Of a stretch of DNA of 40,277 bases, positions 1 through 40,277 are shown piece by piece. The translations under genes were made by a program, and so were the position numbers. The stretch spans positions 1 through 40,277 of the forward strand of contig NZ_FTOG01000017.1 in the NCBI RefSeq assembly GCF_900156655.1, written 5' to 3'. The stretch comes from Rhodobacter aestuarii. GTDB taxonomy: Bacteria > Pseudomonadota > Alphaproteobacteria > Rhodobacterales > Rhodobacteraceae. Below the pieces are notes generated by a model. It made no database searches, was not told the DNA's origin, and saw only the letters and a program-made list of their open reading frames with translations. Numbering within the stretch: position 1 is the first letter of the stretch; each line of letters starts with the position of its first letter.

Positions 1-998
1 GGGCGTCAGCAACGCTCCATCAGCGCGCATAGGCTGACCCAGGAGCGGCACAGGCAGACAGGCCAAGCTGCTCTAGCGGGGCTGATCAGTGGTCCTCAGC
101 TCGCAGCTAGGGCTACCTGTGGCGATGCGACGGCGGCAAAGGGCTGGCCGATGACATGAATGAGGCCGGGGCAGCAGAGGCCGCCAGCGCGACCAAACCA
201 CGTCATTGATGTGATCTATAGGTGATGTGATGGCGGGGTCGTACAACCGCAAACTCGTTGTTGCAGAGCGCCCAACGCACAAAATCTGTGGCGGCTTGCC
301 TTCGAGGCCACGGCCAATCGGTTAAAGTCGAGGAGAGTTATTTTCTTCTGTGTCGGTGGCACGGTCATTGTCAATTCGCCGTCGCGTTTCTGTCTTCAAG
401 GCTGCAACGAGCGCGCACTTCCGCCTTGACCGCGCGCCCTGCGCAGGTCCACAAGGAAGCTCGCATAAGGTCCACGCTGAGGGATGGCGGGAATTTTATG
501 TCGTTGTTTGTCAGTATGTTATGTGTTCGGCGGTATGGTGCCGTCAGCCTCTTCTGGGCACCATTTACCCCCTACCAAGGGTAAATATGCAAACACTCTC
601 GTAGGTTGCAGCTTTCACGGTTCACTTTAGTGGGCCTGAAGATGCGCACCTAGGAGAGTTTTTTGCTTTTATGCGGATCTGGTCGCCTGTGTTGCAGTGC
701 ACAAAAACGCCCAAGCGGACCGTTACTGCTTAATGCCGCTTCTCTATATACTGCACATCCCGCGTATTTAGGCGCGATGGTGCCGCGCAAGACCTTGCTC
801 TAATATCAGCACCACTGCACGCGGGGCTGTCTCAAATGCGAAGCGTCCGGGCCGGGCCGTGCGATATCTGTCGTGTTGGAAGCGCGTGCTGAGTTCAGAG
901 CGCGCCCGCTTAATAACGGTGCTTGCGTTAAGACTGTGATCAATTATGAGGCAGAGACGCCTGGCTTGACGCTACGACACACTGGAATTTTGAGACTT
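1..998. other. Gene-free leading region
   Basis: I find no supported gene in this stretch of about 1 kb. The open frames on both strands are short, lack ribosome binding sites and show no family motif. Part of the minus-strand frame near 73-282 (residues WSRWRPLLPRP) is faintly like the start of IS5-type transposases, but this is too little to call a remnant. The last part presumably holds the promoter and leader of the glycosyltransferase that starts at 999. Confidence 0.5.
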
Positions 999-1907
999 AT
1001 GAAGACCCTACCGGATTTCACCATCGTCATTCCGACACATCGTCGTCCGACGCTGTTGCCGCGTGCTGTCGAAGGCGCGCTAGCAGCCTGCGGCGCCACG
1101 GGCGAGGTGGTCGTCGTGGCCGATAATGATCCGGGTGCAGCAGAATCGCTGTTTTCATTCGTCGAGGAACCGCGCTTGAGGCTTGTCGATAACCCCGGGC
1201 CGCATGGGGCTTCGGCTGCGCGCAATTGTGGGATTGCGGCGGCGCGCGGGCAGGTGATCCTGTTTCTTGACGACGACGACGATATGGTCGCCGACTATCC
1301 GGCAAGGGTGATGGCTGTCGCCAAAGCCGGGCGTGCAAGCTGGGGCTTTAGTCGGCATTTCACGCGCAATAGCTTCGATGCTGCCCCTGAGCTCGCGCCG
1401 CGCAAAAAGCGCCGTCAGGGGCAAATTCAGCGTTCTGTCCCGTTTAAGCGCAATACGGCGGGCACCAGTAACGGATTTTGGGTCAAACGAGATCTTTGCT
1501 TGGACGTTGGCGGTTTTTGCCCAGATTTGCGGCTTGATGAAGATACGGATCTTTGCTGTCGCCTTGTCGCCGCTGGGCATCAGCCTTGGTATGAAGAACT
1601 GCCGGGAACGATCTTGAATCGTGTCGGGACAATTCAGCGGCTGACGAATAGCGGCGCTGACCGTTCTTATGCGGAGTGCTATGTGAAAGTGTTGCAGCGA
1701 AATGCTGGCGCCTTGCGCGATGTGCCGGGTGCGGTTTCTTTCCTTGCTTCGCGTGCTCAGCACAAGATGCTGCGTGCGGGAATGGGAGGTTCTCTTGATA
1801 TGGTGTATCGCGAGGTCGCTTCGCCTTGGCTGAGGCTGGTGTTGCGCACCGAGCGTGTGCTTTGGGAAAGAAAGCGCGCGAAAGCGGGTTTGGCGAAGGC
1901 GATCTAG
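999..1907 (+). CDS. Family 2 glycosyltransferase
   Basis: A 302-residue GT-A fold glycosyltransferase, which would transfer a sugar from a nucleotide donor to an envelope glycan in the cytoplasm. Visible motifs: the N-terminal strand TIVIPTHRRP (residues 8-17), the ARNCGIAAARG helix, the metal/nucleotide site FLDDDDD (about residues 88-94), and a catalytic-base region LRLDEDTDLCCRL. No membrane segment is evident. The frame is open further upstream to about 873, but the added residues do not resemble the family, and ATG 999 sits directly before the first beta-strand. It precedes the RNase D gene by 109 bp and may not share its operon. Donor and acceptor cannot be read from the sequence. Confidence 0.85.
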   Translation: MKTLPDFTIVIPTHRRPTLLPRAVEGALAACGATGEVVVVADNDPGAAESLFSFVEEPRLRLVDNPGPHGASAARNCGIAAARGQVILFLDDDDDMVADYPARVMAVAKAGRASWGFSRHFTRNSFDAAPELAPRKKRRQGQIQRSVPFKRNTAGTSNGFWVKRDLCLDVGGFCPDLRLDEDTDLCCRLVAAGHQPWYEELPGTILNRVGTIQRLTNSGADRSYAECYVKVLQRNAGALRDVPGAVSFLASRAQHKMLRAGMGGSLDMVYREVASPWLRLVLRTERVLWERKRAKAGLAKAI

Positions 1908-2016
1908 CGCGGCCTTGGTGTGGCGCGGCAAAATCGCCATTTCTTGTAATGGCGGGGCGGTGGCAAAGCCCGCGCAAAGCGCTTATACCTATGCAACACT
2001 TGTGAAAGGGCTGCCG

Positions 2017-2631
2017 GTGACTGTCCATCTGCATCAAAACGATCTTCCCGAAGGCCTTGATCTGGGCCCAGTGGTCGCAATCGATACCGAAACCATGGGG
2101 TTGGACCCGCGCCGCGACCGACTTTGCCTTGTGCAGATGTCTTCTGGTGATGGCGACGCGCATCTGGTGCAGATCGCGAAAGGGCAAACCGAAGCCCCGC
2201 GTCTGTGTGCGATGTTGGCCGACCCGAAAGTGGAGAAGCTTTTCCATTTCGCCCGCTTTGATGTGGCGGCGCTTTACAATGCCTTTGGGGTTGTGACCGC
2301 GCCGGTGTTTTGCACCAAGATTGCGTCCAAAATGGTGCGCACCTTCACTGATCGCCACGGGTTGAAATATCTGCTGCAAGATCTGGTGGGCGTCGATATC
2401 TCCAAACAGCAGCAGACATCTGACTGGGGCGCGCCGGAGCTAACGGCGGCGCAGCTCGATTATGCGGCTTCTGACGTGCTTTACCTGCACCAACTCAAAT
2501 CCGTTTTGGTGGAGCGGCTGCACCGTGAGGGGCGCATGGATTTGGCTCGGGCTTGTTTTGATTTCCTGCCCGCGCGCGGGCAACTCGACCTGATGGGTTG
2601 GGATGAGCCGAATGACATCTTCCACCACTGA
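2017..2631 (+). CDS. rnd: Ribonuclease D, short form
   Basis: A 204-residue 3'-5' exoribonuclease of the DEDDy family, acting in tRNA and stable-RNA 3' processing. Exo I is VVAIDTETMGLDP (D and E bind metal), Exo II is FHFARFDVAALY, and Exo III is YAASDVLYL with the Y-x3-D signature. The HRDC domains of the E. coli enzyme are absent, as in the short alphaproteobacterial form. I choose the GTG at 2017 because AAAGGG lies six bases upstream; the frame is open to 1855, but those residues do not belong to the family. The 3' end overlaps the start of kdsD, which suggests translational coupling. Confidence 0.88.
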   Translation: MTVHLHQNDLPEGLDLGPVVAIDTETMGLDPRRDRLCLVQMSSGDGDAHLVQIAKGQTEAPRLCAMLADPKVEKLFHFARFDVAALYNAFGVVTAPVFCTKIASKMVRTFTDRHGLKYLLQDLVGVDISKQQQTSDWGAPELTAAQLDYAASDVLYLHQLKSVLVERLHREGRMDLARACFDFLPARGQLDLMGWDEPNDIFHH

Positions 2632-3568
2632 TTACGCCAATACCGCCCGCCGCGTGATTGAGATTGAGGTGGCCGGGCTGATCGCTCTGGCGGAAAGTCT
2701 CGACGGCGCTTTTGCTGCTGCTGTCGAGATGATCTTGCAAGCGCGGGGCCGGGTGATCGTCTCTGGCATGGGCAAGTCGGGCCATATCGCGCGCAAGATT
2801 GCGGCGACGCTGGCAAGCACGGGCACGCCCGCGCAATTCGTGCATCCGGCAGAGGCGAGCCACGGCGACCTTGGTATGGTGACCGAGGCGGATGTGGCGC
2901 TGGTGCTGTCCAACTCTGGTGAAACGCCGGAATTGGCCGACCTGATCGCGCATACGCGGCGCTTTTCCATCCCGCTCATTGGGGTCGCCTCGCGCCCGGA
3001 ATCGACGCTTTTGCGGCAAGCAGATGTGGCGCTGGTGCTGCCCAAAGCCGAAGAGGCCTGCGGCACGGGGGTGGTGCCCACGACATCGACCACCATGACT
3101 TTGGCGCTGGGCGATGCTTTGGCCGTGGCGCTGATGGAGCATCGGCAGTTCACGCCGGAGCATTTCCGGACCTTCCATCCGGGCGGCAAGCTTGGGGCAA
3201 AACTGTCGAAAGTGGCGGATTTGATGCACCGCGATATGCCGCTGGTGGCCGAAGACACACCGATGCCCGAGGCGCTTTTGATCATTTCGCAAAAGGGCTT
3301 TGGGGTTGTTGGCGTGACCGATACGGCAGGTCAGCTTTCTGGCATTGTCACCGATGGTGACCTGCGGCGGCATATGGAGGGGCTTCTGTCTCACACCGCT
3401 GCGGAGGTGATGACTCGCAACCCGCGCACGATTGATCCGCAAGCGCTGGCCGAGGCGGCGGTGGCCGCGATGAATGACCGCAAGATCACCTGTCTTTTCG
3501 CGGTGGAGGCGGGGCGCCCCGTTGGCATTTTGCACATTCATGACTGTTTGCGCGCTGGGGTGGCGTGA
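2612..3568 (+). CDS. kdsD: Arabinose-5-phosphate isomerase (KpsF/GutQ family)
   Basis: Interconverts D-ribulose 5-phosphate and D-arabinose 5-phosphate, the first committed step of KDO synthesis for LPS. An N-terminal SIS sugar-isomerase domain contains GMGKSGHIARKIAATLAS and SNSGETPEL. Two C-terminal CBS domains start near VADLMHRDMPLV and AAEVMTRNPRTI. Length (318 aa) matches the family. ATG 2612 is preferred over ATG 2603 because GGATGAG lies at a suitable distance before it. It overlaps the end of rnd by 20 bases, and its TGA overlaps the lptC ATG. Its product feeds the same pathway as kdsB at 14158-14958. Confidence 0.9.
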   Translation: MTSSTTDYANTARRVIEIEVAGLIALAESLDGAFAAAVEMILQARGRVIVSGMGKSGHIARKIAATLASTGTPAQFVHPAEASHGDLGMVTEADVALVLSNSGETPELADLIAHTRRFSIPLIGVASRPESTLLRQADVALVLPKAEEACGTGVVPTTSTTMTLALGDALAVALMEHRQFTPEHFRTFHPGGKLGAKLSKVADLMHRDMPLVAEDTPMPEALLIISQKGFGVVGVTDTAGQLSGIVTDGDLRRHMEGLLSHTAAEVMTRNPRTIDPQALAEAAVAAMNDRKITCLFAVEAGRPVGILHIHDCLRAGVA

Positions 3569-4167
3569 TGGTTCGCGAAAGCCGCCATTCGATGCTGGTG
3601 CAATGGGCCAAGGTGGCCCTGCCGCTCTTGGCATTGGTGCTGCTTTCGACTCTTTTTCTATTTTCCGGCAAGGTCGATCCGACCACGGCTTCGATCTACG
3701 CCAAGGTCGATGTGGATGCGCTGGTGGCCGAACCACGGCTGACCACGCCGGAATATTCTGGCATGACGGAAGAGGGCGCCGCGCTCACCGTCCGGGCGAC
3801 GACTGCGACGCCAGACCCAAATGGCAATGGTGCTTCGGCCAGTGATGTGATCGCCAAATTGGAAGGTGCCGATGGTGCGGTGACCGATTTGACGGCGGCG
3901 GCTGGGGTGCTTGATCCGCAAGCCGGGCAGATCAGCCTGTCAGAGGGGGTCGCGGTACAAACCTCGTCGGGGTATCGCATGGCCACCGAGGCGGTGGATA
4001 TGGCTACCGACCGTGGCATATTGAATGCGCCCGGCGCCGTGCGCGGAGAGGGCCCTTTTGGCACGCTGGAGGCCGGGTCGATGCAGATGGGGCGCAGTGA
4101 TCCAAGTTCGCCTTACGATCTGCACTTCAAAGGCGGCGTGAAGCTGATATACCAGCCGGAGAAGTGA
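3568..4167 (+). CDS. lptC: LPS export periplasmic protein LptC
   Basis: Bitopic inner-membrane protein that receives LPS from the LptBFG transporter and passes it to LptA. One N-terminal membrane helix is visible (about residues 11-29, ALPLLALVLLSTLFLF), followed by a 170-residue periplasmic beta-jellyroll domain of low sequence complexity. Length is about 199 aa, typical for the family. ATG 3568 overlaps the kdsD stop as TGATG; a GTG one codon upstream is an alternative. Assignment rests on size, topology and position between kdsD and lptA; sequence conservation in this family is weak. Confidence 0.82.
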   Translation: MVRESRHSMLVQWAKVALPLLALVLLSTLFLFSGKVDPTTASIYAKVDVDALVAEPRLTTPEYSGMTEEGAALTVRATTATPDPNGNGASASDVIAKLEGADGAVTDLTAAAGVLDPQAGQISLSEGVAVQTSSGYRMATEAVDMATDRGILNAPGAVRGEGPFGTLEAGSMQMGRSDPSSPYDLHFKGGVKLIYQPEK

Positions 4168-4174
4168 GGTTTCG

Positions 4175-4669
4175 ATGCGCCGTCTGCCCCAGATTTTTTC
4201 CGCTCTGATTTTCTTTTCCCTGACCGCAGGGGCCGTTCAAGCGCAGCAGGTGGCCTTTGCCGGTCTGCGCACCGATACCTCTGAGCCGGTCGAGGTCACG
4301 GCTGATAGCCTTGATGTGAACCAGACCGATGGCAACGCGATTTTCACCGGCAATGTGGTGATCATCCAAGGCCCTTTGCGGCTTTCAGCGGCGCGGGTGC
4401 AGGTCGAATATGGCTCGGCCGAGAAGAAAAGCATCTCTGAGCTGCAAGCCTCGGGTGGGGTGACTTTGGTCACCGCCAGCGAAGCCGCCGAATCGCGCGA
4501 TGCGGTTTACAATGTGGCGGCGGGTTCTGTGGTGATGACGGGCGATGTGCTTTTGACCCAAGGCGATAATGTTCTCTCTGGGCAGCGCCTTGATGTCGAT
4601 CTGAAAACCGGAACCGGACAGATGCAGGGCCGGGTGCGCACGGTGTTGCAACCGGATCAGACCCCATGA
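4175..4669 (+). CDS. lptA: LPS transport periplasmic bridge protein LptA
   Basis: Periplasmic OstA-domain protein that forms the bridge between LptC and the outer-membrane LptD. A signal peptide is clear: MRRLPQIF, a hydrophobic core, then VQA-QQ cleavage near residue 24. The OstA repeat starts at PVEVTADSLDVNQTDGNAIF and continues with paired beta-strand repeats (GNVVIIQGPLRLSAARVQV; GDVLLTQGDNVLSGQRLDV). Length of 164 aa fits. It starts seven bases after lptC, and its last codons overlap the lptB ATG. Confidence 0.9.
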   Translation: MRRLPQIFSALIFFSLTAGAVQAQQVAFAGLRTDTSEPVEVTADSLDVNQTDGNAIFTGNVVIIQGPLRLSAARVQVEYGSAEKKSISELQASGGVTLVTASEAAESRDAVYNVAAGSVVMTGDVLLTQGDNVLSGQRLDVDLKTGTGQMQGRVRTVLQPDQTP

Positions 4670-5424
4670 AAGATATGGCAAGCCCGGCCGAAAGCAGCCC
4701 ATCGGGGCTGAGCGTGGTCAGCCTGCGCAAAAGCTACCGTAAGCGGTTGGTGCTGCGCGATGTGTCTTTGACGCTCGATCGGGGCGAGGTGGTGGCGCTG
4801 TTGGGCCCGAACGGCTCCGGCAAGACCACCTGTTTCTATGCCATCGCAGGGCTCGTCTCGCCCGATGCAGGGCAAGTGCAGATCGACGGGGTCGATGCCA
4901 CCTCTATGCCGATGTATCGCCGTGCGCGGCTTGGCATTGGCTATTTGCCGCAAGAAGCCTCGATTTTTCGTGGGCTGACGGTGGAGCAAAACATCATGGC
5001 CGTTTTGGAAATTGCCGTGGATGAGGTGCACCGCCGCCGCGAACGGCTCGAAGAACTATTGGGTGATTTTGCCATCGCCCATCTGCGCCAAGCGCCGGCG
5101 CTTGCGCTTTCGGGGGGCGAGCGACGCCGGGTGGAGATTGCCCGCTGCTTGGCTGCCGATCCGAAATATCTTTTGCTGGATGAGCCCTTTGCGGGCGTTG
5201 ATCCGATTGCCGTGGGTGAGATTCGCGCGCTGGTCGCGCATCTGAAGGAACGCGGTATCGGGGTGTTGATCACCGATCACAACGTGCGCGAAACGCTCGA
5301 AATTGTCGATCGCGCTTATATTTTGCATGATGGCCATGTGCTGATGTCTGGCCGGACCGAGGAAGTGGTTAAAGATGAGAATGTACGGCGTGTGTACCTC
5401 GGGGAAAATTTTCGCATCCAGTAA
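4666..5424 (+). CDS. lptB: LPS export ABC transporter ATPase LptB
   Basis: Cytoplasmic ATPase that powers LPS extraction through LptF/LptG, which are not in this window. All ABC motifs are present: Walker A GPNGSGKT (residues 47-54), Q-loop YLPQEASIF, signature LSGGE (148-152), Walker B YLLLDEP (168-174), and H-loop TDHNV. The ATG overlaps the end of lptA by four bases (ATGA). Length of 252 aa is normal. In many proteobacteria rpoN follows lptB; here the next gene is hpf, 225 bp downstream. Confidence 0.95.
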   Translation: MKDMASPAESSPSGLSVVSLRKSYRKRLVLRDVSLTLDRGEVVALLGPNGSGKTTCFYAIAGLVSPDAGQVQIDGVDATSMPMYRRARLGIGYLPQEASIFRGLTVEQNIMAVLEIAVDEVHRRRERLEELLGDFAIAHLRQAPALALSGGERRRVEIARCLAADPKYLLLDEPFAGVDPIAVGEIRALVAHLKERGIGVLITDHNVRETLEIVDRAYILHDGHVLMSGRTEEVVKDENVRRVYLGENFRIQ

Positions 5425-5649
5425 TGTGCAGGAGCGAACAGTTTGCGCCAAGTCATTGACAGCGGCGCCGTTCCGTTCCCAAATGAACCCATGCGTAACC
5501 ACGGTCCTTATGCCCCAGTTGTCGCGCCGCACGTTTTCGGCTCAGTTGGGCTTGTGAACCAGACCTCCCCAGTTTTCGAAAAAAGTTTAACCAACCCGCA
5601 ACCTTGGCATGAGAGCCCAGGATCGGGACAATAAAGTGAAGGAGAAGCC

Positions 5650-6219
5650 ATGCGTTACCAGATCAGCGGAAAACAGCTCGACGTTGGCGAAGCCCTGCAG
5701 ACACATGTGAAGACCGAACTGGCAGAAACGGTCGACAAATACATGCAGCGGCCGACCGATGCGACCGTCGTCTTTTCGCGCGCCGCGCATGAGTATGTCT
5801 GCGAAACGACTGTGCACCTGTCCACCGGGCTGACCGCTTCGGCCGCAGGCCGGGCCGGGGATGTTTACGCCGCTTTCGAAGCGTGCCGCGAAAAAATGGA
5901 CAAACAGCTGCGTCGTCACAAACGTCGCCTGAAAGACCACCATCGCGACCGTGTCTCTCCGGTTGAATTCGGGGACGCCGGGTTGTATGTGCTCGCCGCG
6001 GAAGAAGACGAGTCGGATACCGATAGCCTTGCACCCGTGATCGTTGCCGAGATGGAGACCAAGGTCCCCACGATCTCGGTGGGCGAAGCGGTCATGCAAA
6101 TGGAACTGTCGCATAAACCGCTGCTCGTGTTCCGCAATGAGAAACATGGCGGGGTCAACGTCGTCTATCGCCGTGAAGACGGCAATGTCGGCTGGATCGA
6201 CCCGCGCAACAGCAAGTGA
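5650..6219 (+). CDS. hpf: Ribosome hibernation promoting factor, long form
   Basis: A 189-residue protein that binds the decoding centre of idle ribosomes and dimerises them into 100S particles. The N-terminal domain (about 1-100, MRYQISGKQLDVGEALQTHV onward) has the beta-alpha-beta-beta-beta-alpha pattern of the S30AE family. After a linker, the C-terminal dimerisation domain starts near PTISVGEAVMQMEL and ends DGNVGWIDP. Both parts together define the long form. AAGGAG lies seven bases before the ATG. The 225-bp gap after lptB probably carries its own promoter: a TTGACA at 5456-5461 is a candidate -35 box with a poor -10. Confidence 0.92.
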   Translation: MRYQISGKQLDVGEALQTHVKTELAETVDKYMQRPTDATVVFSRAAHEYVCETTVHLSTGLTASAAGRAGDVYAAFEACREKMDKQLRRHKRRLKDHHRDRVSPVEFGDAGLYVLAAEEDESDTDSLAPVIVAEMETKVPTISVGEAVMQMELSHKPLLVFRNEKHGGVNVVYRREDGNVGWIDPRNSK

Positions 6220-6247
6220 GCGTCTGATGGGCGCAGAAAAAGGACAG

Positions 6248-6712
6248 ATGGATCTTTCCACCCTGCTCAAACCGGCAGCGGTCAAAGTTTTGGCCAATAC
6301 CACGAGCAAGAAGCGCCTGTTCCAGGATCTCGCAGATATCGCGCATTCAGCCTACGGGCTGGATGCGACCCAAACGATTGATGCTTTGCAAGAACGTGAA
6401 ACGCTTGGTCCTACCGGCGTTGGGCATGGCGTGGCCCTGCCGCATGCGCGGCTGCACGGGCTGACCGATGTGGTGGGCGTGTTCCTCAAGCTCGAAAAGC
6501 CGCTCGACTTTGATGCGGTGGATCGCTTGCCGGTCGATCTGGTGTTTGCGCTTTTTGCGCCCAAAGATTCGGGTGTAGAGCATCTTAAAGCTTTGGCGCT
6601 TGTGTCGCGCACTCTGCGCAACACGGAAACCTGCACCAAGCTGCGGGCGAACTCGGATCCGGCAGCGCTGCATGCGGTGCTGACGGCGGCGCAAGGCACT
6701 CAGGCGGCTTAA
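6248..6712 (+). CDS. ptsN: PTS IIA-like nitrogen regulatory protein PtsN
   Basis: EIIA-Ntr, the phosphoryl acceptor at the end of the nitrogen phosphotransferase chain, regulating potassium, nitrogen and cell-envelope functions by protein contact. The phosphorylated histidine is in GHGVALPHARLHGL (H66). Size (154 aa) matches. I prefer ATG 6248, which has AAAAAGGA just before it; an in-frame ATG at 6227 would add seven residues. The gene follows hpf by 28 bp, a conserved pairing. Its TAA lies inside the terminator hairpin at 6703-6728. Confidence 0.92.
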   Translation: MDLSTLLKPAAVKVLANTTSKKRLFQDLADIAHSAYGLDATQTIDALQERETLGPTGVGHGVALPHARLHGLTDVVGVFLKLEKPLDFDAVDRLPVDLVFALFAPKDSGVEHLKALALVSRTLRNTETCTKLRANSDPAALHAVLTAAQGTQAA

Positions 6713-6728
6713 TCAGCCGCCTTTTTCT
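6703..6728 (+). terminator. Intrinsic terminator of the lptB-hpf-ptsN operon
   Basis: A perfect 7-bp stem GGCGGCT / AGCCGCC with a five-base loop is followed directly by TTTTTCTT. The stem-loop contains the ptsN stop codon and the stop codon of the convergent sulfotransferase, so the 3' ends of both genes are part of the terminator. On the minus strand no T-tract follows, so it should work mainly for the plus-strand operon. Confidence 0.85.
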
Positions 6729-8112
6729 TCCACGGACCAAAGCCAAACTGCATGTAGTCGCGCGAATAGGTATCGGCGGCGGCTTGCTCCAGCGCAGGGG
6801 TCCAGATCTCGGCCAGCTTCACCGGGGCAGTATCGCCCTCGGGTGCGCCAAAATCCGGGGCCTCAACACCCACCATCTGCGCCAAAAGGCCAAGGTCTTC
6901 AGACAGCCGATCTTCGCGGGCAATCAGATCGGGCAGGGCGAATTGCGCAAAGCCCTGCAGGCTTGCCGACTGCGTGGCCCATAGCGGCTGCACCGGCAGG
7001 CTGGTTTGCGCGTTCAGGTTCGTTTTCAGCCAAGCGAAGAAGGCTTGTAGCCCCCCTGCCCACTCTGCGGCGGGCAGGGTCTTCCCCTCGGGCGCCAGCG
7101 GCAGCTTGTAGCTTTGGCGCAGCACGGCACGAGTCTCGGCAAAATTGTCCCAAGCCTGCAATGCAGCAAAGGCCAGATGGGCGCGCAGCAGCGGGTGGCG
7201 CACCACGGTGAAGCTGCGATGGCCGATGTGCTTGCGTTTCCACTGTCGCAAGGTCTTTTGCGAAAAGCCTTCCTCCAGTCCACCAAGCTTCGCCATCCAA
7301 TCGCGGATTGGCGCATCCAGCGCGGGACGCAGTGGCATATATAAAAGCCCCGCACCGCAGGCCACAAGGTTGGGCACATTCGGCCCGCGCCGGGGCTCAA
7401 AATTCGGGGTGCGCGACAGGTTGAACCGATCCAGCCGCGCAAGCGAACTTTCCATCGCCGGGAAATTGGCGACTTTTTCCTCAAGCGCGGCAGGGTTTTG
7501 CACCACAAGGCTTGAGGGTAGGGCGCTTAGCCGCGCCTCGACACCGAGCCATTTTGCAAGACCGTTCAGCACCGCTACATCCTGAGCATCTTCGTAGTCG
7601 ATGTAGAACGCACTTTGCCCAGTGGTTTGCAGCGCATGCATTAGCGCCACCTGAAAGCCCTGCAACCCTTCCAGATGTGCCTCAAACTCTGCCGCATCGA
7701 ATTGGGCAAGCGCCTCTTTGCGGTGCTTCGCATCGCCCAGTTTCCACTGGTTCGTGGCGCGGGCAATTTTCAGGCTAACATAGCTTTCCGCCGGATTGCG
7801 CGTGAGCACGATTTTGGCGCAGCGCGGATCATTGATCATCGCATCCAAGACGCGCGGATCGTGGTCATGAAAGAAGCGGCAACCATTCAGGCCTTCGGTC
7901 TCGCAGATGCGTTTCCACAAGGCCATCGGGTCCGCATCACGTGCGGCACGGGAAATGCCCAAGAGCTCTGTCTTGTTGGGATAGCCGATCAGGGCGGGGT
8001 TGAAGGCCTCGCCGTGGCAATGCACACCCGCCAATTCGTTCAGCGCAGCTTCCAAGAGGTTGGAGCCGGTGCGCATTTCGGCAAACACCACGAAGCTGTT
8101 GAAACGGCTCAT
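6709..8112 (-). CDS. NodH-like sulfotransferase, two-part
   Basis: A 467-residue cytoplasmic protein of the PAPS-dependent carbohydrate sulfotransferase type. The N-terminal half has a 5'-phosphosulfate loop FAEMRTGSNLLEAAL (about residues 10-24) and a 3'-phosphate motif TRNPAESYVSLKIA (104-117). The C-terminal half (from about residue 240) again looks sulfotransferase-like, with VVRHPLLRAHLAFAAL, but no matching 5' loop, so it may be a degenerate duplicate. It starts three bases after the GT14 stop, at the end of a minus-strand glycan gene series. The cysQ gene at the head of the series would remove the PAP by-product. The acceptor is unknown; a surface polysaccharide is inferred from context. 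Confidence 0.78.
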   Translation of the reverse strand: MSRFNSFVVFAEMRTGSNLLEAALNELAGVHCHGEAFNPALIGYPNKTELLGISRAARDADPMALWKRICETEGLNGCRFFHDHDPRVLDAMINDPRCAKIVLTRNPAESYVSLKIARATNQWKLGDAKHRKEALAQFDAAEFEAHLEGLQGFQVALMHALQTTGQSAFYIDYEDAQDVAVLNGLAKWLGVEARLSALPSSLVVQNPAALEEKVANFPAMESSLARLDRFNLSRTPNFEPRRGPNVPNLVACGAGLLYMPLRPALDAPIRDWMAKLGGLEEGFSQKTLRQWKRKHIGHRSFTVVRHPLLRAHLAFAALQAWDNFAETRAVLRQSYKLPLAPEGKTLPAAEWAGGLQAFFAWLKTNLNAQTSLPVQPLWATQSASLQGFAQFALPDLIAREDRLSEDLGLLAQMVGVEAPDFGAPEGDTAPVKLAEIWTPALEQAAADTYSRDYMQFGFGPWKKKAAD

Positions 8113-8115
8113 GCG

Positions 8116-9810
8116 TCACTTCACCAGATAGGGGCGGCCACGCCGCGGGGGTTGTGTCAGCAGATCGCCATAGACCGGGAAATCGCCCATCAAGCGCGGC
8201 TGCATACCCTGATTGCGCAGGTTTTGCAGGAATTGACCAAAACCCGTGAGGTCCACCATCTGCGGCGCCTCTGTCAGCCGCCGCGTCGCGCGCGGGCTGA
8301 TTTCATCAATGATCGTCTGCAGCGGCTCCATCGGGTTTTCGATGAATTCCGCCATGTTCCAAATCCGCACCCGCGCTTTGACATACATCGAGCGCAGGAT
8401 GTTCAGATGATCGACCTCAATCTGCTGCAGCCGCGCCGCCTCGCGCCGGATTTCCAAGAAATTCATGTTGGAATGAAAAAGCGGCACCGCCCATGCGCCC
8501 GAAATGACCGAGATCTGCGCATTTGGATCGGTGGCGGTGAACCAGTTGATGTCTTGTGTGTCGCGAGGGCTGAACATGAAGCACTGCCGCTCGCCGCGCC
8601 CGTTCCAGATCAGGTTTGTCAGGAAGGCGCGGGGGTTATAATCGCGCAAGGTCGCACTGTCAGGGATGCAGCCGTTAAACATCGGCTCGCGACCCGCAAA
8701 TTCGGCGCGCTCCGGCCCGAACAAATGCCCATGCACCCGTGCGCCAACATATTTAGCAAGCCAGCCTTCAAAGTTCTCGAACAGGTCCGAAAACCCTTGG
8801 AAAATGGAGTAATGCGCCGAGGTTTTGCCATTTTCATGGTCTTGCCGGGGGAAGCGGCTTTGCATGTAAAGACCGGGGCGGCCCTTGGTGCGCCGCTCCA
8901 CCGCCTTGGAAAAAAGCCGGTCAATTTTGGAGGGGTTCGGCTCTGCAATGCTTTCCGCCGGGCGTTCCGACAGGAAGTTTGCGTAGAGCTTGTCGGCCTT
9001 GGGCCAAATTTTGCGCGCCACAAAGCAATCTGAGCGCCGCAAAAGCTGCAGATGGTCATCGTAAAAGATATGCGGCTTGCCCTGATAGTCGAACTTCGAC
9101 AGCGTCAGCGAGCGGCTTTCGATATTGCTCGAATAGAGCCGCGCGAGCGATTGGAAGTAGCTTTCATCCGGAATCCAGACCCGCGAGAAATAGCGGTCAT
9201 AGGTGGGGCGGTCCGGGTCTTGCAAAATGGCGCTGAGCGTGCGGCGGCTTAGGCACCACCATTGGCTGCCCAGATGCGGCACAATCCCGCCGGGAATGCG
9301 CCGCTTCACGCCCAAACGCCGTTGTAGCCGGACGTAGCGGTCAAACAGCCTGCGCTGTTTTTTCCATGAAAACGGGAAGCGCAGCGTGAAGCGTTCCATA
9401 TCAATGCCGCCCACCGTCCAGCCCACCTCGGCGGTGGTGACGCTTTCGATGAAATCTGTCTGTGGGCGCGCGGCCAGATAGTCGTTCAGCTCATCTACCG
9501 GGCGCAGCGGCAGGCAAGAGCCAGAGGCCAAAAAGACGTGCTGCACCTCGGGGTGGCGATCCAGCATTTGCTCGGCCCCGGCTTGCGCGGCGGCGACCAA
9601 AGACCATGTGCCCCATTCGCATTTTTGCCGCTTGGAGAAAGAGACATTGCTCAGGTCTGCCAAGCTGCGGCCAAGGGCGGCGTAATCGTGCTGAGAGACG
9701 CGCGCATCGACATGAATCACCACCGGGGCGCCATGCGACCCCCAGTAGCGTGCCACCTGCGCCGCCCGATCAAAGGCGGTGTGGCACATCATGATGAAGC
9801 CGACTGTCAC
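8116..9810 (-). CDS. GT14 (Core-2/I-branching type) glycosyltransferase
   Basis: A 564-residue protein. The first 300 residues match the Core-2/I-branching enzyme family (beta-N-acetylglucosaminyl- or xylosyltransferase type): MTVGFIMMCHTAFDRAA, VIHVDARV, HVFLASGSCLPLRP, GSQWWCLSRRTLSAIL and WIPDESYFQSLA. The remaining 260 residues form the extra C-terminal domain that accompanies this family in Rhodobacterales (recognised from memory as a DUF5927-type domain). The start is a GTG with AAGGGG upstream, ten bases after the previous stop. No membrane segment is seen. Donor and acceptor are unknown; it lies between a GT2 gene and a sulfotransferase. Confidence 0.8.
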   Translation of the reverse strand: MTVGFIMMCHTAFDRAAQVARYWGSHGAPVVIHVDARVSQHDYAALGRSLADLSNVSFSKRQKCEWGTWSLVAAAQAGAEQMLDRHPEVQHVFLASGSCLPLRPVDELNDYLAARPQTDFIESVTTAEVGWTVGGIDMERFTLRFPFSWKKQRRLFDRYVRLQRRLGVKRRIPGGIVPHLGSQWWCLSRRTLSAILQDPDRPTYDRYFSRVWIPDESYFQSLARLYSSNIESRSLTLSKFDYQGKPHIFYDDHLQLLRRSDCFVARKIWPKADKLYANFLSERPAESIAEPNPSKIDRLFSKAVERRTKGRPGLYMQSRFPRQDHENGKTSAHYSIFQGFSDLFENFEGWLAKYVGARVHGHLFGPERAEFAGREPMFNGCIPDSATLRDYNPRAFLTNLIWNGRGERQCFMFSPRDTQDINWFTATDPNAQISVISGAWAVPLFHSNMNFLEIRREAARLQQIEVDHLNILRSMYVKARVRIWNMAEFIENPMEPLQTIIDEISPRATRRLTEAPQMVDLTGFGQFLQNLRNQGMQPRLMGDFPVYGDLLTQPPRRGRPYLVK

Positions 9811-9820
9811 CCCGCGCCCC

Positions 9821-10831
9821 TTACGCCCAATTGCCTTTTGACATCAGCCCGAGAATCTCAAGCTGGCGCCAGTTGATGTACCGCTCAGACCATTTGGTCC
9901 ACAGATCGGGCTGGTTGCTCAGCCGCTCGTTATAGGCCTGATACTCGCGCGAACTGGCATAATGCTCGCGCCGTTCCATCTCTTCGCTAACCTTCTCGGT
10001 CAACGGCGACAGGAACTTTGCGTGCAACAAACACCCTGATGGTTTTTCCCCACCCCAAGCATCATAGACCATGTTCAGCCCGCGCGGCAGGATCATATGC
10101 GTCGACGAGGCAAAGACATAGCCGCGCTGCCATTTCACCAGCGGGATCTTGTTGAGCGCCGGGGCCGAGATTGGATCATCGGCAAAGAAGGTCCGCGCGC
10201 GTGGCCCGCCTTGAATCCACAGGTTCCGCATCGCGTTGTTGCGTGAGATCATGTAATTGCCGGCATCAAACCACGATGCAATTTCAAACGGGTTTTGCCC
10301 TTCCCGATAGGGCACCGCATCCACTGGCCCTTTGGGATACATATCCACCAGCATCGCCGGGAACGAGCGGATGTCATAAGTATCCAGCCAATCGGTCAGC
10401 GCGTCGATCGGGCGGGTATCGCAAAACGGGTAGACAAAGAATTCATCGGGGTCGACCACCAGCACCCAATGCCCGGTGCCATGACGGCGCAACAGGTGGT
10501 TGAGCCAATCCATCCCGAAATTTGCGGATTTATACGAGCCATAGCTGACCCAGACAGAGCAATCCTCTTGGCCGGCCAAATACTCGCGCGAGCCATCCTC
10601 GCTGCCATTATCGACGAAGATGAAATGCTTCACCCCAAGGTCACGATAATAGCGCAGAAAATACGGCAGGCGGATGCGTTCATTGCGCAGCGTGCAAAAG
10701 ATCAAAACATCGGAAGATTTGATCTGCACAGTGCGATCGGCGACGACCGAAAGCTCGCGGCGTTTGCGAAACGCGCGTATCTGGCGGAAACGGCGCTTGC
10801 GCCGCAGCCTGATGAGCTCTCTGATTTTCAA
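9821..10831 (-). CDS. GT2-like glycosyltransferase (Glyco_tranf_2_4 type), copy 2
   Basis: A 336-residue glycosyltransferase with an N-terminal basic region, then DVLIFCTLRNERIRLPYFL, the loop HFIFVDNGSEDGS, and the metal site VVDPDEFFVYPF. It is a clear paralog of the product of 11010-12032, with similar length and motif order. The start is a TTG preceded by TAAAGGAG at the right distance. A 178-bp gap before it, longer than other gaps in the cluster, may hold a promoter. Its specificity cannot be inferred. Confidence 0.8.
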   Translation of the reverse strand: MKIRELIRLRRKRRFRQIRAFRKRRELSVVADRTVQIKSSDVLIFCTLRNERIRLPYFLRYYRDLGVKHFIFVDNGSEDGSREYLAGQEDCSVWVSYGSYKSANFGMDWLNHLLRRHGTGHWVLVVDPDEFFVYPFCDTRPIDALTDWLDTYDIRSFPAMLVDMYPKGPVDAVPYREGQNPFEIASWFDAGNYMISRNNAMRNLWIQGGPRARTFFADDPISAPALNKIPLVKWQRGYVFASSTHMILPRGLNMVYDAWGGEKPSGCLLHAKFLSPLTEKVSEEMERREHYASSREYQAYNERLSNQPDLWTKWSERYINWRQLEILGLMSKGNWA

Positions 10832-11009
10832 CGCCTGCTCCTTTAGACCTTAATCGCGTTGTCGCCGAAATTGATTTCCGGTCGGTTAAACGGTCCACAT
10901 CTTGTGCTGTGATCCCCTGCTCTGAACGCGACAAGACCTCTAATGTTCAATGACTTGTCATACTTAACATACGCGGAGTTTCTAGGTCGGTAAACTCCTC
11001 TGAAACCCG

Positions 11010-12032
11010 TCATGCCTTCCATGCGCCCGGTGTCATCAGCCCATCTTCTACCAACCCTTGCGGCCCGCGATAGCTGCATGATTCCGCCGTGCTAAGATCG
11101 GGGTCTGCGGCGACCCCGGCGTAATAGGCATCATAATCCTTGCAATGGGTGAAATGCTCGCCGCGCAACTGCTCAGATTTGGCGCGTTCGGGGGCGCCTT
11201 CCAGAAATTTTGTGTGCAATAGAACCCCGGTGGGCAAGTTTAGCCGCGCATCAAAGGCCCGGTTTAGCCGCCGCGGAAGCGCGACATGGGTGGAACTGAC
11301 ATAGGCATAGCGCCAATTCCATTTCACCAGCGGGATTTTGTGCAGATGAGGCGCAAGCTCTGGTCTGTCGGTGAAGAAGCAGCGTTTGCGCGGCCCGCCT
11401 CGGATCGAGATATTGCCAAATCGCGCCTGCTGTTCCCAAGTGTAGCCCTGCGCATCATAAAGCGGCAAAGCCTTGGTCGGATCATCGCCCGGGTCTGAAT
11501 GCGCGGTTGAAAGCGGCCCAGGCGGATAAAGATCCAGCATCAGCGCGCCAAAACTGTTTGCGCCCTGCGCCTCCAGCCATGCGGTTAGCTGTTGCAGCTT
11601 TTGGGTTTCGCATCCGGGGTAGACCAGCAATTCATCCGCATCGACCGTCAGGCACCAATGGCGCTTGCCGTAATGGAGCAAAAGCCAACTGATCCAATCC
11701 ATCCCAAAGCGCGAGGCGCGATAGCTTGCTTGCGTCGACCAGACGGACACATCCGGCGCGTGTCGCAGAAGCTCCAGCGTGCCATCGCTGCTGTCGTTCA
11801 CAACAATGAGGAAATGGGCGACCCCAAGTGCACGGTAATGCTGCAAAAAATAGGGGAGCCGCAGCGCCTCGTTGCGCATCGTGGCAAATAGCAGGATGTC
11901 CTCAGGTTTCAGGATCGCGGTGCGGTTCTCCACACGACGCAATGCGTGACGCGCGCGCAATGCACGCCACAGCAACCTTCGCCGTTTCAACCGCAGCCGA
12001 TAGCGCGCCCGCAGCTTTGAGAATGCACCCAT
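11010..12032 (-). CDS. GT2-like glycosyltransferase (Glyco_tranf_2_4 type), copy 1
   Basis: A 340-residue paralog of the 9821-10831 product. Shared features are the arginine-rich N-terminus, EDILLFATMRNEALRLPYFL, HFLIVVNDSSDGT and the metal site LTVDADELLVYPG. The ATG is preceded by a small hairpin (CCCCGC/GCGGGG, 12033-12052) whose loop exposes an AGAGGGG ribosome binding site. It lies 91 bp after galE. The pair probably arose by duplication and then diverged. Confidence 0.8.
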   Translation of the reverse strand: MGAFSKLRARYRLRLKRRRLLWRALRARHALRRVENRTAILKPEDILLFATMRNEALRLPYFLQHYRALGVAHFLIVVNDSSDGTLELLRHAPDVSVWSTQASYRASRFGMDWISWLLLHYGKRHWCLTVDADELLVYPGCETQKLQQLTAWLEAQGANSFGALMLDLYPPGPLSTAHSDPGDDPTKALPLYDAQGYTWEQQARFGNISIRGGPRKRCFFTDRPELAPHLHKIPLVKWNWRYAYVSSTHVALPRRLNRAFDARLNLPTGVLLHTKFLEGAPERAKSEQLRGEHFTHCKDYDAYYAGVAADPDLSTAESCSYRGPQGLVEDGLMTPGAWKA

Positions 12033-12079
12033 CCCCGCCCCCTCTTGCGGGGCAAGTATTCATATTTCGGGGGGCGAGG

Positions 12080-12109
12080 CCAGTGCCTAGCCTACGAAAG
12101 AGGCACTGG
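12080..12109 (-). other. Intercistronic hairpin after galE
   Basis: A perfect 8-bp inverted repeat CCAGTGCC / GGCACTGG with a 14-base loop lies between galE and the next glycosyltransferase. There is no T-tract on either strand, so it may be an mRNA-end or attenuator structure and not a strong terminator. Confidence 0.4.
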
Positions 12110-12123
12110 GCTCAAAGAATGGC

Positions 12124-13110
12124 TCAGCTGTCGTAATGCCCGTTTTGATGCCAGCGCCAAGCATCGGCAATCATCGTGGTCAGGTTGCTGCGCTTCGGGG
12201 TCCAGCCCAGATCACGCTCTGCTTTGGTGGAGCCAGACACCAGAACGGCGGCATCGCCGGGGCGACGGTCACCTTCAATGATCGGCACTTCGCGATTGGT
12301 CACCGCTTGCGATTGCGCGATCACTTCGCGGACTGAGAACCCCTTGCCCGAGCCAAGGCAGAACACATCCGAGCCTTTGCCCGCTTCCAGCCATTTGAGG
12401 CCAAGCACATGGGCATCGACCAGATCGCAAACATGGACATAATCGCGGATGCAGGTGCCATCGGCGGTCGGGTAGTCCGAGCCAAACACCGTCAGCGCGG
12501 GGCGGCGCCCGTCAATCGCATCAAGCATCAGCGGGATCAGGTGCGTTTCTGGCTGGTGGAATTCGCCCACCTCGGCCTCCGGGTCGGCCCCTGCCACGTT
12601 GAAATAGCGGAAGATCACCGAATTGAGGCCGTGGCTCGCGCCGAAATCACGCAGCATGTCTTCAATCGCGCGTTTCGAGCCACCATAGGCATTGATCGGG
12701 TGCTGCGGCGTGGTTTCATTGAGCACCACACCATCTTGATCGCCATAGGTCGCGCAGGTCGACGAGAAGACGAAATTCTGACAGCCCGCCGCGCAGGCAG
12801 CCTCAATCAGGCTCAGCGACGAGAGCACATTATGGCGCCAATATAGCCCCGGATTGCGCATCGACTCGCCCACAAGGCTAAGCGCTGCGAAATGCATCAC
12901 GGCAATCGGCTCCCAACGGGCAAAAACCGCATCAAGGCGGTCGCGATCCATCAGGTCGCCTTCTTCCAGCGGGCCGAATTTCACGGCCTCGCGCCAGCCG
13001 GTAACAAAGCTATCATAGGTGACGGGTGTATAGCCTGCATCGCGCAAGGCTTTACATGCGTGGGAGCCGATATAACCGGCCCCCCCGGTGACAAGGACGT
13101 TTTTCGACAT
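12124..13110 (-). CDS. galE: UDP-glucose 4-epimerase
   Basis: Interconverts UDP-glucose and UDP-galactose through an NAD-bound 4-keto intermediate; cytoplasmic. The Rossmann loop VTGGAGYIGSH is at residues 7-17. The catalytic serine region is FVFSSTCATYGD, and the Y-x3-K motif is NAYGGSKRAIEDML. Length of 328 aa is standard. It starts two bases after galU, so the two are a unit that converts glucose 1-phosphate to UDP-glucose and UDP-galactose for the glycosyltransferases downstream. Confidence 0.93.
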   Translation of the reverse strand: MSKNVLVTGGAGYIGSHACKALRDAGYTPVTYDSFVTGWREAVKFGPLEEGDLMDRDRLDAVFARWEPIAVMHFAALSLVGESMRNPGLYWRHNVLSSLSLIEAACAAGCQNFVFSSTCATYGDQDGVVLNETTPQHPINAYGGSKRAIEDMLRDFGASHGLNSVIFRYFNVAGADPEAEVGEFHQPETHLIPLMLDAIDGRRPALTVFGSDYPTADGTCIRDYVHVCDLVDAHVLGLKWLEAGKGSDVFCLGSGKGFSVREVIAQSQAVTNREVPIIEGDRRPGDAAVLVSGSTKAERDLGWTPKRSNLTTMIADAWRWHQNGHYDS

Positions 13111-13112
13111 GA

Positions 13113-14006
13113 TTATTCCGCGGCGTCCCGCATCGCCATCATGTCGCCCAAGAAGTCCGTGAACTCGTCACGCAGATCGGGGCGCGCAAGGCCAAAGGCG
13201 ACGGTGGCTTGCAAGAAGCCCGCTTTCGAGCCGCAGTCATAGCGTTGCCCGCGGAAACGGAAGCCGTAGACCGGGTTGCCATTGTCGATCTCTTCGGCGA
13301 TCGCATCGGTCAGCTGAATCTCGCCGCCCGCGCCCTCTTTCTTCTTGTTGAGGTTCTGCATCACCTTCGGCGTCAGGATGTAACGGCCGATCACGGCGAG
13401 GTTCGACGGCGCCACATCCGGGGCGGGTTTCTCAACCATGCCCTTTACGCGCACCAGAGAGCCCATGTCTTCGGAAATATCCAGAACCCCGTAGGACGAG
13501 GTTTTGTCATGCGGAACTTCCATCGCGGCAACGATATTGCCGCCGGTTTCCGAATGCGCTTCCATCATCTGCTCCAAGCAGGGCTTTTCGGCGGCGATCA
13601 CGTCATCGGTCAAGATCACCGCGAAGCTCTCGTTGCCAATCAGGCGGCGCGCACACCAGACCGCATGGCCCAGGCCCATAGGCCGGTTCTGGCGCACATA
13701 GGCGATGGCCCCAGAGTCCATATTGGTGGTTTTGAGAGCTTCCAGAAGCTCCGTCTTGCCCTTCTTGCGCAGCGAGGTTTCCAACTCGGGCGCATCATCG
13801 AAATAATCCTCAAGCGCGGATTTTCCGCGCGAGGTCACAAAGATAAATTCCTTGATCCCGGCGGCGCGGGCTTCGTCGATGGCGTATTGGATCAGCGGGC
13901 GGTCAACCAGCGTCAAAATCTCTTTCGGGATCGACTTGGTGGCGGGGAGAAAGCGGGTTCCGAGGCCTGCAACTGGAAAGATCGCCTTCGTTACCTTGCG
14001 TTTCAT
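13113..14006 (-). CDS. galU: UTP-glucose-1-phosphate uridylyltransferase
   Basis: Makes UDP-glucose from UTP and glucose 1-phosphate. The nucleotide-binding motif FPVAGLGTRFLPATKSIPKE (residues 10-29) and LVDRPLIQYAIDEA are diagnostic, as are VEKPAPDVAPSNLAVIGRYI and GGEIQLTDAIAE. Length of 297 aa fits. AAAGGTGAT precedes the ATG. A 151-bp gap separates it from kdsB, so a separate promoter is likely. Confidence 0.94.
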   Translation of the reverse strand: MKRKVTKAIFPVAGLGTRFLPATKSIPKEILTLVDRPLIQYAIDEARAAGIKEFIFVTSRGKSALEDYFDDAPELETSLRKKGKTELLEALKTTNMDSGAIAYVRQNRPMGLGHAVWCARRLIGNESFAVILTDDVIAAEKPCLEQMMEAHSETGGNIVAAMEVPHDKTSSYGVLDISEDMGSLVRVKGMVEKPAPDVAPSNLAVIGRYILTPKVMQNLNKKKEGAGGEIQLTDAIAEEIDNGNPVYGFRFRGQRYDCGSKAGFLQATVAFGLARPDLRDEFTDFLGDMMAMRDAAE

Positions 14007-14157
14007 ACATCACCTTTGCTGTTAGAAGCTATGAGTGCGAAATCCTTGTGCACTCCACGCATACTGTCTCTTTTTGGGTCATTCCTCAAGCGTGTGGTAT
14101 ACGAAAGGTTAAGTGAAACAAATACGACACCAAGGTGACGTTCTTTGGCGCATTGGG

Positions 14158-14958
14158 TTACGCGAGGCCCATTTCCGCCATCATGGATTCAATCCGTGGC
14201 ACGTCCGAGGGGTTGTTCAACTCCCAAAACTGCCGCCCGCGCGATTCGACTTCGACGCAAAGAACAGCGCGCCCGTTTTCCAAAAACCGCAGTTGTTCCA
14301 GCCCTTCGAGCGTTTCAAGCGGGCCAACCGGCCAGTTCGGATAGGCGGCGAGCGTCTCAGGCCGATAGGCGTAAACCCCCACGTGGTGAAACACCGGCGT
14401 CGGTTCCTGTGCGCTATAGGGTCGGGAGGTAAAGGGGATCACTTCCTTGGAAAAATAGAGCCCACGATTGTCTGTGCCAAAGACAGCGGTCGTGCCGCCC
14501 ACCCGATCATGGCGGCGATCTTCGCGCAGGCTTTCCAGCATCGCGCCTTCGCAGCGCAGCACCGGGGTCGCGAGTTCGGCCCAAGGGTTGGCGCGCAACC
14601 CGGCGAGCAGATCCTCAATGAACCAAGCGGGCGTCAGGGGGGCATCCCCTTGCAAGTTCACAACAATGTCATAGCCGCCGCCAAGGCTCGCCAGCGCCTC
14701 GGCCACGCGCTCGGTGCCGTTGGCGCAATGATCGGAGGTCATCACCACTTCGGCGCCAAAGCTGTTGGCTTCCGCCTCAATGCGTTCGTCATCGGTGGCC
14801 ACGACAACGCGGTCCACGCCTGAAACCGCCATTGCTGCTTCCCAACTGCGCTGGATCAGCGTTTTAGAGGTTCCATCGGCGCCGCGCAAATGCACGAGCG
14901 GCTTGGCAGGATAGCGCGTTGAGGCGTAACGCGCGGGGATCACAATAAGAACAGACAT
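14158..14958 (-). CDS. kdsB: 3-deoxy-manno-octulosonate cytidylyltransferase
   Basis: Activates KDO as CMP-KDO for lipid A-core synthesis. The N-terminus VLIVIPARYASTRYPAKPLV is the family signature, followed by VVVATDDERIEAEA and HCANGTERVAEA. Length of 266 aa is slightly above the usual 245-255. ATG 14958 overlaps the cysQ stop as TGATG. Together with kdsD at 2612-3568 it gives two of the KDO pathway enzymes in this window. Confidence 0.92.
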   Translation of the reverse strand: MSVLIVIPARYASTRYPAKPLVHLRGADGTSKTLIQRSWEAAMAVSGVDRVVVATDDERIEAEANSFGAEVVMTSDHCANGTERVAEALASLGGGYDIVVNLQGDAPLTPAWFIEDLLAGLRANPWAELATPVLRCEGAMLESLREDRRHDRVGGTTAVFGTDNRGLYFSKEVIPFTSRPYSAQEPTPVFHHVGVYAYRPETLAAYPNWPVGPLETLEGLEQLRFLENGRAVLCVEVESRGRQFWELNNPSDVPRIESMMAEMGLA

Positions 14959-15755
14959 CACTTCGCCAACAAGACGCCGGGGGCAAAGGCGATGAAGAAC
15001 GGGTTGGCAAAGCCTTCCTTGCCGTAGGTGAAGGGGCTGTGGTCATCAAACCGGACGACCTCGCCACCGGCACCGCGCAAGACGGCATCACCCGCCGCCG
15101 TGTCCCATTCCATCGTGCGGCCAAGGCGCGGATAAAGATCGGCCTCGCCCGTGGCAACCAAGCAAAACTTGAGCGAGGAGCCAGCCGAGGTCATGTCTTT
15201 CACCGCATATTGCGCGATGTAATCATCGGTCGCCTGATCACGGTGCGATTTCGAGGCCACGACCATCAAGGCGCGATTATCGGGCATCGAGACCGAAATC
15301 GGATGTTGCGTGCCGATGGTTTCTTTGTCGAACTCTGGCCCTTGTTCTTCCACCGAGCGCCCATCGGCGAGCGTATAGAACAGCCGCCCTTTGGCGGGCG
15401 CATAAACCACACCGCGCAGAGGCACGCCATTTTCGACATAGGCGATATTCACTGTGAAATCGCCGCGGCGCTGCACGAATTCTTTTGTGCCATCAAGCGG
15501 GTCGACGATCAGGAAGGTAGAGACACTCTGCCCATGCGAGGCGGCTTGTTCTTCCGTCACAAGCGCCATTTGCGGGAAGGCCTCAGCCAGACCGGCGGAA
15601 ATCAGCGCATCGGCGGCTTCATCGGCTTCGGTCACGGGCGAGGCATCCGATTTCGTCTTCACCTCGAAATCGGGGGCGTTGTAGATCTCCATGATCCGGT
15701 CCCCGGCCTCGAGCGCAAGGCGGCGCATGACGGTCACAAGGCGGTCGAAATCCAT
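14958..15755 (-). CDS. cysQ: 3'(2'),5'-bisphosphate nucleotidase CysQ
   Basis: Hydrolyses PAP (the by-product of sulfotransferases and of PAPS reduction) to AMP and phosphate. It is an inositol-monophosphatase fold protein with Mg-binding motifs: the TEEQ region (LVTEEQAASH), VDPLDGTKEFV and WDTAAGDAVL. Length is 265 aa. ATG 15755 is chosen because GGAGGG lies four bases upstream; an ATG three codons earlier is itself part of that binding site. It is first in the minus-strand series that ends with the sulfotransferase, which suggests PAP recycling for glycan sulfation. Confidence 0.9.
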   Translation of the reverse strand: MDFDRLVTVMRRLALEAGDRIMEIYNAPDFEVKTKSDASPVTEADEAADALISAGLAEAFPQMALVTEEQAASHGQSVSTFLIVDPLDGTKEFVQRRGDFTVNIAYVENGVPLRGVVYAPAKGRLFYTLADGRSVEEQGPEFDKETIGTQHPISVSMPDNRALMVVASKSHRDQATDDYIAQYAVKDMTSAGSSLKFCLVATGEADLYPRLGRTMEWDTAAGDAVLRGAGGEVVRFDDHSPFTYGKEGFANPFFIAFAPGVLLAK

Positions 15756-15879
15756 TTTTCCCTCCATTCGGCCCAAGTTCGGCCAGATTGCCATGCGATA
15801 GCGCAGACTTTATGGTGTGCCGTCAAGGGAACGGCAAGTTTTCAGTGCAAAAATCCCGGTCGGCCAGCGCGGCGGAGTC

Positions 15880-16701
15880 ATGTTCAGAGCAGAACGCAGC
15901 AAAAGTACCCTTGGTTCAGGCTTCAGTATTCTGGAGCTGATCTATCATGCCACCGTGCGTTCCATTCGCAAAACGCAACGGCATGCGATTTGGGGGCTCA
16001 TCCAGAACATCATGCAAACGGTGGTGCTCGTCATCACCTTCTACGTCATGTTCAACGTTCTGGGCCTGCGCGGCAATACGATCCGTGGCGACTTCCTGCT
16101 TTACATCATGTCGGGGATTTTTCTGTTCCTGACCCATACCAAAGCGATGGGCGCGGTTTTCGGCTCCGAAGGCTCTGCCTCGGCGATGATGAAACACGCC
16201 CCGATGACCACGGCGGTGTCGATCTCTGCGGCGGCCTTGGGCGCGCTTTACATCCAATTGCTGTCGATGTTCGTGGTGCTTTACCTCTACCACGCAACAA
16301 TGGGCCCGATCGAGATTTACAACTGGGTTGGCGCCATGGCGATGGTGATCCTGTCATGGTTCACCGGGGTGGCGCTGGGCATGGTGTTCTTGGCGATGAA
16401 GCCATGGAACCCAAGCTTGGTCTCCTTGATCCAAAGCGTTTATGCGCGGGCCAATATGATTGCCTCGGGCAAGATGTTCGTGGCGAACCTGCTGCCGCAT
16501 AAGATGCTGGTCTTGTTTGACTGGAACCCGCTTTTTCACACCATTGACCAAGCGCGGGGCTTTGCCTTCATCAACTACAATCCGCACTTTTCAAGCTGGC
16601 AATACCCCGTTTATGTGGGCATTGCTTTCTTGGCGATTGGCCTGATGGGCGAGTTTTATACCCGCCAGCATGTGTCCTTTAGCTGGGGTGCAAAGCACTA
16701 A
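15880..16701 (+). CDS. ABC-2 type polysaccharide export permease (KpsM-like)
   Basis: A 273-residue inner-membrane protein with about six membrane segments: NIMQTVVLVITFYVMFNVL, FLLYIMSGIFLFL, ISAAALGALYIQLLSMFVVL, VGAMAMVILSWFTGVALGM and others. It has the general shape of capsule and O-antigen export permeases. ATG 15880 begins the conserved part; a GTG at 15817 is possible. It would pair with a separate ATPase, which is not adjacent and must be elsewhere. It is divergent from cysQ and convergent with the LacI-family gene. Export of the glycan made by the neighbouring cluster is inference. Confidence 0.75.
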   Translation: MFRAERSKSTLGSGFSILELIYHATVRSIRKTQRHAIWGLIQNIMQTVVLVITFYVMFNVLGLRGNTIRGDFLLYIMSGIFLFLTHTKAMGAVFGSEGSASAMMKHAPMTTAVSISAAALGALYIQLLSMFVVLYLYHATMGPIEIYNWVGAMAMVILSWFTGVALGMVFLAMKPWNPSLVSLIQSVYARANMIASGKMFVANLLPHKMLVLFDWNPLFHTIDQARGFAFINYNPHFSSWQYPVYVGIAFLAIGLMGEFYTRQHVSFSWGAKH

Positions 16702-16719
16702 GCTTCGGGGAAGACCCGC

Positions 16720-17745
16720 TTAGCGAATGGTGTCCCCGCGCTGGATCACCGGTTCCAATTCGATGATCTCGCCCCCCGGTCCGGGGTTTGCCGCGCGCGC
16801 GGCCACGATCTCGGCGGCTTTGGAGCCAATCTCGCGGCGGCAGGCATCCATCGTTGCCAATTGGCGCGGCAGCCCTGCCAAAAGTTCCACCCCGTTAAAC
16901 CCGGCCAAGCCAAGTTGGCCCGGCACATCAAGGCCCTTTTCGAGGCAGTAAATCAGCCCGCCCGCCCCGATCATATCGTTCGAGTAATAGAGGAAATCGA
17001 TGTCCGGGGTGCGCGCGAGCATGGCCTCGGTCATTTCGCGGCCTTTAAGCAGCGCAGAGCCGCCCGAATAAAACTCGGTATCGGTCAGCGTGATCCCCGC
17101 TTGCGCCAGCCCCTCGTTGAAGCCTTCAAGCCGTTTGCGGGCACGATGATCCTCGGGCATTTTGGTGCCAAGGAAGCCGATCTTGCGATAGCCCGCAGCC
17201 ACAATGGCCTCGGCCATCTGCCGCCCGGCGCGGCGGTGCGAAATGCCTACCACGGCATCCACACCCGGCCCGTCGACATCCATGATCTCAACCACCGGCA
17301 CGCCCGCATTTTCGAGCATCGCCCGCGAGCCTGCGGAATGCTCCAGCCCGGCAATGATCACGCCAGAGGGCCGCCAAGACAGCATTTCATAAAGAACCCG
17401 TTCTTCTTTTTCGGGCGAATAATCGGTCACGCCCACCACGGGTTGCAGCCCGGTGTCTTCCAAAACGGCAGAAATGCCCGAGAGAACTTCGGGAAACACA
17501 AGGTTCGAGAGCGAGGGAATAATCACACCCACAAGGTTCACCCGCTGCGAGGCCAGCGCGCCGGCGATTTTGTTGGGCACATAGCCAAGCGTGCGCGCGG
17601 CTTCGAGCACCTTTTCTCGCGTGGCTTCTGAGACATCGCCCCGGTTGCGCAGCACCCGGCTCACAGTCATTTCCGAGACGCCCGAGGCTTCGGAAACATC
17701 GCGCAGGGTCAGGGGGCGGCGGGTGTCGTTGGGCGAACGGCTCAA
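16720..17745 (-). CDS. LacI-family transcriptional regulator
   Basis: A 341-residue repressor. The N-terminal HTH is LTLRDVSEASGVSEMTVSRV, with the hinge helix near VPNKIAGALAS. The periplasmic-binding-protein-like effector domain runs from LVGVIIPSLSNLVFPEVL to the end. Overall it resembles the GntR (gluconate) branch, but the effector is not certain. The start is a TTG at 17745 with AAAGGA six bases upstream; an ATG at 17811 would add 22 residues before the usual N-terminus and has no binding site. No sugar-catabolism gene is adjacent, so targets other than itself are elsewhere. Confidence 0.87.
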   Translation of the reverse strand: MSRSPNDTRRPLTLRDVSEASGVSEMTVSRVLRNRGDVSEATREKVLEAARTLGYVPNKIAGALASQRVNLVGVIIPSLSNLVFPEVLSGISAVLEDTGLQPVVGVTDYSPEKEERVLYEMLSWRPSGVIIAGLEHSAGSRAMLENAGVPVVEIMDVDGPGVDAVVGISHRRAGRQMAEAIVAAGYRKIGFLGTKMPEDHRARKRLEGFNEGLAQAGITLTDTEFYSGGSALLKGREMTEAMLARTPDIDFLYYSNDMIGAGGLIYCLEKGLDVPGQLGLAGFNGVELLAGLPRQLATMDACRREIGSKAAEIVAARAANPGPGGEIIELEPVIQRGDTIR

Positions 17746-17820
17746 GAGAGTTCCTTTCAAAGACAATCCCTTCTGATAGCGCCAAAACTTTCGCTTGCGC
17801 AAGAGTGCCATGGGGTCTAC

Positions 17821-17832
17821 GTTATCGCTAAC
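17821..17832. promoter_or_regulatory. Operator-like palindrome before the LacI-family gene
   Basis: GTTATCGCTAAC has symmetric GTTA/TAAC arms around a CG-centred core, the usual form of a LacI/GntR-type operator. It lies about 76 bp upstream of the TTG start, where autoregulation would be expected. Confidence 0.55.
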
Positions 17833-17910
17833 AATTGCGACACCACAGCGCGGTGTCTATAAAACCTCCGAAGCAGCGCCCGGAAACAAGCGCGTCACGG
17901 AGTGTAAGAC

Positions 17911-17939
17911 GGGGGAGCCGTGGGCCAATGCGCTCCCCC
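17911..17939 (-). terminator. Possible terminator after the acyltransferase gene
   Basis: An 8-bp perfect stem GGGGGAGC / GCTCCCCC with a 13-base loop lies downstream of the acyltransferase stop on the minus strand. The following bases (GTCTTAC) are poor in T, so termination strength is doubtful. Confidence 0.35.
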
Positions 17940-18012
17940 AACTACTTCCTCAAAATATCTCGTGATGCATTCCCGTATGGCGCAAGATCGGAATTTTGTC
18001 AGGCAATGACCT

Positions 18013-18996
18013 TCAAAACGGCGCATAGAGCCGTTTGGTTCCAAACAGGGCGGAAGAGAGGCGCAGCGCATCTAGGGCGCGCGAACTTGCCACGCCGCCG
18101 ATACAGGCAAGCGACACTGTGGTGAGCGTGAACAGAAGTCCTGTGGGATCAATCCCGAGGAAGCGCGCAGCGAGAGGTTTCATTGCGACAACAAAGAAGG
18201 CGTGGGTAATCAGCAAGATCAGTGTGTTTCTGCCGATGAACGCAAAGAGGCGAACGATCATATTTGGCAAAATCGCTGCGAGGTTTGTGAACACGCCAAT
18301 GATGCCCAGAACCCATGCGATCTGAAGGAAGGAGAACTCTTTTAGACCTGAATGGTTCAGAATCAAACACGTCGCGATAGCGAGGATGGACAGCCAGATG
18401 TTCTGCTTAACATCTTGTTTTAGAGCTGCAATTGTTAGGCCAATCAGGAAAAACGCGGGCGCGGATTGCCGAACAATACCAAGTTGAACGGCACCCCCCA
18501 AAAGCAACACGGCTCCGAACCAGACGATCCGATCATCTTCGAATAATTTGCGAGACGCTGCACGCGACACCGCGAAGCTAAGCTGGATCACGATCAGTGC
18601 ATGTACGAACCAAAACGCACCGATCGGCTGGACGAACACACTGAAGATGAAACTTCTCGCATCCGAGGCGGCTTCGTTGCTTGTTGGCAGGCCAATGCGG
18701 GCAGAGATCAGCAGCCCTAAAAGATAGAGTGGTTCAAAGACCATGTAAGGCACAATAAGCCGACGCAGCAGCGGAGTGGTGATCGCTTTCCCTTTGACCC
18801 GATCAAAGAAGAAGAACCCGGAAACAACTAGGAATGCGGGCATGTGGAAAGAATAGATCCAGCCGACGAGTTCAAGCTGGATATCTCGCAGGGTCCCAAT
18901 GTGCCCGACGTGCCCATAAATCATCAGCACGATCAAAACACCCTTCAGGAAATCTATCCCGCTATCGCGTGCGTCGGCCGGAGTGGAAGGAGCCAT
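18013..18996 (-). CDS. Acyltransferase 3 family membrane protein
   Basis: A 327-residue integral membrane protein with about ten hydrophobic segments. The family signature is at the N-terminus: RDSGIDFLKGVLIVLMIYGH with the conserved His, then YSFHMPAFLVVSGFFFFDR. Members transfer acetyl or other acyl groups to sugars of LPS, exopolysaccharide or peptidoglycan. The start ATG 18996 has AAGGAAAG upstream. Its base composition appears lower in GC than the neighbouring glycan genes, and it lies beside a tRNA, so acquisition by transfer is possible. The substrate is unknown. Confidence 0.82.
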   Translation of the reverse strand: MAPSTPADARDSGIDFLKGVLIVLMIYGHVGHIGTLRDIQLELVGWIYSFHMPAFLVVSGFFFFDRVKGKAITTPLLRRLIVPYMVFEPLYLLGLLISARIGLPTSNEAASDARSFIFSVFVQPIGAFWFVHALIVIQLSFAVSRAASRKLFEDDRIVWFGAVLLLGGAVQLGIVRQSAPAFFLIGLTIAALKQDVKQNIWLSILAIATCLILNHSGLKEFSFLQIAWVLGIIGVFTNLAAILPNMIVRLFAFIGRNTLILLITHAFFVVAMKPLAARFLGIDPTGLLFTLTTVSLACIGGVASSRALDALRLSSALFGTKRLYAPF

Positions 18997-19162
18997 CACT
19001 TTCTTTCCTTTTTTCAAGGTAGCTGTGAGGACGGGTAGGGTAATGAATTGGAGGCCGCACACCTGATAGCAACCGCCTCGCGCGCAACCTTAGGTTGCCG
19101 GCGTCACTTGAATCAAGCGACATCGCTGCGGTGAATTGAACATGAGACGGCACTCAGGAGGC

Positions 19163-19191
19163 TTGCGTTCATAGACATATCGCCGCAATAA
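19163..19191 (+). promoter_or_regulatory. Candidate promoter of tRNA-Arg
   Basis: TTGCGT and CAATAA are separated by 17 bases, about 20 bp upstream of the tRNA. Both boxes are imperfect. Any read-through from here would enter the left-end genes of the integrated element. Confidence 0.35.
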
Positions 19192-19212
19192 AGCGCTATC
19201 TTGGTTTAACGT

Positions 19213-19289
19213 GGCCCCGTGGCTCAACTGGATAGAGCAGCCCCCTCCTAAGGGGCAGGTTGCAGGTTCAAATCCTGCCGGGGTCACCA
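19213..19289 (+). tRNA. tRNA-Arg (anticodon CCT)
   Basis: A complete cloverleaf. The acceptor GGCCCCG pairs with CGGGGTC, the D-stem is GCTC/GAGC, and the anticodon stem GCCCC/GGGGC encloses the loop CTCCTAA with anticodon CCT. The T-arm is GCAGG-TTCAAAT-CCTGC, and CCA is encoded at 19287-19289. It reads AGG codons. Its 3' half (from the anticodon stem on) is the attachment site of the element to its right, and the integration restored a full gene. Confidence 0.96.
19244..19289 (+). repeat. attL (46-bp direct repeat in tRNA-Arg)
   Basis: Runs from CCTCCTAAGG in the anticodon arm to the CCA end. It is identical base for base to 30534-30579. The flanking bases differ on both sides, which fixes the repeat at 46 bp. 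Confidence 0.95.
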
Positions 19290-19303
19290 AAAAAACCAAT
19301 GAC

Positions 19304-19810
19304 TTGCGCCTAGCGCGCGGCGCATCAATCCCGCTCAATATCTGTGGTGCGCCACAGATACCGCCGAAAACGGTTCGTTCGGATACTCTGAAAAATGAAA
19401 ACCCCGGCGCGCTGGCGGGCGCAACCGGGGCAGAATTCGAAGCATCTATCTTCAAGACCAAAGAATACCGGCTTCGAGCTGAGTGGGCAAGAGCCGTCTG
19501 GTTCGCGCTCGACCATTGCCACCCCGAGGACGCTGCGCAGATCTGCGCGGGCTTTCTCGACAGCCTGAGCACCCAAGGCCCGTCCGTAAGTCATCCTTTC
19601 GGCATGACCTCGGGTGAAGCAATGATTTGGGCTGACTGCGCCCCGATTCACGAGTTGGCCGCCTATGTCGCCGCAGGGCTCGATCGTCTGCGCGGTCTCG
19701 CGCTCGCCAAGTCTGCGCGCAAACGCCTGTTCTGGGCGCTCTGGCAGGGCTTTGATCCTGAGGACCGACGCGCCTTCCTTGCCCAAGTTAAGGCGAGGGC
19801 CGTGCAATGA
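19304..19810 (+). CDS. Conserved-looking hypothetical protein at the left end of the satellite
   Basis: I do not recognise the family. The frame encodes a soluble protein rich in Ala, Trp and Arg (EYRLRAEWARAVWFALDHC; PFGMTSGEAMIWADCAPI; RKRLFWALWQGFDPEDRRAF). The start is uncertain: there is no ATG before 19604, a TTG lies at 19304 and a CTG at 19388, and no good ribosome binding site is seen. Recognisable protein-like sequence begins near 19430. The stop overlaps the next ATG (ATGA), which supports it as a real coding region. Transcription may come from the tRNA promoter. Confidence 0.6.
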   Translation: MRLARGASIPLNICGAPQIPPKTVRSDTLKNENPGALAGATGAEFEASIFKTKEYRLRAEWARAVWFALDHCHPEDAAQICAGFLDSLSTQGPSVSHPFGMTSGEAMIWADCAPIHELAAYVAAGLDRLRGLALAKSARKRLFWALWQGFDPEDRRAFLAQVKARAVQ

Positions 19811-20064
19811 CCATTCAAAGTCAGATCACGCCCTGTCTCGAAGAACTGCTGTGGAGTTGGCCGAGCGTTATCAGGCACGCTCAAGACGGCTGGGCTCGCG
19901 GATTTGCTCTGAGCATCGCCAAACAATCCCGCCGTAAGAATTGGCAGCCCTCGGTTAAGCAACTGGAAATCATGCAGCGCATGGTGGCCGAGCTTTACCG
20001 TCCGCCAGCGCCCGAGGAAGCCGACGACTGGAACCCGATCGAGGAGGACGACGAAGGCGTCTGA
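19807..20064 (+). CDS. Small hypothetical protein
   Basis: 85 residues, ATG overlapping the previous stop by four bases. Features: an N-terminal segment rich in Trp (ELLWSWPSVIRHAQDGWARG), a basic stretch (AKQSRRKNWQPSVKQLEIMQRMVAELY) and an acidic tail (EEADDWNPIEEDDEGV). No family is recognised. A nucleic-acid or protein-binding accessory role is possible, but nothing shows it. Confidence 0.65.
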   Translation: MTIQSQITPCLEELLWSWPSVIRHAQDGWARGFALSIAKQSRRKNWQPSVKQLEIMQRMVAELYRPPAPEEADDWNPIEEDDEGV

Positions 20065-20213
20065 GCAGTTTTGAACCTGTGTCGTTTGGACGGTTCAGAC
20101 GGTGGCGCTCGACACAGAAATGGCCTGCCACGGGGCATCCCATAGGCCAACCGCAGCCCGAAAGCTCGAAGCGGGGGATCGGCACCAGACCCGGTGTCGC
20201 AAGTAGCGAGCAA

Positions 20214-20339
20214 GCCCGAGGCGGGGTCATACGACCTCGGGCGCCCAGAAGCGATGGACCGGCTCCGTTGAGCAGATCTTCACGCAGAGGGCTAGGGACC
20301 AACCTGTGCCAAGCGCACGGGCTGGTCTCCCTATGCCCT
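20214..20339 (+). other. Structured non-coding segment upstream of the terminase genes
   Basis: Between 20065 and 20386 no gene is supported, but two strong inverted repeats occur. The first is GCCCGAGG / CCTCGGGC (20214-20221 with 20235-20242, 13-base loop). The second is a long imperfect hairpin 20288-20339: AGGGC pairs with GCCCT, then TAGGGACCA pairs with TGGTCTCCCTA with two unpaired bases, and an inner GTGC/GCAC stem. No T-tract follows. Candidate roles are a DNA packaging start site near terS or a structured RNA. Confidence 0.45.
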
Positions 20340-20386
20340 TCGCTCCGAACCTCACCATTGAGCAGAACAGAATAGGATAGAGAAAC

Positions 20387-20593
20387 ATGAACGCGATGAC
20401 ACGAAACGAGACATGGCAGAGGATTGGTGATCTGGCCGATCGGGTGCGCCGCCTTTGCCCGGATCACCGCAACCCCGAACGCTTCCACATTGAGAAGAGC
20501 GAGATCGAACACGAGCTTCGCCGCCTCGCTTCGGTCGCGGGTCCTTCTGGCGAAGCAGCGATACGGGTAATTCGCACCCCGACGCATGGCTAG
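20387..20593 (+). CDS. Small hypothetical protein
   Basis: 68 residues, starting MNAMTRNETWQRIGDLADRV, with a helical centre (HIEKSEIEHELRRLASVAG). No family is recognised. It lies 49 bp before the terminase small subunit start. The start ATG has a weak purine-rich leader; an in-frame ATG three codons later is an alternative. Confidence 0.5.
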   Translation: MNAMTRNETWQRIGDLADRVRRLCPDHRNPERFHIEKSEIEHELRRLASVAGPSGEAAIRVIRTPTHG

Positions 20594-20642
20594 CTGGCGA
20601 GATTTAGAACACTAAAATCAAACAGTTGAGATAGGTTTAGCC

Positions 20643-21152
20643 GTGACACTCTTCCAGACATTGCCAGATGCAGCGCCCGCCGAAATGACGAAATCGGCCT
20701 TCGCGGGTCATATCGGCGTGTCGAAAGGCCGGATTTCCCAGATGATCCGCGACGGTCTGCCAATTCTCGACAATGGCCGCGTTCCGGTCGAGGCCGCCAC
20801 CGCCTGGTATCACGCCAATGTCCGGCATAGTGCCCAGACTGCCAAAAAGTCGGCCGACGATCTGGCGCAGGTTAAGCGTGAGCGCGAGGAAGCGCACCGC
20901 GATCTTCTGCGCCTTCAGGTCGAGGAAAAGGCCGGGCGTCTGATTGACCGACGCGCCGCCGAAGCCGCGATCTTCGAGCGCGCAAGGGCCGAGCGTGACG
21001 CCCATCTCGCATGGTGTAGTCGCATCGCGCCCCTGATTGCGACCGAAACCGGCTGCAATCTCGCCACTCTCTTCGCGGCGCTTGACCGGGAAATGCGCGC
21101 CCACCTGGAAGAGCTGGCGTCCCTTTCGATCGAGGAGCTTCCAAATGCTTGA
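20643..21152 (+). CDS. Phage terminase small subunit (Nu1-like DNA packaging protein)
   Basis: 169 residues. An N-terminal winged-helix of the Nu1/DNA-packaging type (KSAFAGHIGVSKGRISQMIR, then GLPILDNGRVPVEAATAWY) would recognise the packaging site. It is followed by a long charged helix (KREREEAHRDLLRLQVEEKAG) and a C-terminal oligomerisation and TerL-contact region. The GTG at 20643 is used; ATG 20685, which begins the HTH, is an alternative. Its last eight bases overlap the terL start, as in lambda-like packaging modules. Confidence 0.82.
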   Translation: MTLFQTLPDAAPAEMTKSAFAGHIGVSKGRISQMIRDGLPILDNGRVPVEAATAWYHANVRHSAQTAKKSADDLAQVKREREEAHRDLLRLQVEEKAGRLIDRRAAEAAIFERARAERDAHLAWCSRIAPLIATETGCNLATLFAALDREMRAHLEELASLSIEELPNA

Positions 21153-22962
21153 TGCCCGCGCAATCGCTGATGCCGCTTGGCGCTCTGGTCTGCGACCGGA
21201 ACCTCAAATCACAGTTTCGGAATGGTCTGATCGGTTCCGGCGCCTGCCCTCGACCTCGGCCGAGCCCGGCCGCTGGCGCACAAACCGGACTCCCTATCTT
21301 CGCGAGATCATGGACGCGCTTTCCGTTGCCTCCCCGGTCGAGCGGGTGGTGATCATGAAGGGCGCCCAGACCGGGGGCACCGAGGCGGGGCTGAACTTCC
21401 TCGGCTATGTGATCTGCAACGCGCCCGGTCTCGCGATGCTTGTCATGCCTTCGATCGACATGGTGCGCCGCAACACCCGAACCCGGATCGACCCGTTTTT
21501 TGAGATCGTGCCGGAAATCGCTGCCCGCGTCGTGCCGGCAAAGAGCCGCGAGGCTGGCAACACGGCCACCCACAAACGGTTCACTGGGGGCGAGCTCGTG
21601 ATGACCGGGGCGAATGCTGCGTCCTCTCTGCGCTCGACCCCGGCCCGCTTCCTGGTCATGGACGAGATCGACGCCTTCCCGCTCGACGTTGAGGGCGAAG
21701 GCGACCCGATCGCGCTGGCGATCCAGCGCACCGTTACCTATCGCGGCCGCCGCAAGATCCTTATGATCAGCACCCCGACGATCAAGGGCTTCAGCCGGAT
21801 CGAGGCCGCCTATCAGGAATCGGATCAGCGGCGCTTCTTCGTCAATTGCCTGCATTGCAGCCATGCATTCGTCATTGGCTGGCAAACTATCAAATGGCCG
21901 AAGGGTAAGCCAGAAGCTGCCGCCTGCGTTTGCCCTGAATGCGGCAGCCTGCACGAAGAACGGGACAAGCCAGCGATGCTGCAACGCGGGGAATGGCGCG
22001 CTACTGCGGCGGGCGACGGGCGCACACAGGGTTATCACCTGCCTGCGCTTCTCTCACCCTTCGAAACATGGGCCGAGATCGCGTCCGAGCATAGCCGGGT
22101 CGCCGCCGATCCTGCCCGCCTTAAATCGTGGATCAACACAAAGCTGGGCGAGACATGGGAAGAGGAAGCCGCCCAGACGGTCGATTCCGGTGCTCTGTCC
22201 CGCCGTGTCGAGCATTGGGGTGAGGCTCTGCCGCCCGGCGTGGCCGTCATCACGGCCGGGATCGACACCCAAGACGAATGGCTGGCGGTCGAGCTTGTGG
22301 GATGGGGTTCGGGTGAAGAGAGCTGGTCGCTTGGCTGGCACCGCCTTTATGGCGATCTGACCGGCCCCGCGATCTGGGCCGACCTCGACAAGCTGCTGTC
22401 CCAGACCTTCGTCCACCCTCTGGCGGGCCCGTTGCCGGTCGCGGCCGCCTGCATGGACAGCGGCGGGCACCACACGCAAAGGGTGCTAGAATGGACCGCC
22501 GCCCGCCATGGCCGCCGCATCTATGCCACCAAAGGCGGATCGCAGGCCGCCCGCGCGGCATGGCCGCACAAGCCGACTTTTTCCAAGACCGGCAAGCTGC
22601 CCGTCTATGTGATCGGCGTCGACACGATCAAGGAAGTCGTCTTCGCGCGCCTGGCAAAGGCCGAGGCCGGGCCTGGCTTCTGTCATGTGCCAGCGGGCCG
22701 CGAACCCGCGTGGTTCGCCGAAATGGTGGCCGAGAAGCCATTCACCACCTATTCCAAAGGGCGAGCGATTCGCGAATGGCGTAAGAAGGCCAGCGAGCGC
22801 AACGAGGCTTTCGACTGCCGTGTTTATGCTGCCGCTGCACTGGAGGCGCTTAAGATTGGCGGGTTCAGCGTGGATCAAGAGGCTGTGCGGATTTCCGGCA
22901 GCGTCCGAATCGCTGAAACAAGTGCCCTAGCAAGAGTGAAATCGCAGTGGATGACGCGATGA
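21145..22962 (+). CDS. Phage terminase large subunit (GpA type)
   Basis: 605 residues. An ATPase-nuclease that cuts and pumps DNA into the prohead. The variant Walker A region is GAQTGGTEAGLN (73-84), Walker B is RFLVMDEIDAFP (168-179), and the coupling motif is STPT. A zinc-binding insert has CLHC and CVCPEC. The C-terminal RNase H-like nuclease domain begins near ITAGIDTQDEWLAVELVGW, with DSGGHH further on. All key parts are present and the length is full. ATG 21145 has GAGGAG eight bases upstream. Unlike lambda, no portal gene follows directly; a minus-strand regulatory block lies between. Confidence 0.93.
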   Translation: MLDARAIADAAWRSGLRPEPQITVSEWSDRFRRLPSTSAEPGRWRTNRTPYLREIMDALSVASPVERVVIMKGAQTGGTEAGLNFLGYVICNAPGLAMLVMPSIDMVRRNTRTRIDPFFEIVPEIAARVVPAKSREAGNTATHKRFTGGELVMTGANAASSLRSTPARFLVMDEIDAFPLDVEGEGDPIALAIQRTVTYRGRRKILMISTPTIKGFSRIEAAYQESDQRRFFVNCLHCSHAFVIGWQTIKWPKGKPEAAACVCPECGSLHEERDKPAMLQRGEWRATAAGDGRTQGYHLPALLSPFETWAEIASEHSRVAADPARLKSWINTKLGETWEEEAAQTVDSGALSRRVEHWGEALPPGVAVITAGIDTQDEWLAVELVGWGSGEESWSLGWHRLYGDLTGPAIWADLDKLLSQTFVHPLAGPLPVAAACMDSGGHHTQRVLEWTAARHGRRIYATKGGSQAARAAWPHKPTFSKTGKLPVYVIGVDTIKEVVFARLAKAEAGPGFCHVPAGREPAWFAEMVAEKPFTTYSKGRAIREWRKKASERNEAFDCRVYAAAALEALKIGGFSVDQEAVRISGSVRIAETSALARVKSQWMTR

Positions 22963-23076
22963 GGTGAAAGCGAATTCTTGACAAACATTTTCAAAAGTGA
23001 CTCACAAGGATTCTTGCGCGAGTCTTTAAAATATACTACATACGAGATGCGCACGGGAGCCTGACATCTATGGCGT

Positions 23077-23092
23077 CGGGGCTACGGCCCCG
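23077..23092. other. UACG-tetraloop hairpin between convergent genes
   Basis: CGGGGC-TACG-GCCCCG, a 6-bp stem closed by a C(UACG)G tetraloop, an especially stable type. It lies between terL and the convergent DUF3800 gene. No T-tract follows on either strand, so it may mark mRNA 3' ends and not act as a classical terminator. Confidence 0.45.
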
Positions 23093-23100
23093 CCCGGCGT

Positions 23101-23853
23101 CTACCTTCTCACCAGATCGTTTCTGAACCTGTCGCGTGGGTGATGAACAATGCCGTGCCCCTGTATCGACCCGTCTGGTTTGCGCCGAATTCTAGGTTTC
23201 AGGATTGCTGCCAGTTCTCCGTCTTTGGTCGAGTAGGCACGGTGAATCGCGCCTGCCACGAAGTCGGCTAGTTGGATGCCGATCGAATGACAGGAGTCTT
23301 GTAAGAACAGGCCCTCTATAAACCGGTCATAGCCAGACACGGTGCTACCAGTGCCGCTGGTCAAATTGTCATGATGGGCTCTGAACAGCCGATCATTGTC
23401 ACGGCCGCGATGGTCCGCGATGGTGACCCCGAGACTTTTGTGATCCTGCAAGAAATACTGGAACCGTTCTGAGAGCGGCTTGTACGCAAAGTGATAAAGC
23501 TCTTGCTGGTCGGTCACTGAGGCGTATTCAAAAGCCGCCCCAATGTCGGTAACGCAAGCAATGATCGTAAGCGGAGAGCGCGCGATAATGTGTGCAAAAG
23601 TCTGGCTGAGCGCCTTCCGTTCTGCCGCATTTTTTCCAAGCATTGGGTTCTCTGCTGAGGAATTATGCGGGGAGAAGTAGCGCCACTTCAATTCCCCACG
23701 CAGTGCGTTTGATGTGCAGAAGCCTCGCACATCGTTTGCAATCCCGCGCCAGTCGGCATCTCGGATTATGACCGCGCCCAACGTGAAGTAGGGCCGATCG
23801 GGGTTCGGGCGAGACGGTGGTGTGCCGCTTTCGTCAATGAAGCAAAGGTGCAT
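23101..23853 (-). CDS. DUF3800 domain protein
   Basis: 250 residues. The motif FIDESGTP at residues 5-12, the central TIADHRGRDND and the C-terminal IGIQLADFVAGAIH are typical of DUF3800, predicted to have an RNase H-like nuclease fold with acidic metal ligands. These proteins are frequent in phages, islands and defence loci, but their biochemistry is not established. Here the gene is separated from the XRE unit by 134 bp and is not part of head assembly. It could be cargo (anti-phage or anti-helper) or a processing nuclease. Confidence 0.8.
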   Translation of the reverse strand: MHLCFIDESGTPPSRPNPDRPYFTLGAVIIRDADWRGIANDVRGFCTSNALRGELKWRYFSPHNSSAENPMLGKNAAERKALSQTFAHIIARSPLTIIACVTDIGAAFEYASVTDQQELYHFAYKPLSERFQYFLQDHKSLGVTIADHRGRDNDRLFRAHHDNLTSGTGSTVSGYDRFIEGLFLQDSCHSIGIQLADFVAGAIHRAYSTKDGELAAILKPRIRRKPDGSIQGHGIVHHPRDRFRNDLVRR

Positions 23854-23987
23854 TGCGAATCCAAATGACGGTCGAGTGGAAAAACAATTCGCGATCGACT
23901 ATGACACCTGTAGCGTTGACAGGAAATGCAATTTGGGGTCGCTATACTGCCCCGATCACCCCCCAGCGCTTTTCTCGGATGCAGCGC

Positions 23988-24218
23988 TCAATCGCTTTGT
24001 TCGGAATCGTATCTCAAATAAGTTCCGATGTCTGCGAGTGCGTTGCATAGCTTTGAGGCCGTTTCGTGATCAAGTATCAGGAACTTGTCGTCAATCTTGA
24101 TATAGAGCTGCGGACCGTTGCCCAAAGCACCTGAGGTTCCGGCTTCCAAAAAGACCTGGTCCCCGCCCTTTTCCCATTGGTCTTTGATCGTGCCTTCGAA
24201 ATACGTTGTCGTTCCCAA
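23988..24218 (-). CDS. Small hypothetical protein coupled to the XRE gene
   Basis: 76 residues, soluble, with beta-rich sequence (TTYFEGTIKDQWEKGGDQVF; PQLYIKIDDKFLILD) and an acidic C-terminus. The start is a TTG with AAAGGGGG six to seven bases before it, and the gene begins one base after the XRE stop, so the two are co-transcribed. No family is recognised. It might modulate the repressor or be a toxin-antitoxin-like partner, but no known toxin motif is seen. Confidence 0.6.
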   Translation of the reverse strand: MGTTTYFEGTIKDQWEKGGDQVFLEAGTSGALGNGPQLYIKIDDKFLILDHETASKLCNALADIGTYLRYDSEQSD

Positions 24219-24219
24219 T

Positions 24220-24447
24220 CTAGGCCCCCTTTCTCAACCTTACCCCAGCCCCGCCGCCGTTCTCGGGGATGAACTCTACGCCAGCCGCCTCAAGCGCGGC
24301 CTTGATCGTGGCAACCGTGCCTTCGCGCACTTCCTCGCCCCGCTCAAGTCGCGAAACGGTTCCCTGCGAAACCCCAGCAAGTGCCGCCAATTCGCGGACC
24401 CCAAGGCCGGTTGCAGCTCTAGCCATACGGCATTGCGCGGCGTTCAT
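24220..24447 (-). CDS. XRE-family repressor
   Basis: 75 residues, almost entirely one Cro/CI-type HTH: ARAATGLGVRELAALAGVSQ then GTVSRLERGEEVREGTVATI. Its ATG abuts a perfect palindrome (24448-24464), and a second copy lies at 24497-24513, so it very probably represses itself and the divergent gene at 24537. By position it is the candidate master repressor (Stl-like role) of the satellite, released by a helper factor or by damage. That role is inference. Confidence 0.82.
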   Translation of the reverse strand: MNAAQCRMARAATGLGVRELAALAGVSQGTVSRLERGEEVREGTVATIKAALEAAGVEFIPENGGGAGVRLRKGA

Positions 24448-24513
24448 TTATAACCCTGTTATAATTTCTCTTGACGCCATGACGCCACGGTGGGAAATAT
24501 AACCCTGTTATAA
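24448..24513. promoter_or_regulatory. Bidirectional switch with two operator palindromes
   Basis: TTATAACCCTGTTATAA (24448-24464) is a perfect TTATAAC-N3-GTTATAA palindrome. ATATAACCCTGTTATAA (24497-24513) is the same site with one changed base. The centre-to-centre distance is 49 bp. TTGACG at 24471-24476 is a plus-strand -35 candidate, and the second operator overlaps the -10 region. The first operator touches the XRE start codon. Confidence 0.8.
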
Positions 24514-24536
24514 AATCCACGCAAGGAAGCAACGCT

Positions 24537-24893
24537 ATGTCCGCACATAACCCCACTTCGGGGAACGCCCCCGGCTTGCCTGCCGTTCTGCCCCGTCGCT
24601 CTTTCCTCGCCGCCCTTGCGCCGCTTGGCGCGCTGGCGGTGGCCTCGCCTGCGATCGCGCGCACCATGACGCGGGAAGAACAGATCGAGCACCACAAGGC
24701 CGAGCTGTTCCGGCTCTATGCCGAAACCGTGCCCGAGGGCACAGAGCTTCAGAACTTCATGATGGATTATTCCCCGCGCGGCGAGTTTTACCAAATGAAC
24801 GCCCGTCGCCCTGATCAACTTGGGCACAAAGATCCGTGGTGGCACTTCTCGACCGTCGATAACGAATGGCGCTACTGCGAGGTGCGCGCATGA
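24537..24893 (+). CDS. Small protein with Tat-type signal
   Basis: 118 residues. The N-terminal region has LPRRSFLAAL, a hydrophobic core and ASPAIA-R, which fits a twin-arginine signal with cleavage near residue 42. The mature part of about 75 residues is acidic and rich in aromatic residues (ELQNFMMDYSPRGEFYQM; KDPWWHFSTVDNEWRYC). AAGGAAG precedes the ATG. It is the first gene under the plus-strand side of the operator switch. No family is recognised. Export suggests a role at the host envelope, for example exclusion of other phages, but nothing proves it. Confidence 0.65.
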   Translation: MSAHNPTSGNAPGLPAVLPRRSFLAALAPLGALAVASPAIARTMTREEQIEHHKAELFRLYAETVPEGTELQNFMMDYSPRGEFYQMNARRPDQLGHKDPWWHFSTVDNEWRYCEVRA

Positions 24894-25114
24894 TGGCAGA
24901 GCGTGCCCTGTGCCCCGAAAGCAATGGTCCGAACCAGACCGGGAATCGCGCCTATCTGGCAACCGCGATCATCACCACTTGTCGCCTTGCGCTCGAAAAC
25001 GACACGAGCGGCCTTGATGATCGGACCGCGCGCGAACGGGTGGCCAGCACGCTAGAGTTCGCCGAACACCTTATGATGTTGATCGAAGATGCGGCCACAC
25101 CGTTTGGGGTGTGA
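24890..25114 (+). CDS. Small hypothetical protein
   Basis: 74 residues, ATG overlapping the preceding stop (ATGA). The sequence is helical and soluble (AYLATAIITTCRLALEN; DDRTARERVASTLEFAEHLM). No family is recognised. The overlap makes it part of the same operon as the Tat-signal gene. A second ATG follows directly at 24893. Confidence 0.6.
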   Translation: MMAERALCPESNGPNQTGNRAYLATAIITTCRLALENDTSGLDDRTARERVASTLEFAEHLMMLIEDAATPFGV

Positions 25115-25221
25115 GCATGGTGGGAAACGAAAAATCGCACCGCCATAAAATAGGTTGCAAAAGACCATTTTAACGCGTATTGAATAAGAATGGTCTTACA
25201 AGCCCACTTATGGATTGTCTA

Positions 25222-25758
25222 ATGTCGAAACCTGGAATGCGCTTTCGTCCTATGTTGGTCAGCCAGGTCGCTGAGGTGGCCGGAGAGCAGCGTGAAACCA
25301 TACGCACTCGCGAAAAGTTGGGGGTGTATGGCTTCGATCGCCCTAAGGGATGGAAGCGATACACCGACCTTGAGACCCTGGTGATCTCTGTGCACGCCGC
25401 CCTTAAGCGCGCGGTGAAAGACGATGATCTTGCCCAGTTCGGCTGCATGCTGGCTGCCAAGGCTATCATGGATGAGTGGATAGAGGACGAACAGGGAGTC
25501 CCATACTTCGACGAAGAAACGTTCCAGCGTGAGCGTTTTCTGTTTTTCTGGCGTGACGCTGCGGGCGCGTGGACCGGCGATATTGCCTCATCTGTCAATG
25601 AGATCGAGGCGCAGATTAACGAGAGGATCGTCAAAAGCTATTCGGATGTGCCGATTTTTACGACCGTGAACCTCGCCACCATCCTGAAAATGACGCTGGT
25701 CCGCATGATGAAAGTGCAGCTCAAAGCGGAAGCGTCGAAATCTGGGGGTGATCAATGA
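25222..25758 (+). CDS. MerR-like winged-helix protein
   Basis: 178 residues. The first 60 residues look like a MerR-type wHTH: LVSQVAEVAGEQRETIRTRE followed by the wing GFDRPKGWKRYTDLETL. The rest is helical and carries FFWRDAAGAW. The start is uncertain (ATG 25222, or ATG 25210, or TTG 25180). The stop overlaps the portal ATG by four bases. It could be a regulator of the head operon or a head-assembly accessory; the sequence alone does not decide. Confidence 0.65.
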   Translation: MSKPGMRFRPMLVSQVAEVAGEQRETIRTREKLGVYGFDRPKGWKRYTDLETLVISVHAALKRAVKDDDLAQFGCMLAAKAIMDEWIEDEQGVPYFDEETFQRERFLFFWRDAAGAWTGDIASSVNEIEAQINERIVKSYSDVPIFTTVNLATILKMTLVRMMKVQLKAEASKSGGDQ

Positions 25759-27197
25759 GCATTCCTTTCCTGTCCCGCATCTTTCGCCCTGCTGCGCAGC
25801 GTTCCCTTGAGGCCGCGTCCGGTTCCCATCGGTGGACCGGACGCCCGGCTTCGGGAGACGCGCAGGCGTGGGTGAGGGCAGGAGCGGGCACCGTGGCGGT
25901 CAGGGCGGCGCATTTCGCGCTGAACAACCCCCATGGTGCCCGAATGGTTCAATCTCTGTCCGACAATGTGGTGGGCGCGGGCATCAAGCCTAAGGCCCGC
26001 TCGGATAGCCCGATCGTCAACGCAGCGCTGCACCGCGCCTTCGATACCTTGACCAATGAAATCGACTGGACCGGCCAGGGCGATTTCTACGCGATGCAGC
26101 GCGCCGCGATGGCCGATATGGTGATCCATGGCGAGGCGCTGCTGATGTGGCGGGCCTCGGCTAGTGGCATTCCGCAGTTGCAACGCCTGCACCCGGAGCA
26201 GCTGGATCGGTCGATCACGCGCGTCGTTTCGGATGACATTCGGATCATCCAGGGCGTCGAATTCCATGCCTCGACGGGCCGCCCCAACTCATACTGGATT
26301 CGCCCAAGCGCACCGGGCGATGCTCTGGCCGGGATGGCCGCTCCTGCGGTTCGCATCCCGGCCAGTTCCATTATCCATATCTTCCGCCCGCTGTTGCCCG
26401 GTCAGGTGCGCGGCCTGTCGTGGCTCGCCCCAGTTCTGCTGGCCGGGCATGAGATCGACCAACTTCTGGACGCGCTGCTAGTGCGGGCGAAGGTCTCGGC
26501 CTTGCACACTGGCTTCATTTACAATGCTGATTCCAGCTCGCCCTATTCCGGCCAGCAACAAGGCGATGTGCTAACCGTGGGCATGGAGCCGGGCAGCCTG
26601 GTCAACCTGCCATCGAACAAGCGCATCGAGTTTTCCGAGCCGCCGGACAGCGGGAACGCACCCGAGCTTGCGGTGAGCATTCTGCGCACGATGGCGGCGG
26701 GCATCGGTCTGACCTATGAGCAGCTGACCGGCGATTACAGCCATGTCAGCTATTCCTCGGCCCGTGCCGCGACGTTGGAATTCCGCCGTTTCTGCGAGGC
26801 GATCCAGCATCACGTCATAGTTTTTCAGTTCTGCCGCCGCGTCTGGACCGAGTTCCTGCGCTGGCAGGTGTTGATCGGCACGGTGCCCGCCACCGCATTC
26901 GCCGACCCGGCCAAAGGTCTTCAATCGGCCAAGTGGCTGCCGCCTTCCTGGCCGTGGGTTGATCCGCAGAAGGATGCGAATGCCGCGATCCTCGAAATGA
27001 ACGCCAATCTGCGCTCGCGCTCGGAGGTGATCGCCGAACGCGGATATGACGCCGAAGAGGTGGACGCTGAGATCGCCGCCGACCAGGCGCGGGCGGAACG
27101 CCTCGGGATTGCGCTGAAGGCCGCTACCGCCACCGAATCTCAAACCGATGAAGCGCCGCGAGATAGCGTAGTGCAGGGTGATCAGAATGCCGCTTGA
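25755..27197 (+). CDS. Phage portal protein (lambda family)
   Basis: 480 residues, the dodecameric ring at the head vertex through which DNA enters and to which the joiner binds. Family features: FALNNPHGARMVQSLSDNVV near the N-terminus, the long central domain ending SWLAPVLLAGHEIDQLLDAL, the conserved GIGLTYEQLTGDYSHVSYSS, and ATLEFRRFCEAIQH. Length and termini look complete. It overlaps the preceding gene (ATGA) and the following protease-capsid gene (11 bases), so it is part of a coupled head operon. Confidence 0.93.
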   Translation: MSIPFLSRIFRPAAQRSLEAASGSHRWTGRPASGDAQAWVRAGAGTVAVRAAHFALNNPHGARMVQSLSDNVVGAGIKPKARSDSPIVNAALHRAFDTLTNEIDWTGQGDFYAMQRAAMADMVIHGEALLMWRASASGIPQLQRLHPEQLDRSITRVVSDDIRIIQGVEFHASTGRPNSYWIRPSAPGDALAGMAAPAVRIPASSIIHIFRPLLPGQVRGLSWLAPVLLAGHEIDQLLDALLVRAKVSALHTGFIYNADSSSPYSGQQQGDVLTVGMEPGSLVNLPSNKRIEFSEPPDSGNAPELAVSILRTMAAGIGLTYEQLTGDYSHVSYSSARAATLEFRRFCEAIQHHVIVFQFCRRVWTEFLRWQVLIGTVPATAFADPAKGLQSAKWLPPSWPWVDPQKDANAAILEMNANLRSRSEVIAERGYDAEEVDAEIAADQARAERLGIALKAATATESQTDEAPRDSVVQGDQNAA

Positions 27198-28983
27198 TTT
27201 ACAAATCCGCGCCGCGATGCGGCCGAAGTCGCTGAACCGCGAGGCTCGCACCGTCGAGGCGATTCTCTCGACTGGCGCTGATGTGGATCGGGGCGGCTTT
27301 ATCGAGCGGTTGGAAATCTCGGGCCGCGCGATCGACTTATCCGAGCTGCCGGTGCCGGTTCTCGACACTCACCGCCGCGAAAGCACCCGCGATATTCTGG
27401 GCAGTCTGACCGCCGCCCGCGTCGAAGGTGGCTTGCTGATCGGCACTCTCACTATTTCCAAGCGCCATGAGGCCCTTCTCGATGACATCGAGGAAGGCAC
27501 GCTGCGCTGCATTTCCGTTGGCTACACCATCAACGCTTTCCGTGACGAAGCCGACCGGGCAACCGGGCGGCTGGTGCGCATCGCTACGGGCTGGACGTTG
27601 AAGGAGGCCTCTTTCGTGCCCATCCCGGCCGATGCCGGGGCAACTGTCAGGAGTGATACTGTGAGCACACAAACCAGCCAGACGGCGCAAGCGCCCGCGC
27701 CCGTCCAGACCACCGAGGCCGCGCCCGCGTTGACACGGGCGCAAGTCAATACCGAGATCCGCGCGCTGCGCCAAACCTTCGGCCTGCCCGAGGCCTTCGC
27801 GAACGATCTGATCGACCGTGAGGCGACCGTGGAGCAGGCGCGCGCTGCAGCGGTCGAGGCTGTGCGTCAGCGCCCGACCAACTCGATCAGCACCCACACG
27901 CCCGCCTATGCCGCGACCGGCGCCACGCCCGAGACCTTCGCACGGGCGGCTGGCGAAGCGCTCTATTGCAGGGCGAACCCCTCGGTAACGCCGAGTGAGG
28001 CCGCGCGTGAGTTCATGGGTCTTTCGGTGATCGAACTTGGGCGCACCATCCTCGGCCGCGCTGGCGTCCTCACCACCGGCATGTCGCCTTCTGCGATTGT
28101 CGAACGGATGCTGACCACGAGTGATTTTCCGGCGATTATGGGTGACACCGTGGATCGTTCTCTGCGTGCTGGCTATCAAGCGGCGCCCTCGGCTCTGAAG
28201 GCCGTGGCCCGCAAGTCCACCGCCCGCGATTTCCGGCGCAAGACCAAGCTGCAAATCAGCGAAGCCCCAACGCTGGAAAAGGTCAATGAGGCTGGCGAGT
28301 TTAAGCATGGCGCGCTGCACGACGCCAAAGAGAGCTACGCCATCGGGACTTTCGGCAAGATCATTTCTGTCACTCGCCAGCTTCTGGTGAATGACGATGT
28401 GGGGGCGTTCACCGATATGTCTGCCAAATGGGGCGAGGCCGCTGCCGACTTCGAGGCGCAGCAACTGGTCGATCTGCTGGAAGCCGGTTCCGGCGCGGGT
28501 CCGGTGATGGATGACGGCAAGACGCTTTTCCACACAGATCATGGCAACATTGCCGCTGCTGCCGCCAAGATCAACGTGACGAGCCTCGGTGAGGCACGGT
28601 TGATGATGCGTAAGCAGAAGAGCATCGCGGGGCGGCCGATCAACGTTCGTCCGCGTTATCTCGTGGTGCCCCCTGAATTGGAGGTGGACGCCGAGCAAGT
28701 TCTTGCCTTGATTCAGCCGACTACCATCGAGGACGTGAACCCGTTCGGCGGCAAGCTTGAGCTGTTGGTGGAAACCCGTCTTTCCAGCGCCACGCGCTGG
28801 TATCTGGTCAGTGATCCGGCCATCACCGAAGGGCTGGAATACAGCTATCTGCAGGGAGAGGAAGGGCCGCAGATCGAAACGAAGCAAGGCTTTGAGGTCG
28901 ACGGCATGGCCTTCAAGGTCCGGCTGGATTTCGGTGCAGCCTTCCTTGAGCACCGCGGTTGGTTCCGCAACATCGGGCAGTAA
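27187..28983 (+). CDS. Fused prohead protease and major capsid protein
   Basis: 598 residues. The N-terminal 150 residues are an HK97/S78-like prohead protease with the catalytic His in PVLDTHRRE and Ser in LRCISVGYTI. A Gln/Ala/Pro-rich linker follows (TQTSQTAQAPAPVQTTEAAP). After a helical delta- or scaffold-like segment, the rest is a gpT-type major capsid protein (AKWGEAAADFEAQQLVDLLE; GKTLFHTDHGN; RPRYLVVPPELEVDA). One polypeptide thus supplies protease, probable scaffold and shell. ATG 27187, with AGGGTGA upstream, is preferred to GTG 27178. Confidence 0.9.
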   Translation: MPLDLQIRAAMRPKSLNREARTVEAILSTGADVDRGGFIERLEISGRAIDLSELPVPVLDTHRRESTRDILGSLTAARVEGGLLIGTLTISKRHEALLDDIEEGTLRCISVGYTINAFRDEADRATGRLVRIATGWTLKEASFVPIPADAGATVRSDTVSTQTSQTAQAPAPVQTTEAAPALTRAQVNTEIRALRQTFGLPEAFANDLIDREATVEQARAAAVEAVRQRPTNSISTHTPAYAATGATPETFARAAGEALYCRANPSVTPSEAAREFMGLSVIELGRTILGRAGVLTTGMSPSAIVERMLTTSDFPAIMGDTVDRSLRAGYQAAPSALKAVARKSTARDFRRKTKLQISEAPTLEKVNEAGEFKHGALHDAKESYAIGTFGKIISVTRQLLVNDDVGAFTDMSAKWGEAAADFEAQQLVDLLEAGSGAGPVMDDGKTLFHTDHGNIAAAAAKINVTSLGEARLMMRKQKSIAGRPINVRPRYLVVPPELEVDAEQVLALIQPTTIEDVNPFGGKLELLVETRLSSATRWYLVSDPAITEGLEYSYLQGEEGPQIETKQGFEVDGMAFKVRLDFGAAFLEHRGWFRNIGQ

Positions 28984-28993
28984 GGCGTAAGCT

Positions 28994-29209
28994 ATGGCTG
29001 ACCTTGAGACGCTTCAACAGCAACTCGATACCCTTCGCGCCTATCGCGCGAAGGGAACTCAGACGACTACCCTCGGGAACGGCGAGTCTGTGACCTTTAA
29101 ATCCGATGCACAGATGGCGGAGGCTATTGCCGATCTGGAACAGCGCATTGCCTCACTGTCCGGGCGCCAAGTCCGCATGGTGCGCTTCGCCTGCGGCAAG
29201 GGGGTCTAG
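28994..29209 (+). CDS. gpW-like head-tail joining protein
   Basis: 71 residues. The pattern of two helices around a short beta hairpin (LETLQQQLDTLRAYRAKGTQ; then NGESVTFKSDAQMAEAI; then LEQRIASLSGRQVRMVRFA) fits the phage gpW family, which closes the portal after packaging and offers the tail attachment face. In lambda the gene lies between terL and the portal; here it follows the capsid gene. It would be the last satellite-encoded part before a helper-derived tail. Confidence 0.75.
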   Translation: MADLETLQQQLDTLRAYRAKGTQTTTLGNGESVTFKSDAQMAEAIADLEQRIASLSGRQVRMVRFACGKGV

Positions 29210-29210
29210 G

Positions 29211-29531
29211 ATGAGCACTTTGCCCAACCTCGTTCACTACAAGGTTGCCGCAGAGGAACTGGGTATTCCGAGGGAAGCTCTGCGGCGTGTGGCGCACTCA
29301 CTGGGCTTGCTGATCATGGCAGGTCGAACCCCCAAGATTGACCGAAACGACTATCAGAGGATTGTAGACGGATGCCGCGCAAAGCCGCAGGAGCAAGACT
29401 CTATCAGCGCCCCGACACGGGTATTTTCTTCATCCGAGACACCGGCCAGCCGGAGCGCTCAACCGGCACTCGATGCCGCGAAGATGCTGAAAGGGCTCTC
29501 GCGTCCTATATCGTCTCGAAAGGCGTCGTGA
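29211..29531 (+). CDS. Excisionase-like wHTH protein overlapping the integrase
   Basis: 106 residues. Residues 1-55 form a small winged-helix (LVHYKVAAEELGIPREALRR then GRTPKIDRNDYQRIV) like AlpA/Xis directionality factors. The remaining 50 residues are low in complexity (Ser, Ala, Pro) and overlap the first 160 bases of the integrase gene in another frame. AAGGGGG lies upstream of the ATG, two bases after the gpW stop. Function as excisionase is inferred from fold and position. Confidence 0.68.
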   Translation: MSTLPNLVHYKVAAEELGIPREALRRVAHSLGLLIMAGRTPKIDRNDYQRIVDGCRAKPQEQDSISAPTRVFSSSETPASRSAQPALDAAKMLKGLSRPISSRKAS

Positions 29532-30439
29532 CGGATACTCGCCACCCTGATCGCTTCCCGATCAGTGACGCTCTGGCGATCTACGCCCGAGAGCATGGGC
29601 CGGAAACTGCTCGGCCCGGCGCAATCGCAGAAGCGATCGAGGCCCTGGTGCCGTTCTGGGGCGGTCTTATGGTCGGTGACGTCAAGGGCGAAACCTGTCG
29701 CCGCTACGCCCGCGCTCGTGTAACCACTCATGGCGCGCCGAAAGGGGAGACGCGGCCCGTCAGCCCCGGCACAGTCCGCCGTGAGCTTGGCGTTCTGTCG
29801 GCCGCGATCAACTTCTGCCATCGGGAAGGCTATCTCACCCACACCGTCACCGTTACCCGCCCTGAGCAACCCCCGCCTCGAGAGCGCTGGTTGACCCGGC
29901 AGGAGGCGGCCGCGTTGCTCCGGGCTGCCCTCAGGTTGACCCGTGGTCGCCACCTGGCGCACTTCATTCTGCTCGCGCTTTACACAGGAACAAGGAAGGA
30001 CGCGATTCTTCGGCTCGGCTTCCTGCCCAACACGGCTGGCGGCTGGATCGACGTAGACCAAGGGGTGCTGCGTCGGCGTGGCGAACAAGAGCGCGAGACC
30101 AAGAAGCGGCGCCCGCCTATGAGGCTGTCGCGCAAGCTTCTCGGCCATTGCCGACGTTGGCGCGCGATGGGCGATATTTGGGCTGTTACCTATCAGGGCC
30201 AGCGCGTCGATGATGTGAAAAACGCCTTCGCCGCAGCCTGCGAAAACGCGGGCCTTAGCGACGTCACGCCTCACACCCTGAAGCACACTGCAATCACCTG
30301 GGCGATGCAGAAGGGCATGCAGATCGACGACGCAGCGCAATATTTCGGGACGTCCCGCGAAACCATCATCCGGGTCTATTGGCATCACAGCCCATACTTT
30401 CAGCAGGACGCGGTGGCGGTGATGGATCGCAATCAGTGA
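29372..30439 (+). CDS. Tyrosine integrase
   Basis: 355 residues. Catalyses recombination between the 46-bp att sites. The N-terminal SAM-like core-binding domain covers about residues 62-165; the catalytic domain starts near ERWLTRQEA. Active-site residues: R208 in LYTGTRKDAI, a lysine in TKKRRPP, H301 and K304 in TPHTLKHT (Lys where most have Arg), and Y336 in VYWHHSP. The His/Trp of the usual GHSS box is replaced by T327. Both changes are also found in relatives of this integrase group, so it may be active. The gene ends 94 bp before attR. Confidence 0.92.
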   Translation: MPRKAAGARLYQRPDTGIFFIRDTGQPERSTGTRCREDAERALASYIVSKGVVTDTRHPDRFPISDALAIYAREHGPETARPGAIAEAIEALVPFWGGLMVGDVKGETCRRYARARVTTHGAPKGETRPVSPGTVRRELGVLSAAINFCHREGYLTHTVTVTRPEQPPPRERWLTRQEAAALLRAALRLTRGRHLAHFILLALYTGTRKDAILRLGFLPNTAGGWIDVDQGVLRRRGEQERETKKRRPPMRLSRKLLGHCRRWRAMGDIWAVTYQGQRVDDVKNAFAAACENAGLSDVTPHTLKHTAITWAMQKGMQIDDAAQYFGTSRETIIRVYWHHSPYFQQDAVAVMDRNQ

Positions 30440-30533
30440 TACACCACAGTTTCAGCCGCCTCTAGACAAGTCGAGACGTGAACAAAACAAGGGAAAAACG
30501 GGAAAAATGAGCGAACTTAGCCAGCAAAATTAT

Positions 30534-30579
30534 CCTCCTAAGGGGCAGGTTGCAGGTTCAAATCCTGCCGGGGTCACCA
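30534..30579 (+). repeat. attR (46-bp direct repeat)
   Basis: An exact copy of the tRNA-Arg 3' half at 19244-19289, including the CCA. The preceding 5' half of the tRNA is absent, so this is the distal end of the integrated element and not a second tRNA. Confidence 0.95.
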
Positions 30580-30728
30580 CCTGCTTCTAGGTGCCAATGC
30601 ACCATAAGCTTGCACGTTTTGGCGTTTTTCATGCACACCCCCTGTCAAGAGGCTTGGAGGGCCATATCGAAGGTTTCTTCTAGCACACTGGGATAGAACG
30701 GTATTTCATCGTAACCCGTGGTTAGCGG

Positions 30729-32597
30729 TCACTTTTCACCCTGAGTTTTCAAGAGTGCCACAACCGGCTCAGCAGCGTTGCGAAGATAGATCGGTCCGAC
30801 ATCCAAGCCGTTCGGTCGGAACGGCTGGACCCCCTCGTTCTGCAGAACGGCCCGGATCGTGTTCCTATGCGCACCAGTTTCGGCCGACAGAATCGTTAGT
30901 GTCGTGTAGCTGGCCTTAAACGCAGCGATGTCGTCGCGGCTCATACGCCATTCCCGACGCTTGGTCGTTGGATTCAAAACCAGCATCGCAGGCGTGTAAC
31001 CACCTTCGATCAGAGCCAGGAATTGACCTTTCCCCCGAATACCCGCCGACCGGGCGAAGGCCGCTGCGGTCACCTCTCCCCGGTTGGTCGAGGGCTTACG
31101 CTTTGGCGCGGCCTTTGCTTTGAGCGCAGCAGCCTCGGTGATTTTCACCACAAACCCGTGGTAGCCGAACACATCTGGACGCTGACCAAGGCGCAGAAAA
31201 CCAGCCCTGATAGCCGCAATGATCCCGCCAACAGGAAGGTCCAGCCGCTTGTGAACGCGTTGGATCGTCTCCCACCCTGGCTCCTCTGGGGCAACCGGCT
31301 GCGCATGGGCATCCAACTCCTCAAGAAGAGCTTGGCCACCGGCAATCCGCCAAGGCGATTTGATCGTTGCAACGTTGGTCCTCGGGACGAGGACACCGTC
31401 TGCCTTCAACCCGTTCAATTCGGCCAGCGTTGCGCCGATTGCCCGTCGCAGCGCAATTGGACCGACCAATGTCGGGATTTCATCAAGAATGTACTGCCAA
31501 GCTTTCGCATCAAAGGTCTTGCGGGCATTGGCACGCGCGTCACTGGGCGCAAACGCGCCCGCTTCTGTCAAGAAATCATCCAGAACTGTCGGGCCGATGC
31601 CGGTTTCCTTGGATGCTGACGTAATGGAGTGTAGGCGCCGCTCGGTCACGGCCTGCCCAAGAAGGTCATCACCTGGCGCCAGCGGCCATATTTCCAGAAA
31701 ATAGTCACGAAGGATCCCGCGAAAGACCGCAAAGGCATCGTCATCAAGATAGATGCCCTTAAGGTGCTGGAAGAGCGGACCCATTTCGCCCTGCGTCACG
31801 ATGTGGCCACCGTCCTGTGATCGCATGAGGATGTCCAGAGCCGCTCGGATCCCATCAGGGCCTTGCGAGACAAAGGTAAAGCCCGTGGCCTTGGCGCGCC
31901 GATCGTCCGGGGCCTCGCCCTGCTTGCGCAGCAAGGCTGCACCGATAAACTCACAGAGTGTGATCGCCGGAAACACCGGCTGTGAGGCCAGCCATGTTTT
32001 GTCCGCAGCGGTACCCTGCGATAGACGCTTATCAAGCCAAAGGTCATAGTCGGTAGGATCAATACGCACGCAGTCGAATGATCCGGCTCGCAGGTCTGGC
32101 AGGATTTCCGCCAATCTCGCTCCAATATTATCCCGTTCGATGGGGAGAGAGCTAGACCACAAGGGAACCAGCGGATGGTGGTGCTGGTGGCAAATATCAA
32201 CACCTCTGCAGAGCCAGTCCCCCCGCAAGGCAATGTGCCGCAATGGATGGGGCTGATCAGCTGCATGCTCACGCATGCAAAGTGGACAGCCCCGAATGAT
32301 CGGATTTCGAAGGGCCCGCGAGACGAAGACTTCCTTCCGAAACCGCATCCGGACGTCCCCGATGCGTTCACCTGTCCAGGAGAGCATCTCGGCGAGCTGC
32401 GCGGGCGACACCCCTGCGCGTTCTGCAAAAATCGCGACGGCCTCTTCGTCCTGCTCCAAGATACGCCGAAAGGTGATGCCAAGATCGAGGGCGAAGTTGA
32501 CAACGTCGGTTCCATTTAGGATTGCCATGCGCGAAAACAGCGACGGGAGCGTCTCGCGGTCAACGGGCTCCAATGTAAGGGCGAGTTTCCGCGGCAA
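30729..32597 (-). CDS. Orphan TniQ-family protein
   Basis: 622 residues. The N-terminal TniQ domain is recognisable by ETLPSLFSRMAILNG and the zinc region RGCPLCMREHAAD with LCRGVDICHQHHHPLVPL. The large C-terminal half has several HTH-like segments (for example TILSAETGAHRNTIRAVLQN). TniQ/TnsD proteins select target sites for Tn5053- and Tn7-type transposition. The start TTG at 32597 has AGGAGG five bases upstream; a TTG at 32651 is possible. No tniA, tniB or resolvase is nearby, so it is either the last piece of a transposon or a protein with another use. Confidence 0.82.
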   Translation of the reverse strand: MPRKLALTLEPVDRETLPSLFSRMAILNGTDVVNFALDLGITFRRILEQDEEAVAIFAERAGVSPAQLAEMLSWTGERIGDVRMRFRKEVFVSRALRNPIIRGCPLCMREHAADQPHPLRHIALRGDWLCRGVDICHQHHHPLVPLWSSSLPIERDNIGARLAEILPDLRAGSFDCVRIDPTDYDLWLDKRLSQGTAADKTWLASQPVFPAITLCEFIGAALLRKQGEAPDDRRAKATGFTFVSQGPDGIRAALDILMRSQDGGHIVTQGEMGPLFQHLKGIYLDDDAFAVFRGILRDYFLEIWPLAPGDDLLGQAVTERRLHSITSASKETGIGPTVLDDFLTEAGAFAPSDARANARKTFDAKAWQYILDEIPTLVGPIALRRAIGATLAELNGLKADGVLVPRTNVATIKSPWRIAGGQALLEELDAHAQPVAPEEPGWETIQRVHKRLDLPVGGIIAAIRAGFLRLGQRPDVFGYHGFVVKITEAAALKAKAAPKRKPSTNRGEVTAAAFARSAGIRGKGQFLALIEGGYTPAMLVLNPTTKRREWRMSRDDIAAFKASYTTLTILSAETGAHRNTIRAVLQNEGVQPFRPNGLDVGPIYLRNAAEPVVALLKTQGEK

Positions 32598-32973
32598 GTA
32601 CACCTCCTGTGTGCTCAAACGCCCCACGTGTTGCGATACCGTAATGCTCAACCAAATAGATAACGCCTGACGCTACTGTTCTAACCGTCCAGAGAACAAG
32701 TAATAAGGTAATCTGCTTAGATCTGATGGACTGCAGTCACATATTTTTCTTGGAAGGGTGCGCCCCGCTAAAAAAGGGGAGGAGTACCGTTGTGCATGAG
32801 GGACAGGCAGGGGAGGCCAACACCGGCCTCCGACGCTAAGCGGCAGCGCATACCGCTCGTGTCGAGCGCCCCTGATACGTGCGCGCACTTGACCCCGGCA
32901 ACTGATATCATGAATGTCATACCCAACGCGTGCTTTCAGCACGACGGCGATCCTGGGTGAGAAGGAGACGCGC
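32598..32973. other. Intergenic region with hairpin
   Basis: No gene is supported in these 376 bases. GGAGGCC / GGCCTCC (32812-32831, six-base loop) forms a good hairpin, and CCCC-GCTAAAAAA-GGGG lies near 32764-32780. The region separates divergent genes and presumably holds the promoters of both. Confidence 0.4.
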
Positions 32974-33201
32974 ATGATTGGTCCATTGATCTGCATAGCT
33001 GGCGTGGTTGTCTGCATCGTAGGGTCTTTACATTGCTGGCTGACCTACCGGAATACTGTCCGGGCAGTGCGCATCGACCCCGAGCGTGTCCGGCGGTTCG
33101 TGGAAAGCGCGCCGTTGCATCGCCTGGAAGAATTGAAGGCGAAGCGGCCAGTTTGTCAGTGCTGCGGTGCGCCACTCGGGCTGCAGCGCGAACAATACTG
33201 A
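32974..33201 (+). CDS. Small membrane protein with cysteine cluster
   Basis: 75 residues. One N-terminal membrane helix (about residues 2-23, PLICIAGVVVCIVGSLHCW), a basic middle (RAVRIDPERVRRFVESAP) and a C-terminal CQCCGAPLG motif like one half of a zinc ribbon. AAGGAG lies six bases before the ATG, which supports it as a real gene. No family is recognised. Confidence 0.6.
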   Translation: MIGPLICIAGVVVCIVGSLHCWLTYRNTVRAVRIDPERVRRFVESAPLHRLEELKAKRPVCQCCGAPLGLQREQY

Positions 33202-33388
33202 AGACCCTTCATGTCTTTCTGGTCTCGTTAGGGGCCAGCGGCAGCGCTGATCAGTGCATCAGCTACGGCTGCCGCGGGGCAAGGCTGGCCCGTGCCCAAC
33301 TATTCGACGCTGTGCCGCCGGCAGGCGCGGATCACCAATTAGTCAGCCGGCGGAACGAATTGGCCTGCAAGTCGCCGGATGGCGCCAC

Positions 33389-34174
33389 TCACCAGACACA
33401 CCCCCGCCATGAGGCATCCAGCCGGGGCGCGCTCGCCCAGTCATTGGGGTAACCCACCGACACGTTGATCAACTGCGTCCTCTCGATCCGAAACGACGCT
33501 TCCCGGTGCGTATGACCAAAGAACCAATAGTCGGGCTGATGGCGCGCGATCAATGCGGTCAGATCGGAGGCATAGGCCGCGCGGACCGCGCCGTCGGGCG
33601 CGAGGCTCGAGGGGTGTGGCGCGTGATGCGTCACCACAATTGTGCGCCCGTAGAAAGGCGCGCTTAGGCGCTCGTCCAACCAGGCGAGGTGATGCGCGTG
33701 GACGTCGGTCGTGTGGTGCGGCCGGAGCTTGCGGTAATGCTCACGCTCGACGCGGATGCAGCGGTAATCGTTCATTCGCTCCATCGCCTCGGCACCGTTT
33801 CGTTCGCGATTGCCGCCCAGCATCATGTCGGTCCAGAGCGTGCAGCACAGTAGCCGGATATCGCCAAGGATGATCTCTTGTATCTGAACGAAATGGGCGC
33901 CAACCCCCCGTGCGATTGCTTCGAGCTTGTCTTCGCGGTCCAGCCGCCCGTCGTAAAAGTCATGATTGCCGGGAAAAATGCAGACCTTCGAGAGGTCAAT
34001 GTGGTGACTGATCGCCGCAAGTGCGGGTTTCCAGCGCACTTGGGCCTTGTTGCTCAGATCACCGGCTATCACCAGCAGATCGATCTCGGAAAAATCCGCT
34101 TTGGCGAGCGGGTTCCGTCCAGCTTCTTGCCAGAAGTCGTAATGAAGGTCCGCAAGGATCAGGATCTTCGGCAT
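33389..34174 (-). CDS. Calcineurin-like metallophosphoesterase
   Basis: 261 residues. All motifs of the two-metal phosphoesterase fold are present: ADLHYD (D9, H11), AGDLSN (D39), PGNHDFYDG (N70, H71), VVTHHAPHPSS and FGHTHREAS. The start MPKILILADLHYD at 34174 is the usual one; a longer frame to 34228 is not needed. Substrate unknown (nucleotide, phosphoprotein or phosphodiester). It lies alone between gene-poor stretches in an accessory region. Confidence 0.85.
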   Translation of the reverse strand: MPKILILADLHYDFWQEAGRNPLAKADFSEIDLLVIAGDLSNKAQVRWKPALAAISHHIDLSKVCIFPGNHDFYDGRLDREDKLEAIARGVGAHFVQIQEIILGDIRLLCCTLWTDMMLGGNRERNGAEAMERMNDYRCIRVEREHYRKLRPHHTTDVHAHHLAWLDERLSAPFYGRTIVVTHHAPHPSSLAPDGAVRAAYASDLTALIARHQPDYWFFGHTHREASFRIERTQLINVSVGYPNDWASAPRLDASWRGCVW

Positions 34175-34890
34175 GGTGCGCGCGCTCGCTTGGTCTGCAG
34201 GTTGGGGACCGATACAGCATGCTCGCACGAACGACCACTTTAGAGCAACCGCATCTCAGCGACCGACTTTGGGCGGCCGATTGCCGCCGGTCAGGGTGAC
34301 GCATACGCTGCAGAGCGGCTTCCCCGAAGCGGCCGCCCATGGCACGGCGCAGCAAAATCCGGCTCGAATGTCGGCTCAGCGGACGAAGTGAGCTTTGGCT
34401 GTGGTTTCACCAAAGTCGGCTTTCGAGAAAACTGAGCCAATCAAAACGGTGGTTTGGGGGACGTTGCTCCTGCCAATAAGGATTGGACCAAGACAGGCGC
34501 GTCTGAGTAACCTGTGAGCCAGCCCAAAAATCGGGATAAGAACGGAGAGCACTCAAAGCGAAAACCTAGCCCTCGTTCGATCCTTGATTTGGATAGAAGT
34601 CGCTAATTTGTTCTCATCAAAAATTCCCCACCGCCTCCCTCCACCCACGGGAGCACCATTGAACACGATGGAGCACACCGGAGCACATGATAACATACGA
34701 ACACCACCTAAAAACTTTAAGTGTCTGATTTTATTTATATTATCGGAGCATTGGAATTTGTATGACTACATAGAGTTGGCGAGTTGACGACATATGTGCA
34801 TGAGTTTATGCGTGAATGCACGATAAACACCGTTTGAAATCCCGGCCGTAAACCACTAAGTAGTTGAAATTAAAGAATTTTATACTATCT
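34175..34890. other. Gene-poor, AT-rich, origin-like segment
   Basis: No gene is supported. GGAGCAC occurs at 34650, 34670 and 34680 (spacing 20 and 10 bp, helical phasing) with a variant GGAGCAT at 34745. From about 34687 the DNA is markedly AT-rich compared with its surroundings. Short phased direct repeats beside AT-rich DNA and a DNA-binding-like gene resemble a small plasmid origin, but this is only a resemblance. Confidence 0.35.
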
Positions 34891-35068
34891 TGGTATTGCG
34901 ACCCAATGATAGGCTTCCACCCCCTATCCGCTTAAGTCGCATTTGTCAGAACGCGGCGGGGTCCACACCCGCCGCACCCACTGATTGTAGCTTGATGATG
35001 GGCTTCCACCCCCCATCCGCTCGGATTGCATTTGTCAGAACGCAGCGGGGTCCAAACCCGCAGCACCA
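34891..35068 (+). repeat. Two tandem 89-bp units, each with two hairpins
   Basis: The well-conserved 72-bp cores are 34907-34978 and 34996-35067. Hairpin 1 is GATAGG/CCTATC in the first unit and GATGGG/CCCATC in the second, a compensatory change around an identical loop CTTCCACCC. Hairpin 2 is GCGGCGGG/CCCGCCGC (perfect) in the first and GCAGCGGG/CCCGCAGC (one A-A mismatch) in the second. The linker CATTTGTCAGAACGC is shared. The period is not a multiple of three and the units end just before the ATG at 35091, so they are non-coding. Confidence 0.8.
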
Positions 35069-35090
35069 CTACAGCAGAGAAAGCAGAAAA

Positions 35091-35750
35091 ATGAACGCTA
35101 AGAGAAGAACCGCCGTACAGCGAAGCAACGACAAACAGTCATCTATGCAGGCCAAACTGTTTCCTGAGCAGGATGAGAAAAAGTACTGGGACGTGAAAAA
35201 CAAAGCCCGAACCAAGGGGTACACGAGCATGCCGCGCACCATACCCCTAATTGGGGCTATGGCCGATCTAATGGCAGGCAAAGGCAAGCCCGTAACTAGT
35301 ACATATCTAGAGCTTTGGTGCCGCTGTAACGAGCAAGGTTTTGTGAACGTCAGCAAGCACAGCGATGTATCTTTTGCGTCAGGATTTTCTGGAGAACGCG
35401 GTGTCTCAACATGGAAACAGCGGCTCAAAAAGCTGGAAGCACTTGGCTTTATCTCGATCCAGTCAGGTACGGCAGGTGATATTCACTATGTCCAAATTTG
35501 GAATCCATATCTCGTCATTAAGCATCATGCCGAAGCCGACACCGAAGGATTCTCCGACAAGCACTATAACGCCTATTTGGATCGCTACTATGAAATCGGG
35601 GCGCTCGATCTTGAAGAAGAGCCTGCCGTACCAGCGGCAACCGCTGTGGATTTATCTGTGTTAACAGCAGCACAGCCAGCAACGGCAGTGCCACCCATGC
35701 CGACGGCGGCAGTTCCAGCAATGCCAGAGGTAAAAAAGACAGATACGTGA
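35091..35750 (+). CDS. Hypothetical winged-helix-like protein
   Basis: 219 residues. A basic N-terminus is followed by a core (ARTKGYTSMPRTIPLIGAMA; GKPVTSTYLELWCRCNEQGF; FSGERGVSTWKQRLKKLEAL; ISIQSGTAGDIHYVQIWNPY) with the feel of a winged-helix DNA-binding domain. The tail is rich in Ala, Pro and Val. I do not know its function; proteins of this general type are plasmid- and island-associated in my memory. Its GC content is lower than the flanking genes, a sign of transfer. The start ATG 35091 is preferred because earlier in-frame starts would run through the hairpin repeats. Confidence 0.6.
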   Translation: MNAKRRTAVQRSNDKQSSMQAKLFPEQDEKKYWDVKNKARTKGYTSMPRTIPLIGAMADLMAGKGKPVTSTYLELWCRCNEQGFVNVSKHSDVSFASGFSGERGVSTWKQRLKKLEALGFISIQSGTAGDIHYVQIWNPYLVIKHHAEADTEGFSDKHYNAYLDRYYEIGALDLEEEPAVPAATAVDLSVLTAAQPATAVPPMPTAAVPAMPEVKKTDT

Positions 35751-36077
35751 GACAAAAGTCTATCAGATGGAGCCCCCAAATATCGGATCCTGAGGAGCTT
35801 TTGTCGTGGCCAATATCGAGTGCCGAAAACGGTCATTTTTAGCCACGCCTGCGATAGCTGACATTCGTTCCAGTTGCAGCATTTGCCAATAAGGGCTCGA
35901 ACCGGTCATGCGGCGCTGCGGCGTGCGACGAGATAGAGCCGCAACGTCAGAGCCTACGTGCTCGGCCCTTTGCCGTCGGTCGCATCATTGAGTTCTTCGC
36001 TCCGAACCAGCCGTTCGAGCGCGCCGCAGCGACGAGATAAGCGGCCCTGAGCGGATGGCTGTGCAAATTGCGGAATC
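35751..36077. other. Intergenic region with inverted repeat
   Basis: No gene is supported. GACAAAAG (35751-35758, directly after the stop codon) and CTTTTGTC (35798-35805) form a perfect inverted repeat with a 39-base interior. GCGACGAGATA occurs twice (35925-35935 and 36029-36039). These could be scars of a mobile element, but no transposase fragment is convincing. Confidence 0.35.
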
Positions 36078-38204
36078 TCAAGCTTGGAGGCTGCACGCGG
36101 TATAGGAGGCTGTCTGCGAAGTTTCGACATTGTACTTGCGCGCTCCGTCGATATGGACAAGTGGCTGCGGTCGGCAAAAATGAAAGCCCTGAACTTCATT
36201 GCAACCGAGGGCCCGAAGCAGGTCCGTCGTCTGTTCACTCTCTACGCCTTCGGCCACCGTCGCTAAAGCCAATCCCTGCGCCAGATCCATGATCGCGCGT
36301 AAGATAGGCCCGTTGCGTCCTTTCGCCTCCGCCCCCAATACGAAAGACTTGTCGATTTTTATCCGGTCCACGGGCAGATCGCGAAGATGCGTAAGAGATG
36401 CAAAGCCGGTCCCGAAATCATCGAGGGCGATCGTCACCCCCGCTGCGCGTAGCAGCGCAAATCCGGCAATCAGATTCTCCGTGTTCTGGCCCAGGAGCGC
36501 CGTCTCGACGACCTCCAACTCGATCTGCTCTGGTGTTAGCCCTGCCGCTGCGATCTTCGCCAGAAGATCAGGCGCGAAACTGGATCGGTGCAAGCTGTGA
36601 TCGGAGAAATTCACCGCCACGCGGCCCAGGTGCGCGCTCGCCTCTGCCAAGTCAGAGAGTACGCGGCGCAACACCGCAGCATCAATCAAGGCGGCGCAAT
36701 CCGGATCATCGAACGCATCCCACCAATCGCCCGGTGTGCTAATTTCACCATCGGGACAGCGTATCCGCGCAAGCGCCTCGTGGCCCGTGACGCGGCCATC
36801 TGAAAGCCGGATCTTCGGCTGATACCACGCCTCGATCCGGCCCTCACGCTCGGCCTCGCGCACCATTGCCAGAGTGGCACGCCGCGCCTCGACAGCACAG
36901 AGGGTCGGCCCTCGCAGAAAGGCCGCGCCGCCACGCCCTGCGCGCTTCACCTCGCTCAGCGCAGCCTTAGCGCGCCCCCAGAGTTCCTCAGGCTCGCGCG
37001 CATCAACCGGGCGCACGGCCATGCCGATCGATGCGCGCAATTGCACCGCTGCGTCAGACCGCGCGAGTGGTGCCCGGAGCGTGGCCTGAACATCTGCTGC
37101 AAGCCGCTGTGCCAGTGCATCTGCGCCGCAAGCATTTCCAACAGCGTGCTCTAATGGGGCGAGCAGTGCGAACTCCTCACCGGCAACCCGCGCGGCGAGG
37201 CCTTCGGCGGGGAGCAACGCGGCTAGTCGCTCTCCGACCTCGCGCAGCATCGCGTCGGTTCGGTCTTCGCCATAGTCGTCAATAAGCCCAGCAAAATCGG
37301 GAAGGTCGATCAGCAACAGTGCCAACTCCCTCTCCTCGTCGCAGACATTGGCAAGCTGCGAACGAAACCATTGCCGGTTTGCCAAACCGGTCACTTCGTC
37401 CAAATGCGCCAATTGCCAAAGCCGCTGCCGGTCGCGATGAGCTCGGCTGATATCCGCCAGAACCCCTTGGACGCGCGCCACCTTGCCCTTCTCCCAAAGG
37501 GCCTCACAGTAAATGCGAATCTGGCGGGTTTGTTCGTCCGCAATCACGATTTCTGCCTCAAGATCGAGAGGGGCGCACAAGACCTCAGGTGTAGTCAGAA
37601 GCCGCCCAAGACGTGCCCGCAGCGGCGCAGAGGTCAGCCTGCCGAGCACATCGTCAAGGCCGAGCGGGGCCTTGGGGCGCAGGCCAAGCAGGCGCAGCAC
37701 TTGATCGGACACGTCGAACACCCGCAGCACCGGGTCCCAAGACCAAGCACCGACCTCGGCCATACGTTCGACCTGTCCCAGCCAGTGCGCCCGCATTCCC
37801 GCCACTGCCTCAAGGCGGGCTACCCCATCTTCAGAGCGGTGCCGCCGCCCAGCATCAAGCAGCACCAGCGTGGCTCCCTCCGTGTCCAACAGTCGTCTCG
37901 CGCTTAGCAGGCAGCGGCGCACACCCCCCGTGGCATCGGGCAGCGGCAGAGAGATTTCGTCGAGCCGCCCCGTCAATCGCAGTTGCGGCGCCAAATGCGT
38001 GAGCCAGAACACGCGCCCTGCTGAGGAAAGCAGGTCCGTTAGGTCGCGCCCCAGCACCGCCTCAGGGGGGCGTCCAACCCAGTGCAGGAATTCCTTATTG
38101 GCCGAGCGCACCTGCCCCGCGTCGTTAATCTCGACAAGGCCACATGGCGCGCTGTCGGCGGCAGCACCATAGCCGCGCCGCGCTTTGCTCGGAGGCAGGC
38201 TCAC
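36078..38204 (-). CDS. PAS-PAS-GGDEF-EAL protein, probable c-di-GMP phosphodiesterase
   Basis: 708 residues. PAS 1 (about 15-120) contains FWLTHLAPQLRLTGRLDEI; PAS 2 is about 140-255. The GGDEF domain (262-435) is degenerate: AGEEF at 341-345 and loss of the usual ND/GD substrate residues, so it is probably not a cyclase. The EAL domain (445-690) looks active: EAL at 476-478, VNFSDHSL, ELEVVET, LDDFGTG, KIDKSF, AEGVE and QGF. It should hydrolyse c-di-GMP to pGpG and so affect motility and biofilm. No membrane helix is evident. The GTG start at 38204 overlaps the TGA of the hydrolase gene, so the two are translationally coupled. Confidence 0.88.
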   Translation of the reverse strand: MSLPPSKARRGYGAAADSAPCGLVEINDAGQVRSANKEFLHWVGRPPEAVLGRDLTDLLSSAGRVFWLTHLAPQLRLTGRLDEISLPLPDATGGVRRCLLSARRLLDTEGATLVLLDAGRRHRSEDGVARLEAVAGMRAHWLGQVERMAEVGAWSWDPVLRVFDVSDQVLRLLGLRPKAPLGLDDVLGRLTSAPLRARLGRLLTTPEVLCAPLDLEAEIVIADEQTRQIRIYCEALWEKGKVARVQGVLADISRAHRDRQRLWQLAHLDEVTGLANRQWFRSQLANVCDEERELALLLIDLPDFAGLIDDYGEDRTDAMLREVGERLAALLPAEGLAARVAGEEFALLAPLEHAVGNACGADALAQRLAADVQATLRAPLARSDAAVQLRASIGMAVRPVDAREPEELWGRAKAALSEVKRAGRGGAAFLRGPTLCAVEARRATLAMVREAEREGRIEAWYQPKIRLSDGRVTGHEALARIRCPDGEISTPGDWWDAFDDPDCAALIDAAVLRRVLSDLAEASAHLGRVAVNFSDHSLHRSSFAPDLLAKIAAAGLTPEQIELEVVETALLGQNTENLIAGFALLRAAGVTIALDDFGTGFASLTHLRDLPVDRIKIDKSFVLGAEAKGRNGPILRAIMDLAQGLALATVAEGVESEQTTDLLRALGCNEVQGFHFCRPQPLVHIDGARKYNVETSQTASYTACSLQA

Positions 38205-39031
38205 CGGCTCTCGTCCGATGGGGCAGCCCCCTCGGCCCCGGTCGTTAGGCCAGAGAGGATCGCATTTGCAACGACCTCGGGATGGCTCAGGTGCGGGCAA
38301 TGGCCGTGGCTTTGCAGCTGCATCAGACGACTGCCTGCAATGGTGCGATGCACAAACTCTACCGCGGCATCGGGGGCGATTGGGTCGTCTTGCGATTGCA
38401 AAATCAGCGTCGGCACCCGCAGTTGCGGTAATGCGGCACGAACGTCGACGAAAAAAGTGGCGCGGGCGAATGCTGAGGCGATCTCGGGGTCGTTGCGATG
38501 CAAGCGTTGCGCAAAATCACTCGCCAACTCGGGGCGGTCGGGGTTGCCGGTGGCGATTGGCGCGAAACCCGTAGCCCAGTCTGCGAAATTACGATCAAGC
38601 ATTTCGAGCAGATCCTCGACAGTCTCTCGACTGAAACCGCCGGTGTAATTCTCTTTGTCGATATAGCACGCAGAGGGACCGATCATCACCAGTTCCGCGA
38701 ATAGATCGGGGCGCTCAATCGCCGCAAGCGCACCGATCATCGAAGAGACCGAATGGCCGACGAAGCGCACCTGGCCAAGCGCAAGCCGATCAAGCAGCGC
38801 CACGAGGTCATCGACATAACCGCGCAGGCTCGCGTGGCGCTGACGGTCATAGAGATCAGCGGCGGCCTGTCCGCAGCCAGCATGATCGAAAAGCACCACA
38901 CGATAATGCGGTGCGAGTTGCGGGACCACCGCACGCCAAACTGTCTGGTCACAACCATAACCATGCGCCAGCATCAGCGGCACATTGCCCGTGCCGGTCT
39001 CATGGAAGTTGTGCAGGGCGTCATCGAGCAT
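38201..39031 (-). CDS. RsbQ/KAI2-type alpha/beta hydrolase
   Basis: 276 residues. The fold signatures are LAHGYGCDQTVWRAVVPQL, VVLFDHAGCG, and the nucleophile elbow FVGHSVSSMIGALA (S94). The other triad members are D216 in LQSQDDP and H244 in SHGHCPHLSHP. GPSACYIDKENYTGGF is specific for the RsbQ/KAI2/D14 branch. In Bacillus subtilis RsbQ is required by the PAS-domain phosphatase RsbP in energy-stress signalling; plant relatives perceive karrikin and strigolactone. Here the partner is a PAS-EAL protein encoded with a four-base overlap. The ligand is unknown. ATG 39031 is chosen by comparison with the family; a GTG at 39064 is possible. Confidence 0.88.
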   Translation of the reverse strand: MLDDALHNFHETGTGNVPLMLAHGYGCDQTVWRAVVPQLAPHYRVVLFDHAGCGQAAADLYDRQRHASLRGYVDDLVALLDRLALGQVRFVGHSVSSMIGALAAIERPDLFAELVMIGPSACYIDKENYTGGFSRETVEDLLEMLDRNFADWATGFAPIATGNPDRPELASDFAQRLHRNDPEIASAFARATFFVDVRAALPQLRVPTLILQSQDDPIAPDAAVEFVHRTIAGSRLMQLQSHGHCPHLSHPEVVANAILSGLTTGAEGAAPSDESR

Positions 39032-39083
39032 GGCTACCGGATTCCCGCAAAGGATAACTCGCACTCATTCAATACATCTTATG

Positions 39084-39100
39084 CGTGAAATTTAATCACG
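39084..39100. promoter_or_regulatory. Palindrome in the promoter region of the hydrolase-EAL operon
   Basis: CGTGA-N7-TCACG in AT-rich DNA, 53 bp upstream of the hydrolase start. TAAGAT (minus strand, 39076-39081) is a -10 candidate, which would put the palindrome near the -35 box. It is similar in form to CRP/FNR-type sites, but the spacer is one base longer. Confidence 0.4.
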
Positions 39101-39296
39101 AAAAAAGCATTAAAATGAAGCCCCTCGATCCGGGCGATATTTTTAACCGCTCTCGGTCATGGGGCGTCCTCACCGCAATAACAAATTTTTCGGATCGTGC
39201 CGAACCAATCTAAGTCGATGGCGCGCGCTCAGCCTCAGAAGCCTTCAGCCAACCTCGCAACTTCACAGATCAATAGGCTCCGGCGTTGGCGGTGCA

Positions 39297-40277
39297 TCAA
39301 GCGGCTGTGTCGCGCCGCGAAAGTGCTCCTGTGTTGAATTGTGCGACATTGGAGACAAGCTGATCTGCTTCGCCACGCAGTGTGGTGAGCGCCGCATTCG
39401 TCTCCTCAATCATCGCGGCATTTTGCTGCGAAGTGCGGTCAAGTTCTGTCGTCGCCTTGGAAATCTCGGCGATGCCGACCTGGCTTTCGCCAACGGCCCC
39501 CGCAATATGCTCAATGCGTTCTTGCACCCTACGGAGCGATCCAACGATCTGGCCAAGCGCATCAGCCGTATTATCCACCATTTCGACGCCGCGCCCAACG
39601 TCGCGCGTTGCGGTCCCGATGATTTGCGCGATCTCTTGGGAGGCTTCTGACGACCTTTGCGCAAGCGCGCGCACTTCTGAAGCAACCACTGCGAAACCGC
39701 GCCCGCTCTCGCCCGCTCGTGCGGCCTCGACGCCTGCGTTAAGGGCGAGCAAATTGGTCTGGAACGCAATGTCGTCAATCACCTGCAGTACGCCCTCGAT
39801 CCGCTCGGAGGATTGCCGGATGCTTTCCATTGCCGCAAGTGCTTCCTGTGCGATGGAATTGCCACTTTCTGCATGGCTGGAAATGTCCCGCATCTGGTCC
39901 TTGGCCTCATTGGCGAGGCCGGTCATGCTGCCGATTGTCCCAGACATTTGCTCAAGCGCCGAAGCGGTTTCTTCAAGCATCGCTGCATTGTGTTCGCTGC
40001 GGCGCGCCAGATCGTTCGTGGCAGAGCCGATCTCGGCGCTGGATCCGTCGATAATCTGCGATGTGGCCTCAATTGCGAGCACAGTTCCGGTGATTGCATC
40101 GTTCGCAGCCTGAAGCGAGTGCGCCATTTCGGCGAAAACGCCCACGAAGCCGTCACGCATCACATAGGTTAGATCCCCCTTTGCGAGATGGCGCAGCGCA
40201 GCATTCATCTCGGAGATGCTGGCATCTGTAGCTTCACCAATCTGGTTTAGCCCACGGCAGATCTCGGCAAAAATTCC
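39297..40277 (-). CDS. Methyl-accepting chemotaxis protein, 3' part
   Basis: The reading frame is open to the window edge, so the N-terminal sensor and membrane part are missing. Visible are a HAMP-like piece ([19 protein letters not shown]) and the whole signalling domain, with the highly conserved tip [37 protein letters not shown] (positions near 39660-39780). Heptad repeats predict a long coiled-coil four-helix bundle that contacts CheA and CheW. The C-terminus lacks a CheR-binding pentapeptide. It is transcribed in the same direction as the hydrolase-EAL pair but separated by 265 bp. Confidence 0.93.

Follow-up and report, generated by a model that had tools for sequence, protein, structure and literature searches.

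A tail-less, capsid-encoding element of Rhodobacter aestuarii as a probable cos-packaging phage satellite

Elements that encode a phage head and its packaging enzymes beside an integrase, with no tail in sight, raise the question of whether they are prophage remnants or complete satellites. Here, this question is addressed for an element in the tRNA-Arg(CCT) gene of Rhodobacter aestuarii, within a stretch of 40,277 nucleotides (the window). As described in two published accounts, capsid-forming PICIs (cf-PICIs) encode terminase, portal, protease, capsid and connector proteins, while their tails are provided by a helper phage (PMC10690885, PMC10803314). The window element encodes its own capsid, portal, protease and terminase, has an integrase, is bounded by att repeats and carries no recognised tail genes. 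It very likely belongs to the capsid-forming, cos-packaging satellites, as an alphaproteobacterial lineage parallel to the cf-PICIs, and its gene content suggests that it would need helpers for tails and probably for replication.

As originally predicted, the attL and attR repeats are identical over all 46 bp, with a start-to-start distance of 11,290 bp (Table 1). Pfam and PHROGs profile searches of 16 ORFs in the window matched the predicted integrase, terminase subunits, portal, protease-capsid fusion and gpW-type protein, the latter by PHROGs, with no Pfam gpW match. Leaving out the u1 frame, no head-strand frame from attL to terL exceeds that of TerS in length. In Pfam, the capsid matches PF25209 and Mu-like gpT and has no match to PF05065 at E ≤ 1, and no HNH match was found among the 16 ORFs. 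The prediction that tail, lysis and replication genes are missing was likewise borne out, as none of these families was matched significantly; the lone weak lysis-named match, endolysin phrog_2742 (E 0.059), falls within the integrase. PICIs typically encode their own primase or replication gene, and no such gene was detected by Pfam or PHROGs in the window ORFs. There was also no AlpA Pfam match in the window, where the excisionase-like ORF has a weak phrog_66 match only, and HTH_17 was matched by one of 62 pooled proteins, at 0.00098.

Table 1 Features of the window element and its integration site.
Feature	Position	Strand	Basis
tRNA-Arg(CCT), integration site, intact copy	19213..19289	+	ARAGORN
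attL, 46 bp	19244..19289	+	repeat comparison
u1, family protein with NPGALAGATG motif	19391..19810	+	22-sequence alignment
u2, small family protein, 4-bp overlap with u1	19807..20064	+	family comparison
u3, 68-aa ORF	20387..20593	+	3' part overlaps cos site
cosQ-like GGGTCCT	20539..20545	+	family motif, lambda right end compared
cosN-like CGGGTAATTCGCACCCCG	20564..20581	+	family pattern, lambda/RcKemmy comparison
TerS (Nu1-like)	20643..21152	+	phrog_57 5e-30
TerL (GpA-type)	21145..22962	+	PF05876 3e-91, PF20454 9e-84
DUF3800 protein, cargo	23101..23853	-	PF12686 1.5e-17
u7	23988..24218	-	one relative, in L068 (40%)
HTH (XRE/C1-type), putative repressor	24220..24447	-	PF13560 1.5e-8; relatives in several elements
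u9, small protein	24537..24893	+	sequence
u10	24890..25114	+	ORF list
u11, putative MerR-like regulator before portal	25180..25758	+	family alignment
Portal, lambda family	25755..27197	+	PF05136 6e-82
Prohead protease-major capsid fusion	27187..28983	+	phrog_4523 6e-185, PF25209 1.5e-55
gpW-type head-tail adaptor (Ad1)	28994..29209	+	phrog_2545 'head-tail adaptor Ad1' 5e-12
Excisionase-like ORF	29211..29531	+	weak phrog_66 0.0012; relatives in other loci
Tyrosine integrase	29372..30439	+	PF00589 3e-10, phrog_1 2e-36
attR, 46 bp	30534..30579	+	repeat comparison

The start codon of u1 is uncertain, as the frame extends upstream without a stop as far as the GTG at 19211, and the protein has no significant Pfam or PHROGs match and two marginal matches among 50,697 phage records. 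Conservation of u3 may partly lie at the DNA level, and since its end overlaps the cos site, u3 may not be a plain protein. The N-terminus of u9 is presumably twin-arginine-like, while u11 has no Pfam match of its own.

Upstream of terS, the element displays a lambda-type cos layout, i.e., a cosQ followed by a cosN dyad, together with a Nu1/GpA terminase, and it is predicted to package from this site. By comparison with the record ends of lambda and RcKemmy, whose cos sites fit the position, the top-strand nick would fall between 20565 and 20566, leaving a predicted cohesive end of about 11-14 bases beginning GGTAATTCG. Of 40 chosen family loci, window included, 36 have the cosQ motif at this position ahead of terS. 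The combined cosQ/cosN pattern occurs exactly twice in the genome, in the window element and before the tailed prophage C7, while a reversed-pattern control gave no copies. Satellites with the exact pattern were found in three genomes, and in one of these (R. aestuarii) a prophage has it too.

A search for the same gene order at other loci, as the original prediction called for, found the head-gene order in many other genomes, which is more than chance would give. Including the window element, 22 repeat-bounded elements of 9,851-12,509 bp with a head module and no tail module were found in Alphaproteobacteria, and in 19 of them a repeat lies no more than 150 bp from a tRNA gene. They are patchily distributed among genomes and occupy many different tRNAs, and one IMG/VR contig (L164) closes as an 11.37-kb circle. 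Another locus, L197, where the integrase precedes u1, was considered as an excised circle and rejected, as a window-type element there precedes an HK97-type element. Relatives carry AAA_25, VapE or DUF5906 replication-type genes. Common to the family is a derived order with gpW after the capsid gene; among 20 portal neighbourhoods from a phylum search it was found in L331-L333, L343 and L349, all from genomes marked as the same class as the window, whereas the remaining neighbourhoods with a gpW have it between terL and portal, and several loci had no gpW or no matching capsid.

These observations bear on the reading of the element as a defective prophage, decaying after deletion of its tail, lysis and replication genes. 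Such decay does occur in the genus, as in L393, which has 8,146 bp between its repeats and a partial capsid, and in L055, tail fragments resembling those of C12 accompany a broken portal. In addition, tailed phages have homologues of the head genes: in RcKemmy, of the RcC-cluster Rhodobacter siphophages, and in C7-like prophages, these comprise the TerL, gpW, portal, protease-capsid and cement genes, and a cos site lies at a matching place. Yet these phages have complete tails and gpW between terL and portal, and RcC genomes are near 41 kb compared to 11.3 kb. The recognised window genes are open, and the integrase, cos site and repressor-type gene are retained. Moreover, the satellite capsids group apart from 11 of the 12 phage capsids compared (among phage capsids, the best-ranked shares 38.7% identity with that of the window), and the tail-less layout is recurrent across the 21 further elements, of similar size and in different tRNAs, rather than the product of one single deletion. 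Because of this recurrent repeat-bounded layout and the derived gpW order, decay is rejected as the main reading and considered improbable. Even less credible is domestication of the head module, whether by the host in the manner of a gene transfer agent or as a decoy against phages. Co-option is possible for head-only loci, and the DUF3800 and HTH genes aboard would fit, but the perfect att repeats, integrase, own cos site and circular relative, as well as the patchy presence among genomes at many tRNAs, argue for a mobile satellite.

Tail genes in relatives would have pointed to deletion, and 20 proteins from the tail regions of three tailed phages were therefore compared with 201 capsid loci. 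Matches were found in four, two of which are tailed phages, namely prophage C7 itself and L240, a 34.7-kb IMG/VR phage contig. The other two loci are L055, with its tail fragments, and L219, an integrase-bearing element in which one minor-tail-like gene precedes the capsid; counting L037, two satellites have such a gene upstream of terS or capsid. This check can miss distant tails, as tails were recovered in six of nine control phage loci. Tallies of pooled proteins covered 25 of 47 PHROG families among the matches listed and all 12 Pfam families. A further group (L043, L048, L049 and others), with TerL ~54% identical to that of the window, was considered as possible tailed phages, and no tail family was matched by the proteins scanned. 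Gene lists were inspected for nine of 41 loci without a nearby integrase, and ten proteins from three loci of the group gave, in Pfam, no tail family but restriction-modification, GTPase, primase, cement and host genes; the tail-region proteins matched three of the 41. In L053, another prophage-like gene set lies further downstream on the opposite strand. Six contigs of this group were extended, and 47-bp repeats flank the elements in two of them (17.3 and 18.1 kb); the 24 pooled proteins of these two gave no tail name among the matches listed (25 of 34 PHROG families).

Whether the element is a cf-PICI or a parallel lineage had been left undecided, and the parallel branch is favoured by PF25209/phrog_4523 and the GpA/Nu1-type terminase. 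True but divergent membership is rather unlikely, although cf-PICIs share the logic of an own head and terminase without tail genes, and a wide distribution across Bacteria is ascribed to them (PMC10690885). Furthermore, L394, of the same genus, and C15, a second element in the R. aestuarii genome, join the u1/integrase chassis to an HK97 (PF05065)/HNH head as described for cf-PICIs. In the published descriptions, on which the distinction is based here, cf-PICI capsids are compared as PF05065 proteins (PMC13230959) and HNH is described as part of the packaging set (PMC10690885), whereas the window element has a PF25209 capsid, no HNH or primase match and, in Pfam, no AlpA match. The main hosts are listed without Alphaproteobacteria, though with the word 'primarily', and the average size is stated as 14 kb (PMC10803314); the element is, as predicted, smaller than usual, and it has no primase match. 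Other satellites also differ. Mulch/Flayer elements, described as lacking significant homology to known satellites, also carry head and packaging genes and no primase but infect Streptomyces, and MulchRoom virions bear helper-like tails (PMC10690885). PICMI, P4-like and PLE elements are likewise small and site-integrated, yet PICMIs are described as making no capsid (PMC10803314), and P4 and PLE are not known to make one (PMC11389934), whereas the window element encodes its own head.

For the parallel-lineage satellite, a helper phage, infecting or induced, would relieve repression, whereupon Int/Xis would excise an 11.29-kb circle. This circle would replicate by host or helper machinery, and u1-u2 may occupy the place of the AAA_25, VapE or O-like replication genes of other family members. 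TerS/TerL would then cut concatemers at cos and fill satellite-encoded heads, the gpW neck would take on the head-closure protein and tail of the helper, and lysis would be left to the helper. The suggested search for a helper prophage gave a candidate: resident C7, which like C12 shows tail families by PHROGs, is the best one, as it shares the cosQ/cosN pattern of the element. However, the window gpW is 44% identical to that of C12 and has no match to that of C7, leaving C7 a candidate helper.

Satellite and phage cosN types match in seven genomes, with eight of 5040 arrangements as good, for sites picked by eye from 34 genomes and counts that ignore shared host ancestry. A first test with nine genomes gave none of 20000 shuffles as good; G309 (cosN 19/19 identical, but surroundings that showed no phage gene), G784 (a poor match of 12, with no phage genes at two of five sites examined) and one G215 site were dropped. 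It could be speculated, as a tentative possibility, that an alphaproteobacterial chassis of integrase/excisionase, u1-u2 and repressor swaps whole head modules, of the PF25209/gpW or HK97/HNH type, and matches the cos of a co-resident helper independently of its own terminase. If so, a satellite already making its own head would mimic cos, and helper and satellite DNA ends may be joinable, or the helper terminase may also cut satellite DNA.

The literature search found no earlier case of capsid-forming satellites in Alphaproteobacteria, to which the class would thus be extended, with a different head. New here is also the predicted lambda-like cos site before terS of the element. Predicted packaging site and helper candidate lie within one genome, making it testable whether own-head satellites still match the cohesive ends of their helpers. 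Finally, some 10-12 kb 'incomplete prophages' of Alphaproteobacteria may be complete satellites, as IMG/VR already lists the R. aestuarii element itself as a virus genome of 11,229 bp.

The window comprises the complete contig C30 of the host genome (3.84 Mb in 31 contigs), and the element within it is bounded by a perfect 46-bp direct repeat, the first copy of which is contained in an intact tRNA-Arg(CCT) gene. Each of the 16 ORFs between the repeats was scanned against Pfam and PHROGs, identifying TerS, TerL, a portal, a protease-capsid fusion, a gpW-type adaptor and a tyrosine integrase, and together with the repeat search this bears out the gene content of the original prediction. Besides small unknowns, the remaining ORFs comprise an excisionase-like ORF and genes for a DUF3800 and an HTH protein, and no tail, lysis or replication family was significant in any of the 16, as had been proposed. 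The IMG/VR entry L293 (11,229 bp) displays 100% matches to all 16 window proteins. Judged from its sequence, the element is real and is probably a functional capsid-forming satellite, a kind already known, while its lineage is new as far as the literature was searched; none of the titles and abstracts searched dealt with capsid-forming satellites in Alphaproteobacteria, although this does not establish absence from print. The small protein adjoining the HTH gene has an N-terminus that we take to be twin-arginine-like, presumably shared by small proteins of five related loci (L037, L074, L096, L110 and L137), and these may possibly be exported exclusion proteins.

A capsid search over 394 genomes of the host family gave matches of any quality in 121. 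In many of the neighbourhoods of 40 of the better relatives, the gene order was terS-terL-(accessory)-portal-capsid-gpW-(cement, PF09956)-(excisionase)-integrase-tRNA, with host genes beyond it, so that the recurrence of this order at other loci, suggested earlier as a check, was indeed found. With 80 further loci from named genomes and 80 from IMG/VR, 201 capsid-holding loci were classified, a number that includes the window and prophage C7, one of the two tailed prophages of the host genome, and counts some genomes fetched twice. An integrase lies no more than 4 kb downstream of the capsid gene in 83 loci, 41 have at least 4 kb of downstream sequence without one, and 77 are too short to classify. 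Leaving out one duplicate, one repeat in the second tailed prophage (C12) and a circular contig, 21 further elements are bounded by direct repeats of 22-63 bp spaced 9,851-12,509 bp apart, and 19 of the 22 elements (window included) have a tRNA gene no more than 150 bp from a repeat. Additional repeat-bounded elements measure 11,762 bp (L333), 11,933 bp (L349), 12,497 bp and 14,969 bp. The IMG/VR contig L164 (11,498 bp) carries a 127-bp terminal repeat and therefore closes as a circle of 11,371 bp.

Using a gene caller that overlooked some small genes, 229 genes were called in the 22 elements, of which 118 were non-core and formed 61 clusters. Representatives of 57 clusters were pooled with five further window ORFs; the four clusters left out were a 39-aa ORF and pieces of capsid or portal. 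Pfam identified 12 families among these 62 proteins, none for tail or lysis, and among the 25 of 47 PHROGs families listed, those for primases, helicases and initiators predominated, alongside cement and TerS. A protein encoded in L037 (L037:17842-18552) matches phrog_1924 'minor tail protein', as does the C7 set. In the two tailed prophages, PHROGs (E ≤ 1e-8) did detect tail families: C7 has those for tape measure, tail fibre and distal tail, and C12 those for tape measure, tail terminator and tail assembly. Tail genes in relatives had been named as evidence against the satellite reading. A tblastn comparison (E ≤ 1e-5) of the 201 loci with 20 proteins from the tail regions of C7, C12 and the Rhodobacter siphophage RcKemmy gave matches in four. 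Distant tails may escape this check, since the same queries detect tails in 6 of 9 control phage loci. The four matching loci include three of the 41 without integrase, namely prophage C7, L240 (a contig of 34.7 kb that includes a tail set) and L055 (G101), in which C12-like tail fragments lie upstream of the capsid gene beside a broken portal and which reads as a mosaic or decayed element. The fourth, L219, is the only one of the 83 integrase-bearing loci, where a single minor-tail-like gene lies 5.6 kb ahead of the capsid gene; none of the 77 short loci matched. The matches in L219 and L055 lower confidence in the satellite reading very slightly. Given L037 and L219, a few satellites may therefore carry one neck- or tail-like gene, none of which was seen in the window. 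In both loci the minor-tail-like gene lies upstream of packaging or head genes, and it possibly encodes a neck protein adapting the head to helper tails.

At their left end, relatives encode AAA_25, PriCT_2, VapE or DUF5906 proteins, or O-like initiators. None of these was found in the window, consistent with the predicted lack of a recognisable primase or helicase, and with the frame of the small family protein u1 set aside, no same-strand frame between attL and terL exceeds that of TerS in length. Since u1 and a second small protein, u2, occupy the left end in the window and in relatives, dependence on a helper or the host for replication is plausible for the sub-lineage rather than for the window copy alone.

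Among 50,697 phage records, the best-ranked tailed-phage capsid is 38.7% identical to that of the window; 216 records had a capsid match, and the best 30 of these listed are all at least 27 kb. The order in five phage records read was terL-gpW-portal-capsid-cement, followed by attachment or tail genes (in LPPA33, annotated as hypothetical proteins only, it was read from gene sizes). In the satellites, gpW directly follows the capsid gene (gpW matches were obtained in 193 loci), except for L239, which has the phage order. A capsid tree of 58 rows, built by a quick method with SH-aLRT support only, placed all 32 satellites and 12 rows of a second tail-less set (group 2) on one side and 11 of 12 phage rows on the other, six of the 12 being contigs called phage by gene similarity only; the remaining phage row, Psul1, sits on a very long branch. 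Group 2 nests within the satellite side on very short branches, and its members carry primases, methyltransferases or R-M genes, with the integrase at the opposite end where seen; 47-bp repeats bound two of six extended members (17.3 and 18.1 kb). Across genera, the group-2 elements L272 (Paracoccus pNSM5a 168461-185056), L049 and L043 resemble each other very closely in their capsids. L270 (NZ_OW485609.1, Rhodovastum atsumiense RHOAph) is a 10,690-bp linear plasmid with ParA, a DUF3987 protein and a protease-capsid fusion, its annotation containing no terminase or portal, and is possibly a satellite-plasmid.

Within the same genus, L394 (G804; L394:496-10752) spans 10,209 bp between 47-bp repeats and carries u1, u2, a related integrase and an HNH-like gene assigned from sequence, while its capsid belongs to PF05065 (above the Pfam cut-off) and its terminase matches PDB 6z6d. 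As read from these genes, the joining of the u1/u2/integrase chassis to a PF05065 capsid would be a sign of head-module swapping. A related element on host contig C15 (G000:C15:243613-254275; L398:3614-14276) covers 10,662 bp between 48-bp repeats at tRNA-Cys(GCA), and carries genes for an HK97-type portal, protease and capsid, an HNH-like gene, and genes for TerL, an integrase and a relative of u1, its head proteins being 78-87% identical to those of L394. Two distinct capsid-forming satellites, the C15 one a candidate, thus seem to be present in the strain in addition to two tailed prophages. Both head types adjoin each other in L197 and in G239 (L262/L038). On contig C7, an integrase 54% identical to that of the window (G000:C7:261548-262603) lies beside tRNA-Arg(CCG), with no window-type head gene found in the left-hand stretch (L392) or in 19.9 kb on the right (L400).

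A common arrangement of GGGTCCTT(C/T)C, about 12-20 nt of spacer and a CGGG...CCCG dyad is found immediately upstream of terS in relatives. GGGTCC[TC][TC] occurs 400-800 nt before terL in 36 of the 40 family loci chosen (among them the window, and one genome counted twice), in 20 of 80 other loci with terL and in none of 10 group-2 tree members examined; both strands of the 22 elements hold 30 occurrences in total. The window cos site is unique in the window at three mismatches, and 0 of 100 shuffles matched. The lambda record ends with GGGTCCTTTCC...ACG and starts with GGGCGGCGACCTCG. Passages of published work describe cosQ and CG flanks as conserved in lambda-like phages (PMC4669245), lambda-like cosQ/cosN as carried by PICIs (PMC9026076), and 5' overhangs of 11 bases in RcKemmy (PMC8601537). 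The RcKemmy record ends (...CTATGCG/GGGGGCGGAAGCGCG) match class-B satellites, e.g., L209, at the predicted nick.

Features located in the window, with cos elements as predicted
Feature	Position	Location
Direct repeat, first copy	19244-19289	within tRNA-Arg(CCT)
Predicted cosQ	20539	upstream of terS
Predicted cosN	20564-20581	upstream of terS
Small protein, presumed twin-arginine-like N-terminus	24537-24893	adjoining HTH gene
Direct repeat, second copy	30534-30579	

The host genome has just two occurrences of GGGTCCTTC-N(12-32)-CGGGTAATTCGCACCCCG, one in the window element and one directly before TerS of prophage C7, the best helper candidate, and the reversed-pattern control gave none. Across the 394 family genomes, it was found at seven places in six genomes: three are satellites (C30, G097 and G234), three adjoin phage-type capsids (C7, G075 and G303), and at G038 the queries used had no match. 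Of 52 stretches in IMG/VR, seven lie on complete contigs, 10.5-13.0 kb long, whose capsids are of the satellite type (46-48%, plus the window's own), and the others include 27-57 kb contigs with phage-type terminases as well as short contigs. In seven genomes, a satellite co-occurs with a second cos site that has a phage-type neighbourhood; tail-type genes were seen in six of these neighbourhoods, and in the short G783 stretches nothing beyond head genes and an attachment protein. The cosN cores of one genome match each other more closely than those of different genomes do (mean 16.6/19; 8 of 5040 arrangements as good), in a test of few genomes (n=7) with sites picked by eye and a statistic that ignores host ancestry. 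Class-A satellites co-reside with C7-like phages and class-B satellites with RcKemmy-like phages, G318 having both. Because the window TerL is nearer to RcKemmy-like TerLs (35-43%) than to C7-like TerLs (24-31%), the cosN match between the window and C7 was not simply inherited with the terminase. The RcRhea record (NC_028954.1) starts with what we take to be a Nextera adapter-like stretch (L389:61-80), before an apparent cohesive end.
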